From NCBI RefSeq assembly GCF_003609645.1, contig NZ_MCIB01000001.1, forward strand, positions 1 through 64,000: a stretch of DNA of 64,000 bases. Reading direction: 5' to 3'. Below, in pieces: positions 1 through 64,000 of the stretch; position 1 is the stretch's first letter, and each line of letters starts with the position of its first letter. This DNA is from Thermohalobacter berrensis (lineage in GTDB: Bacteria > Bacillota > Clostridia > Tissierellales > Thermohalobacteraceae). The notes beneath the pieces were generated by a model. That model did not search any database. It saw only the letters and a program-made list of their open reading frames with translations, and was not told where the DNA came from. Made by a program: the position numbers and the translations under genes.

Positions 1-122
1 GAGCTTAATGTTTTATTAGGTAATGTTAGATTGTAGTTAAATGTATGTTTTGTCTGTCAATATTTGGGTATTTTTTATTATAGAAATTTATACTTTTATA
101 AGCAAATAGATAATTATAGAAA

Positions 123-145
123 CACACAGGGAGGGTTCTTTTGTG
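123..145. repeat. left terminal inverted repeat of RAYT element
   Basis: This 23-bp segment (CACACAGGGAGGGTTC then TTTTGTG) is nearly the reverse complement of 991-1013, just after the transposase stop codon. The same repeat pair bounds the short element at 5205-5425. The pairing is read directly from the sequence; the role as transposase recognition end is inferred from its position. Confidence 0.75.
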
Positions 146-231
146 CTATGTAGGCCTAATTGGCATACTTGTTTCCAGAACAGTGATAGGAGAACTTTAT
201 AAACATGTAAGAGAGGTGGAGTCGAGGTTTT

Positions 232-990
232 ATGCCAAGGAAAAGAAGAGAAAAAAGTATAACAGGAATATATCATGTGATGCTTAGAGGAATAAATGGA
301 CAAACAATATTTCATGATAATGAAGATTATGAAAAATTAATCAAAACATTAAAAAAGTATAAAGAAGTATGTGGTTATAAAATATATGCTTTTTGTTTTA
401 TGAGCAACCATATACACCTATTGATAAAAGAAGGAAAAGAAGATTTAGGAATAACTTTTCGAAGAATAGGAGTAAGCTATGTATATTGGTATAATAGGAA
501 ATATAGTAGAAGTGGACATTTATTTCAAGATAGGTATAAAAGTGAGGTAGTAGAGAATGATAAATATTTTTTAACAGTATTAAGGTACATACATCAAAAT
601 CCAATTAAAGCAGGCATAGAGGATGATATAGATAAATATAGATGGAGTAGTTACAATGAGTACTTAGGAAAGAACGGTATTTGTGATACAGAGTATCCAT
701 TGAAATTTTTCGCAAATGATAAAAAAAGAGCACTAGTGTTGTTTAAAGAATTTAACATTCAAGAAAACGATGATAAATGTCTCGAATATAAAAAACTAGT
801 TAGGATAAATGATAAAGAAGCAGCAAAAATAATAATGAAAGTAGCGAAAGTTAAAAACACAACACAAATTCAGAAATTTCAAAAAGAGAGAAGAGATAAA
901 GTAATTAGGGAATTAAGAAATAAAGGGTTATCAATAAGGCAATTAGAAAGATTAACAGGTATTAGTTTTAGCATAATAAGAAGAGTATGA
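232..990 (+). CDS. REP-associated (IS200-like) tyrosine transposase
   Basis: A 252-residue Y1-type single-strand transposase of the RAYT/IS200 superfamily. Such enzymes nick and rejoin single-stranded DNA through a catalytic tyrosine and an HUH histidine pair. The metal-binding motif is visible as NHIHLLI (His60, His62). A Tyr-rich stretch at residues 83-91 (YVYWYNRKY) followed by SGHLFQDRYK carries the likely catalytic Tyr. Residues ~232-251 (LSIRQLERLTGIS) form a helix-turn-helix, as in many clostridial RAYTs. The length is normal and the frame intact. The ATG at 232 has only weak ribosome-site matches (GAGGTGGAG, 213-221). The gene sits between 23-bp inverted repeats and its stop directly abuts the right one. 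It may be active or recently so, because an internally deleted relative lies at 5.2 kb. Confidence 0.9.
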   Translation: MPRKRREKSITGIYHVMLRGINGQTIFHDNEDYEKLIKTLKKYKEVCGYKIYAFCFMSNHIHLLIKEGKEDLGITFRRIGVSYVYWYNRKYSRSGHLFQDRYKSEVVENDKYFLTVLRYIHQNPIKAGIEDDIDKYRWSSYNEYLGKNGICDTEYPLKFFANDKKRALVLFKEFNIQENDDKCLEYKKLVRINDKEAAKIIMKVAKVKNTTQIQKFQKERRDKVIRELRNKGLSIRQLERLTGISFSIIRRV

Positions 991-1013
991 CACAACAGAA
1001 CCGTCCCTTTGTT
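991..1013. repeat. right terminal inverted repeat of RAYT element
   Basis: CACAACAGAACCGTCCCTTT plus GTT, starting at the first base after the transposase stop codon. It is the inverted partner of 123-145 and almost identical to 5403-5425. Confidence 0.75.
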
Positions 1014-1023
1014 TATGTTTATG

Positions 1024-1067
1024 AAGGTCAAGATTGAAACTAAAGGATGTTTCAATCTTGACCTTTT
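1024..1067. terminator. bidirectional hairpin after transposase
   Basis: Perfect 17-bp stem (AAGGTCAAGATTGAAAC at 1024-1040 pairing with 1049-1065), 8-base loop, followed by a short T run. It separates the transposon from the PTS regulator unit. Confidence 0.65.
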
Positions 1068-1423
1068 CTAGTAAATATTAAAATATTTTTAGCAATATTT
1101 ATCGAAAACAAAAGTGGAAACATTCAGAATATTAAGGGGAATGACATTGTGTAATAATGTTGAAAGCTACACAACTTCTGCAATAAAGTTTAAAATTTCC
1201 GGAATAATAGGAAGGATTAAGTTATCGAAGTATATTGTATTTTATGTAGAATGGATATAAAATTAAATTAGGAAATCGTTTTACAACGAAAATAAAGCTT
1301 ATACTATAGGACACTTAGTTAAACATGAGTAAAGAATTATATTTTTATAAAAATATAATAGTTCACAATTTCCGTTAATTAAAGTGAAATTGTAATAAAA
1401 CTTAAAATACAGGGAATGATGGT
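1068..1423. other. gene-free leader upstream of PRD regulator with two dyads
   Basis: I see no coding region here. Two symmetrical elements lie close to the downstream gene: a perfect AT-only 12+12 bp palindrome at 1336-1359, and an interrupted dyad with ACAATTTC at 1365-1372 and GAAATTGT at 1386-1393. The second ends about 30 bases before the regulator start. Either could be an operator for the regulator or a weak hairpin. No clear CcpA (cre) site or sigma-54 promoter was recognised. Confidence 0.35.
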
Positions 1424-3538
1424 ATGCAACTAAATAAAAGATGCATAGATATTCTTCAACGTTTAAGAAAAAGTTATGACTATATAAGAACTAAAGAATT
1501 AGCAGTTTTATATAAGGTTACACCTAGAACTATTAGATATGATTTAGATAAAATAGAAAAGTTTTTAGTGAAGAATGGATTTGAATATCTTGATAGACAT
1601 CATATCAGAGGAGTTAAATTAAAAAAGCAAAAAGGTTTGGAAAATTTTATAAACAACTTTATAAACACAGAAACACCATATAAATACGTGTATTCAAAAA
1701 GTGAAAGAATTACAATCATGATATTAGAGTTGTTACAAGCTAATGAACCTTTGAAAGTAGGATATTTTGAAAAAAAGTTGTTTATATCTAGAAATACAGT
1801 ATTGAAAGAATTAGATGATATTGAAAAGTGGCTTAAAAAAAGAAATCTTAACCTAATAAGAAAACCAAGGATAGGTTTGTTAATTGAAGGTAGTGAATTA
1901 GATAAAAGAAAAGCAATCATTGAATGCACTTCTGAAAATATTTCTTTGGAAGAAATATATGGATATATTAATAGAAAAATTGCTATGTCTAAGATTAATA
2001 ATATTCAATTTGAATTATTATTTTCAGAAATTGATATAGATTTTTTAAATAGCTTAATAAATTATGCTGAGAATGAATTAAATAAAAAATTTAGTGATGA
2101 TGGATATGGAAATATAATTAGTCATATAGCCATAATGATAAAAAGATTACAATTAAATAAAAAGATATATATACCTGATATTAATATTGAAGGAATAAAA
2201 GAATCTAAAGAGTATCAGGTATCAAAAGAAATAATAAGTAGAATTGAAGATAAATTTAATATAAAGGTTCCCAAAGTAGAACTCGATTATATAGCTTTAC
2301 ATTTATTGGGAGCTAAATCTTTAAAAAATAGCGAAGTGGAAGAAAATGAGCTGAGTAGTATAGTTGAAAAAATGATTGAAGAGATAGAATTCATTTATAA
2401 CGTATCTTTTAAAGATCGAAATAAAATTGTTGATGATTTAGTTGTACATCTTCGACCAATGATATATAGGGTTAAGTTTGGACTACATCAAAAAAATCCA
2501 TTACACAATAAGATTATTACAAACTATAAGGAATTGTTTTTAAATACAAAATCTGTAGCAAGACATTTAGAAGATTATTTAGGTACGAATATTAATGAAC
2601 ATGAATTATCATATATAGCTTTACACTTTGGAGCAGCTCTTCAAAATACAGTTGATAATAAAAATAAAAATGTCAAAGTTATTGTAGTTTGTGGTACAGG
2701 GATTGGAACAGCTAAGATGGTGGCATCTCAGCTTATGAAAGAGTTCAATGTAGATATAGTTGATACTATATCTAGTAGAGAGATTAGAAAGGTGGACAAT
2801 GAAGACTATGATTTAATAATAAGTACAGTTGATATTTCTGAATATAGTGAAAATGATTATGTAAAAATTAGTCCTCTATTTTTAAAAAAAGATTACGAAA
2901 AACTAAAAAAATTTTTACAAACAAAATATGAAGCTAAGTTAAATAGTGATTATATTTTAGTTGATAAGTTGATGAAAACAATAGAAAAATACTGTGATAT
3001 AAAAGATAGAGGATTATTAGAATATGAATTAATGTATGAACTAAAGGAAAATAGAAAACGCTTTTTTAATGAGAGGGGGACATATATGTTAAATGACCTT
3101 TTAACAAGAGAAGTAATAGATTTAAATGTTAAAGCTAGAGATTGGAAAGAAGCTATCAAGAAAGGAACTAATCTGTTATTAAAGAAAGGATGTATAACTG
3201 ATAATTATGTTAGTGCAATTTTTAATAACTTTAAAGAAGTAGGGCCTTATATGGTGGTTGCTCCTGGTATAGTTTTAGCACATGCTAGACCAGAAGATGG
3301 TGTAAATAGATTAAGTATGAGTTTAGTTACTTTAAGCAATCCTGTAAAGTTTGGACATAAAACGAATGACCCTGTTAATATGATAGTAACATTTGCTGCA
3401 GTGGATAATGAAAGTCACTTAAAAGCATTATCTCAGCTTATGGAATTGCTCATGAATACTGATGACTTAAATCAAGTTATTAATGCTACTAATAAAGAAG
3501 CTGTACTATCAGTAATAAATAAATATTCAAGTAATTAA
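1424..3538 (+). CDS. PRD-domain transcriptional regulator with EIIB and EIIA domains
   Basis: A 704-residue PTS-controlled DNA-binding activator of the MtlR/LicR/ManR type. Order of domains: N-terminal HTH (residues 1-60, with VTPRTIRYDLDKIEKFL), second HTH (~95-150, FISRNTVLKELDDIEKWL), PRD1 (~190-290), PRD2 (~300-410), an EIIB-like domain with the P-loop VVCGTGIGTA (Cys423), and a C-terminal EIIA domain whose phosphorylatable His is probably His620 in LAHARP. In this family, phosphorylation of the PRDs by HPr and EII proteins couples transcription to sugar supply. The gene is followed by an EIIB and an EIIC gene with no separate EIIA, so the fused EIIA may also serve the transporter (inference). 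The ATG at 1424 follows AGGGA by 8 bases. Confidence 0.9.
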   Translation: MQLNKRCIDILQRLRKSYDYIRTKELAVLYKVTPRTIRYDLDKIEKFLVKNGFEYLDRHHIRGVKLKKQKGLENFINNFINTETPYKYVYSKSERITIMILELLQANEPLKVGYFEKKLFISRNTVLKELDDIEKWLKKRNLNLIRKPRIGLLIEGSELDKRKAIIECTSENISLEEIYGYINRKIAMSKINNIQFELLFSEIDIDFLNSLINYAENELNKKFSDDGYGNIISHIAIMIKRLQLNKKIYIPDINIEGIKESKEYQVSKEIISRIEDKFNIKVPKVELDYIALHLLGAKSLKNSEVEENELSSIVEKMIEEIEFIYNVSFKDRNKIVDDLVVHLRPMIYRVKFGLHQKNPLHNKIITNYKELFLNTKSVARHLEDYLGTNINEHELSYIALHFGAALQNTVDNKNKNVKVIVVCGTGIGTAKMVASQLMKEFNVDIVDTISSREIRKVDNEDYDLIISTVDISEYSENDYVKISPLFLKKDYEKLKKFLQTKYEAKLNSDYILVDKLMKTIEKYCDIKDRGLLEYELMYELKENRKRFFNERGTYMLNDLLTREVIDLNVKARDWKEAIKKGTNLLLKKGCITDNYVSAIFNNFKEVGPYMVVAPGIVLAHARPEDGVNRLSMSLVTLSNPVKFGHKTNDPVNMIVTFAAVDNESHLKALSQLMELLMNTDDLNQVINATNKEAVLSVINKYSSN

Positions 3539-3576
3539 TACTACTAATAAATGTATCTTATAAGGAGGTGATAAAA

Positions 3577-3861
3577 GTGTTTAAAATACTTGTTTGTTGT
3601 GGTTCAGGATTAGGAAGTAGTTTTATGATAGAAATGAATATAAAAAAAATATTAAAAGAATTAAACGTTGACAATGTTGAAGTAGGACATTCAGATTTAT
3701 CTAGTGCTTCAGGCTCTAATGCTGATATCTATGTAGGAACAAGAGACATAGCTAGTAACTTAGAAGCTTTAGGAGATACTGTATCTTTAAATAGTATGAT
3801 AGACATGAACGAATTAAGAGAGAAGCTTGTAGCAAAGCTGAAAGAAAAAGAAATTTTATAA
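3577..3861 (+). CDS. PTS EIIB component, ascorbate (Ula/Sga) type
   Basis: A small cytoplasmic phosphocarrier of about 94 residues that passes phosphate from EIIA to the sugar bound by EIIC. The N-terminus FKILVCCGSGLGSS has the Cys of the SgaB/UlaB P-loop, probably the second of the two adjacent cysteines. The GTG at 3577 is preferred because AAGGAGGTG (3562-3570) stands 6 bases before it; the upstream GTG at 3568 lies inside that ribosome site. It lies between the PRD regulator and the EIIC gene. Family membership does not prove that ascorbate is the substrate. Confidence 0.88.
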   Translation: MFKILVCCGSGLGSSFMIEMNIKKILKELNVDNVEVGHSDLSSASGSNADIYVGTRDIASNLEALGDTVSLNSMIDMNELREKLVAKLKEKEIL

Positions 3862-3929
3862 TGTATTAGTACTTTATGATAATTAGTTATGAGCTTTTTG
3901 TATAGACAAAAAAGGGGGCTTTGAAATTT

Positions 3930-5189
3930 ATGTTTAAAATTATTCTTGATATACTAAGTGTTCCAGCTATACTAGTTGGTATTATTTCGTTAGTTGGCTT
4001 ATTACTTCAAAAGAAACCTTCTTCAGATGTTTTTAAAGGAACTATTAAAACAATATTAGGATTCTTAGTTCTTGGTGGTGGAGCAGGAATAGCAGTTTCT
4101 GCGTTAGGACATTTTGGAAGCATGTTTCAGGAAGCATTTAATATGCAGGGGGTTGTACCTCATAACGAAGCTGTAGTAGCTTTAGCTTTAGAAGAGTATG
4201 GTACTAGTACAGCTCTTATTATGGCCTTTGGTATGTTAGTAAACATCTTATTTGCTAGATTCACTAGGATGAAGTATATTTTTCTTACTGGTCATCATAC
4301 CCTTTATATGGCTGCTATGATAGCTGTTATTCTTATGGTAGGTGGATTAAGTGGTTTTTCACTTGTTCTTGTAGGTTCTATAGTATTAGGATTTATTATG
4401 GCATTCTTCCCTGCAATAGCTCAACCTACCATGAGAAAGATAACAGGTACAGATGATGTAGCATTTGCTCATTTTGGTACAGTTGGATACGTATTATCTG
4501 CATGGGTAGGAAATCTAGTAGGAAAAGATTCTAAATCAACTGAAGAGATGAATTTTCCTAAGAGCTTAGGATTTTTACGTGATAGTTCTGTAGCAGTAGC
4601 ATTGACTATGGCCATATTTTATGTAATAGTAGCAATCGCAGCAGGCCCCGAATATGTACATGGACTAAGTGAAGGACAAAATTATATTTTATTTGCTATA
4701 ATACAGGCTATTACTTTTGCAGGTGGAGTATATGTTATATTATCTGGAGTTCGTTTAATTTTAGCTGAAATAGTACCTGCATTTAAAGGTATATCTCAAA
4801 AACTTGTTCCAAATGCAAAGCCTGCATTGGATTGTCCAGTTGTATTCCCATATGCACCTAATGCTGTGTTAATTGGATTTTTATCAAGTTTCATAGGCGG
4901 AATAGTAGGTATGTTAATACTAATAGCACTTAAGACTACTATAATATTACCTGGTGTTGTACCTCATTTCTTCTGTGGAGCTACAGCTGGAGTCTTTGGT
5001 AACGCAACAGGAGGTAAAAAAGGAGCTTTCTTCGGAGCATTTGCCCATGGGTTATTAATTACTTTTCTACCTGTTTTATTAATGCCAGTATTGGGAGATT
5101 TGGGCTTTGCAAATACAACTTTTAGTGATGCTGACTTTGGGGTAGTAGGTATTATATTGGGAAATATTGTTAAGTTGTTTGTTCAGTAA
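3930..5189 (+). CDS. PTS EIIC transporter, SgaT/UlaA family
   Basis: A ~419-residue integral membrane permease of the ascorbate-type PTS family, with about ten hydrophobic segments and typical passages such as LTGHHTLYMAA, VAFAHFGTVGYVLSAWVG and PHFFCGATAGVFGNATGG. It moves and phosphorylates its substrate with the EIIB encoded just upstream. Its length matches the family. The ATG at 3930 is chosen, with GGGGG ending 11 bases upstream; a TTG at 3921 would touch the ribosome site. No ulaD/E/F-type catabolic genes follow; the next DNA is a transposon remnant. The substrate is therefore unknown. Confidence 0.9.
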   Translation: MFKIILDILSVPAILVGIISLVGLLLQKKPSSDVFKGTIKTILGFLVLGGGAGIAVSALGHFGSMFQEAFNMQGVVPHNEAVVALALEEYGTSTALIMAFGMLVNILFARFTRMKYIFLTGHHTLYMAAMIAVILMVGGLSGFSLVLVGSIVLGFIMAFFPAIAQPTMRKITGTDDVAFAHFGTVGYVLSAWVGNLVGKDSKSTEEMNFPKSLGFLRDSSVAVALTMAIFYVIVAIAAGPEYVHGLSEGQNYILFAIIQAITFAGGVYVILSGVRLILAEIVPAFKGISQKLVPNAKPALDCPVVFPYAPNAVLIGFLSSFIGGIVGMLILIALKTTIILPGVVPHFFCGATAGVFGNATGGKKGAFFGAFAHGLLITFLPVLLMPVLGDLGFANTTFSDADFGVVGIILGNIVKLFVQ

Positions 5190-5204
5190 AACTTTAAATA
5201 CAAA

Positions 5205-5425
5205 CACATAGGGACGGTTCTTTTGTGATATATAAGGACATTATTAAACATGAAAGAGAGATGAGAAAGTCGAGTATGGAACTCAATACTTTATAAAAGA
5301 AAAAAGAAAGAAGAGACAAAGTAATTAAGAAATAAAGGGTTATCAATAAGACAATTAGAAAGATTAACAGGCATTAGTTTTAGCAGAATAAGAAGAGTAT
5401 GACACAACAGAACCGTCCCTTTGTG
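5205..5425. mobile_element. internally deleted RAYT element (MITE-like)
   Basis: A 221-bp non-autonomous copy of the element at 123-1013. Left end CACATAGGGACGG (5205-5227) and right end (5403-5425) match each other as inverted repeats in 21 of 23 positions. The interior keeps part of the transposase leader (around 5254-5278, like 200-228) and the last ~95 bases of the transposase gene (5307-5402), including the HTH coding part and the TGA. About 650 bp of the coding region is missing. An additional 8-bp deletion (the copy reads GTAATTAAGAAATAAAG) breaks the remaining frame. It lies between the EIIC gene and the TPP riboswitch. Confidence 0.85.
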
Positions 5426-5534
5426 ATGGAAAAAGTGATTTTTGATACATTTTTACTTTATAAAGACTTTACAATATTGGTTTGTATTGTTATAATTTAT
5501 TAGAAATTAATAACAGATACAAATAAATATTTAA

Positions 5535-5623
5535 GCACTAGGGGAGCCTTTATGGCTGAGAGGAAATTTTTATATTTTCGACCCTCATAACCTGATCTAG
5601 GTAATACTAGCGAAGGGAAGTGC
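5535..5623 (+). promoter_or_regulatory. TPP (THI-element) riboswitch
   Basis: This matches the thiamine pyrophosphate aptamer: closing stem P1 GCACT (5535-5539) with AGTGC (5619-5623), conserved GGGGAGCC, GGCTGAGAGG, ACCCTCATAACCTGATC and the core CGAAGGGAAG. A terminator hairpin follows at 5647-5678 before thiT, so TPP should cause premature termination of the thiamine-uptake gene. Confidence 0.97.
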
Positions 5624-5646
5624 AGTAACTTGCTACTTTCGACTAC

Positions 5647-5678
5647 AACCATTGCCTTAATCAGGTAATGGTTTTTTT
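5647..5678 (+). terminator. riboswitch-controlled terminator
   Basis: AACCATTGCC (5647-5656) pairs with GGTAATGGTT (5664-5673), with one G-U pair, and is followed by a run of seven T. It forms the expression platform of the TPP riboswitch. Confidence 0.9.
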
Positions 5679-5736
5679 GTATAAAAGGCTCCTCAGATAT
5701 TTATTTGTATCTAAAAATAAAAAGGAGGAGTCCATT

Positions 5737-6294
5737 ATGAATAAAATGATTAACACAAAGCTTATTGCAGAAGGCGGAGTTATGATTGGTTTAGCTACAT
5801 TATTAAGTTTAATAAAGGTTTATGAAGCACCTTTTGGTGGGTCGGTAACTGCAGGAAGTATGATACCTATAATGATATTTGCAGCTAGATGGGGAATGCT
5901 ACAGGGAATTTTAGTAGGCTCTATCTATGGAGTATTACAATTTATTTTAAAGCCATATTTTTATCATCCAGTACAATTTTTGCTTGATTATCCTATAGCT
6001 TTTGGGTTACTAGGTTTAGCTGGGATTATAAATATTAAAAAGAAAAATAAAGTTAACCATTTAACTTTAGGGATTGGAATATTGTTAGCAATATTAGGTA
6101 GATTTATTGCTCATTTATTATCAGGGGTTGTGTTCTTTTACGAATATGCAGGAGATATGAACCCATGGCTATATTCTACGCTTTATAATGGAAGTTATTT
6201 AGGAATTGAACTTATTGTATCACTTATTATAATTTTATTAATTTGGAAACCAGTAACTAAAATACCTAAGCCCATAAAAAGTTCAACAAATTAA
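5737..6294 (+). CDS. thiT: energy-coupling factor thiamine transporter S component ThiT
   Basis: A 185-residue membrane protein with about six hydrophobic helices. It binds thiamine outside the cell and works with a shared ECF ATPase/T-component module encoded elsewhere. The N-terminal MIGLATLLSLIKVYEAPFGG and SMIPIMIFAARWG are typical of ThiT. The preceding TPP riboswitch strongly supports the substrate. The ATG at 5737 follows AAAGGAGGAG by 6 bases; an upstream in-frame extension would run through the terminator and is rejected. It is a single-gene unit: hairpins follow at about 6303-6358 and 6421-6470. Confidence 0.95.
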   Translation: MNKMINTKLIAEGGVMIGLATLLSLIKVYEAPFGGSVTAGSMIPIMIFAARWGMLQGILVGSIYGVLQFILKPYFYHPVQFLLDYPIAFGLLGLAGIINIKKKNKVNHLTLGIGILLAILGRFIAHLLSGVVFFYEYAGDMNPWLYSTLYNGSYLGIELIVSLIIILLIWKPVTKIPKPIKSSTN

Positions 6295-6420
6295 CCATAC
6301 TAAAGTGTATACCAAAAGGGGGAATTCCACTCCATTTTCTGCTTTTGTGTACTTTTTTAAGTAGAATTAATAGCATAATATTTAGGCAAATTTAGTTCCT
6401 TTTTATGAATATGGATATAA

Positions 6421-6470
6421 AAAAATGGTCAGCCTGAATAATTCAATTATTCAAGTCTGACCATTTTTTT
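6421..6470. terminator. bidirectional terminator between thiT and MATE gene
   Basis: AAAAATGGTCAG (6421-6432) pairs with 6457-6468, with an inner stem TGAATAATT/AATTATTCA. There are T runs on both sides, and it sits between convergent genes. An additional imperfect hairpin with T run (about 6303-6358) lies closer to thiT. Confidence 0.85.
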
Positions 6471-7842
6471 ATTCTTGTGTTCTTAATTTCATTTTATAAA
6501 ATACTTCTTTTAGTGTACTTCTTAACCATACTATTAGGAATATTCCCGATATTACCTCTGAAATTGGGAAGGCATACCATATCATATGTAATCCACCAAT
6601 TTTACCTAATATATAGGCTAAAGGTAAAAGTAAAATTATTTGTCTAGAAAATGATAGTATTAGACTGGGAAGGCCTTTACCAATAGATTGAAAAGTAGTA
6701 GAACCAATAATAGCAGGACCTATAATAGGAAACGCTAAAGTAATTGTTTTTAATGCCCTTGTTCCAATTCTTAATAGTTCTGGGTCATCATTAAACATTC
6801 TAATTAGGTTTTCTGCAAATAGTTGGAAAATCAAAAAACCTAAAGTTGTAAATGTAAAGGCAATTATAAATCCATATTTCATAGTTTTTTTCATTCTTTC
6901 GGGTTTATTATGACCATAATTATATCCCATTATTGGCATAAATCCTTGGTTTAATCCGAAAACTGGCATAAAAACAAATGATTGAAGTCTAAAGTAAATT
7001 CCCATTACTGCAATTGCTGTTGCACTGTAACTATTTAATATAGTATTTAATCCTGCAATCATAAAAGAAGCTAAAAACTGCATAATCATAGCAGGAAAAC
7101 CTACTTGATATATACCCTTTAGTATAGATAAGTCAAATTTAAAAACTTGAAAATTAAGTTTTATCTGATGATTTCCTTTAAATAGCATAAACAAAATAAA
7201 GCTACCACTTACAGCCCTTGAAAAAACAGTTGCAATTGCTGCTCCTTCAATTCCCAATTTAGGGAAAATACCTATACCAAAAATTAATAGAGGGTCAAGA
7301 ATAATATTTAATATAGATCCTATAAGCATTGTTATCATAGGAATAATGGTATTTCCTTCTCCCCTTAAAATATTGTTAGATATCATAGGGATAAAAAGGG
7401 CTATTGAACCAATAAGTATAATCCTTATGTAACGGGTTCCATAATCTATAAGTACAGGATTATCAGTAAAAACACTAATTATTTGATCTGAGAATAATAT
7501 TCCAAAGGTACCTATTATTAACCCATATGCTATAGAGGTTAAAATTACATGTTCTGCAACATTTGAAGCTCTTTTATCCTTACCTTGGCCAAGTAACCTT
7601 GATATTAGTGAGCTAGTACCAACCCCTGTACCAACTGCAATAGCAATTAAAACCATCTGAATTGGAAAGGCCAAAGATAAAGCTGCCAATGCGTTTTGAT
7701 TTAATCTTGCAACAAATATACTATCCACTACATTATACAAAGCTTGAATAGCCATAGATAAAATAGAAGGAATAGATAGTTTAAATAATAGCGGAAGTAT
7801 TGGTTCAGTACCTAGCCTATTTTCTTTTTTTGACTGATTCAA
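6469..7842 (-). CDS. MATE family multidrug/cation exporter
   Basis: A 457-residue inner-membrane protein with about twelve hydrophobic segments in two homologous halves, each beginning like a MatE domain (LGTEPILPLLFKLSIPSILS; ILKGIYQVGFPAMIMQFLAS). Family members export cationic drugs or metabolites using Na+ or H+ gradients; the substrate here is unknown. Translation starts at TTG (7842), with GAGGAGGGA a few bases upstream. It stands alone, convergent with thiT and divergent from the acetyltransferase at 8130. Confidence 0.92.
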   Translation of the reverse strand: MNQSKKENRLGTEPILPLLFKLSIPSILSMAIQALYNVVDSIFVARLNQNALAALSLAFPIQMVLIAIAVGTGVGTSSLISRLLGQGKDKRASNVAEHVILTSIAYGLIIGTFGILFSDQIISVFTDNPVLIDYGTRYIRIILIGSIALFIPMISNNILRGEGNTIIPMITMLIGSILNIILDPLLIFGIGIFPKLGIEGAAIATVFSRAVSGSFILFMLFKGNHQIKLNFQVFKFDLSILKGIYQVGFPAMIMQFLASFMIAGLNTILNSYSATAIAVMGIYFRLQSFVFMPVFGLNQGFMPIMGYNYGHNKPERMKKTMKYGFIIAFTFTTLGFLIFQLFAENLIRMFNDDPELLRIGTRALKTITLAFPIIGPAIIGSTTFQSIGKGLPSLILSFSRQIILLLPLAYILGKIGGLHMIWYAFPISEVISGIFLIVWLRSTLKEVFYKMKLRTQE

Positions 7843-8034
7843 AAAGCTCCCTCCTCAACAAACCTATAACAAGTAAATACAAAAATAGGTTTTAATTGTA
7901 TAGTTTACATTATACATCATAATATATGGGATGTTAATTATAAAACCTTTAAATTCCTTCTGTAAGATTAAATAATATGGTTTATATAGGAAATACTTAG
8001 TAATTATATGATTTATTAAAATTTTATAAAAAGA

Positions 8035-8063
8035 TTGAAATTTTCGATACTTTAAAGTATAAT
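8035..8063 (+). promoter_or_regulatory. sigma-A promoter for acetyltransferase pair
   Basis: TTGAAA (8035-8040), a 17-bp spacer and a perfect TATAAT (8058-8063) lie 66 bases upstream of the start codon at 8130. Confidence 0.7.
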
Positions 8064-8129
8064 ATGGAAAAATTACAATAACATGTATTTAAGTTTCAAA
8101 GTAAATTATTTGGTAAAAGGGGGGAGGAT

Positions 8130-8981
8130 ATGGTAGTTTATAAAAATTGTAAAGAGGTTAGTGTTAACTTAGTTTATGAAGCATTTAAAAGGGGTTTTGC
8201 TGACTATATAGTAAAATTTGATATATCTAAAGAAGGCTTTATTAAGAGATTTTTAGGTCCAGAGGGTAATGATTTAAACTACTCTTTTATAGCCCTAGAT
8301 AATGAAGAACCAATTGGAGTTGTCCTCGGTGGAATAAAAAAATTTGATGGGTTAAAAACAATGCGATGTGGTGCTTTATGTGTTATTCCAAGCTATAGGG
8401 GAACTGGAGTAGCTCAGAAGTTATTTAATTTACATAAAGAAACTGCTATTAAAAATAAATGCAAACAATTATTCCTTGAAGTTATTGTAGGAAATGATAG
8501 GGCAATAAATTTTTATAAAAAGCTAGGGTATGAAAAAGTATATAATTTACATTATTACATTCTTAAAGATGTTAATAAAATAAAAGGAAAATCCTTAGAT
8601 GGCTTTAGTATTAAGCCTATTGAAATAGAAGATATAAAATATCTCAAAGGTAAAATGATAGATACTCATATTAATTGGCAAAATACTATGGATTACATAG
8701 AAAAACTAGATAATCAATACCACTATGGAATTTATGATAAAAGTGAATTAATTGGTGGAATTAGTATTAGTAAAACTGGTGAAATAAAGTTTCTTTGGAT
8801 AGAGCCAGAATTTAGAAATAAGGGTTTAGCAACTAATCTTTCATTTTATACTGTAAAAGATTTAAAGTTAAATAAATTGTTTTGCAGTTTTCCAAATAAT
8901 TCTTTATTAGAGGGATTCTTTAGAAAAAACGATTTTACAAAAAGTGAACTATCCCAATATGAAATGTATTTACCATTGTAA
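8130..8981 (+). CDS. tandem GNAT-fold N-acetyltransferase
   Basis: A 283-residue protein with two GNAT modules. The first half carries the acetyl-CoA loop CVIPSYRGTGVAQKLF followed by GNDRAINFYKKLGYEKV. The second half has a weaker counterpart, WIEPEFRNKGLATNL, ending with FFRKNDFTKSE. GNAT enzymes move an acetyl group from acetyl-CoA to an amine; the acceptor is unknown. The ATG follows AAAGGGGGGAGG. The next acetyltransferase starts 25 bases after its stop, so the two are probably co-transcribed. Confidence 0.88.
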   Translation: MVVYKNCKEVSVNLVYEAFKRGFADYIVKFDISKEGFIKRFLGPEGNDLNYSFIALDNEEPIGVVLGGIKKFDGLKTMRCGALCVIPSYRGTGVAQKLFNLHKETAIKNKCKQLFLEVIVGNDRAINFYKKLGYEKVYNLHYYILKDVNKIKGKSLDGFSIKPIEIEDIKYLKGKMIDTHINWQNTMDYIEKLDNQYHYGIYDKSELIGGISISKTGEIKFLWIEPEFRNKGLATNLSFYTVKDLKLNKLFCSFPNNSLLEGFFRKNDFTKSELSQYEMYLPL

Positions 8982-9006
8982 TAATTTAAATACAAGGGGG
9001 ATGGCT

Positions 9007-9789
9007 ATGATAAGATTATTAAATGATAATGATTATAATCTATTAATGGATTATGTTAAAAGAGAAAAGGAGATAAATTTGTTTATAATAGGGGATGTAG
9101 AAAATTATGGCTTTAACCAAGATTTTCAAAAGGTTTGGGGAGATTTTGATGACAATGGCAAACTTAAAGGAGTCTTATTAAAATATCGTGATTCCTTTGT
9201 AGTATACTCTAGAGATGATTATGACTTAGAAGGTTTTTATAATATTATGATTAAGGAAGACTTTAAAATGCTTTCAGGAGAAAAAGCAATTATAGAAAGA
9301 TTTGAAAAACTTCATAACTTTTCAAAAAAGCGGGAAACTTACTTTAGCAAATTAGATAGTATGGATAAACTAGAAAATAAGAACCAATTATTTTCAAAGG
9401 TTGAAAGGATTAATGAAGAAGATGCTGAAGATATAGCAAATTTATATGATTTAATAGATGAATTTACTACTGAAGTATCTGTTGAAAATTTAAAGAAAGA
9501 AATAAAAGAAGGCTTTAAAAGGGGTTACTGTATAAAAGATAAGGGAAAAATTATTTCCGTAGCTCAAACTACAGCAGAAAATAGTAGTTCTGCAATGATT
9601 GTAGGTGTTTGTACTCATCCAGACTATAGAAAAAAGGGATATGCATCAGCTTGCATGAACAAGCTTTGTAGAGAGCTTCTAAGTGAAGGAAAAACGTTAT
9701 GTTTATTCTACGATAATCCAAATGCAGGAAAGATATATAAGAGATTAGGCTTTGAAGATATTGGAAAATGGCTTATGTATAACAAATAA
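9007..9789 (+). CDS. GNAT family N-acetyltransferase
   Basis: About 260 residues. The N-terminal half is poorly recognised, while the C-terminal half is a clear GNAT domain (VGVCTHPDYRKKGYAS, then NPNAGKIYKRLGFEDIGKW). Its layout resembles two-part GNAT proteins in which the first half is a degenerate copy. The ATG at 9007 is preferred because GGGGG (8996-9000) stands 6 bases ahead; an ATG at 9001 touches that site. It is followed by a strong terminator. The substrate is unknown. Confidence 0.88.
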   Translation: MIRLLNDNDYNLLMDYVKREKEINLFIIGDVENYGFNQDFQKVWGDFDDNGKLKGVLLKYRDSFVVYSRDDYDLEGFYNIMIKEDFKMLSGEKAIIERFEKLHNFSKKRETYFSKLDSMDKLENKNQLFSKVERINEEDAEDIANLYDLIDEFTTEVSVENLKKEIKEGFKRGYCIKDKGKIISVAQTTAENSSSAMIVGVCTHPDYRKKGYASACMNKLCRELLSEGKTLCLFYDNPNAGKIYKRLGFEDIGKWLMYNK

Positions 9790-9804
9790 TATAGTCTTAA
9801 GGCT

Positions 9805-9831
9805 ACATCCACGAAAGTGGATGTTTTTTTT
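9805..9831 (+). terminator. terminator after acetyltransferase pair
   Basis: ACATCCAC, loop GAAA, GTGGATGT, then a run of eight T. Confidence 0.92.
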
Positions 9832-9865
9832 GTGAAAAATAATTGGCATTTGACCAAAAAAGATG

Positions 9866-9888
9866 TATAATATTATTAGCATATGCTA
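9866..9888 (+). promoter_or_regulatory. promoter -10 and palindromic operator of the mrp/nifX operon
   Basis: A TATAAT (9866-9871) overlaps the AT palindrome ATAATATTAT. It is followed by a perfect 12-bp palindrome TAGCATATGCTA (9877-9888), 32 bases before the first start codon. The palindrome would lie at or just after the transcription start, a usual place for a repressor site. The Fur-family gene at the end of the same operon is a candidate ligand-responsive regulator (inference). Confidence 0.45.
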
Positions 9889-9920
9889 CAAACTATAGTG
9901 TAAAGTAAGGAGGAAGATAT

Positions 9921-10670
9921 ATGAAAAGAAATATCGGAAAAATTTTAGCTGTAATGAGTGGTAAAGGTGGTGTAGGTAAATCTTTTGTTTCTAGCCTTTT
10001 GGCTGTTAATCTTAGAAGGGAAGGTTATAAGGTTGGCATTTTAGATGCTGATATTACTGGACCTAGTATCCCTAAAATTTTTGGTGTTAATCAAAAAAGG
10101 GCTAGAGCAGATAAAGAAACATTACACCCAGTTGAAACAGTTACAAAAATAAAAGTAATGTCATTAAATCTATTAATTGATGAGGAGAATAAGCCTGTAA
10201 TCTGGAGGGGCCCTATGATTTCTGGTGTAGTTAAACAGTTTTATGACAATACTGAATGGGGGGATTTAGACTATCTAATAATAGACCTACCTCCTGGAAC
10301 ATCAGATGTAACTTTAACAGTAATGCAATCTATTCCTGTCGATTATATGGTAGTTGTTACATCACCTCAGGATTTAGTTAATTTAATAGTTGAAAAGTCT
10401 ATCCATATGAGCAAGAAAATGAATATTCCTATTTTAGGAATAGTTGAGAACATGAGCTATGGATTATGTCCTGAATGTAATAAAAAAATAAATTTATTTG
10501 GAGAAAGTAAAGCTAAAAAAGTTGCAAAAGAAATGGATTTAGACTTGTTAGTACAATTACCTATAAATCCTAAGTTAACTCAATTATGTGATGAAGGTAG
10601 AATAGAGTATTTTAATAATCAATTAACTGAATTTACATCATTAGGTGAAAGTGTATTAGAAAGAATATAG
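9921..10670 (+). CDS. Mrp/NBP35-family Fe-S carrier ATPase
   Basis: A 249-residue P-loop protein of the Mrp/ApbC type, which carries and delivers iron-sulfur clusters. Visible are the deviant Walker A GKGGVGKS (residues ~13-20), DADITGPS, LIIDLPPGTSD and a C-terminal CPEC pair (Cys183, Cys186) that bridges a cluster between two subunits in this family. It is short because it lacks the MIP18-like N-terminal domain of longer homologues. The ATG follows AAGGAGGAA. It is the first gene of a tightly packed operon that ends with a Fur-family regulator. Confidence 0.92.
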   Translation: MKRNIGKILAVMSGKGGVGKSFVSSLLAVNLRREGYKVGILDADITGPSIPKIFGVNQKRARADKETLHPVETVTKIKVMSLNLLIDEENKPVIWRGPMISGVVKQFYDNTEWGDLDYLIIDLPPGTSDVTLTVMQSIPVDYMVVVTSPQDLVNLIVEKSIHMSKKMNIPILGIVENMSYGLCPECNKKINLFGESKAKKVAKEMDLDLLVQLPINPKLTQLCDEGRIEYFNNQLTEFTSLGESVLERI

Positions 10671-10681
10671 GAGGTGTAACT

Positions 10682-11059
10682 ATGAAGATATGTCTAAGCA
10701 GTACTGGTAAAGGTATTGAAAGTAAGCTAGATATAAGGTTTGGTAGATGTCAGTATTTTGTAATAGTAGATACTGAAACAAATGAAGCTAAAGCTATATA
10801 TAATAAAGGAGCTGATAGTCCACAAGGTGCTGGAGTAACAGCAGCAGATACAGTTTTAGAACAGGGAGTAGATGTAGTAATAACTGGTAATGTGGGACCA
10901 AATGCTATGAAGCTTTTATCAAAAGGAGATATAGAAATATATAAAGGAACAGAAAATTCTCTAAAAGATAACATAGAAAAGTTTAAAGAAAAATCATTAA
11001 ATAAAATAACTAAATCAGTAAAGGCACATAGTGGATTAAAAAATAGGTGGGATAGATAA
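10682..11059 (+). CDS. NifX/NifB-C-terminal-like metallocluster-binding protein
   Basis: A 125-residue protein of the dinitrogenase iron-molybdenum cofactor biosynthesis (NifX/NafY/VnfX) fold. Recognisable are the start MKICLSSTGKGIESKLDIRFGRCQYF and the segment VVITGNVGPNAMKLL. In nitrogenase systems this fold carries cofactor precursors. No nif structural genes are near, so it probably binds another Fe-S or metal species. It starts after GGAGGTG and overlaps the next start codon by one base (TAATG), which indicates translational coupling. Confidence 0.88.
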   Translation: MKICLSSTGKGIESKLDIRFGRCQYFVIVDTETNEAKAIYNKGADSPQGAGVTAADTVLEQGVDVVITGNVGPNAMKLLSKGDIEIYKGTENSLKDNIEKFKEKSLNKITKSVKAHSGLKNRWDR

Positions 11060-11895
11060 TGAATATTTCAGTTTTAAGTGGCAAAGGTGGTACAGGAAAA
11101 ACAACTATATCTACTAATCTAGCAGTAAGATTAACTACAAAAGGTTATAAAACTCAATATTTGGATTTTGATGTTGAAGAACCTAATGGATTTATTTTTC
11201 TTAAACCACAAATTAAAAATAGAGAAGATGTAGCTGTAAAAGTTCCTCAAATAGATGAAGATTTATGTAATGGTTGTGGTTTATGTGCTAAAAAATGCAA
11301 TTTTAATGCTATATCAGTGGTAAAAGGTAAAGTTGTTTTGTTTGAAAAATTGTGCCATAGTTGTGGATTATGTAGTATTATATGTCCACAAAAGGCTGTC
11401 ACAGAGACAGACAGAGTTATAGGAAAAATAGAGAAGGGATTTAATGGAAAATTAATAACCTATAGGGGAATTTTAAATATTGGTGAACCTATGGGAGTTC
11501 CTATAATTGAGAAATTACAAGAACAAACTAAATCAGATTATATCAATATTATAGATTCACCACCAGGTAGTTCTTGTAATGTTGTTCATTCAATAGAGGG
11601 TTCTGATTATTCAATATTAGTTACAGAACCTACTAAATTTGGACTTCATGACTTGAAAATAGCCGTAAAAGTTGTAGAGAAATTTAATATACCCTATGGA
11701 GTAGTAATTAATAAATCACAGCAAGATAATATTATTGAAGATTTTTGTAATAAAAACAATATAAAAATAATTGCCAAAATTCCATTTGACAGAAAAATAG
11801 CCCATAAATATTCAAAGGGAGATTTATTAATAAATGATGAAAAAATAGCTAGTATTTTTGATTCGATTATTTCTGAAGTAGTGGAGGTAGATTAA
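11059..11895 (+). CDS. MinD-superfamily ATPase with inserted ferredoxin domain
   Basis: A 278-residue protein with Walker A GKGGTGKT (residues ~8-15), followed at about 66-115 by two 4Fe-4S motifs (CNGCGLCAKKCNF and CHSCGLCSIICPQ), and then the rest of the ATPase fold, including IIDSPPGSS. This arrangement occurs in many anaerobes, often with NifX-like proteins, but its biochemical job is not settled. The eight cysteines suggest two cubane clusters. It is contiguous with a paralogue that begins at the next base after its stop codon. Together with the Mrp-like protein it probably moves electrons or clusters using ATP (inference). Confidence 0.9.
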   Translation: MNISVLSGKGGTGKTTISTNLAVRLTTKGYKTQYLDFDVEEPNGFIFLKPQIKNREDVAVKVPQIDEDLCNGCGLCAKKCNFNAISVVKGKVVLFEKLCHSCGLCSIICPQKAVTETDRVIGKIEKGFNGKLITYRGILNIGEPMGVPIIEKLQEQTKSDYINIIDSPPGSSCNVVHSIEGSDYSILVTEPTKFGLHDLKIAVKVVEKFNIPYGVVINKSQQDNIIEDFCNKNNIKIIAKIPFDRKIAHKYSKGDLLINDEKIASIFDSIISEVVEVD

Positions 11896-12750
11896 ATGAA
11901 GACTCTAGTTGTTATAAGTGGTAAAGGAGGGACAGGTAAAACTACAATATCATCTTCATTTGCCTATTTAGCTAAAAATAAAAACATAGCAGATTGTGAT
12001 GTAGAAGCCCCAAATTTGAATTTAATATTAAATAATAAGCTTATAAAAAAGGAACAATATATTGGTGGAAAAATTGCCAATATAAATAAAGTTAAGTGTA
12101 TAAAATGTGGGATCTGTAAAGACAAGTGCAGATTTGGAGCAATAAACTCAAATTACGAAATAGAAGAAGCTAAATGTGAGGGGTGTGGAGTTTGTTTTAA
12201 TGTATGCCCTAATAATGCTATTGAGATGATGGATGATGAAACTGGAAATATCTTATTGAGTGATATTAGTGGTGGAAAGTTTGCCTATGGAAAACTAAAT
12301 ATTGGAGCTGATGGTGCTGGGAAGGTAGTAACAGAAATAAGAGAGAGTTTAAAAAAATATCATAATGCTGATTTAACTATTATTGATGGCTCTCCTGGGA
12401 TAGGTTGTGTAGTAATGGCATCTATAACTGGGTGTGATGCAGCAGTAGTTGTAACAGAACCAACTCAGTCTGGTTTAGATGATATGAAAAGGGTTATTTC
12501 ATTGCTAGAATTTTTTGATATCAAAGCTTATGTAATTATAAATAAATATGATATAAACATAAATAAAAGTGAAGAGATAAAGAAATCCTGTAAGGAGAAT
12601 GAAATTGAAGTTATAAGTGAGATTCCATTTGATAATTATGTTAATAAGGCAATAAAAGAAAACAAGCCTGTAATACTTTTTGAAGAAAGTCTAGCAGCTG
12701 AGGAAATTAAAAAGGCTTGGAATTATGTAAAAGAAGAATTAAAAATATAA
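11896..12750 (+). CDS. MinD-superfamily ATPase with inserted ferredoxin domain (paralogue)
   Basis: 284 residues with the same architecture as the preceding gene: GKGGTGKT near the N-terminus, CIKCGICKDKCRF and CEGCGVCFNVCPN in the insert, then LTIIDGSPGIGC. The two paralogues have clearly diverged but keep all eight cluster cysteines each, which suggests that they form a heterodimer (inference). The start codon follows the previous stop without a gap, with GGAGG inside the previous gene's end. Confidence 0.9.
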   Translation: MKTLVVISGKGGTGKTTISSSFAYLAKNKNIADCDVEAPNLNLILNNKLIKKEQYIGGKIANINKVKCIKCGICKDKCRFGAINSNYEIEEAKCEGCGVCFNVCPNNAIEMMDDETGNILLSDISGGKFAYGKLNIGADGAGKVVTEIRESLKKYHNADLTIIDGSPGIGCVVMASITGCDAAVVVTEPTQSGLDDMKRVISLLEFFDIKAYVIINKYDININKSEEIKKSCKENEIEVISEIPFDNYVNKAIKENKPVILFEESLAAEEIKKAWNYVKEELKI

Positions 12751-12762
12751 GGAGGTAATAGT

Positions 12763-13119
12763 ATGAAGGTTGCTGTAGCTGTTGATGGGAAAATAGTATC
12801 TCAACATTTTGGACATTGTGAAGGGTTTGAAATATTTCATATTAAGGATAAAAAAATAAGTAATAGAATTTTTCTTAAAAACCCAGGTCATAGACCCGGT
12901 TTTCTACCTAAATTTTTAAGTGAAAAGGCTGTAGATTTAGTAATTTCTGGTGGAATGGGTTCTACAGCCCAAATGTTGTTTAATCAGAATGGAGTAGAGG
13001 TTATAACTGGTGCAAGAGGAAATGTTGATGATGTAATTGATAGCTTTATTAATGGACAATTAGAATCTACTGATGAAGTATGTGACAAACATGAACATAG
13101 TGAGGAATGCGGAAAGTAA
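12763..13119 (+). CDS. NifX-like protein with Cys/His-rich tail
   Basis: 118 residues. It is a second member of the NifX/NifB-C fold (MKVAVAVDGKIVSQHFGHCEGFEIF, with the typical FGHC). The tail CDKHEHSEECGK has two Cys and two His and could bind metal. It follows AAGGAGG, 12 bases after the second ATPase gene. As the partner of the ATPases it may be the receiving or donating protein for a metal or cluster. This role is inferred from context only. Confidence 0.87.
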   Translation: MKVAVAVDGKIVSQHFGHCEGFEIFHIKDKKISNRIFLKNPGHRPGFLPKFLSEKAVDLVISGGMGSTAQMLFNQNGVEVITGARGNVDDVIDSFINGQLESTDEVCDKHEHSEECGK

Positions 13120-13128
13120 GGATGAAAA

Positions 13129-13581
13129 ATGTATGAAAAAAAGATTAATTTTATAAAAAATATTTTGCATAAAAAAGGATATAAATTAACTTCCTCCCGA
13201 AAAACTGTTGTTATGTTTTTTTTAAGAAATTTAAATAAACACTTTGAACCTTTAGATATCTATGAAAAGTTAAAAAGTCAAGGGAATTCTGTTAGTTTGT
13301 CTACCATATATAGAACAGTAAGGATTTTAAAAGAATGTGATATAATTGAAGAACTTATATATGAAGATAAAAAGCTTTATGAATTAAAACTATTTGGACA
13401 AAAAAGTGTCCATGTTCATTTTAATTGTTTAAATTGCGATAAAATAAAGAACTATATAGATTCTAATATTTCTCTAGATATAATATCTAAAATAGAAGAA
13501 ATAGAAAATAAATATGATTTTAAGGTTGAGAATATAGATATATTATTTTCAGGCTATTGTAAAGCTTGTAATGTTAAATAA
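13129..13581 (+). CDS. Fur-family metal-responsive repressor
   Basis: A 150-residue winged-helix regulator of the Fur/PerR/Zur type. The DNA-binding half has SLSTIYRTVRILKECDIIEEL. The metal-sensing half has VHVHFNCLNCDKIKNYID, giving the HxH site and the first zinc CxxC pair, and the second pair at the C-terminus (YCKACN). Which metal or oxidant it senses cannot be decided from sequence. It begins 9 bases after the NifX-like gene, so it is the last gene of the operon it probably controls. A terminator overlaps its stop codon. Confidence 0.9.
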   Translation: MYEKKINFIKNILHKKGYKLTSSRKTVVMFFLRNLNKHFEPLDIYEKLKSQGNSVSLSTIYRTVRILKECDIIEELIYEDKKLYELKLFGQKSVHVHFNCLNCDKIKNYIDSNISLDIISKIEEIENKYDFKVENIDILFSGYCKACNVK

Positions 13582-13606
13582 AGCCCTTTAAGGGCTTTAT
13601 TTTTTT
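13578..13606 (+). terminator. terminator of the mrp/nifX/fur operon
   Basis: AAAGCCCTT / AAGGGCTTT hairpin with a one-base centre and T tail; its left arm contains the fur stop codon. Confidence 0.9.
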
Positions 13607-13656
13607 AGGAAAAATGATAAAATATAATAAATAGCCTAAAAAAGGGGGAACTTTAT

Positions 13657-14427
13657 ATGAATAGTACTATTGATATAATTAAGAATAGGATGTCATTAAG
13701 AAAATACCAAAATAAACCTATTTCAAAAGAACACCTAGATATAATTATTGAAAGTGCAATGAGGGCTCCTACTGCAGGAAATATGATGTTATATTCCATT
13801 TTAATTGTTGAGGATGAAGAAAAAAGGGAAAAATTAAGTATAACTTGTGATAATCAGTCTTTTATTGCAAAGGCTCCTTTAGTTTTAATTTTTTTAGCTG
13901 ATATGCAAAGGTGGTATGATTATTATAATTATTGTGATGTTAAAGAATATTGCAAAAGAAATCAAATTGAATTTAGAGCCCCAGATGAAGCAGACTTATT
14001 GTTGGCATCAAGCGATGCAATTATAGCTGCACAAAATGCAGTAATAGCGGCTGAATCCCTAGGAATAGGCTCTTGCTATATAGGAGATATAATGGAAAAT
14101 TACGAAGTACATAAAGAAATGTTTAACCTACCAGACAAGGTGTTTCCAATAGCCATGTTATGTATGGGATATTATCCACTAGATATAAAAAGAAGGATTA
14201 AGCCTAGATTTGATAGAAAATATATAGTTTTTAATGAAAGTTATAAAAGATTAAAGAATAAAGAACTAGAAGATATGTTTAAAAATAGAAAAGTAAAGGA
14301 AAATAATAAATACAATGCAAAAAATTTTGGCCAGTATTTCTATGCTAGAAAAACAGGGGCAGATTTTGCAAAAGAAATGTCTAGGTCGGTAAAAGAGGCT
14401 CTTGAATTCTGGAAAAAAGAAATCTAA
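13657..14427 (+). CDS. nitroreductase family FMN oxidoreductase
   Basis: A 256-residue flavoprotein of the NfsA/Frp-like branch. The N-terminus has RMSLRKYQNKPISKEHLDIIIESAMRAPTAGN-type FMN-binding features (the SLRKY and APTAGN motifs). The middle has IIAAQNAVIAAESLGIGSCYIGD, and the C-terminal extension ends in KEALEFWKKEI. Such enzymes reduce nitro compounds, quinones or flavins with NAD(P)H; the natural substrate is unknown. The ATG follows AAAAAGGGGG. Confidence 0.9.
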   Translation: MNSTIDIIKNRMSLRKYQNKPISKEHLDIIIESAMRAPTAGNMMLYSILIVEDEEKREKLSITCDNQSFIAKAPLVLIFLADMQRWYDYYNYCDVKEYCKRNQIEFRAPDEADLLLASSDAIIAAQNAVIAAESLGIGSCYIGDIMENYEVHKEMFNLPDKVFPIAMLCMGYYPLDIKRRIKPRFDRKYIVFNESYKRLKNKELEDMFKNRKVKENNKYNAKNFGQYFYARKTGADFAKEMSRSVKEALEFWKKEI

Positions 14428-14432
14428 AATAT

Positions 14433-15334
14433 TTGGGAGTGATAACAATCAGAATAGGATATGCATGTATTAATTTATCTATTGATGCAAAAACAAATAA
14501 AAGATGTTTACTAAAAAATGCAACAGAAGATAGATTAAGGGAATTAATTAGTGAAAATCTTAATGGACTAAAAAAGGTTTTGAAGTATAATATTGATAAA
14601 GGTATAAGCTTATATAGAATTACTTCAGATATCATTCCCTTTGGATCACATCCTATAAATGAAATTGAATGGTGGAATGATTTTAAAGATGATTTAATAG
14701 AAATTAAGAAATTGATTAGAAAGGGGAATATGAGAGTATCTATGCATCCCGGACAATATACAGTTTTAAATTCCCCAAAAAAACTGTAGTTGAAAATGCA
14801 ATTAGAGATTTAGAATATCATTGTAGATTTTTAGATAGTATATGTGATAACTATGAGCATAAAATTATATTACATATTGGTGGAGTATATGGTGATAAAG
14901 ATAAGGCTATAGAAAGATTTATTAATAATTATAAAAAATTGTCTACAAATATTAAAAGACGTTTAGTAATTGAAAATGATGAAAAAAATTATACTATTAA
15001 TGATGTCTTATTAATTAGTAGTAAAATAGGAATACCAGTTGTTTTTGATAATCTTCATCACGAGATAAATGGGGATAATTCTGATATTAAAGAAATAATA
15101 CTAAAATGTAGAAAAACTTGGAGAGAAAAAGATGGTCTTCAAAAGATACACTATTCCCAGCAGGCAAAAGGGAAAAAAGTAGGAAAACATTCAGACACAA
15201 TTGAACCTAAAACATTTTTGAATTTTTTGAAAAAGATTAAGGGTATAGATTTAGATATAATGTTTGAAGTTAAAGATAAAAACATATCAGTTGAAAAAAT
15301 ACATGATATATTAAAGAATAAAGCCCATGTTTAA
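14433..15334 (+). pseudogene. uvsE: UV damage endonuclease UvsE, interrupted by a frameshift
   Basis: Two reading frames together make a full-length UvsE-type TIM-barrel endonuclease (about 300 residues), which nicks DNA beside UV photoproducts. Frame one (14433-14789) has RIGYACINLS, LYRITSDIIPFGSHP and RVSMHPGQYTVLNSP. Frame two continues without stop from 14783 to 15334 with VVENAIRDLEYHCRFLDS, ILHIGGVYGDK, VIENDE, PVVFDNLHHE and MFEVKDK. The break is at a run of seven A (14777-14783), where one extra A would restore the frame. It could be a real mutation, slippage-corrected expression or a base-calling error. The start is also uncertain: GGGAG (14435-14439) points to the rare ATC at 14448, or a TTG at 14433. 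Confidence 0.85.
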
Positions 15335-15346
15335 TACATGGGCTTT
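15320..15346. terminator. hairpin between convergent uvsE and small membrane gene
   Basis: AAAGCCCATGT (15320-15330) pairs with ACATGGGCTTT (15336-15346), overlapping the uvsE stop. It is AT-flanked and may act for both strands. Confidence 0.7.
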
Positions 15347-15351
15347 AAAGC

Positions 15352-15516
15352 TTAATATTTCTTGAATCCAAAGCCACCAAATATGAAGAAGAAGCAGATA
15401 CAAAAGATAAATATCCACCAAAATCCTCCGAAGAAGAAACCTTGTTCTTCAGCAGGCTCTCCAACTGCTACTTCTCGCTCTACCTTTTCAATAGGTGGCA
15501 TAGGTCTTCTATCCAT
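15352..15516 (-). CDS. 54-residue hydrophobic membrane peptide
   Basis: I do not recognise the family. The N-terminal half is charged and Pro-rich (MDRRPMPPIEKVEREVAVG). The C-terminal half is one very hydrophobic, Phe/Trp/Gly-rich membrane segment with two Cys (GFFFGGFWWIF then CICFFFIFGGFGF), ending in KKY. A consensus ribosome site (AAAGGAGGT) stands 6-7 bases before the ATG at 15516, which supports a real gene. The shape recalls small spore-coat or membrane peptides, but no function can be assigned. Confidence 0.7.
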   Translation of the reverse strand: MDRRPMPPIEKVEREVAVGEPAEEQGFFFGGFWWIFIFCICFFFIFGGFGFKKY

Positions 15517-15629
15517 AATGTAACCTCCTTTTATATTGTAAAAATAGTTTAAATATTTAATTTTAAATTGTATTTGATTTGTATGTCTAATATATGTTAT
15601 GTTGTTTTTTATTAAATTGTTACATAATA

Positions 15630-15651
15630 AAAGCGGCCATTTGGCCGCTTT
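15630..15651 (-). terminator. terminator of flavin reductase gene
   Basis: AAAGCGGCC / GGCCGCTTT stem with a four-base loop, overlapping the minus-strand stop codon and followed on that strand by TTTTATTA. Confidence 0.8.
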
Positions 15652-16213
15652 AAGCATTGGATTTAATTGAGTATCCATGGGTTCCCATAATTTTACCAGT
15701 TTTACAATAGTTACCCTTTACATAAGAAATGAGATTTGCTTTCATTAGGTTAATATTATCATCTTCTATTAGTTCTTCATCAATATGTACGTTTATAACC
15801 TCAGCTATAAACATGTAATGTGAGCCTAAATTTTCAACTTTTCTAACCTTACATTCAATATTAACAGGACACTCTTTAATAAGAGGAGCATTTATTTTAT
15901 CTGCCTCTAGCTTTGTAAGATTAAGTTCAGAAAACTTATTTAGATTTCTACCAGAGCGTACTCCACAAAAGTCAGTTTCATATACAACCCTTTCATTTGT
16001 TAGATTTACGACAAATTCTTTTGTTTCCATAATCATATCGAAGGAATGCCTTTGAGGTCTTACAGATATTGAAAGCATAGGAGGATCAGAGCATACTGTA
16101 CCTATCCAAGCTATAGTAATAATATTGTCTTCACCATTTGAGTTTCTACAAGAAACCATGGCAGCAGGTACTGGATACACAAAAGTAGAAGGATTTACTT
16201 TTACCTTTTTCAT
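15650..16213 (-). CDS. flavin reductase family protein (flavoredoxin-like)
   Basis: 187 residues of the FMN-binding split-barrel type. N-terminal features NPSTFVYPVPAAMVSC and NIITIAWIGTVCSDPPMLSISV are typical of flavoredoxin-like proteins in anaerobes, which bind FMN and pass electrons. Nothing next to it names a partner. The start ATG at 16213 has AAAGGAGAATTC just upstream on its strand. It is a single-gene unit. Confidence 0.9.
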   Translation of the reverse strand: MKKVKVNPSTFVYPVPAAMVSCRNSNGEDNIITIAWIGTVCSDPPMLSISVRPQRHSFDMIMETKEFVVNLTNERVVYETDFCGVRSGRNLNKFSELNLTKLEADKINAPLIKECPVNIECKVRKVENLGSHYMFIAEVINVHIDEELIEDDNINLMKANLISYVKGNYCKTGKIMGTHGYSIKSNA

Positions 16214-16338
16214 AAGAATTCTCCTTTCTTTTCAATTTTAAAAATTTTAAAATATTATCTTTTAAATAGTATAGTATATTTTATCAAATATCAAAACATA
16301 ATAATATTAAATTAAACTTGCAAATAAGGAGTGATAAT

Positions 16339-16515
16339 ATGGGGCAAAATGTTAATTTTCTGGAAATTAAAGAAAGATTTAAAAATGCAAGCCTAGAAGA
16401 AAAAATAAGAATATATACTACTACACAAGGACTTACAGTAGAGCAGTTTAAAGAACTTTTAAGGATGTTTCCAATACAACATTTAGATAAATTAGAAAAG
16501 GCTATGGCTATGTAA
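16339..16515 (+). CDS. 58-residue conserved-looking small protein, unknown function
   Basis: The family is not recognised. The peptide is soluble and mainly helical (EIKERFKNASLEEKIRIY, then QGLTVEQFKELLRMFP and HLDKLEKAMAM), with no Cys and no signal peptide. The ATG at 16339 follows AAGGAGTGATA, and a clean terminator follows the stop, so it is expressed as its own unit. Confidence 0.75.
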   Translation: MGQNVNFLEIKERFKNASLEEKIRIYTTTQGLTVEQFKELLRMFPIQHLDKLEKAMAM

Positions 16516-16539
16516 AACCCGAAATTTTCGGGTTTTTTT
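16514..16539 (+). terminator. terminator after small gene
   Basis: AACCCGAAA / TTTCGGGTT hairpin with a T7 tail. Confidence 0.92.
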
Positions 16540-16612
16540 ACTTTTAAACTTTTCAAATTTATAAATTACATATAAAATAGAAGTGTATATAGTTTTTAAA
16601 GGAGTAATGCAC

Positions 16613-17236
16613 ATGGAAACAATTATTGTTGAACTTGCAAGAAGTCTTGTTGAAAATAACAAAATATTATCATTCTTTTTTTTCTTTATATCACAAAGTC
16701 TACAGGTATTATTTCCTCCATATCCAGGAGATATGGTTTTAATACTAGAAGGTTATTTATCAGGAATAGCTGAAATTAATATTGTTTTAGTATCATTAAA
16801 TGCTATTTTAGCCACATTTCTTTCATCAATATTACTATATCATATTGGTAAAAAGGAACAGGAAAAAATTTTAAAGTCAAAAATAATTAATTATTTGTTT
16901 GATACTGCAAAGGTAGATAAATTAAGAAATTTATTCGATAATTATGGTCCAGTAGCTATAATTGCTAGTAAGTTTATACCAGGAATTTACTCTGTAACTA
17001 TTCTTGCTGCTGGGATATTTCAAGTTCCAAAAAGGATTGCCTACATATCAATAGCTGTTATTACTGCTTTACATCACATATTATTGATTTATTTGGGGAA
17101 TTTAGTTGGTGAAAACTGGAAAGTCATTTTATATAAAATAGAAGCTTATAATAAGTATGTAATTATTTTGGCTGTTTTAGGTATATTAATATACGGGCTA
17201 TTAATTTTAATAAAAAATAAATTATTTCAAGAGTAA
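16613..17236 (+). CDS. DedA/SNARE-associated family membrane protein
   Basis: A 207-residue polytopic membrane protein. The conserved DedA segment FDNYGPVAIIASKFIPGIYSVTILAAGI is visible at about residues 103-130. The usual basic/acidic positions of the family are only partly kept (F-P-G-D near residue 40, IPG in the core). Family members act as lipid carriers or are needed for membrane-potential homeostasis. The ATG at 16613 is chosen, with AAAGGAG 8 bases upstream; a longer GTG start at 16583 lacks a ribosome site. A DUF1461 gene follows after 15 bases. Confidence 0.88.
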   Translation: METIIVELARSLVENNKILSFFFFFISQSLQVLFPPYPGDMVLILEGYLSGIAEINIVLVSLNAILATFLSSILLYHIGKKEQEKILKSKIINYLFDTAKVDKLRNLFDNYGPVAIIASKFIPGIYSVTILAAGIFQVPKRIAYISIAVITALHHILLIYLGNLVGENWKVILYKIEAYNKYVIILAVLGILIYGLLILIKNKLFQE

Positions 17237-17251
17237 ATATGGGGGGACAAA

Positions 17252-17941
17252 ATGTTTAAAAGGTCAACTATTCTATTTATTGTTTTACTTATAATATTTT
17301 TACCGCTCTTATTATTACTTACTAATGTTGAGATAGCTTCCTTTGATTTAGACTATTTTTCAAAAAAATATGATGAATATAATATTGTTGAAGAAACTGG
17401 TATGGATAAAGAAACTTTAATGGGTGTAACAAAGCAGCTACTAAAATACTTAAAGGGTGATAGAGAAGATATTATTCTTTATGCAAATGTAAATGGTAAA
17501 AGGGAGCAAGTTTTTGAAAGAAGGGAATTATTACACTTAAAGGATGTTAAAAACCTATACCAAAAGGGTTATTTTATTAGAAGAATATCCCTATTTATTT
17601 CTATTTTATCTATTTTATACCTAACATTATTTACAAGGGAAAAACTGCCTAAAGCGCTTATATTTACTTCAATTATTCCTTTGGGTTTTATGTTAGTTTT
17701 GGCGATACTTTTAAGTATAGATTTTTACAGATACTTTACATACTTTCATGAAATATTTTTTAGTAATGACTTATGGCTGTTAAATCCAAAGACCGATATT
17801 TTAATTCAAATGTATCCACTTCAATTTTTTAATAGTATAGCATATAGAATAATTACCTACTTTGTTATAGAACTTGTTATAATATTTATTATTGGATTTG
17901 TCTTATTAAAAATTCAAAACAGAGAACTTATTAAAAGCTGA
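17252..17941 (+). CDS. TIGR01906/DUF1461 family integral membrane protein
   Basis: 229 residues with an N-terminal membrane anchor (residues ~5-27), an outer domain with ETGMDKETLMGVTKQLLKYLKGD and FERRELLHLKDVKNLYQKG, then three more membrane helices. That layout and those motifs match the DUF1461 family, whose function is not known. It is probably co-transcribed with the DedA-like gene. A good terminator follows directly. Confidence 0.85.
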   Translation: MFKRSTILFIVLLIIFLPLLLLLTNVEIASFDLDYFSKKYDEYNIVEETGMDKETLMGVTKQLLKYLKGDREDIILYANVNGKREQVFERRELLHLKDVKNLYQKGYFIRRISLFISILSILYLTLFTREKLPKALIFTSIIPLGFMLVLAILLSIDFYRYFTYFHEIFFSNDLWLLNPKTDILIQMYPLQFFNSIAYRIITYFVIELVIIFIIGFVLLKIQNRELIKS

Positions 17942-17967
17942 TGGATATAGAATCCATCGGCTTTTTT
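17934..17967 (+). terminator. terminator after DUF1461 gene
   Basis: A 12-bp stem (17934-17945 with 17953-17964, one G-U) and T tail; the left arm overlaps the gene's last codons. Confidence 0.9.
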
Positions 17968-18057
17968 TACGTAAAAAATAATATAATTAAAACATGTTAT
18001 ATAAAACATAAAATATGGGAATTATTTAGATAAACATATTAATCGGGAGGTTTTGTT

Positions 18058-19032
18058 ATGGCAGATAAAAGTTTTTCAAAAAACATTATAGATAATGTGA
18101 AAAAGTTACTTAAGAAAAGGAAAATAAAAAGATTCTATATGGAAGAGTTAAATGAGGGTAAAAGCCACATTGCCATGATATTAGATAGCTTTTTTATTAG
18201 ATTTTTTATTACCATCATATTTTTTGTATATATGTACTTTTTAACAAATGATATGCTTTTTGCTATAGCAATAACTATACAAGTTTTTATCTTATTAAAC
18301 TTACTAATATATAAAATAAATAAAATGAGATTTATAAAAAATGTAAAAGCTATAAATGAAAGATTGGCAAAGAACAAGATTAAAAAAGATTTTTTAAATA
18401 AAACACCAGTTGAATTTGTTGAAGAAATGAAAGATATTCTAGAAAAATGTGGGATTAATGACTTAAAATTAAAATATGAAAAAGATTTAGATATAATTGG
18501 AAAATTCCAAGGTAATACTGTTGGCATTAAATGTTTTCAATATGAAGATGATTATAAGGTTACTGTTAATGAGATTAGGGATTTTTTCTTATCATTAAGA
18601 ACATTAGAGATAGATCAAGGAATTGTAATAACTACTTCTTCATTTTCAGAAGATGTTAAAGACTTTTTACCTAAATTAGAAAAATATACGAAGTTATATT
18701 TATTTAATTTAGATGGATTAATAAAATTATTAAAAAAAGCCAATTCTTATCCAACTAAAAAAGAAATAGATAGTATGATTTTAAATAAAGTAGCAGATAA
18801 GAAAACTAAAATTAAAGAATACAGGGAAGTTGTATTATCAAAGGGGAAAACCTTTAAGTATTTTATGGTGGGGATTTTAATTCTTATTTGGGGTAGAATA
18901 ACACCTTATGAACTTTACTATAGAATAGCAGCCTATGTTTTATTTTTCCTTGGTATTATATCTATAGGTAAATTTATTATTACTTATCTTTTAGAAGAAT
19001 CGACGAATATAGAAGAAGATAGTCTATTTTAA
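18058..19032 (+). CDS. membrane-anchored Mrr/restriction-endonuclease-fold protein
   Basis: 324 residues. Two membrane helices at ~43-85, a cytoplasmic domain at ~115-230 and two further membrane helices at ~262-310. The central domain resembles the Mrr_cat restriction-endonuclease-like fold: LKYEKDLDIIGKFQGNTVG, then GIKC, VTVNEIRDFFLSL and GIVITTSSFSEDVKDF. The catalytic D-(E/Q)xK set seems degenerate: Asp145 is present, but the expected E/Q before Lys158 reads Gly156. It may bind rather than cut DNA. GGGAGG precedes the ATG. It stands alone between hairpins. Confidence 0.7.
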   Translation: MADKSFSKNIIDNVKKLLKKRKIKRFYMEELNEGKSHIAMILDSFFIRFFITIIFFVYMYFLTNDMLFAIAITIQVFILLNLLIYKINKMRFIKNVKAINERLAKNKIKKDFLNKTPVEFVEEMKDILEKCGINDLKLKYEKDLDIIGKFQGNTVGIKCFQYEDDYKVTVNEIRDFFLSLRTLEIDQGIVITTSSFSEDVKDFLPKLEKYTKLYLFNLDGLIKLLKKANSYPTKKEIDSMILNKVADKKTKIKEYREVVLSKGKTFKYFMVGILILIWGRITPYELYYRIAAYVLFFLGIISIGKFIITYLLEESTNIEEDSLF

Positions 19033-19091
19033 TGGATTTATTTACAAATATAACAATTTATCATAAAATATTACTATAAAACATGCTATTT

Positions 19092-19123
19092 CTAAAAGCT
19101 ACTAGTAAACTAGTAGCTTTTAG
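19092..19123. terminator. 15-bp palindromic hairpin between genes
   Basis: CTAAAAGCTACTAGT (19092-19106) and its exact complement at 19109-19123. No T run follows, so it may be a terminator of the upstream gene, an operator or an mRNA-stabilising hairpin for the downstream gene, whose ribosome site begins four bases later. Confidence 0.5.
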
Positions 19124-19138
19124 TATAGGGGGATTGTA

Positions 19139-19711
19139 ATGAACAAAGTATTAGCTATAATGGGAAGTCCTAGAAAAGGGAAAAATACAGATATACTATT
19201 AAATATGGTTATTAAAGGAATTAAGAAAAATGGTAACAATGTAGAAAAGATTTATCTTAGTGATATGGAATTAAATCCTTGTACTGGATGTAATTATTGT
19301 GCTAAAAGAGGAGAATGTGTTATAAATGATGATATACAAAAACTATACGATAAATTTAATGATAGTGATGGAATAATTTTAGCATCACCTTTATACTTTA
19401 ATACTGTAAGTAGTATAGCTAAAATTATGATTGATAGGTGCCAGGTTTATTGGTCTAACAAGTTTGTTCTAAAGAATCCATATATAGACACAACTAAGGA
19501 TAGAATAGGAATGTTTATTTGTGTGGGTGGTGCCCCCTACAATAGGAAACATTTTGATGGATGTTTTCCTGTAATTGATTTGTTTTTTAAAGCAATAAAT
19601 ACAACGTACAAATATAATATTCTTGTTTCAGATACTGATAAAGTACCTGTATGGAATAGAAAGGATATTTTGGCTAAAGCATATAGTATGGGAAATAAAT
19701 TTTTTGATTAA
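19139..19711 (+). CDS. NADPH-dependent FMN reductase / iron-sulfur flavoprotein-like
   Basis: A 190-residue flavodoxin-fold protein. The FMN loop is at the N-terminus (MGSPRKGKNTDILL). Next comes CTGCNYCAKRGECV, the cysteine pattern of the iron-sulfur flavoprotein group, then ILASPLYFNTVSSIAKIMIDRC. Such proteins move electrons from ferredoxin or NAD(P)H in anaerobes. The compact cysteine motif may bind a 4Fe-4S cluster. It is followed after 12 bases by the thiamine-binding family gene. Confidence 0.88.
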   Translation: MNKVLAIMGSPRKGKNTDILLNMVIKGIKKNGNNVEKIYLSDMELNPCTGCNYCAKRGECVINDDIQKLYDKFNDSDGIILASPLYFNTVSSIAKIMIDRCQVYWSNKFVLKNPYIDTTKDRIGMFICVGGAPYNRKHFDGCFPVIDLFFKAINTTYKYNILVSDTDKVPVWNRKDILAKAYSMGNKFFD

Positions 19712-19723
19712 GGAGGTGAAAAA

Positions 19724-20026
19724 ATGGCAATAGTTGAAGTTACAATTGTTCCATTAGGAACAGGAGATACTAGTTTAAGTAGATATGTGGCAAAGTGTCA
19801 CGAAATTCTTAAGAGAGAAGAGGAAATAAAATATCAGCTTACACCTATGGGAACAATTATAGAAGGTGATTTGGATAAAATATTATCAACTATAAGAAAA
19901 ATGCATGAAGTACCTTTTGGAGAAGGGGCCAAGAGGGTTTCAACACAAATAAAGATAGATGATAGAAGGGATAAGGAAACTAGTATGGAAAGAAAGGTAA
20001 AGGCAGTTGAAAGTAAATTAAAATAA
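19724..20026 (+). CDS. MTH1187/YkoF-type thiamine-binding protein
   Basis: A 100-residue small ferredoxin-like-fold protein of the DUF77 (MTH1187) family: VEVTIVPLGTGDTSLSRYVAKC, then YQLTPMGTIIEGD and HEVPFGEGAKRVSTQIKIDDRRD. Members bind thiamine or a related pyrimidine in their dimer/tetramer. AAGGAGGTG precedes the start. It is co-directional with the flavoprotein gene. No TPP riboswitch is visible here, unlike at thiT. Confidence 0.9.
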   Translation: MAIVEVTIVPLGTGDTSLSRYVAKCHEILKREEEIKYQLTPMGTIIEGDLDKILSTIRKMHEVPFGEGAKRVSTQIKIDDRRDKETSMERKVKAVESKLK

Positions 20027-20076
20027 CAAAATATAATAAACTTTATTACATAAAACTTCAAATTATTAAATTACAT

Positions 20077-20106
20077 GGCTCGACCTTTATGGCGAGCCTA
20101 ATATTT
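20077..20106 (+). terminator. weak terminator before aro operon
   Basis: GGCTCG (20077-20082) with CGAGCC (20093-20098), followed by TAATATTTTT. Confidence 0.55.
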
Positions 20107-20202
20107 TTCCAAAAAGATTAAAAGACATTGAGAATATTTGGTGATTAATTTAAACGACTTAAAATATACTAGTAATTATAGTATACGAAGGGAGTAGAAT
20201 TT

Positions 20203-21354
20203 ATGCTTAAATTTTTAACGGCAGGAGAATCCCATGGCAAAGGGCTAGTTGGTATTATCGAGGGTTTACCGGCTAATTTAAATATAGATATAGAGTTTAT
20301 TAATAATGAATTAAAGAGAAGGCAAAAAGGATATGGTAGAGGTAAGAGGATGGATATAGAAAGGGATAAAATTGAGATAATATCAGGTATTAGAAATGGG
20401 AAAACTTTGGGAAGTCCTATTGCAATGATTATTAAGAATAGAGATTGGGAAAATTGGAAGGAAATTATGGATGTAGAGAATATAAGATTACCTAAAGAAA
20501 AAATAGTTACAAGACCTAGGCCAGGCCATGGAGATTTGGCTGGTGCTATTAAATATAACCATAAGGATATAAGAAATATACTTGAAAGGGCCAGTGCAAG
20601 AGAAACAGCAATGAGGGTTGCAGTAGGTTCAATTGCAAAACAGTTATTGAAAGCTTTTGACATAGAGATATATAGTCATGTAATTCAGATCGGAAAAGTA
20701 AAAGTTGAAACTAAAAATATAAATAAAGAACAATTAGAAATGGCAGATAGGTCACCAGTTAGAGTTTTAGATAAACAAGCTGAGAATCAAATAATAACAG
20801 AAATAGATAAAACGAAGGAAAAAGGAGATACTTTAGGTGGCTTATTTGAAGTTGTAGCATATAATGTACCTATTGGATTAGGTAGTCATGTAAACTGGGA
20901 TAGAAAGCTCGATGGAAAAATTGCTCAAGGCATGATGTCACTTCAGGGAGTAAAAGGTGTAGAAATTGGAATGGGTTTTGAAAGTGCAAGAAGATTAGGG
21001 TCTGAAGTACATGATGAAATATATTATGAAAACCAGTATTATAGAAAGACTAATAATGCTGGAGGTATAGAGGCGGGTATTTCTAATGGAAATAATATAA
21101 TAGTAAAATGTGCAATGAAACCTATCCCTTCTTTAGGGAGCCCTTTAAATAGTGTTGATATGGAAACCAAAAAAGCCTTTGAAGCCCAAAAAGAAAGGGC
21201 TGACGTATGTGCTGTACCTTCGGCAAGTATTGTAGCAGAACATATCTTAGCTTGGATTCTAGCAAATGAAATTACAATAAAATTTGGAGGAGACAGTATA
21301 AGTGAAATGAAAGATAATTACAATAGATACATAGATTATGTAAATAGTAGGTGA
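20203..21354 (+). CDS. aroC: chorismate synthase
   Basis: A 383-residue FMN-dependent enzyme making chorismate from 5-enolpyruvylshikimate-3-phosphate, the last step of the shikimate pathway. The family signatures are present: [59 protein letters not shown] and the C-terminal AEHILAWIL. The ATG follows AAGGGAG. It is the first gene of aroC-aroB-aroA, with four bases to aroB. Confidence 0.98.
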
Positions 21355-21358
21355 TCCT

Positions 21359-22441
21359 ATGAGAGTTTTAAATGTTGATTTGAAGGATACTAAATATAAC
21401 ATATATGTAGGAGCAGGGATATTTAGTAATATACATGATATACTAAATTCTTTAGATGTTAGTAACGATGTATTTATAATAACAGATGAAAATGTAGGAA
21501 GACTTTATCTAGATAAATGTTTAAGTTATTTAAGGGATTACAAGGTAAACTATTTTATGATTAAACCGGGAGAAAAAAGTAAAAATTTAGAGGTTGCTAA
21601 AGAAATATATAAAAAAATGTTGATAAGTCGATGTGACAGACAAACTACCGTTGTAAGTCTAGGTGGCGGCGTAGTTGGAGATATAGCAGGATTTGTTGCT
21701 TCAACATATATGAGGGGAATAGATTTTATACAGGTACCTACTACTTTATTAGCACAGGTGGATAGTAGTGTTGGAGGCAAAGTTGCAGTAAATTTTGATT
21801 CATATAAAAATATTATAGGCGCTTTTTATCAACCAAGGACAGTAATTATTGATGTTAATTTTCTTGAAACATTAAGTAAAAGGGACTTTTTTTCAGGCTT
21901 AGGTGAAGTAGTAAAATACGGACTGATTAAAAATTATGATTTTTTTAATTGGTTAAGGAATAACTTTAAAAAAATTATCCAATTAGATAAGGAATGTTTA
22001 GTAAATATAATTATGGAATCATTAAAAATAAAAAGAGATGTAGTTGAAATTGATGAAAGGGATAAAGGAATAAGAAGGATATTAAATTTTGGTCATACAA
22101 TAGGACATGGAATTGAATCTTTAGATAATTTCAATAGATATAAACATGGTGAGGCAGTGGCTTTAGGAATAGTATATGAAAGCTTTATAAGTAAAAAATT
22201 AGATATGATAGATGAAAAATATTTTAAGGAAATCACTGATATGGTAAGCAAAATAGTTGAATTAAAAGCTTTTAATGATAAAGAAATAAAAGAAATAATG
22301 AAAAAAATGGAACATGATAAAAAGAAGATAAACAATAAAAATGTTTTTGTTCTTCCAATTGGAAAAGGGAAGGTAGATATATTTACTGAAACAGATAAAA
22401 AGGTAATTATAAAAAGTTTAAAGGATGGGGTAAAATTATGA
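21359..22441 (+). CDS. aroB: 3-dehydroquinate synthase
   Basis: 360 residues; NAD- and zinc-dependent closure of DAHP to 3-dehydroquinate, an early shikimate-pathway step. Visible are the NAD site SLGGGVVGDIAGF, PTTLLAQVDSSVGGK and the metal ligands in NFGHTIGHGIE and YKHGEAVALG. Its end overlaps the aroA start by four bases (ATGA), so translation is coupled. No DAHP synthase, aroE or aroK is in this window. Confidence 0.98.
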   Translation: MRVLNVDLKDTKYNIYVGAGIFSNIHDILNSLDVSNDVFIITDENVGRLYLDKCLSYLRDYKVNYFMIKPGEKSKNLEVAKEIYKKMLISRCDRQTTVVSLGGGVVGDIAGFVASTYMRGIDFIQVPTTLLAQVDSSVGGKVAVNFDSYKNIIGAFYQPRTVIIDVNFLETLSKRDFFSGLGEVVKYGLIKNYDFFNWLRNNFKKIIQLDKECLVNIIMESLKIKRDVVEIDERDKGIRRILNFGHTIGHGIESLDNFNRYKHGEAVALGIVYESFISKKLDMIDEKYFKEITDMVSKIVELKAFNDKEIKEIMKKMEHDKKKINNKNVFVLPIGKGKVDIFTETDKKVIIKSLKDGVKL

Positions 22442-23718
22442 AAATAAAAGGTGGTAATGTTTATTTAAAGGGTGAAATAGAAGTTCCAGGTGACAAATCT
22501 ATATCCCATAGGGCAATTATGATTGGTGCTCTATCTGATGGTAGAACAGAAGTACATAATTTTTTATTAGGTAAAGATTGTTTATCTACAGTAGAATGCT
22601 TTAGAAATATGGGTGTTAATATTGATATTAAAAAAAATAAGGTTTTTATTGAGGGACCTGGCTTAAAAGGACTTAAAGAACCTAAAAAAACTTTAAATGT
22701 CGGAAATTCAGGTACTACAATAAGACTATTAAGTGGAATACTGGCAGGGCAAAATTTTACATCTTATATAACTGGTGATAAATCAATACAGAGAAGACCA
22801 ATGGACAGGATTATTACACCCTTAAGAAAAATGGGGGCAAATATAAAAGGAAAAGATGATAAGTTTGCTCCTTTAGAAATTAGACCATCAAATAGGTTAA
22901 AGGGTATCACATATAAACAGCCAGTTGCAAGTGCTCAGGTTAAATCTTGTTTATTATTTGCTGGGCTTTATTCTGAAGGTATTACAAAAGTTATTCAGCC
23001 GAAAATATCTAGAGACCATACCGAAAGAATGCTTAAATATTTTGGTGCTGATATTAAAGTTACTGGAAATGAAGTATATATAAAATCAGGAAATAAATTA
23101 AAAGGTAAAAAAGTTATAGTACCAGGTGATATATCTTCAGCAGCCTTTTTTATGGTTGCTGCATTAATACTTAAAGGTTCTAAATTAACTTTAAAGAATG
23201 TTGGATTAAATGAAACACGAACAGGTATAATTGACGTTCTAAAGGCAATGGGAGGTAATATTAAAATCAGTAATCTTAAGACTGTTAACAATGAACCTAT
23301 AGGTGATATTCATGTAAAACACTCTAAGTTAAAGGGAGTAACTATAGAAGGTGACTTAATTCCAAGACTTATTGATGAAATACCAATAATTGCTGTTGCT
23401 GCATCAGTTGCAGAGGGGACAACTATCATAAAAGATGCAAGTGAGCTAAAAGTTAAGGAAAGTAACAGAATAAAGGCAATGGTAGATGAACTAACTAAAA
23501 TGGGGGTAGATATAGAAGAAAGGGAAGATGGGATGATTATAAAGGGAAATAAAAAGTTAAATTCAGCATTTTTAAAAACATATGCTGATCATAGAATAGC
23601 AATGTCTTTAAGTATTGCTTCTTTATATGCAGATGGTGAGTCTGAATTAGAAGAAACAGATAGTATAGCAGTTTCTTTTCCAAATTTCTTTAATTTAGTG
23701 GATAAAGTTAAAAGTTAA
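22438..23718 (+). CDS. aroA: 3-phosphoshikimate 1-carboxyvinyltransferase (EPSP synthase)
   Basis: A 426-residue enzyme that adds enolpyruvate to shikimate-3-phosphate. Motifs: VPGDKSISHRAIMIGAL at the N-terminus, LNVGNSGTTIRLLSGIL, VASAQVKSCLLFAGLYS and the C-terminal TYADHRIAMSLSIASL. The sequence NSGTT in the substrate loop, rather than GNAGT, suggests the class II-like Gram-positive form, but I cannot test inhibitor sensitivity from sequence. It overlaps aroB by four bases. Confidence 0.97.
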   Translation: MKIKGGNVYLKGEIEVPGDKSISHRAIMIGALSDGRTEVHNFLLGKDCLSTVECFRNMGVNIDIKKNKVFIEGPGLKGLKEPKKTLNVGNSGTTIRLLSGILAGQNFTSYITGDKSIQRRPMDRIITPLRKMGANIKGKDDKFAPLEIRPSNRLKGITYKQPVASAQVKSCLLFAGLYSEGITKVIQPKISRDHTERMLKYFGADIKVTGNEVYIKSGNKLKGKKVIVPGDISSAAFFMVAALILKGSKLTLKNVGLNETRTGIIDVLKAMGGNIKISNLKTVNNEPIGDIHVKHSKLKGVTIEGDLIPRLIDEIPIIAVAASVAEGTTIIKDASELKVKESNRIKAMVDELTKMGVDIEEREDGMIIKGNKKLNSAFLKTYADHRIAMSLSIASLYADGESELEETDSIAVSFPNFFNLVDKVKS

Positions 23719-23744
23719 TAAGTTGTTTATTAAAGGGGGATATT

Positions 23745-24290
23745 ATGGGGATAAATAATAAATATAAACTTAAAAATAATAAAGCTCTAATTATACGTGA
23801 AGCAGAACCTTGTGATGCTAAAGATCTTATACAATATATAAACAAAGTAGCTGGAGAATCTGACAACTTAACCTTTGGGGAAGGGGAATTTAATGTAAAT
23901 GTTGAACAGGAGAAGAAAATAATACAAAACAGTTTAAATTCTCCAAGGGATTTATTCTTAATAGCTGAAGTAGATGGAAGGATTGTTGGAAATCTTACTT
24001 TTCGATCAGGCAAAAGACCAAGAACCAAACATTCTGGAGAATTTGGAATTACAGTGTTAAAAAAATACTGGGGACTTGGAATTGGGAAGTTACTTATGAA
24101 AACACTATTAGATTGGGCTAAAAGTGAAGGGCAAATAAAAAAGATTAACTTAAGGGTTCGCTTTGATAATCATAAAGCTATAAAACTATATGAAAAAATG
24201 GGATTTGAAAAGGAAGGAAAAATTAAAAGGGGATTTTTAGTTAATGGCAAATTTATCGATATTATTGCAATGGGTATATGTTTAGATTAA
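23745..24290 (+). CDS. GNAT family N-acetyltransferase
   Basis: 181 residues with a single GNAT domain: ESDNLTFGEGEFNVNVEQEK, FGITVLKKYWGLGIGKLLMKTL (acetyl-CoA loop) and NHKAIKLYEKMGFEKEGKIKRGFLVNGKFIDI. The layout resembles the RimJ/RimL-PhnO-like group that acetylates small amines or protein N-termini. It starts 26 bases after aroA behind AAAGGGGG. It may be carried on the aro transcript, but no functional link is evident. Confidence 0.9.
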   Translation: MGINNKYKLKNNKALIIREAEPCDAKDLIQYINKVAGESDNLTFGEGEFNVNVEQEKKIIQNSLNSPRDLFLIAEVDGRIVGNLTFRSGKRPRTKHSGEFGITVLKKYWGLGIGKLLMKTLLDWAKSEGQIKKINLRVRFDNHKAIKLYEKMGFEKEGKIKRGFLVNGKFIDIIAMGICLD

Positions 24291-24452
24291 TAATTATTTG
24301 ATTTTTATAAAAGAAAGAATTATAATTTTATTGGCAAAATAATTTCCTTGGAAATATCTGTTTAAATTAAAAATACCATATGCTACAATTATAGTATAAT
24401 GGTTAGAAAAATAACAAATTTTAGAAAAATATTATATTAAGGGGGTATACTT

Positions 24453-25025
24453 ATGAGAAAAGAATTACCAATTGCATTATCAAACAGACACGTTCACTTA
24501 AGTGAGGAACACATCAAAGTTTTATTTGGAGAAGGTTATGAATTAACTAAAAAGAAGGATTTATCTCAGCCAGGACAGTTTGCTGCTGAAGAAAAGGTTG
24601 ATCTAGTTGGACCAAAGGGAACTATTAAAGGTGTAAGGGTATTAGGACCAGCTAGAAAAGAAACTCAAGTAGAAATATCTCTAACTGATAGCTTTAAATT
24701 AGGTGTTAAAGCACCAGTAAGAAATTCTGGGGATTTAGATGGAAGCCCTGGAGCAAAACTAGTTGGACCAAATGGAGAAGTTGAATTAGAAAAGGGAGTA
24801 ATAGCAGCTGCAAGACATATACATATGCATACAGATGATGCTGAAGAATTTGGAGTTAAAGATAAGGATATTGTAAAAGTAAAAGTAGGAGGAGAAAGAG
24901 GATTAGTGTTTGAAAATGTTCTAGTTAGAGTTAGTCCAAAGTATGCTTTAGAAATGCACGTTGATATAGATGAAGGTAATGCAGCTGGAGTTAAAAATGG
25001 AGAAATGGTTGAATTAATTAAATAG
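24453..25025 (+). CDS. pduL: phosphate propanoyltransferase (PduL-type phosphotransacylase)
   Basis: A 190-residue two-beta-barrel zinc enzyme that swaps acyl groups between CoA and phosphate. Metal-binding His residues are visible in ALSNRHVHLSEEH, AARHIHMHTDD and ALEMHVDID. No N-terminal encapsulation extension is present, and no microcompartment shell genes are nearby, so it is probably a cytosolic form. It forms a pair with deoC, 14 bases on. A link through acetaldehyde from deoxyribose breakdown to acetyl-CoA to acetyl phosphate is plausible, but the needed aldehyde dehydrogenase is not here. Confidence 0.95.
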   Translation: MRKELPIALSNRHVHLSEEHIKVLFGEGYELTKKKDLSQPGQFAAEEKVDLVGPKGTIKGVRVLGPARKETQVEISLTDSFKLGVKAPVRNSGDLDGSPGAKLVGPNGEVELEKGVIAAARHIHMHTDDAEEFGVKDKDIVKVKVGGERGLVFENVLVRVSPKYALEMHVDIDEGNAAGVKNGEMVELIK

Positions 25026-25039
25026 ATGGAGGTACTTAA

Positions 25040-25711
25040 ATGAAACAAATTGCATCAATAATAGATCATACTATTCTAAAACCTGATACTAAAAAAGAAG
25101 ATGTAAAAAAAATATGTGAAGAAGCCAAAAAATATGGTTTTGCTTCTGTATGTGTTAATCCTTATTATGTAAAATATGTAAAGGAACTATTAAAAGATTC
25201 TAACATAAAAGTAACATCAGTTATAGGTTTTCCTTTAGGTAGCACCCTTAAAGAGGTAAAGGCATTTGAAGCTAAAAAGGCTGTTGAAAATGGAGCAGAT
25301 GAGTTAGATATGGTTATAAATATAGGGGCACTTAAGGATAAGGATTATGATACTGTAAAAGAAGATATAGAGGCAGTAGTAGAAGCTTCAGGAGAAGATA
25401 CAATTGTAAAGGTTATAATAGAAACTTGCCTTTTAACTGATGATGAAAAAATTATTGCTAGTAAACTAGCAAAGGAAGCAGGAGCAGATTTTGTTAAGAC
25501 TTCTACAGGTTTTAGTACAGGCGGTGCAACAGTTGAAGATGTAGAATTAATGAGAAATACTGTTGGAGAAGAAATGGGTGTTAAAGCTTCAGGAGGAGTA
25601 AGAGATATTGAAAAGGCTAAAAAGATGATTAAAGCAGGTGCTACTAGAATAGGAGCAAGCTCATCTGTAGCAATAGTAGAAGGCCAAAAAGTAGATAGTA
25701 ATGGATATTAA
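25040..25711 (+). CDS. deoC: deoxyribose-phosphate aldolase
   Basis: A 223-residue class I aldolase that splits 2-deoxyribose-5-phosphate into glyceraldehyde-3-phosphate and acetaldehyde. Visible are [26 protein letters not shown], the Schiff-base lysine in [14 protein letters not shown] and [17 protein letters not shown]. It is translated just after pduL (GGAGG before its ATG), and a strong terminator follows. Confidence 0.97.
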
Positions 25712-25740
25712 AGTTAAAATACATTGAAGTTAAAGATTTA

Positions 25741-25784
25741 AAAAGAACAAAATGGGTAAAAAGACCTATTTTGTTCTTTTTTTT
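25741..25784 (+). terminator. terminator of pduL-deoC
   Basis: A 17-bp stem (25741-25757 with 25764-25780, one G-U) followed by a run of T. Confidence 0.93.
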
Positions 25785-25925
25785 CACAAATAAAGGTGAA
25801 ATATGGTAAAAGTGAGAAATTATAAATGTGATAGATATATGTGGATTAAGATGGTTTAAGTTATATTAGAGTGATAAAATAGCTAATTAACCATAAGTAA
25901 TAATAATTATTTAGGAGGAAAGTTT

Positions 25926-27269
25926 ATGAAAAAAAATAAAAACAATGTTATGGAGAAAGCAAATAAAGGTGTACAAATGCTTAATATTCAAAAAGTACCA
26001 TTGGGAATTAGAACTAAAATAATTATTAGTGTTGTTATAGCTTTAATAATAAGTCCTACTATTGCAGTATATATAAATAATATGGTACAGAAGACTAATC
26101 TTGTAAAAGGGAATATAGCAGTTTATGTATCTACAGGAATTAACCTTTTAATTGTAACTAGTATAATTTACATTAGCTTAAGATTTATTATTTTAAAACC
26201 CCTACAAGAAATAATTAACAAAATGGAGAAAGCTGGTGAAGGAAACTTAACTGAATTTGTGGAGATAAAATCCAATGATGAGATGAAAGTTTTAGGAGAT
26301 TTCTTTAATAAAATGTTAATGAATCAATCACAAATTATTAGTGAAGTAAGAAAAAAGTCATTAGAACTTACTAATGCATCGAAAGATATGTTTGAATCTA
26401 CAGAGCAGGTTAATACTGCAACACAACAAATTACAGCATCTATAGAAGATATTGCTTTAATGACTGATAAACAAAGTAATTCAATTGTTGAAGCTTCAAA
26501 ATCTTTACTCCATTTGTCGAGTCTTGTTCAACTTGCTAAAAATAAATGCGAAAAAGCAACAGATAATTCTAAAAATACTAAAATAATAGCTAACAAAGGA
26601 AAAGAAAAAGTAAAAGATACAGTTAATGCAATGAAGGTAATTAACAATAAAACATCAAATGTTTCTAAAGTAATCGAAGGCTTACATACATTATCAGAAA
26701 GGATTACTGAAATAGCAAACATGATTAATAATATTGCAGCTCAAACTGATTTATTATCCCTTAATGCATCTATAGAGGCTGCCAGAGCAGGTGAACATGG
26801 TAGGGGGTTTGGAGTTGTAGCTGAGGAAGTAAGAAAACTTGCTGAAGAATCCCATAAAGGTGCAGAAGATATAGAAAAGCTAATGGGGGAGATGAAAAAA
26901 CAAATTAATGGAGTAGTAGCATCTATAGAAGAAAGTAAAGAAGCAGTAAAAAATGGAACTAGTATAGTTAGTGAAACAGAAAAAACTTTTGAAGATATAA
27001 TAAAAGCAGTTGATGAAACTATAGATAACATAAATGAGGTACTAGATATTACTAAAGATGAGGTTGCAACATCAGACCAAGTAGTAGAATTGATTAATTC
27101 GGTATCATCTGTTTCAGAAAAGACTGCTTTTAATAGTCAAGAGGTATCAGGAGCTGCAGAAGAGCAAACAGCAACTTTAGAAAATGTAACAGAATCAGCA
27201 CAGGGTGTAAGTGATATGGCAAATGGTTTGGCTAGCTTAGTAAACAAATTTAAAGTTAAAGATATATAA
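25926..27269 (+). CDS. methyl-accepting chemotaxis protein without periplasmic sensor domain
   Basis: 447 residues. Two membrane helices (~29-50 and ~61-85) are separated by only about ten residues, so there is no external ligand domain. A HAMP domain follows (~86-140), then a long methyl-accepting coiled coil. The CheA/CheW-contacting hairpin [20 protein letters not shown]... is complete, with [18 protein letters not shown] after it. Such receptors may sense membrane or cytoplasmic state, or work with other receptors. AGGAGGAAAG precedes the ATG. It is a single-gene unit with a bidirectional terminator after it. Confidence 0.93.
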
Positions 27270-27300
27270 AAAATACACCTCAGATTGAGGTGTATTTTTT
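27268..27300. terminator. bidirectional terminator between MCP gene and ychF
   Basis: A perfect 15-bp stem AAAAAATACACCTCA / 27286-27300 with a 3-base loop; A run on one side and T run on the other serve both convergent genes. Confidence 0.93.
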
Positions 27301-28387
27301 ATACATTAAATCTAAATACTATAACATCACCATCTTTAACGATATAGTCTTTTCCTTCTAATCTTATTAACCCCTTTTCTTTAGCTTCTGTGTATCCACC
27401 ACAATCAATTAAATCTTCATAACTAATAACTTCAGCCCTTATAAAACCTCTTTCCATATCAGAGTGAATTTTTCCTGCGGCTTGAGGAGCTTTTGTTCCT
27501 TTTTTTATAGTCCAAGCTCTAACCTCTTTTTCACCTGCAGTTAAAAAACTTATTAATCCTAGTAATCTATAACTAGCTTTAATAAGTTTATCTAGACCTG
27601 ATTCTTTAAGGCCCAATTCTTCTAGAAAATCTTTCTTTTCTTCTTCATCTAATTCTGCAATTTCAGCTTCAATTTTTCCACATAGTGTTATTACTTCTGC
27701 CCCTTCTTCTTTTGCTAACTCCTTTATTTTATCAACGTGTTCATTACCTCCATCTAATAAATCCTCTTCTGATATATTTGCAGCATATAATACAGGTTTA
27801 TAGGTTAAAAGATTTAAGCTCTTTACAAATTTTTCCTCTTCCTTATCAAAATCTAATACCCTAGCTGGCTTTTCATTCTCTAAAATATCTTTAATCCTAT
27901 TTAAAATATCTAATTCACTTTGATATGATTTATCGCCTTTTAGTAATTTTTCAGTTTTGGTAATTCTTTTATTAATTAACTCTAAATCAGAAAGAATTAA
28001 TTCAAGATTAATTATTTCAATATCTCTTAATGGGTCAATATTACCTTCAACATGAGTGATGTTTTCATCTTCAAAACATCTAACAACATGGACTATTGCG
28101 GCAACTTCCCTTATGTGGGATAAGAATTGATTACCTAGTCCTTCACCCTTACTAGCTCCCTTAACTAATCCTGCAATATCATAAAATTCTATAGTTGTTG
28201 GTGTGATTTTTTTTGGATTTACTATTTTAGCTAATTTTTCTAAACGTTCATCAGGAACAGTTACAACTCCAACATTTGGGTCTATTGTACAGAAAGGGTA
28301 ATTGGCAGATTCTGCTCCTGCTGCTGTAATAGCATTAAACAGAGTGCTCTTACCAACATTTGGTAGACCTACAATTCCTAATTTCAT
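27299..28387 (-). CDS. ychF: redox-regulated ATPase YchF (Obg family)
   Basis: 362 residues. An Obg-type P-loop NTPase that prefers ATP and associates with ribosomes in other bacteria. Features: G1 [14 protein letters not shown] at residues 7-20, the [20 protein letters not shown] switch region, a helical insertion, and the C-terminal TGS domain ([34 protein letters not shown]). The start at 28387 (MKLGIVGLP) follows GAAAGGAAG; a longer upstream extension lacks a ribosome site. Confidence 0.97.
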
Positions 28388-28503
28388 ATATATCTTCCTT
28401 TCAATAGTTAATAATATAATATGTAATCTTTCAAATTTAACACAGAGTAAATTATACAACATTGGTGGAATTACTTCAACTTAAATATAGGAGGTGACTA
28501 TAA

Positions 28504-28704
28504 ATGAATAGAGACACACAAATAAAATCTATACTTTCATTTGTAGATGAACATAGGGAATCAACAGCTAGTAGGATTGTAGCAGCAAAAATACTAGGAG
28601 AAAAAAATCGTAGAGTAGATGATGAAATTATTAAGGAGCTGCATGCTAAGTTACCAAGGGCTACACATGATGTAATAGATGAATGCTTTCAGATTATAGA
28701 ATAA
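28504..28704 (+). CDS. 66-residue small acidic protein, unknown function
   Basis: Not recognised. A soluble, helical peptide (ILSFVDEHRESTASRIVAAKILGE, then DDEIIKELHAKLPRATHDVIDECFQIIE) without membrane segment. ATAGGAGGTG stands in front of the ATG at 28504, and a terminator follows the stop, both supporting a real gene. It is divergent from ychF. Confidence 0.72.
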   Translation: MNRDTQIKSILSFVDEHRESTASRIVAAKILGEKNRRVDDEIIKELHAKLPRATHDVIDECFQIIE

Positions 28705-28878
28705 ATAGAGGCTGTATATTTTATTACAGCCTCTATTTTCTTTTTCTCCAAATTTTATTATGATTGTAGTTTCTTTAAGCATCATAAGTAAAAACATTGC
28801 TAAAAATAGTAATTTAAAAAAGATAGATTGTTTGTTTGTAATAAGAAAAATAAAGATAAATAGAATTATATAGATCAT
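28651..28878 (-). CDS. possible 75-residue small membrane protein
   Basis: A minus-strand frame with a consensus ribosome site (AAAAGGAGG, 7 bases before the ATG at 28878). The first ~40 residues are strongly hydrophobic (MIYIILFIFIFLITNK, then FFKLLFLAMFLLMML). The last third reads through the terminator hairpin at 28703-28738 and into the antisense of the 66-residue gene, so the natural C-terminus may have been lost or the tail may be non-native. No family recognised. Confidence 0.45.
   Translation of the reverse strand: MIYIILFIFIFLITNKQSIFFKLLFLAMFLLMMLKETTIIIKFGEKENRGCNKIYSLYLFYNLKAFIYYIMCSPW
28703..28738 (+). terminator. terminator after 66-residue gene
   Basis: A 14-bp stem AAATAGAGGCTGTA / 28725-28738 with an 8-base loop, followed by TCTTTTTC. 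Confidence 0.85.
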
Positions 28879-28937
28879 TTTAAAACCTCCTTTTTATTAT
28901 TTTCACCGATTTATCAAATAAAATGACAAAAATCTAC

Positions 28938-29002
28938 TTAACATATATTTAACTTTTGTTTAACATTAGCTAAACACAATGCTATATTAATCCTGTTATA
29001 AT
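28938..29002 (+). promoter_or_regulatory. PhoP box and promoter of pstS
   Basis: Four TTAACA-like repeats at exact 11-bp steps: TTAACA 28938, TTAACT 28949, TTAACA 28960, TAAACA 28971. The -10 TATAAT is at 28997-29002, 26 bp after the start of the last repeat, and no good -35 is present. This is the classical architecture of PhoP-activated promoters in Bacillus and Clostridium. Confidence 0.9.
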
Positions 29003-29051
29003 GTGAATTGTGAAAAGGCAAAACAAAATATTAAATGAAAGGGGATTAATT

Positions 29052-30014
29052 ATGAAATTATTTAAGGGATCTAAGTTTATCGCTCTAGCATTAATTTTAG
29101 TTATGTCTTTAACAGTATTAGCTGCTTGTGGACAGAATAAACAACCGCAAGGTCAAGAAGGAAATCAACAAGAAAAAGGTTTATCAGGTAAAATAGAGAT
29201 TGATGGTTCAAGTACAGTTTATCCTATAACTGAGGCTATAGCTGAAGAATTCCAGTTACAATATCCAGATACAAGAGTTACAGTTGGGGTTTCAGGTACT
29301 GGCGGAGGATTTAAAAGATTTACTGTAGGTGAAACTGATATAAGTAATGCTTCAAGACTAATAAAGGATAAAGAGGCTGCAAAAGCTGAAGAAAATGGAA
29401 TTGAATATACTCAAGTTTCTGTTGCTTATGATGGTATTACAGTAGTTGTAAACCCTCAAAATGATTGGGCTACAGATATAACTGTAGAAGAATTAAAGAA
29501 AATTTGGGAGCCAAACAGTAAGGTTAAGACTTGGAAAGATATTAGACCAGAATGGCCAGACAAAGAAATTCATCTATATGGTCCAGGAACAGATTCAGGT
29601 ACATTTGATTACTTCACTGAAGCAATAGTAGGTGAAGGTGGAGCTTCAAGAACTGATTACACAGCTAGTGAGGATGACAACGTACTAGTACAAGGTATTA
29701 CAGGAGATAAATATGCACTAGGATATTTCGGATATGCATACTATGAAGAAAATCAAGACAAGCTAAAAGCAGTTACTATAAATGGAGTTGAACCAACAAC
29801 TGAAACTATAGGAAATGGAGAATATACTCCGTTAGCAAGACCAATTTTCATATACGTATCACATAATTCATTCAAAGACAAGCCTCAAGTTGCAGAGTTT
29901 GTAAAATTCTACTTAAAGAATGCTAGAAACGTAGTTCCATCAACTGGTTATGTACCATTACCACAAGATAAATATGATGAACAATTAGAAAAAATTATAA
30001 ATGCCGTTAAGTAG
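29052..30014 (+). CDS. pstS: phosphate ABC transporter substrate-binding lipoprotein
   Basis: A 320-residue lipoprotein that captures phosphate outside the membrane. The signal peptide ends in the lipobox LAAC (Cys near residue 24), followed by a Gln/Asn-rich linker. Phosphate-binding motifs are EIDGSSTVYPITEAIAEEF and GVSGTGGGFKRFTVGETDISNASR, and the hinge YGPGTDSGTFDYFTEAI is also present. The ATG at 29052 follows AAAGGGGATTAA; the longer upstream frame lacks a ribosome site. It stands in front of pstC but is separated from it by a terminator and a second PhoP box. Confidence 0.97.
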   Translation: MKLFKGSKFIALALILVMSLTVLAACGQNKQPQGQEGNQQEKGLSGKIEIDGSSTVYPITEAIAEEFQLQYPDTRVTVGVSGTGGGFKRFTVGETDISNASRLIKDKEAAKAEENGIEYTQVSVAYDGITVVVNPQNDWATDITVEELKKIWEPNSKVKTWKDIRPEWPDKEIHLYGPGTDSGTFDYFTEAIVGEGGASRTDYTASEDDNVLVQGITGDKYALGYFGYAYYEENQDKLKAVTINGVEPTTETIGNGEYTPLARPIFIYVSHNSFKDKPQVAEFVKFYLKNARNVVPSTGYVPLPQDKYDEQLEKIINAVK

Positions 30015-30045
30015 TACGGTCAAACAAAGATAAGTTTCCCCCTTC

Positions 30046-30080
30046 AGTAAAGGAGCAGTATTAACTGCTCCTTTACTTTC
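30046..30080 (+). terminator. terminator between pstS and pstC
   Basis: A 14-bp perfect stem AGTAAAGGAGCAGT / 30064-30077 with a 4-base loop, T-poor tail. It probably limits read-through so that pstS is made in excess of the membrane proteins. Confidence 0.75.
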
Positions 30081-30090
30081 GTTTATTAGT

Positions 30091-30155
30091 TTAACATAGA
30101 TTTAACATAAGCTTAACAATAGATAAACATTGAAGTTATTTATCTATCCTATAAT
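30091..30155 (+). promoter_or_regulatory. PhoP box and promoter of pstCAB-phoU
   Basis: TTAACA at 30091, 30102 and 30113 and TAAACA at 30124 (11-bp steps), with TATAAT at 30150-30155. The spacing between repeats and -10 (26 bp from the last repeat start) is the same as at pstS. Confidence 0.9.
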
Positions 30156-30195
30156 AAAATTGTGGATTAATAAAAATTAATTGGAGGCTAGGACA

Positions 30196-31140
30196 ATGGT
30201 AGAAAATGTTAAAGTTAAAAAGTCACATAAGAGTTCTTCAAAAAAGAATAATTTAACACAACAGAAACCTCGACATGGTGAAAATGTAATAAAGGGAATA
30301 TTGTTCCTATTTGCACTTGTTTCAATATTCACAACAATAGGTATAGTTACGATATTATTAAAGGAAACGGTTGGATTTTTTAAAGAAGTGTCAATATTAG
30401 AGTTTTTAACGGGTACAGAATGGACAGCCCTATTTGCTAACCCTAAATTTGGCGTTCTACCATTAGTAAGTGGCACATTAATGATAGCATTTTATGGTAG
30501 TGTTGTTGCAATTCCAACAGGACTAGGATGTGCTATATATTTAAGTGAATATGCATCAAAAAGGACTAGAAAGATTATTAAACCAGTTTTAGAAATATTA
30601 GCTGGTATACCTTCAATTGTTTATGGTTACTTTGCTTTAACATTTATAACTCCGATCATTAGAAAATTTGTACCTGACACAATGGTCTTTAATGCTTTAA
30701 GTGCAAGTATAACTGTAGGTATAATGATTATTCCTATGGTTTCATCATTAAGTGAGGATGCCATGAAGGCAGTACCAGATTCTTTACGTCATGGAGCCTA
30801 TGCTTTAGGATGCACCAAATTTGAGGTTGCAACAAAGGTAGTAGTCCCTGCTGCATTATCAAGTATAATAGCATCTTTTGTATTAGCTATTTCTCGTGCA
30901 ATAGGAGAGACGATGATAGTTACATTAGCAGCAGGATCAACTCCGAACTTAACGTTAAATCCATTAGAAAGTATTCAGACTATGACTGCATTTATTGTTC
31001 AGGTTGCTAAAGGAGACGTAGAACATGGAGGATTAATATATAAAACAATATTTGCAGTTGGTATGTTATTATTTGTAATAACACTGGCTATGAATATTTT
31101 AGCTAAGCTAATAATTAAGAAATTTAGGGAGGAGTATTAA
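30196..31140 (+). CDS. pstC: phosphate ABC transporter permease PstC
   Basis: A 314-residue inner-membrane permease with a basic N-terminus and six membrane helices. The EAA-like loop is visible as [24 protein letters not shown]. It pairs with PstA to form the phosphate channel. The ATG at 30196 stands 8 bases after GGAGG; the upstream start codons are too close to it. Its stop shares one base with the pstA start (TAATG). Confidence 0.96.
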
Positions 31141-31997
31141 TGTCAAATTTAAAGCTAAGAAAACTTAAAAATAAAATTTTCCATGGACTAGTACTTTCTT
31201 CAACTTTATTTGCCCTAATTGTACTTATTGTACTTTTAAGTGATATTGTAATGGATGGATATAAATGGCTTAGTATAGACTTTTTCAAAAATTTTACATC
31301 AAGATTTCCAGAGAGAGCAGGAATTAAAGCAGGACTTTTTGGAAGTCTTTGGATAATAGTTATTACGGCTAGTGTGTCTTTTCCAGTTGGTGTTGGAGCT
31401 GCCCTTTACCTTGAGGAATATGCACCAAAAAATTGGTTTACAAATATAATCCAAATTAATATTTCAAATTTAGCTGGGGTTCCTTCAATTGTGTTCGGTA
31501 TTTTAGGGTTAGGTGTATTTGTAAATACTTTTGGTTTTGGTAGGAGTATTTTATCAGGCGGATTGACTTTAGCTTTACTTATACTTCCTATTATTATTGT
31601 TTCAGCCCAGGAGGCCCTAAGAAGTGTGCCAAAGGATTTAAAGCATGGAGCTTATGCCCTTGGATGTACTAAATGGCAAGTAATAACCGGTGTTGTTTTA
31701 CCCTATGCTATTCCAGGAATTTTAACAGGTACTATTATTTCAATCGCAAGGGCTTTAGGAGAGACTGCACCTTTAATAATGGTTGGAGCAGTAACATTCG
31801 CAGCTTTTACTCCTGAAAGTATATTTGATTCATTTACAACTCTTCCAATGCAAATATATAGTTGGACTTCTAGACCACAGGCAGACTTTCACAATTTAGC
31901 TGCAGCTGCAATAATAGTACTTTTAGCTGTTTTATTGACTGCTAATGCTTTAGCTGTTTTATTAAGGGACAAATATCAAGATAGAATTAAGGGTTAA
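31140..31997 (+). CDS. pstA: phosphate ABC transporter permease PstA
   Basis: A 285-residue permease with six hydrophobic helices and the ATPase-contact loop [24 protein letters not shown], closely parallel to that of PstC. GGGAGGAG lies 6 bases in front of the ATG at 31140, inside the end of pstC. Confidence 0.96.
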
Positions 31998-32016
31998 TTT
32001 AAGGAGGAGAATTGCA

Positions 32017-32772
32017 ATGAATGCTAAAATGGAGATAAATAATTTAAATTTCTATTATGGCGATTTTAAAGCTCTAAAAGATATAAACATGAAAATAGAG
32101 GAAAACAAAGTAACTGCTCTTATTGGACCATCTGGATGTGGTAAATCTACCTTTTTAAGAACATTAAATAGAATGAATGATTTAATAGAAGGAACAAGAC
32201 ATGAAGGTGAAATATTATATGAGGGTCAAGATATCTATTCACCAAAGGTAGATGTTGTTGAACTTAGAAAAAAGATAGGAATGGTTTTTCAAAAACCAAA
32301 TCCATTTCCTAAATCTATTTATGAAAATGTAGCATTTGGACCAAAAAGACATGGTATAAAAAATAAAGCTAAATTAGATGAAATAGTGGAAAAAAGCCTT
32401 AAAGGTGCTGCATTATGGGATGAGGTTAAAGATAGATTAAATACTTCTGCATGGGCATTATCAGGTGGTCAGCAGCAAAGATTATGTATAGCTAGGGCAC
32501 TTGCTATGGAGCCAGATGTATTATTAATGGATGAACCTACTTCAGCATTAGACCCAGTAGCTACATTAAAAATAGAGGAATTAATTGATGAATTGAAGAA
32601 TAATTATACTATAATAATAGTAACCCATTCAATGCAGCAGGCAGGAAGAATATCAGATAATACTGCCTTCTTCCTTATGGGAGAATTAATTGAATTTGGA
32701 GAAACTAAAAAAATATTTTCTAATCCTAGTGATAAGAGAACTGAAGATTATATCACAGGAAGATTTGGTTAA
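32017..32772 (+). CDS. pstB: phosphate ABC transporter ATPase PstB
   Basis: A 251-residue ABC ATPase that powers PstCA. Walker [11 protein letters not shown]-loop [20 protein letters not shown] (typical PstB), signature [15 protein letters not shown], Walker [14 protein letters not shown] and the switch His in VTHSMQQA are all present. AAGGAGGAG precedes the start. Confidence 0.98.
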
Positions 32773-32784
32773 AGGAGTGGGAGA

Positions 32785-33432
32785 ATGAGGAAGCATTTTC
32801 ATGAAGAATTAAAAAATTTACATCAGTCACTTTTAAAAATGGGGGCAATGGTGGAAGATGTAATAGATACTGCAATTACTTCACTTATTGAACAAGACTT
32901 AGCAAAGGCAGATGAAGTGATTATAAAAGATGATAAAGTAGATGAAATGGAAATATATATAGAAAAAAAGTGCTTAGAACTTTTAGCTCTTCAACAACCA
33001 CTTGCTAAAGATTTAAGACAAATAAGTGGAATATTAAAGATAATAACTGACCTTGAAAGAATTGGAGATCATGGTGTAAATATTGCAAGGGTTACAAGAA
33101 AAATAGGAAAAGAAAAGTTTGTAAAGCCCTTAATTGATATTCCTAAAATGGCTGATATAGCAAAAGAAATGGTAAAGAAAAGTTTAGATAGTTTTATTAA
33201 TGAAGATGTAGAGTTGGCAAAGGAAGTAGCAAAAATGGATGATTTAGTAGATGATATATATGAAGATATATATATTGAATTATTAGAAATGTTAAGTGAA
33301 AACAAAAAGATTATGCAGCAGGTTGTAAACCTTCTATTTATTGGAAGGTATTTAGAAAGAATTGCTGACCATACAACTAATATATGTGAAAGAATAGTAT
33401 ATATGGCTACAGGTGAAAGGGTTGAATATTAA
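32785..33432 (+). CDS. phoU: phosphate signalling protein PhoU
   Basis: A 215-residue protein of two three-helix PhoU bundles with metal-binding acidic motifs (ITDLERIGDHGVNIARV and GRYLERIADHTTNICERIVY). It links Pst transport to the PhoR kinase and dampens the response when phosphate is ample. It is the last gene of pstCAB-phoU and is followed by a terminator. The likely partner kinase is encoded at 61630. Confidence 0.97.
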   Translation: MRKHFHEELKNLHQSLLKMGAMVEDVIDTAITSLIEQDLAKADEVIIKDDKVDEMEIYIEKKCLELLALQQPLAKDLRQISGILKIITDLERIGDHGVNIARVTRKIGKEKFVKPLIDIPKMADIAKEMVKKSLDSFINEDVELAKEVAKMDDLVDDIYEDIYIELLEMLSENKKIMQQVVNLLFIGRYLERIADHTTNICERIVYMATGERVEY

Positions 33433-33463
33433 ATCCATTCCGAAACTTCGGAATGGATTTTTT
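33431..33463 (+). terminator. terminator of pst operon
   Basis: A 14-bp perfect stem AAATCCATTCCGAA / 33447-33460 with a short loop and T tail. Confidence 0.93.
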
Positions 33464-33514
33464 GTTTAATAAAAAATGGCCAAAAAGACACAATAAGTAT
33501 AGGAGGTGAGACTG

Positions 33515-34111
33515 TTGAAAAAATATTTAAAAATAGTATCTTTATTAACACTACTATTTATTGTATTTACTCTACTATTTGTTGGCTGTAGACCTGCTGA
33601 AAGACCTAATTTACCAAATGAAGAGCAACCTGGTGAAGTAGACAGAGGAAATGACGGAGATATAGATGACGATGGAGACACAGATTTAGATAATGACATG
33701 AATAATGATATGGATGAAGATTTGGATAGGGATATGGATAGAAATATGAATAGAGACATAAATAGAGATATGAATGATGATCTATCTATGAGGGCAGAAA
33801 ACATAGCTGATAGCTTAGTAGATATACCTGGTATAGATGATGCAACCGTTGTTATTAGTGAAAATACTGCATTAGTAGGAGTACAATATGTTAATGGTAG
33901 AAATAATGGTTTTACAGCCACTATGAATGAGAGAGTGGAAGATACAGTAAGACGTGTTGACAGAAGAATTAATAATGTTGTAGTTACTGCTGACCCTAAT
34001 TTATTTGAGCAAATTGATGATATAGCAACAGGTATTAATAGGGGAAGGCCTATGACAGGATTCACACAAGAAATACAAGATATTTTAAGGAGAATACAGC
34101 CAACTAGGTAG
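33515..34111 (+). CDS. YhcN/YlaJ-type sporulation lipoprotein with Asp/Asn/Arg/Met-rich repeat
   Basis: About 198 residues. A lipoprotein signal (LLTLLFIVFTLLFVGC) is followed by a low-complexity linker of DMN/DMD/RDM-type units (roughly residues 47-90) and a C-terminal YhcN-like domain (RAENIADSLVDIPGIDDATVVI, then TALVGVQY and VRRVDRRINNVVVTADPNLFEQI). YhcN-family lipoproteins occur in the spore or forespore membranes. The TTG at 33515 is preferred, 8 bases after AGGAGG; the GTG at 33506 lies inside that site. It is a single gene with a terminator overlapping its end. Confidence 0.85.
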   Translation: MKKYLKIVSLLTLLFIVFTLLFVGCRPAERPNLPNEEQPGEVDRGNDGDIDDDGDTDLDNDMNNDMDEDLDRDMDRNMNRDINRDMNDDLSMRAENIADSLVDIPGIDDATVVISENTALVGVQYVNGRNNGFTATMNERVEDTVRRVDRRINNVVVTADPNLFEQIDDIATGINRGRPMTGFTQEIQDILRRIQPTR

Positions 34112-34115
34112 GGAA

Positions 34116-34142
34116 TATCCGGTCTTTTGACCGGATAATTTT
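34116..34142 (+). terminator. terminator after YhcN-like gene
   Basis: TATCCGGTC / GACCGGATA stem with a 4-base TTTT loop, then AATTTTC. Confidence 0.75.
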
Positions 34143-34199
34143 CATAAAAGTAATATTGGATTACATAAAATTAAAAAAAGATGTTTTTGGGGGTTTTAT

Positions 34200-35393
34200 A
34201 TGGGGGATATAAAAGATATTAAAAATGAAATATTTTATATATTATTATTTGTATTCTTTTTTAACTTGTTTTTAGCATATGAAGATCCAATAGAAAATGT
34301 TTTTTTAATTATTTCCTATTCAGGATTAATAATGATATTTAAAAATAGATCAAAGCTAAATACAAAAAGAAGGATTATATTCTTAATTATATTTATGCTA
34401 ATTTTTTACATAATCTCAGTATTTTTTTTATTTACACAAAGTTATAATATGAATCTTAAAACATCCTATATAGGTAGAAAAAGTGAAAAGACAGCAGTTT
34501 TACTTACCTATTATGGTGAAGATAATATGTTTAATATGGGAAAAAGAATAAATGATTTAAAAATGGACGAAAACTTTATAAATAAAGTAAAAGCACCTTT
34601 TATTTTACATAAAACCAAGAGAAACTATGAAGAAATAGGACAAAGTGATTATATTAAAAATACAATTAAAGTAAAAAAAGAAGTAGAAAAAAGATTAAAT
34701 GAAAACTATAAAGTTTATTTAGGATATTTAAAATCTACAAAATATATTGAAGAAATTTTAATTAACATAGTTAATGATGGGTATTATAAAATTATAGTTG
34801 TACCAGTTTTTATAACTGAAGGAAATGAATTTACAGAATTAAAAGAAAGAATAAATAATTTAAAACTATTTAATCAAAATATATACATAAAGTGGACTGA
34901 ACCATTATGGGATAGTGAAAAAATTATAAACTCATATGTTGAAAAGATTTTATTTGAAACAGATATTAATAAAACATCCGATACAGGAATACTTCTTATT
35001 GGACATGGTGAAAGAGGCTACGGCAGGGAAGAATATATTGAGGGAATTAAGCAGGATTTATTGTTCAGAAAAAAAATAAAAAATTATCTAGTAAATGATA
35101 TTAAAATTGGAAAAAATAAGATTAAGCTGGCTTGGATGAATTATGTAGAACCTAATTATGTCTATGAATTCCAACGTTTACTGGAATATGGAGTAGGAAA
35201 TATAATTTGTTTATATGTAAATCCGTCAGCTACTAATATTGAAAATTATACAATTGCATTTGAAATAAAAGAAGAAGTTGAAATCCCTGAGGGAGTAAAG
35301 GTAAAGGTTGTAGATGGATTTTTAAATGATGCTTACTTTATTGAAGAATTAGTAAGTAGAATTAAATTTACAAATTTACAAAAGTGGAATTAA
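34200..35393 (+). CDS. membrane-anchored chelatase-fold (CbiX/ferrochelatase-like) protein
   Basis: 397 residues. Three hydrophobic segments are crowded into residues ~11-80, followed by a ~310-residue soluble region. This region looks like two chelatase-type halves: the first with KTAVLLTYYGEDNMF and YKIIVVPVFITEGNEF, the second with TGILLIGHGERGYGREEY and a LEYGVGNIICLYVNPSAT strand. In CbiX, CbiK and ferrochelatase a His in the HG motif holds the metal; here the second half keeps HG while the first has YG. The exact reaction is unknown. It lies just upstream of the yfmF/yfmH pair. No tetrapyrrole genes are nearby. Confidence 0.6.
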   Translation: MGDIKDIKNEIFYILLFVFFFNLFLAYEDPIENVFLIISYSGLIMIFKNRSKLNTKRRIIFLIIFMLIFYIISVFFLFTQSYNMNLKTSYIGRKSEKTAVLLTYYGEDNMFNMGKRINDLKMDENFINKVKAPFILHKTKRNYEEIGQSDYIKNTIKVKKEVEKRLNENYKVYLGYLKSTKYIEEILINIVNDGYYKIIVVPVFITEGNEFTELKERINNLKLFNQNIYIKWTEPLWDSEKIINSYVEKILFETDINKTSDTGILLIGHGERGYGREEYIEGIKQDLLFRKKIKNYLVNDIKIGKNKIKLAWMNYVEPNYVYEFQRLLEYGVGNIICLYVNPSATNIENYTIAFEIKEEVEIPEGVKVKVVDGFLNDAYFIEELVSRIKFTNLQKWN

Positions 35394-35475
35394 GTTCTTT
35401 AGGAAAGATTAACTATTAGATTTTAAAAGTTTGTTTGTAATTATATATAAAAAACATAGTAGGAGGTATAGAATA

Positions 35476-36750
35476 TTGGAATTAGAAACTATAAGAAAAA
35501 AATTAGATGAAGGTATCCATTTAAATCTTATCAAAACTAAAAAATTTAAGACTAATTTTATAAGTATCTACTTTTTAAGACCTTTAATTAGAGAAGAAGT
35601 TACTAAAAATGCTTTAATACCTATGGTGCTAAAAAGGGGTACAAAATTTAATAAGACATCTTTAGATATACAGAGAAGATTAGAAGAACTATATGGACTA
35701 AATTTTAGTATTGATGTAACTAAAAAGGGAGAAAGACAAGTAGTTAGATTTTCTATAGAAGGTCCTAATAGTGATTATCTACCATTAGAAAATTTCTTTC
35801 AACAAAAATTTAAAATGTTAACAGAAATTATAACTTCACCTTTGACAGAAAACAATAAATTTTTAGATAAGTACCTGGAGCAAGAAAAGCAAAATCTAGA
35901 AAAGAGAATAAAGGCTAGAATTAATAATAAAAAGAGCTATGCTGTTGAAAGATGTATAGAGGAAATGTGTAAAAATGAAAAATATAGTATATATAAATAT
36001 GGTTACGTAGAAGATTTAAATGAAATAGATAGTAAAAGGTTATATGACCACTATGTAAAGATTTTAGAGAGTAGTCCAATTGAGATAAATATTGTGGGTA
36101 ATCTAGAAGAGGAAGAAGTTTTTGAAACTATAAAAAATACATTTGAAGTTCCTAGAAAAAATGTTGAATATATCCCTAGAGAAAATATATTAAAGGATGT
36201 AAAGACTCATAAAAGGGTATTTGAAGAAATGGATGTTAATCAGGGAAAACTTACATTAGGTTTTAGAACTAATATTCCTTATGAGGAAGATTTGTTCGAA
36301 GCATTATTATTAATGAGTAATATATTAGGTGGAGGACCCCATTCAAAGCTTTTTATAAATGTAAGAGAAAAAGAAAGCTTAGCATACTATATACACAGTA
36401 AAACGTACAAATACAAATCACTTATGATTATAACTTCAGGAATTGAATTTAAAAATTTCGAAAAGGCATTAGATATAATAAAAAAACAGGTAGATGAAAT
36501 GAAAAAAGGTAATTTTACTGATGATGAGATTGAACAATCTAAAAAAGCTTTAATAACTACCATTGAAGCTTTAAAAGATAGCAATTATTCATTATCGGAA
36601 TTTCTTTTAAGCCAATCTATAACTAAAGAGGAAAAAACTATTGAAGAAATGGTAAACAGAGTAAAAAGAATTAAAAGAGAAGAGATTATAGAAGCAGCTA
36701 ATAGAGCAAATCTTGATACTATTTATTTTTTAAAGAATAGGAACCAGTAA
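35476..36750 (+). CDS. yfmF: M16-family protein YfmF (inactive peptidase subunit)
   Basis: A 424-residue insulinase-type protein without the zinc motif HxxEH; the equivalent region reads LIPMVLKRGTKFNKTSLDIQ. The C-terminal half has the M16 R/Y pair region (FINVREKESLAYYIHSKTY). It matches the YfmF half of the YfmF/YfmH pair, described in Bacillus as needed for 5-aminopentanol modification of EF-P. The TTG at 35476 has AGGAGG 9 bases ahead. YfmH follows after 12 bases, consistent with a heterodimer. Confidence 0.88.
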   Translation: MELETIRKKLDEGIHLNLIKTKKFKTNFISIYFLRPLIREEVTKNALIPMVLKRGTKFNKTSLDIQRRLEELYGLNFSIDVTKKGERQVVRFSIEGPNSDYLPLENFFQQKFKMLTEIITSPLTENNKFLDKYLEQEKQNLEKRIKARINNKKSYAVERCIEEMCKNEKYSIYKYGYVEDLNEIDSKRLYDHYVKILESSPIEINIVGNLEEEEVFETIKNTFEVPRKNVEYIPRENILKDVKTHKRVFEEMDVNQGKLTLGFRTNIPYEEDLFEALLLMSNILGGGPHSKLFINVREKESLAYYIHSKTYKYKSLMIITSGIEFKNFEKALDIIKKQVDEMKKGNFTDDEIEQSKKALITTIEALKDSNYSLSEFLLSQSITKEEKTIEEMVNRVKRIKREEIIEAANRANLDTIYFLKNRNQ

Positions 36751-36762
36751 GGAGGATTCAAA

Positions 36763-38052
36763 TTGATAAATAATACTATTAAAAGTAAAAAGCTTAACGA
36801 AGAAATTATTATTAAGGAATTAGATAATGGACTTAAAATATTTTATATGCCTAAGCAAGGATTTACTAAAAAATACGCAGTTTTTGCAACCAATTATGGG
36901 TCAAATGACAATAAATTTGTTCCAATTGGAGAAAATGAAGCAATTGAAGTACCGGAAGGGATTGCCCATTTTTTAGAACACAAATTGTTTGAAGAGCCAG
37001 ATGGAAATGTATTTAATGATTTTTCAAAGCTAGGTTCATATGTAAATGCCTATACTAATTTTAATCAAACAGCATATCTTTTTACCTGCACTGACAAATT
37101 CTATGATAATTTAAAGCTATTGGTGCGTTTTGTTCAAAACCCTTATTTTACCGATGAAAATGTTAATAAGGAAAAGGGTATAATTGAGCAAGAAATTCGC
37201 ATGTATGAGGATTCTCCAGGTTGGAAGGTGTTCTTTAATTGCTTAAGGGGGATGTATCATAATCATCCTGTAAGAATAGATATTGCAGGTACAGTAGAAA
37301 GTATTAATAGAATTACTAAGGAAACACTATATAAGTGTTATAATACATTTTATCATCCTAAAAACATGATATTGTTTATAGTGGGTGATATAGATTTTGA
37401 TAAAGCTTTAGAAATAGTGGAGAAAAATCAAAGGGAAGATATAGAAAATTATACAGGTTCAATTAAAAGATTCTATCCAGAGGAACCAAAGGAGATAAAA
37501 AATCAATTTATGGAAGAAAAAATGAGTATATCAACCCCTCTATTTAATATAGGATTTAAAGATTCAGATGTAGGGTATTATGGAGATAAACTTCTTAAAA
37601 AGCAAATTGTGACAGATATACTTCATGAAATGTTGTTTGGTGAAAGCTCTGAGTTTTTCCAAAAACTTTATGATGAAGGGTTAATTGATAATACCTTTGG
37701 GACCCAATATGTAGGTAATAAAGACTATGGATATTCTATTTTAGGTGGAGAATCTGAAAAACCGAAGGTTGTTATGGAAGAAATATTAAATTATATCACT
37801 AAATTAAAAAATGAAAAATTATCGGAAGAAGATTTTAACAGAATAAAAAAGAAATTTATAGGATATCATTTAATGGACTTTAATTCCCTTGAATATATTG
37901 CTAATACCTTTATAAAATATTATTTTAATAACACATCTTTAATTAATTATTTAAGAATTTTACAAGAAGTAGATTTTAAAGATATAGTTGAACGCTTTAA
38001 TAGCCATTTTACATCTGAAAACTATACTCTATCTATTGTTTGTAATAGATAA
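36763..38052 (+). CDS. yfmH: M16-family zinc peptidase YfmH
   Basis: 429 residues with the zinc site HFLEHKLFEEPDG (HxxEH) and the downstream glutamate in EKGIIEQEIRMYEDSP, so this subunit should be catalytic. It corresponds to YfmH, partner of YfmF. It starts at TTG after AAGGAGG. EF-P and its modification enzymes are not in this window, so the link is by homology only. Confidence 0.9.
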   Translation: MINNTIKSKKLNEEIIIKELDNGLKIFYMPKQGFTKKYAVFATNYGSNDNKFVPIGENEAIEVPEGIAHFLEHKLFEEPDGNVFNDFSKLGSYVNAYTNFNQTAYLFTCTDKFYDNLKLLVRFVQNPYFTDENVNKEKGIIEQEIRMYEDSPGWKVFFNCLRGMYHNHPVRIDIAGTVESINRITKETLYKCYNTFYHPKNMILFIVGDIDFDKALEIVEKNQREDIENYTGSIKRFYPEEPKEIKNQFMEEKMSISTPLFNIGFKDSDVGYYGDKLLKKQIVTDILHEMLFGESSEFFQKLYDEGLIDNTFGTQYVGNKDYGYSILGGESEKPKVVMEEILNYITKLKNEKLSEEDFNRIKKKFIGYHLMDFNSLEYIANTFIKYYFNNTSLINYLRILQEVDFKDIVERFNSHFTSENYTLSIVCNR

Positions 38053-38055
38053 ATG

Positions 38056-38084
38056 TTGACTTAGTACTTGAATAAAAATATAAT
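38056..38084 (+). promoter_or_regulatory. sigma-A promoter of lgt
   Basis: TTGACT (38056-38061), 17-bp spacer, perfect TATAAT (38079-38084). A hairpin AGCTACTAG/CTAGTAGCT follows in the leader (about 38106-38128). Confidence 0.8.
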
Positions 38085-38155
38085 AAACTTGTGTTAAAGA
38101 ATTATAGCTACTAGTCTATCTAGTAGCTTAAATTATTGACTAGGAGTGATAAAAA

Positions 38156-38899
38156 ATGGACCCAGTGGCTTTTGAAATTTTTGGAATATCTATAAGATGG
38201 TATGGAATACTTATTTCTGTGGGAATGATAATTGGAACTATATTGGCAACAAGGGAAGCAAAAAGGGTAGGTTTAGATGAAGAGACATTAATTGATTTGC
38301 TCATTATTGCAGTTCCTTTGGCAATAGTTGGTGCAAGACTTTATTATGTGATTTTTAACTGGGATTATTATAAAGGAGATATATATAAAATTATAAACAT
38401 TAGAGGTGGAGGCTTAGCAATACATGGTGGAGTTATTGCTGCAGTAATAGTAGCACTAATATATTGTAAAATTAAAGATGTTAGCTTTTGGCAGATTGCA
38501 GATATAACTTCACCAAGTATTATATTAGGTCAAGCTATTGGTAGATGGGGAAATTTTATAAACAAAGAAGCCTATGGAACTCCAACAGATTTACCTTGGG
38601 GTATAATGATAAATGGTCAAAAGGTTCATCCAACATTTTTATATGAATCTTTATGGAATTTTTTAGTCTTTCTATTTTTACTTTGGTATAGAAAAAATAA
38701 AGTGCAAGTAAAAGGGGAGGTTTTCTTACTATATTTGGCCTTATATTCCCTTGGAAGATTTTTTATAGAAGGCTTAAGGATAGATAGTTTAATGTTGGGG
38801 CCTATAAGAGTAGCACAGCTTATTAGTATATTATTAATACTTGTTAGTTTATATTTATTCTTTCAGAGAAGACAAAAACATATAAAAAATGTAGAATAA
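38156..38899 (+). CDS. lgt: prolipoprotein diacylglyceryl transferase
   Basis: A 247-residue membrane enzyme that attaches diacylglycerol to the lipobox cysteine of prolipoproteins such as the PstS and YhcN-like proteins of this window. Seven hydrophobic segments are seen. The signatures are IRWYGILISVG, RGGGLAIHGGVI and GQAIGRWGNFINKEAYG (the essential Arg and Asn), plus HPTFLYESLWN. GGAG precedes the ATG. It is monocistronic. Confidence 0.97.
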   Translation: MDPVAFEIFGISIRWYGILISVGMIIGTILATREAKRVGLDEETLIDLLIIAVPLAIVGARLYYVIFNWDYYKGDIYKIINIRGGGLAIHGGVIAAVIVALIYCKIKDVSFWQIADITSPSIILGQAIGRWGNFINKEAYGTPTDLPWGIMINGQKVHPTFLYESLWNFLVFLFLLWYRKNKVQVKGEVFLLYLALYSLGRFFIEGLRIDSLMLGPIRVAQLISILLILVSLYLFFQRRQKHIKNVE

Positions 38900-39005
38900 A
38901 ATTATAAATTAGTAGAAAAATTGTACTAATAGAAGAAAAAAGAAGATATAAAGATTTTAATTTAATATAAACAAGAATATATTTGTTGATTGTTGTTTAG
39001 TAGAA

Positions 39006-39034
39006 TTGACTTGTGGAGAAATATGTAATAGAAT
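39006..39034 (+). promoter_or_regulatory. promoter of Spo0E-like gene
   Basis: TTGACT (39006-39011), 17-bp spacer, TAGAAT (39029-39034). Confidence 0.6.
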
Positions 39035-39076
39035 GACAATATCTTGCAATTAAAATAAGGGTAGGAGTTGGTGAAA

Positions 39077-39223
39077 GTGACTATCAATGATCAGATTGTT
39101 GCTTTAAGAAACGAACTAAACAAGTCTATTGAGAAAGCAGAAAGTTATGAAGTAATTTATAATCTAAGTATTAAATTAGACAAACTAATAACTCTATTCT
39201 ATAAGACAACAAATCTGAAATAA
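39077..39223 (+). CDS. Spo0E-family aspartyl-phosphate phosphatase (48 residues)
   Basis: A very short frame, GTG start 9 bases after AGGAG. The peptide has two predicted helices (QIVALRNELNKSIEKAES and YEVIYNLSIKLDKLITLFYK). The second contains the Spo0E motif S-x-x-L-D-x-L-I-x-x-x-Y. Spo0E-type peptides dephosphorylate Spo0A and hold back sporulation. The identification rests on the motif and length. Confidence 0.75.
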   Translation: MTINDQIVALRNELNKSIEKAESYEVIYNLSIKLDKLITLFYKTTNLK

Positions 39224-39387
39224 CAAAGAAAATTCCTACCACTTTAAACCACACTTAAAATTAATAAATTATATAAAATGATTTTCAAAAATGGGATTAT
39301 AAACCACCATTAAAAATGTGATTGAACACTTTTGTTTTATATAGGTATATATTACTATTTTTAATAAAAATAAATCTAGAATTGTGT

Positions 39388-39418
39388 AAAAAAGCAGCTT
39401 ATAGCTGCTTTTTTTTAT
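39388..39418 (+). terminator. terminator upstream of mraZ
   Basis: AAAAAAGCAGCT / AGCTGCTTTTTT with a three-base loop and long T run; it probably ends the Spo0E-like transcript. Confidence 0.93.
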
Positions 39419-39478
39419 TTCAGTAAAAAAAATTACTAATTATTGAAGGATTTAAACTTTTGTTGTAGAAATAATAAA

Positions 39479-39506
39479 TGTGGTTTAAAGTGGTAGGAAG
39501 TGGGGG
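39479..39506 (+). promoter_or_regulatory. MraZ operator (three GTGG boxes, 10-bp phase)
   Basis: GTGG recurs at 39480, 39490 and 39500 within TGTGGTTT-AAAGTGGT-AGGAAGTGGG. MraZ is known to bind direct repeats of GTGG/TGGG type at 10-bp spacing in front of its own gene, and this cluster begins about 55 bases upstream of mraZ. Confidence 0.75.
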
Positions 39507-39533
39507 ACATTGCCTTAAAATGGAGTGTAGTGT

Positions 39534-39965
39534 ATGTTTATTGGTGAATATCAACATTCTATAGATAAAAAAGGTAGACTTATAATACCTGCAAAATTTA
39601 GAGAAGCCCTAGGGAACTCTTTTATATTGACTAAAGGGTTAGATAATTGTTTGTTTGTATATCCTTTAGATGAATGGAGAAAATTTGAAGAAAAGCTGAA
39701 CTCACTTCCATTGACTAGAAAAGATGCTAGGGCTTTTGTAAGATTCTTTTTTGCAGGAGCTACTGAGTGTCAACTAGATAAACAAGGTAGAATATTAATT
39801 CCTAGCAATTTAAGAAAACATTGTAAATTAGAGAAAGACGCCGTTATAATAGGTGTTTCAAATAGAGTTGAAATATGGAGTTTAGAAGAATGGGATTCAT
39901 ATAATGAGGCAGATGATTTAAGTTATGAAAACATAGCTGAAAAAATGGCTGAATTAGGAATATAG
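39534..39965 (+). CDS. mraZ: transcriptional regulator MraZ
   Basis: A 143-residue AbrB-fold protein with two copies of the swapped-hairpin DNA-binding motif: [24 protein letters not shown] and [21 protein letters not shown]. It usually represses the dcw cluster, of which it is the first gene. GGAG lies 9 bases before the ATG. The operator is described separately. Confidence 0.97.
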
Positions 39966-40023
39966 ATATTTAGAATAATAATGTAAATACTAAATTTAAA
40001 ATAAGAAAATAGAGGTGTGGAAA

Positions 40024-40956
40024 TTGAAGTTTGAGCATATACCAATAATGCTAGATGAAGTTTTAGAAGGTTTAAATATAAAACAAGACGGAATCTATGT
40101 AGACGGTACTATTGGAGGAGCAGGTCATTCAAAGGAAATTGTTAAAAAATTATCTACAGGTAGATTAATAGGAATAGACCAAGATTTGAATGCAATTAAA
40201 AAGGCAAGTAAAGAATTGGAAGACTATTCAGATAAAGTTACTATAGTACACAATAATTTTAAAAATATTAAAAGCGTATTAAATGACTTAAATATTAAAA
40301 AAGTTGATGGGGTTTTACTTGATTTAGGAGTTTCATCACATCAGTTAGATGTTCCAGAGAGAGGCTTTTCCTATATGAAAAGTGGAGCATTAGACATGAG
40401 AATGGATACAACTCAGCAATTTACAGCTTGGGATATTGTAAATAAATATTCTGTCGAAGATTTAACAAGAATTATAAAAGAGTATGGTGAAGAGAAATGG
40501 GCAAAGAGAATAGCTAAATTTATAGAAAGGGAAAGAAGAAAAAAGAGTATTGATACTACAGAAGAATTAGTAGAAGTTATAAAGAAAGCCATACCAGCTA
40601 GTGCAAGAAGAAAAGGCCCACATCCTGCTAAGAGAACATTTCAGGCAATAAGAATTGAAGTAAATAGAGAGCTGGAAATATTAAAGGATACAATCATTAA
40701 TATCTTTGATTTATTAAATACTGGAGGAAGACTTTGCATTATAACTTTCCACTCTTTAGAAGATAGGATTGTTAAAAGAACTTTTAAAGAACTAAACAAA
40801 GATTGTGTATGTCCGCCAGAACTACCAATATGCAAATGTGACAAGAAAAAAGAAATTGAAATAATAACTAGAAAGCCTATTGTTCCTACTAAAAAAGAAC
40901 TTGAAAATAATCCAAGAGCTAGAAGTGCTAAGTTGAGAATAGGGGAAAAAGTTTAG
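40024..40956 (+). CDS. rsmH: 16S rRNA m4C1402 methyltransferase RsmH
   Basis: A 310-residue SAM-dependent enzyme that N4-methylates C1402 in the decoding centre of 16S rRNA. Motifs: [27 protein letters not shown] (SAM site), [34 protein letters not shown] and [13 protein letters not shown]. The TTG at 40024 is favoured, 7 bases after GAGGTG; a GTG at 40015 overlaps that site. Confidence 0.97.
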
Positions 40957-40986
40957 AGTTCTAAATTTTAAAGGGAGTGAATAAAT

Positions 40987-41454
40987 TTGTTAATAGCAAA
41001 AAAAGAAAATAAGCTCCAACAAAATGAAATGCGGACAAAAAAATATAGAGGAAAAAACAAAAAGTCAAAAGTAAAAGTAAAAATGAGGTTAAAACTTTTT
41101 CTTTTTTCATTTGTTGCATTAGGAATTTGTTTATTGATATTATTAAGATATGCATATATTACACAGCTCAAATATGATATAGCAAAAATAGATACACAAA
41201 TAGAAGAATTAAATAAAGAGAAACAGGAGTTGATTGTAGAACTTGAAACTATTAAAGACTCTGAAATTGTAGAAAAAAATGCTAAGGCTAAACTAGGTAT
41301 GATATATCCAACTGAAGATCAAGTGGTTTATATAAGCGTAGGTGATGAATCTATAGAAAATCAAGAAAAGATTGCTAAAGAAAAGAATAATAATTTTATA
41401 TTTTTAAAAGCTTTTAGAAATGTTGTAAATAAGATGGTCAATTTTATAAATTAG
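40987..41454 (+). CDS. ftsL: FtsL/DivIC-like septum formation protein
   Basis: 155 residues. A basic cytoplasmic N-terminus, one membrane helix at ~37-58, and an external coiled coil with KIDTQIEELNKEKQELIVELETIKD, followed by the conserved AKAKLGMIYPTEDQVVYI. Such proteins form the FtsL-DivIC-DivIB complex that activates septal wall synthesis. Position between rsmH and the transpeptidase is where ftsL normally sits. The TTG at 40987 follows GGGAG. Confidence 0.85.
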   Translation: MLIAKKENKLQQNEMRTKKYRGKNKKSKVKVKMRLKLFLFSFVALGICLLILLRYAYITQLKYDIAKIDTQIEELNKEKQELIVELETIKDSEIVEKNAKAKLGMIYPTEDQVVYISVGDESIENQEKIAKEKNNNFIFLKAFRNVVNKMVNFIN

Positions 41455-41473
41455 AATTAAGGGGGATCAAGTT

Positions 41474-43651
41474 TTGCCATCACCTACAATATCTACTAAA
41501 AAAAGATTAATTGCAATGCTGCTTATAGTTTCAATTTTTGTATTAGGACTTACAATAAGATTAGGATACATACAGATTGTAAAAGGAGAAGAACTAAAAA
41601 AAGAGGCCTTAGAACAGTGGACTAGGGATATACCTGTAAAGGCTAAAAGAGGAACTATCTATGATAGAAAAGGAAAAAAGTTAGCTATAAGTATAAGTAC
41701 TAATACTGTTTGGTGTAGGCCAGCAGATATAGAAAATCCTAAAGAAACCGCTAAAATTGTTGCTAATATACTAGAAATGGATGAAAATGAAGTTTTAGAA
41801 AAGCTTACTAAAAAGCAAAGTGTAGTTAGAGTAAAAATGTGGATAGATAAAGAAAAAGCGGATGCCCTTAGAAAAGAAAATTTAAAAGGAATAGAAATTG
41901 TTGATGATAATAAAAGGTATTATCCATTTGGAAATTTCGCATCTTATATTCTTGGCCATACAAACATTGACCAAGTTGGACAATATGGTGTTGAAAAGAC
42001 ATATAATAAATATTTAACAGGTACACCGGGAAGATGGATAAAAACTGCTGACGCTGTTGGTAGGCAATTACCATATGAAAATGAAAAGTTTTATGAACCT
42101 GAAAATGGATTAAATCTCGTTCTTACTATCGATGAAACGATTCAGCATTTTGCTGAGAAAGCCGCTTTAGAAGCATTGGTGAAAAACAAAGCCAAAAAAG
42201 TATCTATAATTGTTATGGAGCCTAAAACAGGGGACATATTAGCTATGGCGTCAAAGCCTGACTATGACCCTAATAATCCAAGAGAACCTTTAAATGAAAA
42301 GTTAAAGGAAGAATGGGCAAAATTGCCAGTGAATGAACAAATAAAAAAATGGTATGATATGTGGAGAAACTTCCCCATAAATGATAGTTATGAACCAGGT
42401 TCTACTTTTAAAATAATTACTGCTGCTGCCGGACTAGAAGAAGGAGTAGTTACACCTACCAGTCAATTTTATTGTGATGGATTTATAACTAGTGTAGAAG
42501 GGGCTAGACTGAAATGCTGGAGATATTATAATCCACATGGAAGCGAAACTTTTGTTGAAGGAGTACAAAATTCATGTAATGAGGTTTTTGTAGCTGTAGG
42601 TCAAAGGCTTGGAAAAGAAAATATGTTAAAATATATAAAGGGATTTGGATTTGGAGAAAAAACAGGAATTGACCTTACAGGTGAGCAATCAGGTATTATT
42701 CCGAGAAGCGCCGATTCTATGAGGGAAGTAAACCTTGCGACTATATCTTATGGTCAAGGGATTGCAGTTACACCTATCCAGCTTATTACTGCTATTTCAG
42801 CAGTTGCTAACGGCGGAAAATTGATGGAACCTAGAATTGTAAAAGAATTAATAGACCAAGATGGTAATATAATAGAAAAATTTAAACCAGAGGTTAGAAG
42901 AAAGGTTATATCTGAAGAAACATCTAAAACATTGCTTAAAATACTTGAAACAGTTGTTTCTACTGGTACTGGTAAAAAAGCTTATGTACCAGGCTACAGA
43001 GTAGGAGGAAAAACTGGTACAGCACAAAAGGTTATTAATGGTAGATATGCTGATGGTAAATATATAGCATCATTTGTTGCAATAGCACCAGTAAATGATC
43101 CTAAAATAGCTGTTTTAGCTGTAATTGATGAACCAAGTAATGGTGAATATTATGGTGGTAGAATTGCAGCACCTGTGGCAGGTCAAGTAGTAAAAGAGAC
43201 TTTAAGCTATTTGGATGTTGAACCACAATTTACAGAGGAAGAAAAGGAAAAATTTAATGAAAAAAATGTTGTAGTACCAGATGTAAGAAATAAAACATTA
43301 AGAGAAGCCGGAAGAATTCTTTTAAGGTTAGGGTTAGACTATAATACCGAAACTTTAAATGTTGAAAAAGATAGCGTAGTTATTGACCAATTCCCTCTTC
43401 CAGGAACAAAGGTGAATAAAGATTCATTAGTAGAGTTATATGTAAAAACTAAAAGAAAAGAAAGTAATGAGATCGTTGTTCCAAATTTAACGGGAAAAAG
43501 TCGTCAAGAAGTAATAAAAATACTTAATAAGTTAAACTTAAGATTTAACTTTAAAGGTGAAGGAAAAGCAGTAAGTCAAACACCTAAACCAGGAACTAAA
43601 GTAGATTTTAATGCATTAGTTAAAGTAGAGTTTGATAGGATTGACCAATAA
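41474..43651 (+). CDS. spoVD: SpoVD/FtsI-type penicillin-binding protein with PASTA domains
   Basis: A 725-residue class B transpeptidase: one N-terminal membrane helix (~15-33), a dimerisation region (KRGTIYDRKGKKLAIS), then the catalytic domain with SxxK at Ser310 (PGSTFK), SxN at 367-369 (SCN) and KTG at 513-515. Two C-terminal PASTA domains follow (~590-655 and ~660-725). It cross-links peptidoglycan at the septum and/or the spore cortex. Only one such gene is in the cluster, so it may serve division, sporulation or both. TTG start behind GGGGG. Confidence 0.93.
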   Translation: MPSPTISTKKRLIAMLLIVSIFVLGLTIRLGYIQIVKGEELKKEALEQWTRDIPVKAKRGTIYDRKGKKLAISISTNTVWCRPADIENPKETAKIVANILEMDENEVLEKLTKKQSVVRVKMWIDKEKADALRKENLKGIEIVDDNKRYYPFGNFASYILGHTNIDQVGQYGVEKTYNKYLTGTPGRWIKTADAVGRQLPYENEKFYEPENGLNLVLTIDETIQHFAEKAALEALVKNKAKKVSIIVMEPKTGDILAMASKPDYDPNNPREPLNEKLKEEWAKLPVNEQIKKWYDMWRNFPINDSYEPGSTFKIITAAAGLEEGVVTPTSQFYCDGFITSVEGARLKCWRYYNPHGSETFVEGVQNSCNEVFVAVGQRLGKENMLKYIKGFGFGEKTGIDLTGEQSGIIPRSADSMREVNLATISYGQGIAVTPIQLITAISAVANGGKLMEPRIVKELIDQDGNIIEKFKPEVRRKVISEETSKTLLKILETVVSTGTGKKAYVPGYRVGGKTGTAQKVINGRYADGKYIASFVAIAPVNDPKIAVLAVIDEPSNGEYYGGRIAAPVAGQVVKETLSYLDVEPQFTEEEKEKFNEKNVVVPDVRNKTLREAGRILLRLGLDYNTETLNVEKDSVVIDQFPLPGTKVNKDSLVELYVKTKRKESNEIVVPNLTGKSRQEVIKILNKLNLRFNFKGEGKAVSQTPKPGTKVDFNALVKVEFDRIDQ

Positions 43652-43689
43652 AGCCTAAAGGGTAACTTTATAAAGTTACCCTTTAGGCT
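43652..43689. terminator. 19-bp perfect palindrome between spoVD and murE
   Basis: AGCCTAAAGGGTAACTTTA (43652-43670) is followed at once by its exact complement (43671-43689). The tail (AGGTTGTTTTATTG) is only moderately T-rich, so it may be a partial terminator or processing site that separates the first dcw segment from the mur genes. Confidence 0.6.
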
Positions 43690-43744
43690 AGGTTGTTTTA
43701 TTGAAAAAAATGTTATAAATTTGTAATGTGGGGTGTTGATAAGA

Positions 43745-45208
43745 ATGAAACTTAAGACTATAGTCAATAATCTTCATAATATAGTAAATATTGAGGGAAA
43801 TTTAGATATTAATATAGATAATATAGTATATGATTCACGTAAAGCCACTGAAAATAGTATTTTTGTAGCTATAGAAGGTTTTAAGGTTGATGGTCATAAG
43901 TTTATAGCCGATGCAGTAGACAAAGGGGCAAAGGCTGTTGTAGTAGAAAAAAAGGTTAATGTAAAAGATGATGTGTCAGTAATAAGAGTTAATAATAGTA
44001 GGGTTGCATTAGCACAGTTATCATCTATTTTTTTTAAAAATCCTTCAGAAAAGTTAGATTTAATTGGAATTACAGGGACAAATGGAAAGACAACTACTAC
44101 TTATCTTATAAAGTCAATTTTCGAGGCTGCAGATAGAAAAATAGGTCTTATTGGTACAATGGGAAGTATTGTAGGTAATGAAATAAATAAAACCAATAAT
44201 ACAACACCTGAGTCACTAGATTTACAGAGAAGCTTTAGAAAAATGGTGGACAAAGGACTAGACAGTTGTGTAATGGAAATATCTTCACATTCACTAGAAT
44301 TAAATAGAGTTGACTTTAGTGATGTGAATGTTGGTATTTTTACTAACCTTAGTGAAGACCATTTAGATTTTCATAAAACACTAGAAGATTATTTTGAAGC
44401 TAAGTTAAAGTTGTTTTATAAAACTAAGGATTATAATATAGTAAATAGTGATGACAAATATGGAAAAAAAATAATTGAAAAAATAAAAGAACTTGATACA
44501 CCAGTACTAACATACGGAATCGATTCAAAAGCAGATATTAAAGCAACTGATATTGAATATAATAACAATGGAGTTAGATATCTTTTAAATACCCCAAAGG
44601 GAAGTATAAAAATAGAACTTAATATACCAGGGAAATTTAGTGTTTATAATAGTTTAGCTGCTGCAGCTTGCGGATACGCTTATAATATTTCATTAGAAAC
44701 TATAAAGAAGGCATTAGAAAGAGTAAAAGGGGTAAAAGGAAGATTTGAATTAGTACCAAATAATAGAGATATTAGTATAATAATTGATTATGCACATACT
44801 CCAGATGGGTTTAAAAAGGTGCTAAATACTATTGAACAATTTGCTGAAGGTAGAAAGATAATAGTTTTTGGTTGTGGAGGAGATAGAGATAGAACAAAAA
44901 GACCAAAAATGGGAGAAATAGCAGCTAGATATTGTGATTTATCTATTTTAACTACAGATAATGCTAGGTCTGAAGACCCTGCAGATATTGTAGAAGATAT
45001 TCTAGTTGGTGTCAAAAAGGTTAATGGAAATTATAAAATAATATTAGATAGAAGAGAAGCAATAAAGTATGCTATAGAAAATAGTAAACCTAAGGATGTA
45101 ATATTAGTTGCAGGTAAGGGTCATGAAACTTACCAGATAATTGGAGATAATATATATCTTTTCGATGAAAGAAAAATTATTTTAGAAATTCTAGATGAAA
45201 TCAAGTAA
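43745..45208 (+). CDS. murE: UDP-MurNAc-tripeptide synthetase MurE
   Basis: A 487-residue Mur ligase that adds the third residue (usually meso-diaminopimelate in Clostridia) to UDP-MurNAc-L-Ala-D-Glu. Motifs: GITGTNGKTTTTYLIKSIF, NTTPESLDLQRSF, MEISSHSLELNRV and DYAHTPDGFKKVL. DNARSEDPADIVEDI (the DNxR motif) points to diaminopimelate as substrate. The ATG at 43745 is chosen with GTGGGG upstream; upstream GTG/TTG codons crowd that site. murF does not follow. Confidence 0.96.
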   Translation: MKLKTIVNNLHNIVNIEGNLDINIDNIVYDSRKATENSIFVAIEGFKVDGHKFIADAVDKGAKAVVVEKKVNVKDDVSVIRVNNSRVALAQLSSIFFKNPSEKLDLIGITGTNGKTTTTYLIKSIFEAADRKIGLIGTMGSIVGNEINKTNNTTPESLDLQRSFRKMVDKGLDSCVMEISSHSLELNRVDFSDVNVGIFTNLSEDHLDFHKTLEDYFEAKLKLFYKTKDYNIVNSDDKYGKKIIEKIKELDTPVLTYGIDSKADIKATDIEYNNNGVRYLLNTPKGSIKIELNIPGKFSVYNSLAAAACGYAYNISLETIKKALERVKGVKGRFELVPNNRDISIIIDYAHTPDGFKKVLNTIEQFAEGRKIIVFGCGGDRDRTKRPKMGEIAARYCDLSILTTDNARSEDPADIVEDILVGVKKVNGNYKIILDRREAIKYAIENSKPKDVILVAGKGHETYQIIGDNIYLFDERKIILEILDEIK

Positions 45209-45253
45209 TTTTTTAATAACACTAGATAAGATTGATATGAGAGGAGAAGTAAT

Positions 45254-46216
45254 ATGGCAGATTATGTAGATATAATTAGAGTTATAGTGATTTCATTCTT
45301 TATTACTTTAATTTTAGGTCCTATAGTTATTCCTGTGTTAAGAAAATTAAAGGTCGGGCAAAAAGTAAGGGATGAAGGTCCAAAGTCACACTTAAAAAAG
45401 AGTGGTACACCTACAATGGGTGGTATAATAATGCTGACAGCCCTTGTAATTACAACATTAACATCAGGAATAATGAACAAAAATATCTATATTTTAATGG
45501 CAGCAACCTTAGGATTTGGTTTAATAGGATTTGTTGATGACTTCATAAAAGTTGTACTAAAAAGATCATTAGGACTTAGAGCATATCAGAAATTGATTGG
45601 ACAAATACTATTAGCTGTAATACTAGCTGTTTATCAATCTAATACTTCTTTTATGGGAACAAAAACAATTGTACCTTTCTTTGACTTAACTATTGATCTT
45701 GGGCCATTATATGTACCTTTTATTGCTTTTGTTGTAGTAGGGACTGTAAATAGTGTTAATTTAACTGATGGATTAGATGGACTGGCAACAGGAGTAACTT
45801 TAATAGTTTTATCCTTTTTCAGTTTAATTTCGTTACATCTTGGTGTAGATAGTATTGCAGTCTTTTCAGCAGCATTAGCAGGTGCATGTTTAGGCTTTTT
45901 AAAATACAATGCACATCCTGCTAAAGTTTTTATGGGGGATACAGGCTCATTGGCGTTAGGAGGAGCAGTATCAACTATTGCAATATTGTTAAATATGCCA
46001 CTTATTATACCAATTGTTGGAGGTATTTACTTTGTAGAGGCTTTATCGGTAATTATACAAGTAATATCATATAAACTAACAGGAAAAAGAGTTTTTAGAA
46101 TGAGTCCACTACACCATCATTTTGAACTTAAAGGTTGGAAGGAAACAAAAGTAGTAACCGTTTTTTGGATTACTACTGTTATTTTATGCTTAGTAGGAAT
46201 ATATAGCCTTCAATAA
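45254..46216 (+). CDS. mraY: phospho-MurNAc-pentapeptide transferase MraY
   Basis: A 320-residue integral membrane enzyme that makes lipid I. About ten membrane helices; KSGTPTMGGIIML, LIGFVDDFIKVVLKRS (catalytic DD), NLTDGLDGLATG and MSPLHHHFELKGWKET are all typical. GAGAGGAG precedes its ATG. It follows murE directly. Confidence 0.97.
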   Translation: MADYVDIIRVIVISFFITLILGPIVIPVLRKLKVGQKVRDEGPKSHLKKSGTPTMGGIIMLTALVITTLTSGIMNKNIYILMAATLGFGLIGFVDDFIKVVLKRSLGLRAYQKLIGQILLAVILAVYQSNTSFMGTKTIVPFFDLTIDLGPLYVPFIAFVVVGTVNSVNLTDGLDGLATGVTLIVLSFFSLISLHLGVDSIAVFSAALAGACLGFLKYNAHPAKVFMGDTGSLALGGAVSTIAILLNMPLIIPIVGGIYFVEALSVIIQVISYKLTGKRVFRMSPLHHHFELKGWKETKVVTVFWITTVILCLVGIYSLQ

Positions 46217-46234
46217 TATAAAGTAGGTGATTGT

Positions 46235-47617
46235 ATGATTGTTAAAGGAAAAAATATTCTTGTACTAGGGTTAGGTATAACAGGGGTATCAACAGTAAAG
46301 GCACTGGATAAATTAGGTGCTAATATTGTTGTTAGTGACTCTAAGAGAGAAGAAGAGTTATCTGACTTTATTGAAAAGCTTAAAGGAATAGAAATTAAAT
46401 ATGTATTAGGTACTAATGATGTTAATCTTAAAAATATAGACCTAATTATTAAAAGTCCCGGAATACCACTAAATATTCCAGTTATTAAGAAGGCAAAACA
46501 GATGGGAATCGAGGTTATAACTGATATTGAACTAGCATATAGAATTTCATCTAATCCTTTTGTTGCTATTACTGGTACTAATGGTAAAACAACAACAACA
46601 ACCTTAATTGGTGAGATATTAAAAAATTCAGGAAAGACTTGCCATGTAACTGGTAATGTTGGTATAGGTATTCTAGGAGAATTAATTAACTCTTCTAAAG
46701 ATGATATATTTGTAATAGAAGCTAGCAGTTTTCAGTTAGAAAGTACTAAATATTTTAAACCTAAAGTTAGTGTAATAATAAACATTACCCCTGACCATCT
46801 AAAATGGCATAAAAGTTTTGAAAACTATGTTTCTGCAAAGAAAAAAATTATTGTAAATCAAGATAAAGAAGATTATGCTGTATTAAATTATGATGATCCA
46901 TTATTAAGAAATTTGAAAGATGAAACTAATAGTAATATTATGTTTTTTAGCCAAAAGTCAGAATTAACAAAAGGTGTATATTTAAAAGGAGATTATATTG
47001 TACTTAATGATGGTAGCAAAGTTATTAAAATTATGCCATATAAAGAAGTTAAAATTCCAGGGAAACATAATTTGGAAAATGCAATGGCTTCCATTTGTGC
47101 ATCTTGGATTATGGGAGTTAAACTAGATGATATTAGAAGAACTTTACGTGAATTTGAAGGTGTAGAGCATAGAATTGAATTTGTGAAAACTTTGAGTGGA
47201 ATTAATTTTTATAATGATTCTAAGGCAACAAATCCCGATGCAGCAGTTAAAGCAGTTGAAGCTATAAATAAACCAATTATTCTAATAGCAGGTGGTTTAG
47301 ATAAGGGCAATCAATTTGATGATTTTATTAAAAGTTTTAATAATAAGGTAAAATCCCTAATTTTATTAGGTGAAACGGCTTTAAAAATAAAGGAAACTGC
47401 AATAAATCTAGGATTTAATAATATATATATAGTAAATAGTATGAAAGAAGCTGTAAATAAAGCATATGATTTATCAGAAAAAGGAGATAATGTTTTATTA
47501 TCTCCAGCATGTGCTAGTTGGGATATGTATAAAAGCTTTGAAGAAAGGGGCAAAGATTTTAAAAAAGCTGTTTATAATTTAAGGAGGATATCTAATGGCG
47601 AAGAAAAAGGCCAGTGA
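46235..47617 (+). CDS. murD: UDP-MurNAc-L-alanine:D-glutamate ligase MurD
   Basis: 460 residues; adds D-glutamate. GITGVSTVKALDKLGANIVVSD at the N-terminus, AITGTNGKTTTTTLIGEIL, EASSFQLESTKYF, NITPDHLKWHKSF and YNDSKATNPDAAVKAVEA support the call. Its last 23 bases overlap the ftsW gene, which suggests translational coupling. Confidence 0.96.
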   Translation: MIVKGKNILVLGLGITGVSTVKALDKLGANIVVSDSKREEELSDFIEKLKGIEIKYVLGTNDVNLKNIDLIIKSPGIPLNIPVIKKAKQMGIEVITDIELAYRISSNPFVAITGTNGKTTTTTLIGEILKNSGKTCHVTGNVGIGILGELINSSKDDIFVIEASSFQLESTKYFKPKVSVIINITPDHLKWHKSFENYVSAKKKIIVNQDKEDYAVLNYDDPLLRNLKDETNSNIMFFSQKSELTKGVYLKGDYIVLNDGSKVIKIMPYKEVKIPGKHNLENAMASICASWIMGVKLDDIRRTLREFEGVEHRIEFVKTLSGINFYNDSKATNPDAAVKAVEAINKPIILIAGGLDKGNQFDDFIKSFNNKVKSLILLGETALKIKETAINLGFNNIYIVNSMKEAVNKAYDLSEKGDNVLLSPACASWDMYKSFEERGKDFKKAVYNLRRISNGEEKGQ

Positions 47618-48698
47618 TTTTACTTTAATGATAGCCACCATATTACTTGTTTTTATCGGTATTATTATGGTGTTTAGTTCTAGTTATCCTGAAGCCTATT
47701 ACAAATTGAAGGATGGTTATTATTTTTTAAAAAGACAGTTAATGTATAGCTTACTAGGTGTATTTGTAATGATATTTTTTATGAATTTTGATTATTGGAG
47801 ACTAAATAAGCTTTCAAAACTAATATATCTTGGTTGTATAGTCTTAGCTTTTCTTATTTTTACTCCATTGGGAACAGAATATCACGGAGCTAGGAGATGG
47901 ATAAATTTAGGATTTACTACTTTTCAGCCTTCAGAAGCAATAAAATTAGGTTCAATTATATATTTTGCCTCTTATCTTACTAAGAAGGATAGGGATATTA
48001 AAAACTTTAAAAAGGGAGTAATACCCTCCCTTATAATAATTGGGTTTTCTTGTATTTTAATTTTAATCCAAAGAGATTTAAGTACAAGTGTTACATTAGG
48101 TGCTACTTTGGTAGCTATTCTTTTTATCGCAGGTATAAAATTATGGCAATTATTTTTAATGGGAGCAGCAGGAGTAGCAGGGATAGCAGCAGCTATTTTT
48201 AGCGAAAAATATAGAATGGAAAGGTTTATAGCCTTTTTTGATCCATTTAAATATAAAGATACTGTAGGTTGGCAAGTTGTACAGTCATTATATGCATTAG
48301 GTTCAGGTGGAATATTTGGATTAGGATTAGGAAAGAGCAGGCAAAAGTTTTTTTATATACCTGAACCCTATAATGATTTCATATTTTCTATAATAGGTGA
48401 AGAGCTAGGTTTTGTAGGGTGTGTTACTGTAATAATATTATTCTTATTAATTATTTGGAGAGGAATTAGAATTGCTTTAAACTCTAGAGATTTATTTGCT
48501 TGTTTATTAGCTTCAGGGATTACATCATTAATAACTGTCCAATCTTTAATACATATAGCTGTTGTAACTTCATCTGCACCAACAACAGGTATTCCACTAC
48601 CTTTTGTTAGCTATGGAGGTACAGCACTATTAGTTTTTATGTCAGCTATAGGAATATTACTCAACATATCAAGATATACAGAACTAGATAGGAGTTGA
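47595..48698 (+). CDS. ftsW: FtsW/SpoVE-type peptidoglycan glycosyltransferase
   Basis: A 367-residue SEDS-family membrane protein with about ten helices. Conserved: HGARRWINLGFTTFQPSEAIKLG, YALGSGGIFGLGLGKSRQKF, YIPEPYNDFIFSIIGEELGF and TGIPLPFVSYGG. It polymerises lipid II with its cognate transpeptidase, probably the SpoVD/FtsI protein encoded upstream. FtsW and SpoVE cannot be told apart here. AAGGAGG lies inside murD. Confidence 0.95.
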   Translation: MAKKKASDFTLMIATILLVFIGIIMVFSSSYPEAYYKLKDGYYFLKRQLMYSLLGVFVMIFFMNFDYWRLNKLSKLIYLGCIVLAFLIFTPLGTEYHGARRWINLGFTTFQPSEAIKLGSIIYFASYLTKKDRDIKNFKKGVIPSLIIIGFSCILILIQRDLSTSVTLGATLVAILFIAGIKLWQLFLMGAAGVAGIAAAIFSEKYRMERFIAFFDPFKYKDTVGWQVVQSLYALGSGGIFGLGLGKSRQKFFYIPEPYNDFIFSIIGEELGFVGCVTVIILFLLIIWRGIRIALNSRDLFACLLASGITSLITVQSLIHIAVVTSSAPTTGIPLPFVSYGGTALLVFMSAIGILLNISRYTELDRS

Positions 48699-48704
48699 AT
48701 ATAA

Positions 48705-49820
48705 ATGAAAGTTCTTGTAACAGGCGGAGGAACAGGAGGTCATATTTACCCAGCCCTTTCAATTGCTCGTAGAATAGAAAAAGAATTTAAAAACCCAGAA
48801 ATATTATATGTAGGGACCAAAAAGGGCTTAGAAGCAGAATTAGTACCAAAGGAAGGTTATAATTTTCAAACTATAAGAGTTAAAGGTTTTATGAGGAAAT
48901 TATCCTTTGATACATTAATGTCATTAAAAGAATTAGCATTAGGTCTTAATGATGCAAGAAAAATTATTAATAAATTTAATCCAGATATTGTAATTGGCAC
49001 TGGCGGTTATGTCTGTGGTCCTGTAGTTTTAGTTGCAGCATTAAAGAAAATACCCACACTTATTCATGAACAAAATGCCTATCCTGGAGTTACTAATAAA
49101 ATACTATCTAGGTTTGTAGATAAAGTTGCGGCCAGCTTTGAAGAGTCTATTAAATATTTTCATGACCCATCTAAAGTAGTAATTACAGGTAATCCTGTTC
49201 GAGAAAATATAATAACTGTAGACAAAAAACAAGCATATAAAAAGCTTAATATTAATGATAAAAAGCCATTTATTTTGTCCTTTGGAGGAAGTGGAGGACA
49301 AAGAAAACTAAATGATGCAATGTTAGAGGTAATAACAAAAAATGTAGACAGTAAAAATATCCAAATATTACATGTAACCGGAAAAAGGCATTATGAAGAT
49401 TTTATAAAGAAGCTGTCGGAAAAGGGAATAGAAAAGATTGATAATTCTAATATTAAAATAGTACCATATTTATTTGAAATGCCTATGGGGCTTGCTGCGG
49501 CTGATTTGGTAATAACAAGTGCTGGAGCCATAACATTAGCAGAAGTTACTACTATAGGTGTACCGACTATTTTAATTCCAAAGGCTTATACTGCAGAAAA
49601 TCATCAAGAACATAATGCAAGGGCACTAGAAAAGAAAGGAGCAAGTGTTGTAATACTTGAAAAAGAGTTAAGTGGTTCAAAGCTTAATAAAATGATCAAG
49701 GAACTATTATCTGATAGAAAAAGACTTAAGAAAATGTCTGTAAACAGCAAAAGTCTGGGAAAAACTGATGTAACAAACCAGATTGTTAAGGTTGTAAAAG
49801 AATTATTAAGTCATGCTTAG
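48705..49820 (+). CDS. murG: lipid II synthase MurG
   Basis: A 371-residue glycosyltransferase that adds GlcNAc to lipid I. Signatures: TGGGTGGHIYPALSIARRI, IGTGGYVCGPVVLVAAL, LIHEQNAYPGVTNKIL, FGGSGGQRKLNDAM, and ITSAGAITLAEVTTIGVPTILIPKAY split over the acceptor site. The gene follows ftsW by six bases. Confidence 0.97.
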   Translation: MKVLVTGGGTGGHIYPALSIARRIEKEFKNPEILYVGTKKGLEAELVPKEGYNFQTIRVKGFMRKLSFDTLMSLKELALGLNDARKIINKFNPDIVIGTGGYVCGPVVLVAALKKIPTLIHEQNAYPGVTNKILSRFVDKVAASFEESIKYFHDPSKVVITGNPVRENIITVDKKQAYKKLNINDKKPFILSFGGSGGQRKLNDAMLEVITKNVDSKNIQILHVTGKRHYEDFIKKLSEKGIEKIDNSNIKIVPYLFEMPMGLAAADLVITSAGAITLAEVTTIGVPTILIPKAYTAENHQEHNARALEKKGASVVILEKELSGSKLNKMIKELLSDRKRLKKMSVNSKSLGKTDVTNQIVKVVKELLSHA

Positions 49821-49832
49821 GACTTACTGTAA

Positions 49833-49906
49833 CACCTCCAGTTATTATGCATAAGATATTTATATAGTGTTCATTACTTATGTTTTATTTGCATATTCTG
49901 GAGGTG
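49833..49906 (+). promoter_or_regulatory. murA leader hairpin that can hide the ribosome site
   Basis: CACCTCCAG (49833-49841) is exactly complementary to CTGGAGGTG (49898-49906), which contains the murA Shine-Dalgarno sequence. A second helix TATGCA (49846-49851) / TGCATA (49890-49895) stacks on it. Folding of read-through mRNA from murG would block murA translation. Confidence 0.55.
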
Positions 49907-49911
49907 AAAAA

Positions 49912-51162
49912 ATGGGCAAATTTATCATAGAAGGTGGCAAAAGATTAGTAGGGGAAGTATCTATAAGTGGTGCTAAAAATGCAGCATTACCCATATTAGC
50001 AGCAACTGTTATTAATAGTGATATAAACACTATTTTTAACATTCCCGATATAAGAGATGTTCACATTATGAAGAAGATACTAAAATCTATAGGATGTAAA
50101 GTTGAAAAAATAGATGATATTATGACAGTTGACACCAAATCCTTAAATACTGCTAAAATTCCAGAGGATTTAGTAAGGGAAATGCGATCATCAATAATTT
50201 TAATGGGTTCAATGATTTCAAGACTTGGAGAAGTTATCGTTTCTTATCCAGGGGGCTGCGAAATTGGACCAAGACCAATTGATTTACATCTAAAGGCTTT
50301 AAGGGATTTAGGTGTTACAATAAATGAATCACATGGATTTATTCATTGTAAAGCTGATAAACTAAAGGGATGTGAAATTCAATTAGATTATCCCAGTGTA
50401 GGGGCAACTGAAAATATAATGTTGGCAGCTACAAAGGCTGAAGGGACTACAATTATAAGAAATGCTGCAAGGGAGCCAGAAATAGTGGATCTTCAAAATT
50501 TTTTGAATGCCTGTGGAGCTAAAATCTATGGAGCTGGAACAAGTGCTATAAGAATAGATGGTGTAAAGGAATTAAGGGGTGTAGAACATACAGTTATACC
50601 AGATAGGATAGTGGCTGGAACATTTATGGTTGCATCAGCAATAACAGGAGGAGAAGTTGTTTTAAAAAATATAGAGGTTGAACATATTCAGTCTATTATT
50701 GCAAAACTTAAAGAAGCTGGATGTATGATCTATAATAATTGCACAACATTAAAGATAGTGGGACCTAAAAAGGTTAGAGCAGTGGAAACTATTAGGACTC
50801 TTCCATATCCTGGTTTTCCTACTGACATGCAGGCACAGATGATGGCACTTTTAACAATAGCAGATGGCACTAGTATAATTTGTGAAACAGTTTTTGAGAA
50901 TAGATTTAAGCACGTTGAGGAATTACTTAGAATGGGAGCTAACATAAAAACAGAGGGTAGAGTTGCAGTAATAAAAGGAGTAAAAGAGCTTACCGGTGCA
51001 AAAGTTACAGCTAAAGACTTAAGGGGTGGAGCTTGTCTAGTATTGGCCGGTTTAGCTGCAAAAGGAGAAACTGTAATAGACAATATTTACCATATTGACA
51101 GAGGATATGAAGAATTTGATAAAAAATTGATTTCTCTAGGTGCTGATATAAGAAGAATATGA
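49912..51162 (+). CDS. murA: UDP-GlcNAc 1-carboxyvinyltransferase MurA
   Basis: A 416-residue enzyme catalysing the first committed step of peptidoglycan synthesis. Visible are GGKRLVGEVSISGAKNAALPILAA, YPGGCEIGPRPIDLHLKAL (catalytic Cys, the fosfomycin target), YPSVGATENIMLAA and PYPGFPTDMQAQMMALL. The ATG at 49912 follows GGAGGTG by 5-6 bases; a longer start upstream lacks a ribosome site. Its ribosome site lies in a hairpin. Confidence 0.97.
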   Translation: MGKFIIEGGKRLVGEVSISGAKNAALPILAATVINSDINTIFNIPDIRDVHIMKKILKSIGCKVEKIDDIMTVDTKSLNTAKIPEDLVREMRSSIILMGSMISRLGEVIVSYPGGCEIGPRPIDLHLKALRDLGVTINESHGFIHCKADKLKGCEIQLDYPSVGATENIMLAATKAEGTTIIRNAAREPEIVDLQNFLNACGAKIYGAGTSAIRIDGVKELRGVEHTVIPDRIVAGTFMVASAITGGEVVLKNIEVEHIQSIIAKLKEAGCMIYNNCTTLKIVGPKKVRAVETIRTLPYPGFPTDMQAQMMALLTIADGTSIICETVFENRFKHVEELLRMGANIKTEGRVAVIKGVKELTGAKVTAKDLRGGACLVLAGLAAKGETVIDNIYHIDRGYEEFDKKLISLGADIRRI

Positions 51163-51163
51163 G

Positions 51164-51204
51164 GCAGCCTAAGGCTGCTTTTGCCTTAAGGACAAGCCTT
51201 GAGG
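51164..51204 (+). promoter_or_regulatory. double hairpin between murA and divIB
   Basis: GCAGCCT/AGGCTGC (51164-51178) followed by TTTT is a small terminator-like hairpin. A second stem CCTTAAGG (51184-51191) / CCTTGAGG (51197-51204) covers the first bases of the divIB ribosome site GAGGAGG. Confidence 0.45.
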
Positions 51205-51214
51205 AGGTATATTT

Positions 51215-52000
51215 ATGAAAAGAAGAAATAGTATAGATAAAAAAATTAAGCGTAAAAAAATAGGACTTATTTTTACATTATTACTACTTTTTGTAACAAC
51301 TTTTCTTATACTATTAACTAAGACAAGCTTTTTTAATGTAAGTGAAATAAAGATAATTGGTAATGAACAATTGACAGAGGATAAGATAATTATGGCTTCT
51401 GGTCTTACAATAGAGGAAAATATTTTTAAAATTGATACTGAAAAAATGGAGAAAAATTTAATTTCACACCCTTATATAAAAAAGACAAAAGTTAAAAGGA
51501 TATTTCCAAATAAATTAAGTATTTACATAGAAGAAAGGAAAGAAATAGCTGCAATTTCTTATATTGGTTCATATATTTATTTAGATAATGAAGGTATTGT
51601 ATTAAATATATTATCAGATAAGAAAGATAATTTAATAGTTGTTGATGGACTTAAAATAAAAAATATGTCTATAGGCAAAAAAATCATGTTAGAAGATAAT
51701 CAAGATATTGATAAATTATTAAATTTCTTAAAGGATTGTAAAAAAAATGATTTGATTAAAGAAATATCTAGGATTAATATTGATAATAAATTTAATATAA
51801 AGTTAACCATGAATTCTGGACTAAATGTTGCATTTGGTAACTTATATAATGTAAAATATAAGGTAAGCTTTCTAATTAAAATTTTAGAAGATCTTAATAA
51901 AAAAGCAGAGAAAAAGAACATAATACTTAAGGATAGTACCCTTTATTTTACCAAAGGAGATGACCCAATTTTTAAACCTCATAAAAACTGGGAGGATTAA
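51215..52000 (+). CDS. divIB: cell division protein DivIB/FtsQ
   Basis: 261 residues: a basic cytoplasmic tail, one membrane helix at ~17-37, then the external POTRA domain (FNVSEIKIIGNEQLTEDKII) and the FtsQ-type beta domain (IKKTKVKRIFPNKLSIYIEERKE). It stabilises the FtsL-DivIC complex at the septum. The position before ftsA fits. Confidence 0.92.
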   Translation: MKRRNSIDKKIKRKKIGLIFTLLLLFVTTFLILLTKTSFFNVSEIKIIGNEQLTEDKIIMASGLTIEENIFKIDTEKMEKNLISHPYIKKTKVKRIFPNKLSIYIEERKEIAAISYIGSYIYLDNEGIVLNILSDKKDNLIVVDGLKIKNMSIGKKIMLEDNQDIDKLLNFLKDCKKNDLIKEISRINIDNKFNIKLTMNSGLNVAFGNLYNVKYKVSFLIKILEDLNKKAEKKNIILKDSTLYFTKGDDPIFKPHKNWED

Positions 52001-52003
52001 TAA

Positions 52004-52738
52004 ATGGCGAAATTAAGAAATAATTTAGCAATAATTTTTGTTTGTATCATTTTAGGGATAATTTTAGCTATTCAGTTTAAAACGGTAAATAAAACTGTAG
52101 GTTCAGGAGTAATCCCTACTCAAAGGGCTCAACAATTAGTCCTTGAACTTAAAAAATTAACTGAAGAAAGGGATAGATTAATTCAAGAGTTAGATAAAGT
52201 GGAATCTAAATTAAAACAATATGAAGATGAAGCTGCTAAGGAAAGTGTTTATGTAGAGAATTTAACTGAAGAATTAGAAAAATATAGGATATTTGCAGGA
52301 TATGAAAAAGTTCACGGACCTGGTATAATAATTACTGTGGAGGACCCTCCGTTAGAAGTTCAATTTGGAGATGAAACCAGTGTTATAGTTAATAATTATC
52401 AATTTTTATTAGAAATTATCAGTAATCTAAATGCTGCAGGGGCAGAGGCCATTTCTATAAATGGGCAAAGATATACAAATTATACAGAAATAGTTCAAGT
52501 AGGAACCCATGTTAATATTAATGGTGTATCCTTTAATCCACCTTTTATAATAAAGGCAATAGGGAAACCAGAAATTCTAGAAGCTGCTTTAAGAATTAAA
52601 GGTGGAATTATATGGTATATGGAAAATATGTTTAATTTAGATGTTCAAATAAAGGCAGAGGATAATATAGAAATACCACGATATACAAAAATAAAAGAGT
52701 TCAGATACGCTAAACCAGTTGATGAACTACCTAATTAA
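52004..52738 (+). CDS. DUF881 family membrane-anchored coiled-coil protein
   Basis: 244 residues: N-terminal membrane helix (~7-25), coiled coil (~40-90), then the DUF881 domain (GYEKVHGPGIIITVEDPP, AAGAEAISINGQRYTNYTEI, GTHVNINGVSFNPPFIIKAIG). The family is common beside division genes in Firmicutes and has no settled function. It starts 4 bases after divIB and is followed by a paralogue. Confidence 0.92.
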   Translation: MAKLRNNLAIIFVCIILGIILAIQFKTVNKTVGSGVIPTQRAQQLVLELKKLTEERDRLIQELDKVESKLKQYEDEAAKESVYVENLTEELEKYRIFAGYEKVHGPGIIITVEDPPLEVQFGDETSVIVNNYQFLLEIISNLNAAGAEAISINGQRYTNYTEIVQVGTHVNINGVSFNPPFIIKAIGKPEILEAALRIKGGIIWYMENMFNLDVQIKAEDNIEIPRYTKIKEFRYAKPVDELPN

Positions 52739-52755
52739 CCCGCAGGAGGGTTTTT

Positions 52756-53478
52756 ATGAAAGTTAAATTTAAGATATATATCTTAATAATTTGTACAGTT
52801 TTTGGTCTTGTATTAGGTGTTCAAATAAAACAAAATAATAAAAATTATTCTCTTGTTACACTTAAGTCTATAAGTTCTATGCAAAATGAAATTAAAAATA
52901 CTCAAAAGGAAATTAAAAATTTAAAGAATATGCTAGATAAAAAGAAGGTTGAGCTTAAGAAATATGAACAAATTATAGAAAACAAGGGAAGTATTGTAGA
53001 TGTTTTAGAAAAAGAATTAGAAAATATGAAGATGATATCAGGTTTAGAAGATGTACAAGGACCTGGAGTTTTTATTATTGTTGAAGATAATGATGATGAG
53101 ATAAAAATAGGTGATAATCCAAACTATGATATTGTTCATGATATAGATGTATTATATTTAATTAACGAATTAAAAGTAGCAGGGGCAGAAGCTATTAGTG
53201 TAAACGGACAAAGGGTTTTATCTAATTCAGAGATAAAATGCGGTGGTCCTATTATTAGGATTAATGAGCACAGTTTGGCAACACCTTTTGTAATTAAAGC
53301 TATAGGTGACCCTAAAGTATTATATGCAGCTGTAAATGCTCCTAATACTTATGGTAATATGTTGAAGGAAGTTTATAATATAAAAATTAGAACTGAAATA
53401 AGTGATAACATTCTTATACCAAGGTATTTAGGTGACTTTAAACTTGAGTATGCTAAACCTGTAAAAGAAGGTGAATAA
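52756..53478 (+). CDS. DUF881 family protein (second copy)
   Basis: 240 residues with the same plan: membrane helix (~5-22), coiled coil (~35-90) and DUF881 domain (GLEDVQGPGVFIIVEDND, VAGAEAISVNGQRVLSNSEI, ATPFVIKAIGDPKVL). It differs widely from the first copy outside these motifs. Pairing of two DUF881 genes with sbp before ftsA is usual in Clostridia. Its stop codon at 53476-53478 is followed one base later by the next ATG. Confidence 0.92.
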   Translation: MKVKFKIYILIICTVFGLVLGVQIKQNNKNYSLVTLKSISSMQNEIKNTQKEIKNLKNMLDKKKVELKKYEQIIENKGSIVDVLEKELENMKMISGLEDVQGPGVFIIVEDNDDEIKIGDNPNYDIVHDIDVLYLINELKVAGAEAISVNGQRVLSNSEIKCGGPIIRINEHSLATPFVIKAIGDPKVLYAAVNAPNTYGNMLKEVYNIKIRTEISDNILIPRYLGDFKLEYAKPVKEGE

Positions 53479-53479
53479 T

Positions 53480-53821
53480 ATGATATTTGCTATTATTGGA
53501 ATTGCAATAGGAATTGTTGTAGGATTATACTTACCTATAACTTACTCAACAAATTATTCCTTATATATGTCTGTTGCTATATTAGCATGTATGGATTCTG
53601 TATTTGGTGGGGTAAGGGCAAGTTTAGAAAACAAATTTAATACAAGTATTTTTATTTCAGGCTTCTTTGGAAATGCTATATTGGCCGCTTTTTTAGCTTA
53701 TATAGGTGATAGATTAGGAGTGCCCCTTTACTATGCAGCTATTTTCGCTTTTGGAAGCCGATTATTTCAAAATTTTGCTATTATTAGAAGATTTATATTT
53801 AATAAAAATGATGCCACATAA
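53480..53821 (+). CDS. sbp: small basic protein (Sbp/DUF1290)
   Basis: A 113-residue membrane protein with about four hydrophobic helices. MDSVFGGVRASLENKFNTSIFISGFFGNA and the following LAYIGDRLGVPLYYAAIFAFGSRLFQN are typical of DUF1290, found next to ftsA/ftsZ or DUF881 genes. Function unknown. The ATG at 53480 follows AAGAAGG; a GTG at 53471 lies within that site. Confidence 0.92.
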   Translation: MIFAIIGIAIGIVVGLYLPITYSTNYSLYMSVAILACMDSVFGGVRASLENKFNTSIFISGFFGNAILAAFLAYIGDRLGVPLYYAAIFAFGSRLFQNFAIIRRFIFNKNDAT

Positions 53822-53856
53822 ATTTTATAGTATGCTATTTTAGAGGGGGCTTATAA

Positions 53857-55104
53857 ATGGGAGATTTAATAACAGCGATTGATCTCGGAACTTCAAAAGT
53901 ATGTGTAATGATTGCTGAAATAGATGAAAAAGGTAAGACGCAAATAATTGGGTTAGGAAAAAGCCCATGTAAAGGTATAAAGAAGGGTATAGTAGTTGAT
54001 ATAGAAGCAACAACCAATTCAATATTAGAGGCAGTAGAACAAGCAGAAAATATGGCAGATATTGAAGTTGAAGAAGCATTTATCAATATACCTGGTGGTT
54101 ATACAAATTTAATTAAGAATAAAGGTGTTATTGCTGTCTCTAATGAAGATAGAGAGATTACTATGGAAGATGTAAAAAGGGTGTTAAACTCAGCTACTAT
54201 AGTATCTATACCTCAAGATCAGAGGATAATTGATGTTGTTCCTAATCAATATATAATTGATGGCTATGATGAAATTAAAGACCCAATTGGTATGGTAGGA
54301 ATAAGATTAGAAGTTGATTGTGATATAATTACAGGATCAGTAACTTCAGTTTTAAATTTAGTGAGAAGTGTAAATAGATCTGGTATTGAAGTTTTAGGAA
54401 TAATAATGGAGCCACTGGCTACTTCTGAAGCTGTACTTACTAGAGATGAAAAAGAATTAGGAGTTCTTTTAGTAGATATTGGGTCAGGTACTACAGATTT
54501 ATCTTTATTTAAACATGGGAGATTAATATACTCTAATTTAATTCCAGTAGCCGGTAACCATATTACTAATGATATTTCAGTTGGTTTAAGGATACCATTT
54601 AAAGAGAGTGAAGATATTAAGAAAAAGCATGGCTTAGCCTATGTTCCTTTAGCTAAAGAAGAAAATGTAATAGAAATAAAACCTATTTCTATTGATGAAA
54701 CTATAAAAGTTAATGAAGTAAACTTAGCCCAGATTATAGAGGCTAGAATAAGTGAAATATTTGAGCTTATTAATTCAGATATAATTAATAAAGGAATAAA
54801 AAATGAGATTTTGACAGGAGTAGTTTTAACAGGTGGTGGTGTAAACTACTTTAACGGAATTAAAGAACTTGGCTCGAAAATATTTGGTTTGCCAGTTAGA
54901 TTAGGACAACCCAATATAATAGGTGCAAAAGAACCAATTTTTTCTACTGGTGTTGGATTGGTAAATTACGGATATAAGAGGAAATTCAATTATTACATAG
55001 AATATAATAATGTGGAGAATAAAAATTCAAAACATAGAAAAGGATTTTCAACTTCAAAAAATGTAATGAATTTTATAAAAAAAATATGGGATGAATATTT
55101 TTAA
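53857..55104 (+). CDS. ftsA: cell division protein FtsA
   Basis: A 415-residue actin-like ATPase that ties FtsZ to the membrane. Nucleotide motifs: ITAIDLGTSKVCVMIAE, LVDIGSGTTDLSLFKHG and VLTGGGVNYFNGI. The 1C domain lies at ~85-165, and the C-terminus ends in an amphipathic stretch (VMNFIKKIWDEYF) that can bind membrane. AGAGGGGGC precedes the start. It is transcribed with ftsZ. Confidence 0.96.
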   Translation: MGDLITAIDLGTSKVCVMIAEIDEKGKTQIIGLGKSPCKGIKKGIVVDIEATTNSILEAVEQAENMADIEVEEAFINIPGGYTNLIKNKGVIAVSNEDREITMEDVKRVLNSATIVSIPQDQRIIDVVPNQYIIDGYDEIKDPIGMVGIRLEVDCDIITGSVTSVLNLVRSVNRSGIEVLGIIMEPLATSEAVLTRDEKELGVLLVDIGSGTTDLSLFKHGRLIYSNLIPVAGNHITNDISVGLRIPFKESEDIKKKHGLAYVPLAKEENVIEIKPISIDETIKVNEVNLAQIIEARISEIFELINSDIINKGIKNEILTGVVLTGGGVNYFNGIKELGSKIFGLPVRLGQPNIIGAKEPIFSTGVGLVNYGYKRKFNYYIEYNNVENKNSKHRKGFSTSKNVMNFIKKIWDEYF

Positions 55105-55130
55105 CTAAGAGAAAGTAAGGGGGTTATAAT

Positions 55131-56228
55131 GTGTTTGAATTTGATGTAGATACAGATCAATTTGCACGCATAAAAGTTATTGGAGTAGGTGGTGGAGGTA
55201 ATAATGCAGTAAATAGAATGATAGAATCTCAAGTTCAAGGGATAGAGTTTATAGCAGTTAATACTGATAAGCAAGCCCTTCACACTTCAAAGGCAGAACA
55301 AAAAATACAAATTGGAGAAAAATTAACAAGAGGACTTGGAGCTGGAGCCAATCCAGAAATAGGTAAAAAAGCTGCTGAGGAAAGTAGAAATGATATAACT
55401 GAAGCTATAAAAGGAGCAGATATGGTATTTATTACTGCTGGGATGGGTGGTGGAACAGGAACAGGAGCTGCCCCTATTGTGGCAGAAATAGCAAAAGAAA
55501 TGGATATACTTACAGTAGGTGTTGTTACAAAGCCTTTTATGTTTGAAGGTAGAAAGAGAATGTTACATGCTGAAAAAGGAATTGAAGAATTAAAAAGTAG
55601 AGTTGATACCCTTGTAACAATACCTAATGATAGACTTTTACAAGTTGTTGAGAAAAAGACGTCAATTATGGATGCATTTAAAATAGCAGATGATGTTTTA
55701 AGGCAAGGTATCCAGGGTATTTCAGATTTGATTGCCGTACCTGGCTTAGTTAACTTAGACTTTGCAGATGTAAAAACTATTATGTTACAACAAGGTTTAG
55801 CCCATATGGGTATAGGAAGGGCAAATGGAGAAGGCAGGGCAGCTGAAGCAGCAAAACAAGCAATTCAAAGTCCACTTCTTGAAACTTCAATTGAGGGAGC
55901 AAAAGGTGTACTTCTTAATATTACAGGTGGACCAAACTTAGGATTATTTGAAGTAAACGAAGCTGCTGACCTTATAAAACAGGCAGTTGACCCAGATGCT
56001 AATATTATATTTGGTGCTGTAGTTGATGAAAACTTAAAAGATGATATTAAAATTACTGTTATTGCAACTGGTTTTTCAGAAGAAAACAAAGAAAGCCAGA
56101 AACGAGAAAGTAATAATCAAACGATACAGAATAAAAGAAATACTGATAAACACGTAGTATCAAATATTAATGATTTTGATTCAGATGATTTGGATATTCC
56201 AACATTTTTAAGAAAAAGAAATAAATAA
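55131..56228 (+). CDS. ftsZ: cell division GTPase FtsZ
   Basis: A 365-residue tubulin-like protein that forms the division ring. [18 protein letters not shown], the GTP loop [19 protein letters not shown], the T7 loop region [11 protein letters not shown]-like ([16 protein letters not shown]) and the C-terminal peptide [13 protein letters not shown] (binding FtsA/SepF) are all present. GTG start behind AAGGGGG. A terminator follows. Confidence 0.98.
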
Positions 56229-56231
56229 GAG

Positions 56232-56272
56232 AAATCCCTTTTCTTTTGAAAAGAAAAGGGATTTTTTTTGTT
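56232..56272 (+). terminator. terminator of ftsA-ftsZ
   Basis: A 14-bp perfect stem AAATCCCTTTTCTT / 56251-56264 with a five-base loop and T8 tail. Confidence 0.95.
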
Positions 56273-56274
56273 TT

Positions 56275-56321
56275 TTCGACTTCAGCATATGACAGATTTT
56301 TAAAGCATAGTATTGTATAAT
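56275..56321 (+). promoter_or_regulatory. Spo0A-type promoter of spoIIGA-sigE
   Basis: TTCGACT (56275-56281) is a Spo0A box (AGTCGAA) on the other strand, one mismatch from TGTCGAA. ATGACA (56289-56294) and TATAAT (56316-56321) are 21 bp apart, close to the overlong 22-bp spacing of the Spo0A-dependent spoIIG promoter in Bacillus subtilis. Confidence 0.6.
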
Positions 56322-56389
56322 ATGAATAAATTGAATTTCAAATGAATATGAGTAGAATAGAGGAAGTTTTTCCCAAAGGGGGATAATAA

Positions 56390-57283
56390 GTGTACATATA
56401 TGCAGAATATTTATTGCTAGAAAACTTTATAATTAACTTTATTATATTATATGTAACTAAACATTTTTCAAGAACAGAAACTAGTAGATTAAGACTAGTT
56501 ATTGCTTCTATTATTGGAGCATTATACACATTAGTTGTTTTTTTTCCTTCTTTAAAGTTTATGACTACGTTTATAATAAAACTTTCCATATCAATTTTAA
56601 TTATAATTATAGCTTTTAATCCAGTTAGGTTGAGGAAGTTTTTGACACTAATAGCTACTTTTTATGTAGTATCTTTTGTTTTTGCAGGTGCAGCCCTTGC
56701 ATTATTTTATCTATCAGATTTTGAAGTTTACGTAGGAAATGGAATTTTTTACATAAATAACTTTCCTTTGAGATTATTAATTATTGCAATTATAACTTCT
56801 TGGATATTAATAAAGTTTTCATGGGGATATATACAATCAAAACTTAGTAAAGCTAGAGTTTTTATTCCTATTACTATTGAAGCAAATCATAATAGTGTTG
56901 ATATAGTAGCTTTATTGGATACTGGAAATTCTTTGAAAGACCCAATTACTGATATACCTGTAATAATTGCTGAATTTTCAGCTATAAAAAATTTACTACC
57001 AAAAGATGTTCAAAATATTTTTTTAAAATATAAAGAAAATAGTCTTGAAATTATTTCATCAATAATGGAAGAATCGATACAAGAAATGAAGTTTAGACTA
57101 ATTCCTTTTAAATCTCTAGGCAAGGAAAATGGTATGCTTATAGGTTTTAAACCAGATAGGGTAATAGTTAATGAAAAAGATGCAATAAAAAATGTAACAA
57201 ATATTATTGTTGGAATTTATAATAACAAACTTTCTAATGAAAATGATTATAAGGCATTATTACATCCAGATCTTTTAGATTAG
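56390..57283 (+). CDS. spoIIGA: sigma-E processing peptidase SpoIIGA
   Basis: 297 residues. The N-terminal half has five hydrophobic helices ([21 protein letters not shown] onward in pieces). The C-terminal half is an aspartic protease domain with [23 protein letters not shown] (Asp177-Thr-Gly). It cleaves the pro-sequence of sigma-E in the mother cell after a signal from the forespore. GTG start behind AAAGGGGG. The substrate gene sigE follows after 16 bases. Confidence 0.95.
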
Positions 57284-57299
57284 TTGGGGGGGAGACAAG

Positions 57300-58031
57300 G
57301 TGTTAAAATTTACTGACAAGCTAAAGTTATTTTTAAAGGTTAATTACATTAAAATTTTAAAAAAGTTTAAATTGTATAAAGAAGAAGAGATATTTTATAT
57401 AGGAGGTAGTGAAGTATTACCACCTCCTTTGACACCTGAAGAGGAGAGTTATTTAGTATCTAGGCTAGAAGAAGATGATTCAGTAAGATCAATTTTAATT
57501 GAAAGGAATTTACGTCTAGTTGTTTACATAGCAAGAAAATTTGAAAATACAGGTGTAGGTGTAGAAGATTTAATATCTATTGGAACAATAGGCTTAATTA
57601 AAGCAGTAAATACATTTAAACCAGATAAAAAAATAAAGCTTGCAACATATGCATCTAAATGTATAGAAAATGAAATATTAATGTTTTTAAGAAGAAACAG
57701 TAAAACTAAAACAGAAATATCTTTTGATGAGCCTTTAAATATAGATTGGGATGGAAATGAGTTATTATTGTCTGATATTTTAGGTACAGAAAATGATATA
57801 ATTTTTAAATTTTTAGAAGAAGAAGTTGATAAAGAACTTTTAGATGAAGCAATGAAAAAACTACCTAAAAGAGAGAAAAAGATTATGGAATTAAGGTTTG
57901 GGTTAAACAATGGTGAAGAAAAAACTCAGAAAGAGGTTGCTGACCTTCTAGGCATTTCTCAGTCATATATTTCTAGATTAGAAAAAAGGATTATAAAGAG
58001 GTTAAGAAAAGAGATAAATAGAATGATATAA
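57300..58031 (+). CDS. sigE: pro-sigma-E, mother-cell sporulation sigma factor
   Basis: 243 residues. A basic N-terminal pro-sequence (~1-30) is followed by [20 protein letters not shown]. Region 2 has [39 protein letters not shown], given here as a domain running ~68-110. Region 4 ends with [25 protein letters not shown]. It directs mother-cell genes after engulfment begins. GTG start behind GGGGGGGAG. Processing enzyme is encoded just upstream. Confidence 0.96.
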
Positions 58032-58058
58032 AGGCCGATCTTGGCCTTTATTTTTTTT
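58030..58058 (+). terminator. terminator after sigE
   Basis: AAAGGCC / GGCCTTT stem with a six-base loop and T8 tail. Confidence 0.93.
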
Positions 58059-58098
58059 AGAATAATATAAAAATCCTAAAGTATTTACTTTAATTATT

Positions 58099-58127
58099 GC
58101 ATAAAAAAGAAATTAAAGGCAATACTT
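58099..58127 (+). promoter_or_regulatory. sigma-F/sigma-G-type promoter of sigG
   Basis: GCATA (58099-58103), 14 bp, GGCAATACTT (58118-58127). This fits the forespore consensus GYATA and GGnnAnAnTw, so sigG is probably switched on by sigma-F and then by itself. Confidence 0.6.
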
Positions 58128-58134
58128 TAAAACT

Positions 58135-58162
58135 AAAGGGGGAAATATTAATGAAAGGATGA
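58135..58162 (+). promoter_or_regulatory. strong ribosome site and 3-codon mini-ORF before sigG
   Basis: AAAGGGGG (58135-58142) precedes ATG AAA GGA TGA (58151-58162). The sigG start codon comes 9 bases later behind only a weak, badly placed site. See the separate finding. Confidence 0.5.
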
Positions 58163-58171
58163 TATGTAGGG

Positions 58172-58945
58172 ATGCATATCAACAAAGTTGAAATATGCGG
58201 AGTAAATACTTCTGAACTACCTGTTTTTACAAATGAGGAAATGAGAAAACTTTTCGATAGGATACACGCTGGAGACCTAACAGCAAGGGAAGAGTTTATA
58301 AGAGGTAATTTAAGGTTAGTTTTAAGTGTAATCCAGCGGTTTAATAAAAGGGGAGAAAATGTAGATGATTTATTCCAAGTTGGATGTATTGGATTAATTA
58401 AAGCTATAGATAATTTTGATTTAAGTCAAAATGTTAAATTTTCTACTTATGCTGTACCAATGATTATTGGAGAAATAAGACGTTATTTAAGAGATAATAA
58501 CTCAATAAGAGTAAGTAGATCTCTTAGAGATATAGCTTATAAAGCTTTACAAGTTAGAGAACAATTAATGAGTAAAAATTCAAAAGAACCTACAATTACT
58601 GAAATAGCTAAAGAGCTTGATTTACCTAAAGAAGAAGTTGTATTTGCGTTAGATGCAATACAAGATCCAATATCTCTCTTTGAACCAATTTATCATGATA
58701 GTGGTGATGCTATTTACGTAATGGACCAAGTAAGTGATGAGAAAAGTGAAGATGAAACTTGGCTTGAAGGAATAGCATTGAGAGAAGGATTAAGAAAGCT
58801 AAATGAGAGAGAAAAATTAATACTAAATTTAAGGTTTTACGAAGGAAAAACACAAATGGAAGTTGCAGAAGAAATAGGTATATCTCAAGCACAGGTATCT
58901 AGGTTAGAAAAAACTGCATTAAAGCATATGAGAAAACTTATTTAA
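58172..58945 (+). CDS. sigG: forespore sporulation sigma factor sigma-G
   Basis: 257 residues. The N-terminus INKVEICGVNTSELPVFTNEEMRKLFDRI is highly typical of sigma-G. Region 2 has GNLRLVLSVIQRFNKRGENVDDLFQVG, region 3 SVRVSRSLRDIAYKAL-like (NNSIRVSRSLRDIAYKA), and region 4 MEVAEEIGISQAQVSRLEKTAL. It drives late forespore genes. The ATG at 58172 is the only good start for that N-terminus, but its ribosome site is weak (AAAGGA 12 bases upstream, or TAGGG touching it) and the start lies in a small hairpin loop. Confidence 0.96.
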   Translation: MHINKVEICGVNTSELPVFTNEEMRKLFDRIHAGDLTAREEFIRGNLRLVLSVIQRFNKRGENVDDLFQVGCIGLIKAIDNFDLSQNVKFSTYAVPMIIGEIRRYLRDNNSIRVSRSLRDIAYKALQVREQLMSKNSKEPTITEIAKELDLPKEEVVFALDAIQDPISLFEPIYHDSGDAIYVMDQVSDEKSEDETWLEGIALREGLRKLNEREKLILNLRFYEGKTQMEVAEEIGISQAQVSRLEKTALKHMRKLI

Positions 58946-58950
58946 CTAAA

Positions 58951-59041
58951 ATTTGCTCACCTTTTACAAAATTAGTAATAATTTAAGACAAGTTAATATA
59001 TTATTTTAATAAGAGTATAAATAATAAGAAGGTGAGCAAAT
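58951..59041 (+). promoter_or_regulatory. inverted repeat covering the ylmC ribosome site and start codon
   Basis: ATTTGCTCACCTT (58951-58963) is exactly complementary to AAGGTGAGCAAAT (59029-59041), i.e. the ylmC Shine-Dalgarno sequence and the first two bases of its ATG. The left arm begins 6 bases after the sigG stop. Confidence 0.6.
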
Positions 59042-59309
59042 GGTTAAGACTTCAGAGTTAAAGGAAAAAGAAGTGATAAATATAAGAGATGGGTCAAGAC
59101 TAGGATTAATTAGTGATATAGAAATTGATTTAAAAAGAGGTGAAATAAAAGCAATAGTAGTACCAGGTCATGGTAATTTATTTAGTTTATTTAATCGAAG
59201 GGGTGATTATATTATAGAATGGAGAAATATAAAAAAGATTGGTAAAGATGTAATATTAGTAGATCTCTCCCTAAATTGGGAAAGAGAAGATAGCGGAAAA
59301 AATATTTAA
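59040..59309 (+). CDS. ylmC: YlmC/YmxH family sporulation protein (PRC-barrel)
   Basis: An 89-residue single PRC-barrel protein: MVKTSELKEKEVINIRDGSRLG, ISDIEIDLKRGEIKAIVVPG, YIIEWRNIKKIGKDVILVDL. The YlmC/YmxH family is linked to sporulation and has no known biochemical activity. It follows sigG, as in many Clostridia. Its start region is complementary to the sequence just after sigG. Confidence 0.9.
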   Translation: MVKTSELKEKEVINIRDGSRLGLISDIEIDLKRGEIKAIVVPGHGNLFSLFNRRGDYIIEWRNIKKIGKDVILVDLSLNWEREDSGKNI

Positions 59310-59319
59310 ATTAAAAAAA

Positions 59320-59349
59320 TTGGACATAATTACAGAAATATATTATAAT
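59320..59349 (+). promoter_or_regulatory. promoter of nrdR
   Basis: TTGGAC (59320-59325), 18-bp spacer, TATAAT (59344-59349). The -10 lies at the start of a 31-bp tandem duplication. Confidence 0.55.
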
Positions 59350-59401
59350 TTGTAGCATAAAGTATAGATTATATTATAATTTGTAGCATAAAGTATAGAT
59401 T
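59339..59401. repeat. 31-bp tandem duplication upstream of nrdR
   Basis: The unit TATTATAATTTGTAGCATAA plus AGTATAGATT begins at 59341 and again at 59372 with no mismatch. Each copy has a TATAAT. Confidence 0.9.
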
Positions 59402-59416
59402 AAAAGGGGGAATTTT

Positions 59417-59878
59417 ATGATATGTCCCTATTGTGACTATTATGAAACAAAAGTTGTAGATTCACGTCCTACAGATGAAGGACAAGCAATAAGAAGAAGA
59501 AGAGAATGTACAAAGTGTGGTAAAAGATTTACTACCTATGAAAAAATTGAGGAAATTCCCCTTGTGGTTGTAAAAAAAGATGGAACTAGACAGTCCTTTA
59601 GTAGAAGTAAACTTTTAAATGGAATAATTAGAGCCTGTGAAAAAAGGCCTGTTTCTATTAAAGTAATGGAACAAATAGTAGATGAGATTGAAAAAAGTTT
59701 ATATAATTCTATGAAAAAAGAAATTACCACTAAAAAAATAGGCGAAATGGTAATGAATAAGCTAAAAAATGTTGATGAAGTAGCTTATGTAAGATTTGCT
59801 TCCGTTTATAGACAATTTAAAGATATAAACACTTTTATGGATGAACTTAAAAAGTTATTAGATGAAAAGAAATATTAA
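59417..59878 (+). CDS. nrdR: ribonucleotide reductase repressor NrdR
   Basis: 153 residues: a zinc ribbon with CPYC (residues 3-6) and CTKC (~31-34) flanking [18 protein letters not shown], then an ATP-cone domain ([39 protein letters not shown]). It senses dATP/ATP and represses ribonucleotide reductase genes. AAAAGGGGG precedes the start. No nrd genes are in the window. Confidence 0.97.
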
Positions 59879-59884
59879 AGCTGT

Positions 59885-59932
59885 AAATAAACTAAAAAGG
59901 ACTCTTTTGAGTCCTTTTTAGTTTATTTAAGA
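59885..59932 (+). terminator. terminator of nrdR
   Basis: A 20-bp perfect stem (59885-59904 with 59909-59928) and TTTT loop. Confidence 0.92.
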
Positions 59933-60080
59933 AAATATATTTTTATAGTATTATAAAGAAAAATGTGAAGTAGTATAAACACCTTAGTAGAGCAAGTTTA
60001 TCTATTTCTTTATGATAATTATATTTGCTTTAGAAATAATATTATAAATTAATATTTATTAAGAAAAAGGAAGTGAAAAA

Positions 60081-60902
60081 ATGGGGAATAATAAGTTTAT
60101 ATTAAATGAAAAAAATGGGGTTAAATATTATACAATACCTAGCTTTGATGAGACAGGGTTAATAAAGCATATGTTTACAACGAGAATTGGAGGAGTAAGT
60201 CCTAAACCTTATGATAGTTTAAACTTGGGATTTAATCTTGAAGATGAAAAAGAAAATGTCTTAAAGAACTATAAAATAGTTTCTGATGTTATGGAGGTTT
60301 CATTAGATAGTTGTGTCCTATCAGATCAAACACATGGTACTAATATAAGAATAGTTACTAAAGAAGACGCTGGAAAGGGGATTGTAAGACAAAAAGATTA
60401 TAAAAGTGTTGATGGACTTTTAACTGACATACCAGGATTGACTATATTTACTTTTTATGCAGATTGTGTACCGATTTTTTATTTGGATAAAGTAAAAAAG
60501 GTTGTTGGATTAGCCCATGGTGGATGGAGAGGTACTGTAGAAAAAATTGCAGGAAAAATGATTGATAAAATGATTAAGGTTTATGGATCTAGGCCAGAGG
60601 ATATACTTATAGGAATAGGACCATCTATAGGCCCTTGCTGCTATGAAGTCTCAGAAGATGTTTTTAAAAGATTTAACGAAAATTTTACAAACACTCGAAA
60701 TATGTTAAAAAAGAGGGGTTCAAGTAGATGGATGTTAAATTTATGGGAAGCTAATAGGGAAGCCTTAAAGGAAAAAGGAATTAAAAGTAGAAATATAACT
60801 ATAAGTAATTTATGTACAAGTTGTAACAATGATATTTTTTATTCCTATAGAAAAGAAAAAGGTAAAACAGGAAGAATGGCTGCTATTATTCAGCTTGTTT
60901 AA
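60081..60902 (+). CDS. pgeF: purine nucleoside phosphorylase / YfiH-family (PgeF) protein
   Basis: A 273-residue protein of the laccase-domain YfiH/YlmD family. The zinc/catalytic set is visible: LSDQTHGTNIRIV, FYADCVPIFYLD (Cys) and LAHGGWRGTVEKI (His), with IGIGPSIGPCCYEVSEDV. Members phosphorolyse or deaminate purine nucleosides and have been linked to editing of peptidoglycan precursors. Location next to the dcw cluster is usual (ylmD). Followed after 20 bases by the response regulator. Confidence 0.93.
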   Translation: MGNNKFILNEKNGVKYYTIPSFDETGLIKHMFTTRIGGVSPKPYDSLNLGFNLEDEKENVLKNYKIVSDVMEVSLDSCVLSDQTHGTNIRIVTKEDAGKGIVRQKDYKSVDGLLTDIPGLTIFTFYADCVPIFYLDKVKKVVGLAHGGWRGTVEKIAGKMIDKMIKVYGSRPEDILIGIGPSIGPCCYEVSEDVFKRFNENFTNTRNMLKKRGSSRWMLNLWEANREALKEKGIKSRNITISNLCTSCNNDIFYSYRKEKGKTGRMAAIIQLV

Positions 60903-60922
60903 CTACCTAGGAGGTGTAATTA

Positions 60923-61618
60923 TTGAATTTACAAAAGAAAATACTTGTAGTTGATGATGAAGAGCATATTGTAGAATTAATTAAGTTTAATTTAGAGAAA
61001 AATGGCTATGAAGTAGTTACAGCTTTTGAGGGTGAAGAAGCTTTAAATAAGGTATATGAAGAGGAACCAGATTTAGTAGTATTAGATCTAATGCTTCCGG
61101 GAATAGATGGGATAGAGGTCTGTAAAAGAATGAAAAGAGATTCAATAACGGAAAATATTCCAATAATTATGCTTACTGCAAAAAGTGAAGAAACTGACAA
61201 AGTTCTAGGACTAGAAATTGGTGCAGATGATTATATTACAAAACCCTTTAGTGTTAGAGAACTTATAGCTAGAGTAAAAGCTGTTTTAAGGAGAAGTAAA
61301 GATACTAAAAAAGAAGAAGCTCAGATAATAAAAGTTGGTGATATAACTATTGATATTGAAAAACATGAAGTTTCTAAAAATGGGGAAAAGATAGATTTAA
61401 CTCTTAAAGAGTTTGAGCTTTTAAAAATATTAGCTCAAAACAAAGGGAAAGTTCTTTCAAGAAATTATCTTTTAGACAAAGTTTGGGGATATGATTATTA
61501 TGGTGAGACTAGAACCGTAGATGTTCATATTAGACATTTAAGGAAGAAAATTGAAGATGAGAATAAACACTTTAAATATATAGAGACCATTAGAGGAGTA
61601 GGCTATAAAATGAAATAG
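60923..61618 (+). CDS. phoP: OmpR/PhoB-type response regulator, probable PhoP
   Basis: 231 residues: receiver domain with the acidic pocket Asp11-Asp12 and phospho-acceptor Asp55 (LVVLDLMLPGIDG), then a winged helix (LTLKEFELLKILAQNKGKVLSR, DYYGETRTVDVHIRHLRKKI). TTG start behind CTAGGAGGTG. The kinase gene follows by 11 bases. Identity as PhoP is supported by the kinase type and by three PhoP boxes in this window, one directly downstream, but sequence alone cannot exclude a related WalR/ResD-type regulator. Confidence 0.85.
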   Translation: MNLQKKILVVDDEEHIVELIKFNLEKNGYEVVTAFEGEEALNKVYEEEPDLVVLDLMLPGIDGIEVCKRMKRDSITENIPIIMLTAKSEETDKVLGLEIGADDYITKPFSVRELIARVKAVLRRSKDTKKEEAQIIKVGDITIDIEKHEVSKNGEKIDLTLKEFELLKILAQNKGKVLSRNYLLDKVWGYDYYGETRTVDVHIRHLRKKIEDENKHFKYIETIRGVGYKMK

Positions 61619-61629
61619 AGGGGGAAGAA

Positions 61630-63390
61630 ATGAAAAGGAAAATATTTATAACATTTATTACTCTTGTTTTAATAGGAATTATTACGACAGGAGTATTAGC
61701 ACTTAATCTTTATAGAATGAACCACTTATATTCTATTGAGGAAAGATTAATTACAAATTCTAAACTTATTAGAGAATTTTTATATTCATTAGATGAAGTA
61801 AACTATGATGAAATATCAGAATTATATTCAGATAATGTAAATGCAAGAATAACTTTCATAGATAGAACGGGAAAAGTGATTGGTGATTCAAAAGCAGATA
61901 TAAGGTTTTTGGAAAATCACAAGGATAGGCCTGAAATAAAAAAGGCCTTAAAAGGTTATACAGGTATAAGTCAAAGATTTAGTGAATCATTAGGATATGA
62001 TATGTTGTATGTAGCTATTCCTTTTAACAAAAAAGGAAGTGATTTAGCTGTAATAAGATTATCAGTACCTTTAGTTAATATAATTAATTTTAATAGAGCT
62101 TTATTAAAATACATGGCTATATCAGTAGGAGCTGGTTTACTTGTTGCACTAATTTTAGGGATTAGATATGTAAATAATGTAACAAAACCAATACAACAAT
62201 TAACAGTTGCTACTAAGAAGATTTCTCAGGGAGATTACGGAGAAAGGGTTTATTTTAAAACTGAAGATGAGTTAGGAATTCTTGCTGAGAATTTTAATAC
62301 TATGAGTGAAAAACTTAGAAATACTATTAATGAGCTTCAGGACAGTAATACTAAGATGAGAGCAATATTAAGTAGTATGATTAATGGAGTAATTGCTTTA
62401 GATAATTACAAAAGAATTGTGTTTTTAAATAAAGCTGCTGAGGAAATGTTTGGACTCGATACAGAAAAAGTAAAGGGTAAACATCTATTGGAAGTTGTGA
62501 GAAATAATGTATTAGATGAACTTATACAAAAGCTACTTGCAGAAAATAAACGCTCTAAACAGGAAATTGAAGTCCATGAACCTAGGTATAGAATACTTAA
62601 TATACACTCAAACCCAATAACTTTAAAGGACAATCCAAATAGAAAAATTGGTGTATTAATAATAATAGAAGATGTTACAGAAATTAGAAAACTAGAAAGA
62701 TTAAGAAAAGATTTCGTAGCCAATGTATCCCATGAATTAAAAACTCCCCTTACTTCAATAAAGGGATTTATAGAAACATTAAAAGAAGGGGCTGTGGAAA
62801 ATAAAAAAGTTAGAAATAAGTTTTTAGATATAATTGATATAGAAACAGGAAGGCTTACAGCACTTATAGAAGATTTACTAATGCTTTCTGAAATAGAGAA
62901 TAAGCATCAGATGGCAGAAATGGAAGAGATAGATGTAAATAAGTCAGTTGGAGAAGTAATTCAAATTTTAAATGAAATAGCAAAAAGTAAGGATATAGAA
63001 CTTATAAACAATGTAGAAGAAAATATTCCAAAACTTTATGGAAAAAGAACTTGGTTTAAACAAATGCTTATTAATTTAATTGACAATGGTATTAAGTATA
63101 CTCCAGCTGGAGGAAAGGTTGAGGTAATTGGATATAGAACTAATGACTTTGTAATAATTAAAGTTAGGGATACAGGAATAGGGATTGAGAAAAAACATCT
63201 ATCAAGATTATTTGAGAGATTTTACAGGGTAGATAAAGCTAGATCTAGACAAGTAGGAGGTACTGGTTTAGGCCTTGCAATTGTGAAGCACATAGTTTTA
63301 TCCTTCAAAGGTAAAATAGATGTAACAAGTGAAGTTAATAAAGGAACTGAATTTAAGATTACATTACCGGTAAAAAAGACAGATAAATAA
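61630..63390 (+). CDS. phoR: PhoR-type sensor histidine kinase
   Basis: 586 residues: two membrane helices (~7-27 and ~160-182) around an external domain of about 130 residues, then HAMP (~183-235), PAS (~245-355), HisKA with His368 (ANVSHELKTPLTSIKGF) and the ATPase domain (LINLIDNGIKYTPAGG, VRDTGIGIEKKHLSRLFERF, GGTGLGLAIVKHIV). This plan is that of PhoR in Firmicutes. It probably phosphorylates the regulator just upstream and is restrained by PhoU and Pst when phosphate is plentiful (family knowledge). Confidence 0.87.
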   Translation: MKRKIFITFITLVLIGIITTGVLALNLYRMNHLYSIEERLITNSKLIREFLYSLDEVNYDEISELYSDNVNARITFIDRTGKVIGDSKADIRFLENHKDRPEIKKALKGYTGISQRFSESLGYDMLYVAIPFNKKGSDLAVIRLSVPLVNIINFNRALLKYMAISVGAGLLVALILGIRYVNNVTKPIQQLTVATKKISQGDYGERVYFKTEDELGILAENFNTMSEKLRNTINELQDSNTKMRAILSSMINGVIALDNYKRIVFLNKAAEEMFGLDTEKVKGKHLLEVVRNNVLDELIQKLLAENKRSKQEIEVHEPRYRILNIHSNPITLKDNPNRKIGVLIIIEDVTEIRKLERLRKDFVANVSHELKTPLTSIKGFIETLKEGAVENKKVRNKFLDIIDIETGRLTALIEDLLMLSEIENKHQMAEMEEIDVNKSVGEVIQILNEIAKSKDIELINNVEENIPKLYGKRTWFKQMLINLIDNGIKYTPAGGKVEVIGYRTNDFVIIKVRDTGIGIEKKHLSRLFERFYRVDKARSRQVGGTGLGLAIVKHIVLSFKGKIDVTSEVNKGTEFKITLPVKKTDK

Positions 63391-63430
63391 AAACAGTGAG
63401 TAGGTTAAAAGCCTATTCACTGTTTTTATT
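63387..63430 (+). terminator. terminator of phoP-phoR
   Basis: A 20-bp stem (63387-63406 with 63410-63429, two G-U pairs), 3-base loop, overlapping the phoR stop. The PhoP box begins two bases later. Confidence 0.9.
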
Positions 63431-63431
63431 T

Positions 63432-63491
63432 TTAACTAGGATTTAACAATCATTTAATGCCCGATTAACATATAGGCATTATAGTTATAAT
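63432..63491 (+). promoter_or_regulatory. third PhoP box, upstream of chemoreceptor gene
   Basis: TTAACT 63432, TTAACA 63443, TTAATG 63454, TTAACA 63465, again at 11-bp steps, and TATAAT at 63486-63491. The -10 is 21 bp after the start of the last repeat, five fewer than at the pst promoters. Confidence 0.75.
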
Positions 63492-63497
63492 TGAAAA

Positions 63498-63592
63498 ACC
63501 AAATGAAATTAGTGAAACCACCAAGTACTATACAAACCCAATCTTCCTAATTTGATAAAGGAAAGGAGCTTTTGTTCCTTTCCTTTATTTTT
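63498..63592 (+). ncRNA. candidate short PhoP-driven leader/sRNA ending in a terminator
   Basis: A transcript from the promoter at 63486 would begin near 63498 and meet an intrinsic terminator at 63555-63592 (13-bp stem ATAAAGGAAAGGA / 63576-63588, then a T run) before any convincing coding start. The limits are inferred; the 5' end is a guess from the -10. Confidence 0.4.
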
Positions 63593-63603
63593 AGGCTGAA
63601 AAA

Positions 63604-64000
63604 ATGGAAAAATCTGATAGGGGGAAACAATATTATGATAAACTTTTGGAAAAAAATTTTACCAAATTCTTTATTAAAAAAATCTATAATTCATCGAAAA
63701 AATCTTTTAAAAAGTTGACTAAAATAAAAATAATAAAATTAAAAAAGACCAAAGATAATAAAAACAAAAATAATAAGGAAAAAAAGAAGAGAAAAAGAAT
63801 AAGTATAGGTTTATTTAATAATGTTAGAAAACTCTCTTTAAAACAACAGCTTATGATTGTATTTATCCTAATATCAATTGTACCAGTTACATTATTAGGA
63901 TTTGTTACATATAATAAAGTTTATTCTCAAGTTAGTAAGGTTCAAAAAAATATGCTTTCAGCCCATGCACTAGGTGTTAAAAATAATATTGATACAACGA
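63604..64000 (+). CDS. methyl-accepting chemotaxis protein, N-terminal part (cut by window end)
   Basis: The frame runs off the window. A long Lys-rich cytoplasmic leader (~80 residues, with KKTKDNKNKNNKEKKKRKR) is followed by a membrane helix (LMIVFILISIVPVTLLGFVTY) and the start of an outer domain (SQVSKVQKNMLSAHALGVKNNIDTT), as in dCache/4HB-type chemoreceptors. The start is unclear: ATG 63604 has hardly any ribosome site, whereas ATG 63635 has GGGGG 10 bases before it but its frame closes after 27 residues. One extra A in the run at 63676-63682 would join that start to the long frame. Confidence 0.7.
   Translation, partial: MEKSDRGKQYYDKLLEKNFTKFFIKKIYNSSKKSFKKLTKIKIIKLKKTKDNKNKNNKEKKKRKRISIGLFNNVRKLSLKQQLMIVFILISIVPVTLLGFVTYNKVYSQVSKVQKNMLSAHALGVKNNIDTT

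Follow-up and report, generated by a model that had tools for sequence, protein, structure and literature searches.

A conserved inverted copy of the mraZ operator behind a spo0E-like gene in Thermohalobacter berrensis and its relatives suggests a regulatory link to the division operon

MraZ recognizes tandem repeats with the consensus (AAAGTGKN3)3 (PMC5282649), and binds such repeats as an octamer (PMC5282649; PMC7761207). The 5'-leader of mraZ has itself been described as an RNA in Rhodobacter sphaeroides, where UpsM is a terminated species of 268 nt (PMC5089854). The S. aureus icaR mRNA provides a case in which a 3'UTR pairs with the 5'UTR, holding back translation (PMC3868564). Spo0A is the target of Spo0E, and C. 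difficile sporulates more when Spo0E is lost (PMC11115286). Neither a distal nor an inverted MraZ site turned up in the papers open to search; the analysis presented here concerns a candidate for both, found between a Spo0E-like gene and mraZ.

The stretch of DNA analyzed (the window) comprises 64,000 nucleotides of Thermohalobacter berrensis and includes the gene order lgt (38156–38899), Spo0E-like gene, terminator, mraZ, rsmH and an ftsL-like gene. The Spo0E-like gene (Pfam SpoOE-like) occupies 39077–39223 on the plus strand, with an open frame from a TTG at 39068 and a likely GTG start at 39077, and is preceded on the same strand by a predicted sigma-A promoter located by consensus scan (TTGACT-N17-TAGAAT, 39006–39034; TTGACA...TAAAAT at the same position in relatives) and by a Shine-Dalgarno region, GGTAGGAG, at 39060–39067. 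The distal copy of the operator lies on the minus strand at 39233–39253, with its GTGG boxes at 39249–39252 and 39239–39242 of that strand; it starts 10 nt past the stop codon of the Spo0E-like gene and ends 134 nt before an intrinsic terminator (39388–39414, plus strand) that separates this copy from the mraZ promoter. Consequently, the element is expected to fall within the Spo0E-like mRNA, in its predicted 3'UTR. Beyond the terminator are a sigma-H-like promoter, AGGATTT-N12-TAGAAA (39447–39471), with an architecture common to related mraZ loci, the proximal MraZ operator (39479–39503, with GTGG at 39480, 39490 and 39500) and mraZ (39534–39965), all on the plus strand. As the promoter stands right before the GTGG boxes, the operator itself is predicted to form the first bases of the mraZ mRNA. 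A small Spo0E-like gene between lgt and mraZ was present in ∼20 of the 101 mraZ loci examined and recurs in distant Clostridia.

The preliminary description had reported a perfect inverted match of 21 bases, 225 bp apart, and had considered its occurrence by chance very unlikely; both statements hold. The sequence at 39233–39253 (TTCCTACCACTTTAAACCACA) is the exact reverse complement of 39479–39499 (TGTGGTTTAAAGTGGTAGGAA), 225 nt separate the two arms, and at 90% identity the arms extend to 30 nt. This is the longest inverted repeat in the 310-bp spacer, and the maximum among 5000 dinucleotide shuffles of that spacer was 17 nt, with none reaching 21. Inverted repeats of at least 18 nt in the window have far-apart arms only in the 39233/39479 pair, the other three clusters being hairpin-spaced, and a search of the whole 2.76-Mb genome with up to three mismatches placed the 21-nt arm at these two sites only. 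The motif GTGGN6GTGG is likewise confined within the window to the distal and proximal sites (0.27 expected). The two copies had also been said to share the same 10-bp-phased GTGG boxes, which is correct for the two boxes present in the distal copy, but the third proximal box (39500–39503) has no distal counterpart. A third, imperfect piece (TAAACCACCATTAAAA, with a single CCAC) is found at 39300–39315, 55 bp past the distal element and out of the 10-bp phase.

The comparison with relatives covered 101 distinct mraZ loci, five more, 16 members of the order (a few overlapping the earlier set) and 60 members of the class. A distal site was defined as a two-box, reverse-oriented match with a score above 10 against a profile built from 309 boxes, and nine loci qualified: the window, three Caloranaerobacter-type genomes (L003, Caloranaerobacter azorensis; L084; L085) that together with it make up the window's family (f1), two other Tissierellales families (f12, L107; f8, L004 and L005) and Geosporobacter (L039 and L045). 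The preliminary description had proposed a search for paired sites in other Clostridia and would have been contradicted by their absence from all close relatives; the site is present in all four members of the window's family, and in the three further lineages. Its two-box profile score is 12–23 in all four lineages and mostly negative elsewhere, shuffles match it at a frequency of 0 to 0.007, and in the window the score is 21.6, which no shuffle equals. An inverted pair of that strength was not found in the ∼150 other mraZ loci (∼90% are without the site), including eleven further loci with a spo0E-like gene at the same position. In 9 of 9 loci the site is oriented opposite to mraZ and lies at the spo0E-like gene, inside its predicted transcript. 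In seven loci (f1, f12 and f8) it falls between the spo0E-like stop codon and the terminator, at 10–12 nt from the stop codon in the window's family, at the same place in f12 and at ∼32–35 nt in f8. The two Geosporobacter species carry it in the 5'UTR, where the spo0E-like transcript is predicted to start (about +1), and one of them has a mismatch there. On a tree of MraZ and RsmH this distribution needs at least three changes, with Geosporobacter separate. Across 391 Clostridia genomes, the exact TTTAAA-spaced pair occupies both strands in the window's genome only, the other three family members being outside that sample; thus, the exact form is family-limited. Two loci differ in layout. In L085, the interval from the spo0E-like terminator to the mraZ promoter is longer by ∼380 bp (about −560 to −180 from mraZ), with the distal element kept. 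In L114 (G008), a forward three-box MraZ operator is found ∼340 bp ahead of the mraZ start codon (about −338), with none in the 110 bp before the start, possibly because of a long leader or an intervening gene.

The pattern of conservation within the site bears on the choice between recognition as DNA and pairing as RNA. In both the published MraZ consensus (PMC5282649) and the 309-box profile, little constraint falls on the three positions that follow a GTGG, yet in the distal island of the four family genomes (TCCTACCACTTTAAACCAC) the spacer bases are conserved at 8 of 8 positions and the box-core at 7 of 8; in the flanks, only 10 of the 73 columns are conserved (p = 1.4e-6 for the spacer bases). 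The sole box-core change is GTGG to GCGG in C. azorensis; the T concerned is kept in 308 of 309 proximal boxes of relatives, and the C that replaces it here still allows a G-U pair to the mraZ leader. Including G-U pairs, the element is complementary to its own mraZ leader over 19–22 nt in the window's family and over 20 contiguous nt in f12, where it matches its own genome's variant of the proximal sequence. Relaxed RNAduplex energies, which count scattered pairs and were used for ranking only, gave z-scores of −3.9 to −6.7 for the five loci of the window's family and f12, whereas the remaining 15 spo0E-linked loci all stayed at −2.2 or above. In a model of the read-through transcript, pairing between the element and the mraZ leader was 0.98–1.00 in these two families. 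Complementarity to the leader that exceeds both chance and what the boxes themselves contribute is a property of f1 and f12, but not of f8, where it has been lost (z about −1) while the two phased boxes are kept with different spacers. Taken together, the conserved spacers, the GCGG change with its G-U pair and the co-variation in f12 favor base pairing, and conservation extending to bases that MraZ does not read points to pairing of RNA, whether in addition to protein binding or in its place.

The element is also complementary to the Shine-Dalgarno of the spo0E-like gene. In the window's family, GGUAGGAG (Shine-Dalgarno) forms 10 contiguous pairs, G-U included, with CUCCUACC (UUCCUACC in the window; p = 0.003–0.01), the 5' half of the element. 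In f8 the same pairing is made by other sequence, with 10 contiguous pairs between AAGGAAGGUG and CACUUUCCUU (p = 0.013–0.02). The Shine-Dalgarno/element pairs thus differ by family (GGTAGGAG/CTCCTACC in f1, AAGGAAGGTG/CACTTTCCTT in f8), and the complementarity is significant only in these two among 20 spo0E-linked loci, f12 having only six pairs. Partition-function folding gave a probability of Shine-Dalgarno/3'UTR pairing of 0.74–0.97 in the six 3'-element mRNAs tested and of 0–0.59 in the others. Shuffled UTRs in the same mRNAs gave a mean of 0.4–0.6, so the excess of the real pairing is moderate, and f12 is not significant (16/40). In a longer transcript model of f8 the Shine-Dalgarno prefers a local partner, and in f1 a foreign Shine-Dalgarno (from Geosporobacter) pairs with the element as well as the family's own. 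The Shine-Dalgarno region at 39060–39071 (GGTAGGAGTTGG) and the mraZ operator at 39492–39503 (GGTAGGAAGTGG) have 10 of 12 bases in common, and a single antisense element can therefore pair with both; the two complementarities are not independent, since the purine-rich GTGG boxes resemble Shine-Dalgarno sequences. The duplex of the element with the mraZ leader is about two-fold more stable than that with the Shine-Dalgarno, at 37 and at 65 °C.

In B. subtilis, the sigma-H consensus consists of RnAGGAwWW, a short spacer and GAAT. Of 102 mraZ loci from relatives (Tissierellales and related Clostridia), 74 have the pattern AGGAWWW-N12-NNGAAN directly ahead of the three GTGG boxes, with 2.6 expected; this architecture resembles the B. 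subtilis sigma-H consensus and suggests that in these groups the division operon may be driven by a sporulation or stationary-phase sigma factor.

These observations are best accommodated, tentatively and with somewhat less than an even case, by a distal site that acts as a 3'UTR element masking translation of the spo0E-like mRNA and alternatively pairs with the 5' end of the mraZ mRNA. The element would have originated when the operator and leader of mraZ were copied in inverted form. Within a Spo0E-like transcript that ends at the terminator, its 5' half (UUCCUACC) would pair with the Shine-Dalgarno (GGUAGGAG) of the same mRNA and hold translation back, as in icaR; the mraZ mRNA 5' end (UGUGGUUUAAAGUGGUAGGAA), which contains a putative Shine-Dalgarno mimic, would capture the element through a 19–22-bp duplex, by which spo0E-like translation could be released and/or the stability of the mraZ mRNA altered. 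In addition, the element may serve MraZ as a binding site in DNA. The full toggle, in which the 3'UTR of the spo0E-like mRNA hides that mRNA's ribosome-binding site and a sigma-H-driven mraZ transcript exposes it, is rather unlikely as a whole. What is observed directly is how the sequences relate and how far they are conserved; from this we infer that they are transcribed and pair inside cells, and which way the regulation would run.

The main alternative is that the distal site is an auxiliary second MraZ-binding site, the inverted pair of boxes being bound as DNA by the MraZ ring, which has several DNA-binding faces. This reading comes close behind the RNA element, though it too is less likely than not. 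Binding there could concentrate MraZ around the mraZ operator, or it could affect the spo0E-like gene: the site would be an operator within the promoter in Geosporobacter and, in the window's family, an insulator or roadblock downstream of the gene. Strict looping is only one version of this idea. In its favor, the distal site shows the 10-bp-period (AAAGTGKN3)-type repeats to which octameric MraZ is known to bind (PMC5282649, PMC7761207), the scores of the four lineages stand out from both shuffles and the other mraZ loci, and the window holds GTGGN6GTGG at the two sites only. The constrained boxes and free spacers of a protein site are seen in f8, as protein recognition predicts, but not in the window's family, where the N3 spacers are conserved. 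Likewise, the −10/+1 placement expected of an MraZ operator is found only in Geosporobacter and not in the window, where the site follows the spo0E-like stop codon. Further evidence against a DNA site comes from its two boxes rather than the usual three, from broken boxes (GCGG in C. azorensis; ATGG and TTGG as the second box in both Geosporobacter species), from spacing and phase that are not conserved, and from an inversion that is constant even though protein binding needs no orientation. Geosporobacter appears imperfect under both models. A conserved minus-strand (antisense) promoter was not seen in the right flank of the distal site, and the flanks are unconserved. No genome-wide MraZ regulon emerged either, as a looser two-box pattern gave 21 matches against 14 for a reversed control, the three cleanest being the window's own. 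On balance the sequences slightly favor an RNA element over a DNA site for the window's own family, and the two functions are not exclusive.

In the preliminary description, the second site was proposed to allow looping between the end of the Spo0E-like gene and the mraZ promoter. A single MraZ ring joining both sites to repress mraZ now appears improbable. Paired sites exist and are conserved, and MraZ is multivalent (PMC7761207, PMC5282649), but the centre-to-centre distances are 182, 219, 246, 258, 258, 285, 384, 392 and 602 bp, and the helical phase is not shared (fractional turns of.14 to.86). The distal site keeps its position by the Spo0E-like gene and not at a constant distance from the mraZ promoter, and ∼90% of mraZ loci manage without it. 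Looping is thus unsupported; the variable spacing argues against an obligatory loop with a set geometry, but not against loose co-operation. What survives of the original interpretation is an inverted two-box look-alike of the MraZ operator with paired sites in relatives.

It is very improbable that the distal copy is a functionless relic of an inverted operator duplication. A relic would fit the patchy distribution, with its several changes on the tree, and arms that are a little more alike than the core alone, but not a 19-nt island conserved across two genera between diverged flanks, nor the presence of the site at the same place in several lineages. The ends of a small mobile element (MITE), which the inverted 21-bp arms ∼225 bp apart might recall, can be discounted, as the genome holds only two arm copies, of which one is none other than the mraZ operator, the sequence they enclose varies among relatives while the arms stay, and a target-site duplication was looked for and none was seen. 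Plasmid-borne relatives of the spacer were also sought and none was found, and a search of Rfam returned no family above the gathering score, with one sub-threshold chance match at the terminator.

Collectively, the conserved element suggests a real regulatory link between the spo0E-like gene and mraZ. With a sigma-H-like mraZ promoter, the proposed circuit would connect division-operon expression with the Spo0A phosphatase; given the action of Spo0E on Spo0A and the C. difficile phenotype, it would link transcription of the division operon with the timing of sporulation. A central question is when a spore former quits normal division for sporulation, and a conserved tie between a gene of the Spo0A phosphatase family and the division promoter and leader would be a direct, testable wire. 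If the full toggle were true, dcw expression would feed back negatively on Spo0A~P, and the same sequence would be both DNA operator and regulatory RNA, the mraZ 5' end being MraZ operator and Shine-Dalgarno mimic at once. The site is also a possible second target for MraZ, whose role is still debated.

Among known systems, the dcw MraZ operators of E. coli, Mollicutes and B. cenocepacia share with this locus the GTGG/AAAGTGG boxes at a 10-bp period, and three boxes beside the transcription start make the proximal site a standard operator of this type, whereas the distal copy in the window is inverted, has two boxes and lies behind the stop codon of another gene. The auxiliary looping operators of the lac, gal and ara type similarly flank a spacer with two operator copies, but here spacing and phase are not fixed and the box numbers are unequal (two versus three). 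UpsM of Rhodobacter sphaeroides (PMC5089854) also places the mraZ leader region in RNA-based control of the dcw operon; it differs in being a terminated 268-nt leader of unrelated sequence without relation to Spo0E. The icaR mRNA of S. aureus (PMC3868564) likewise carries a C-rich 3'UTR motif complementary to its own Shine-Dalgarno, while the element proposed here is in addition complementary over ∼20 nt to the next operon's leader.
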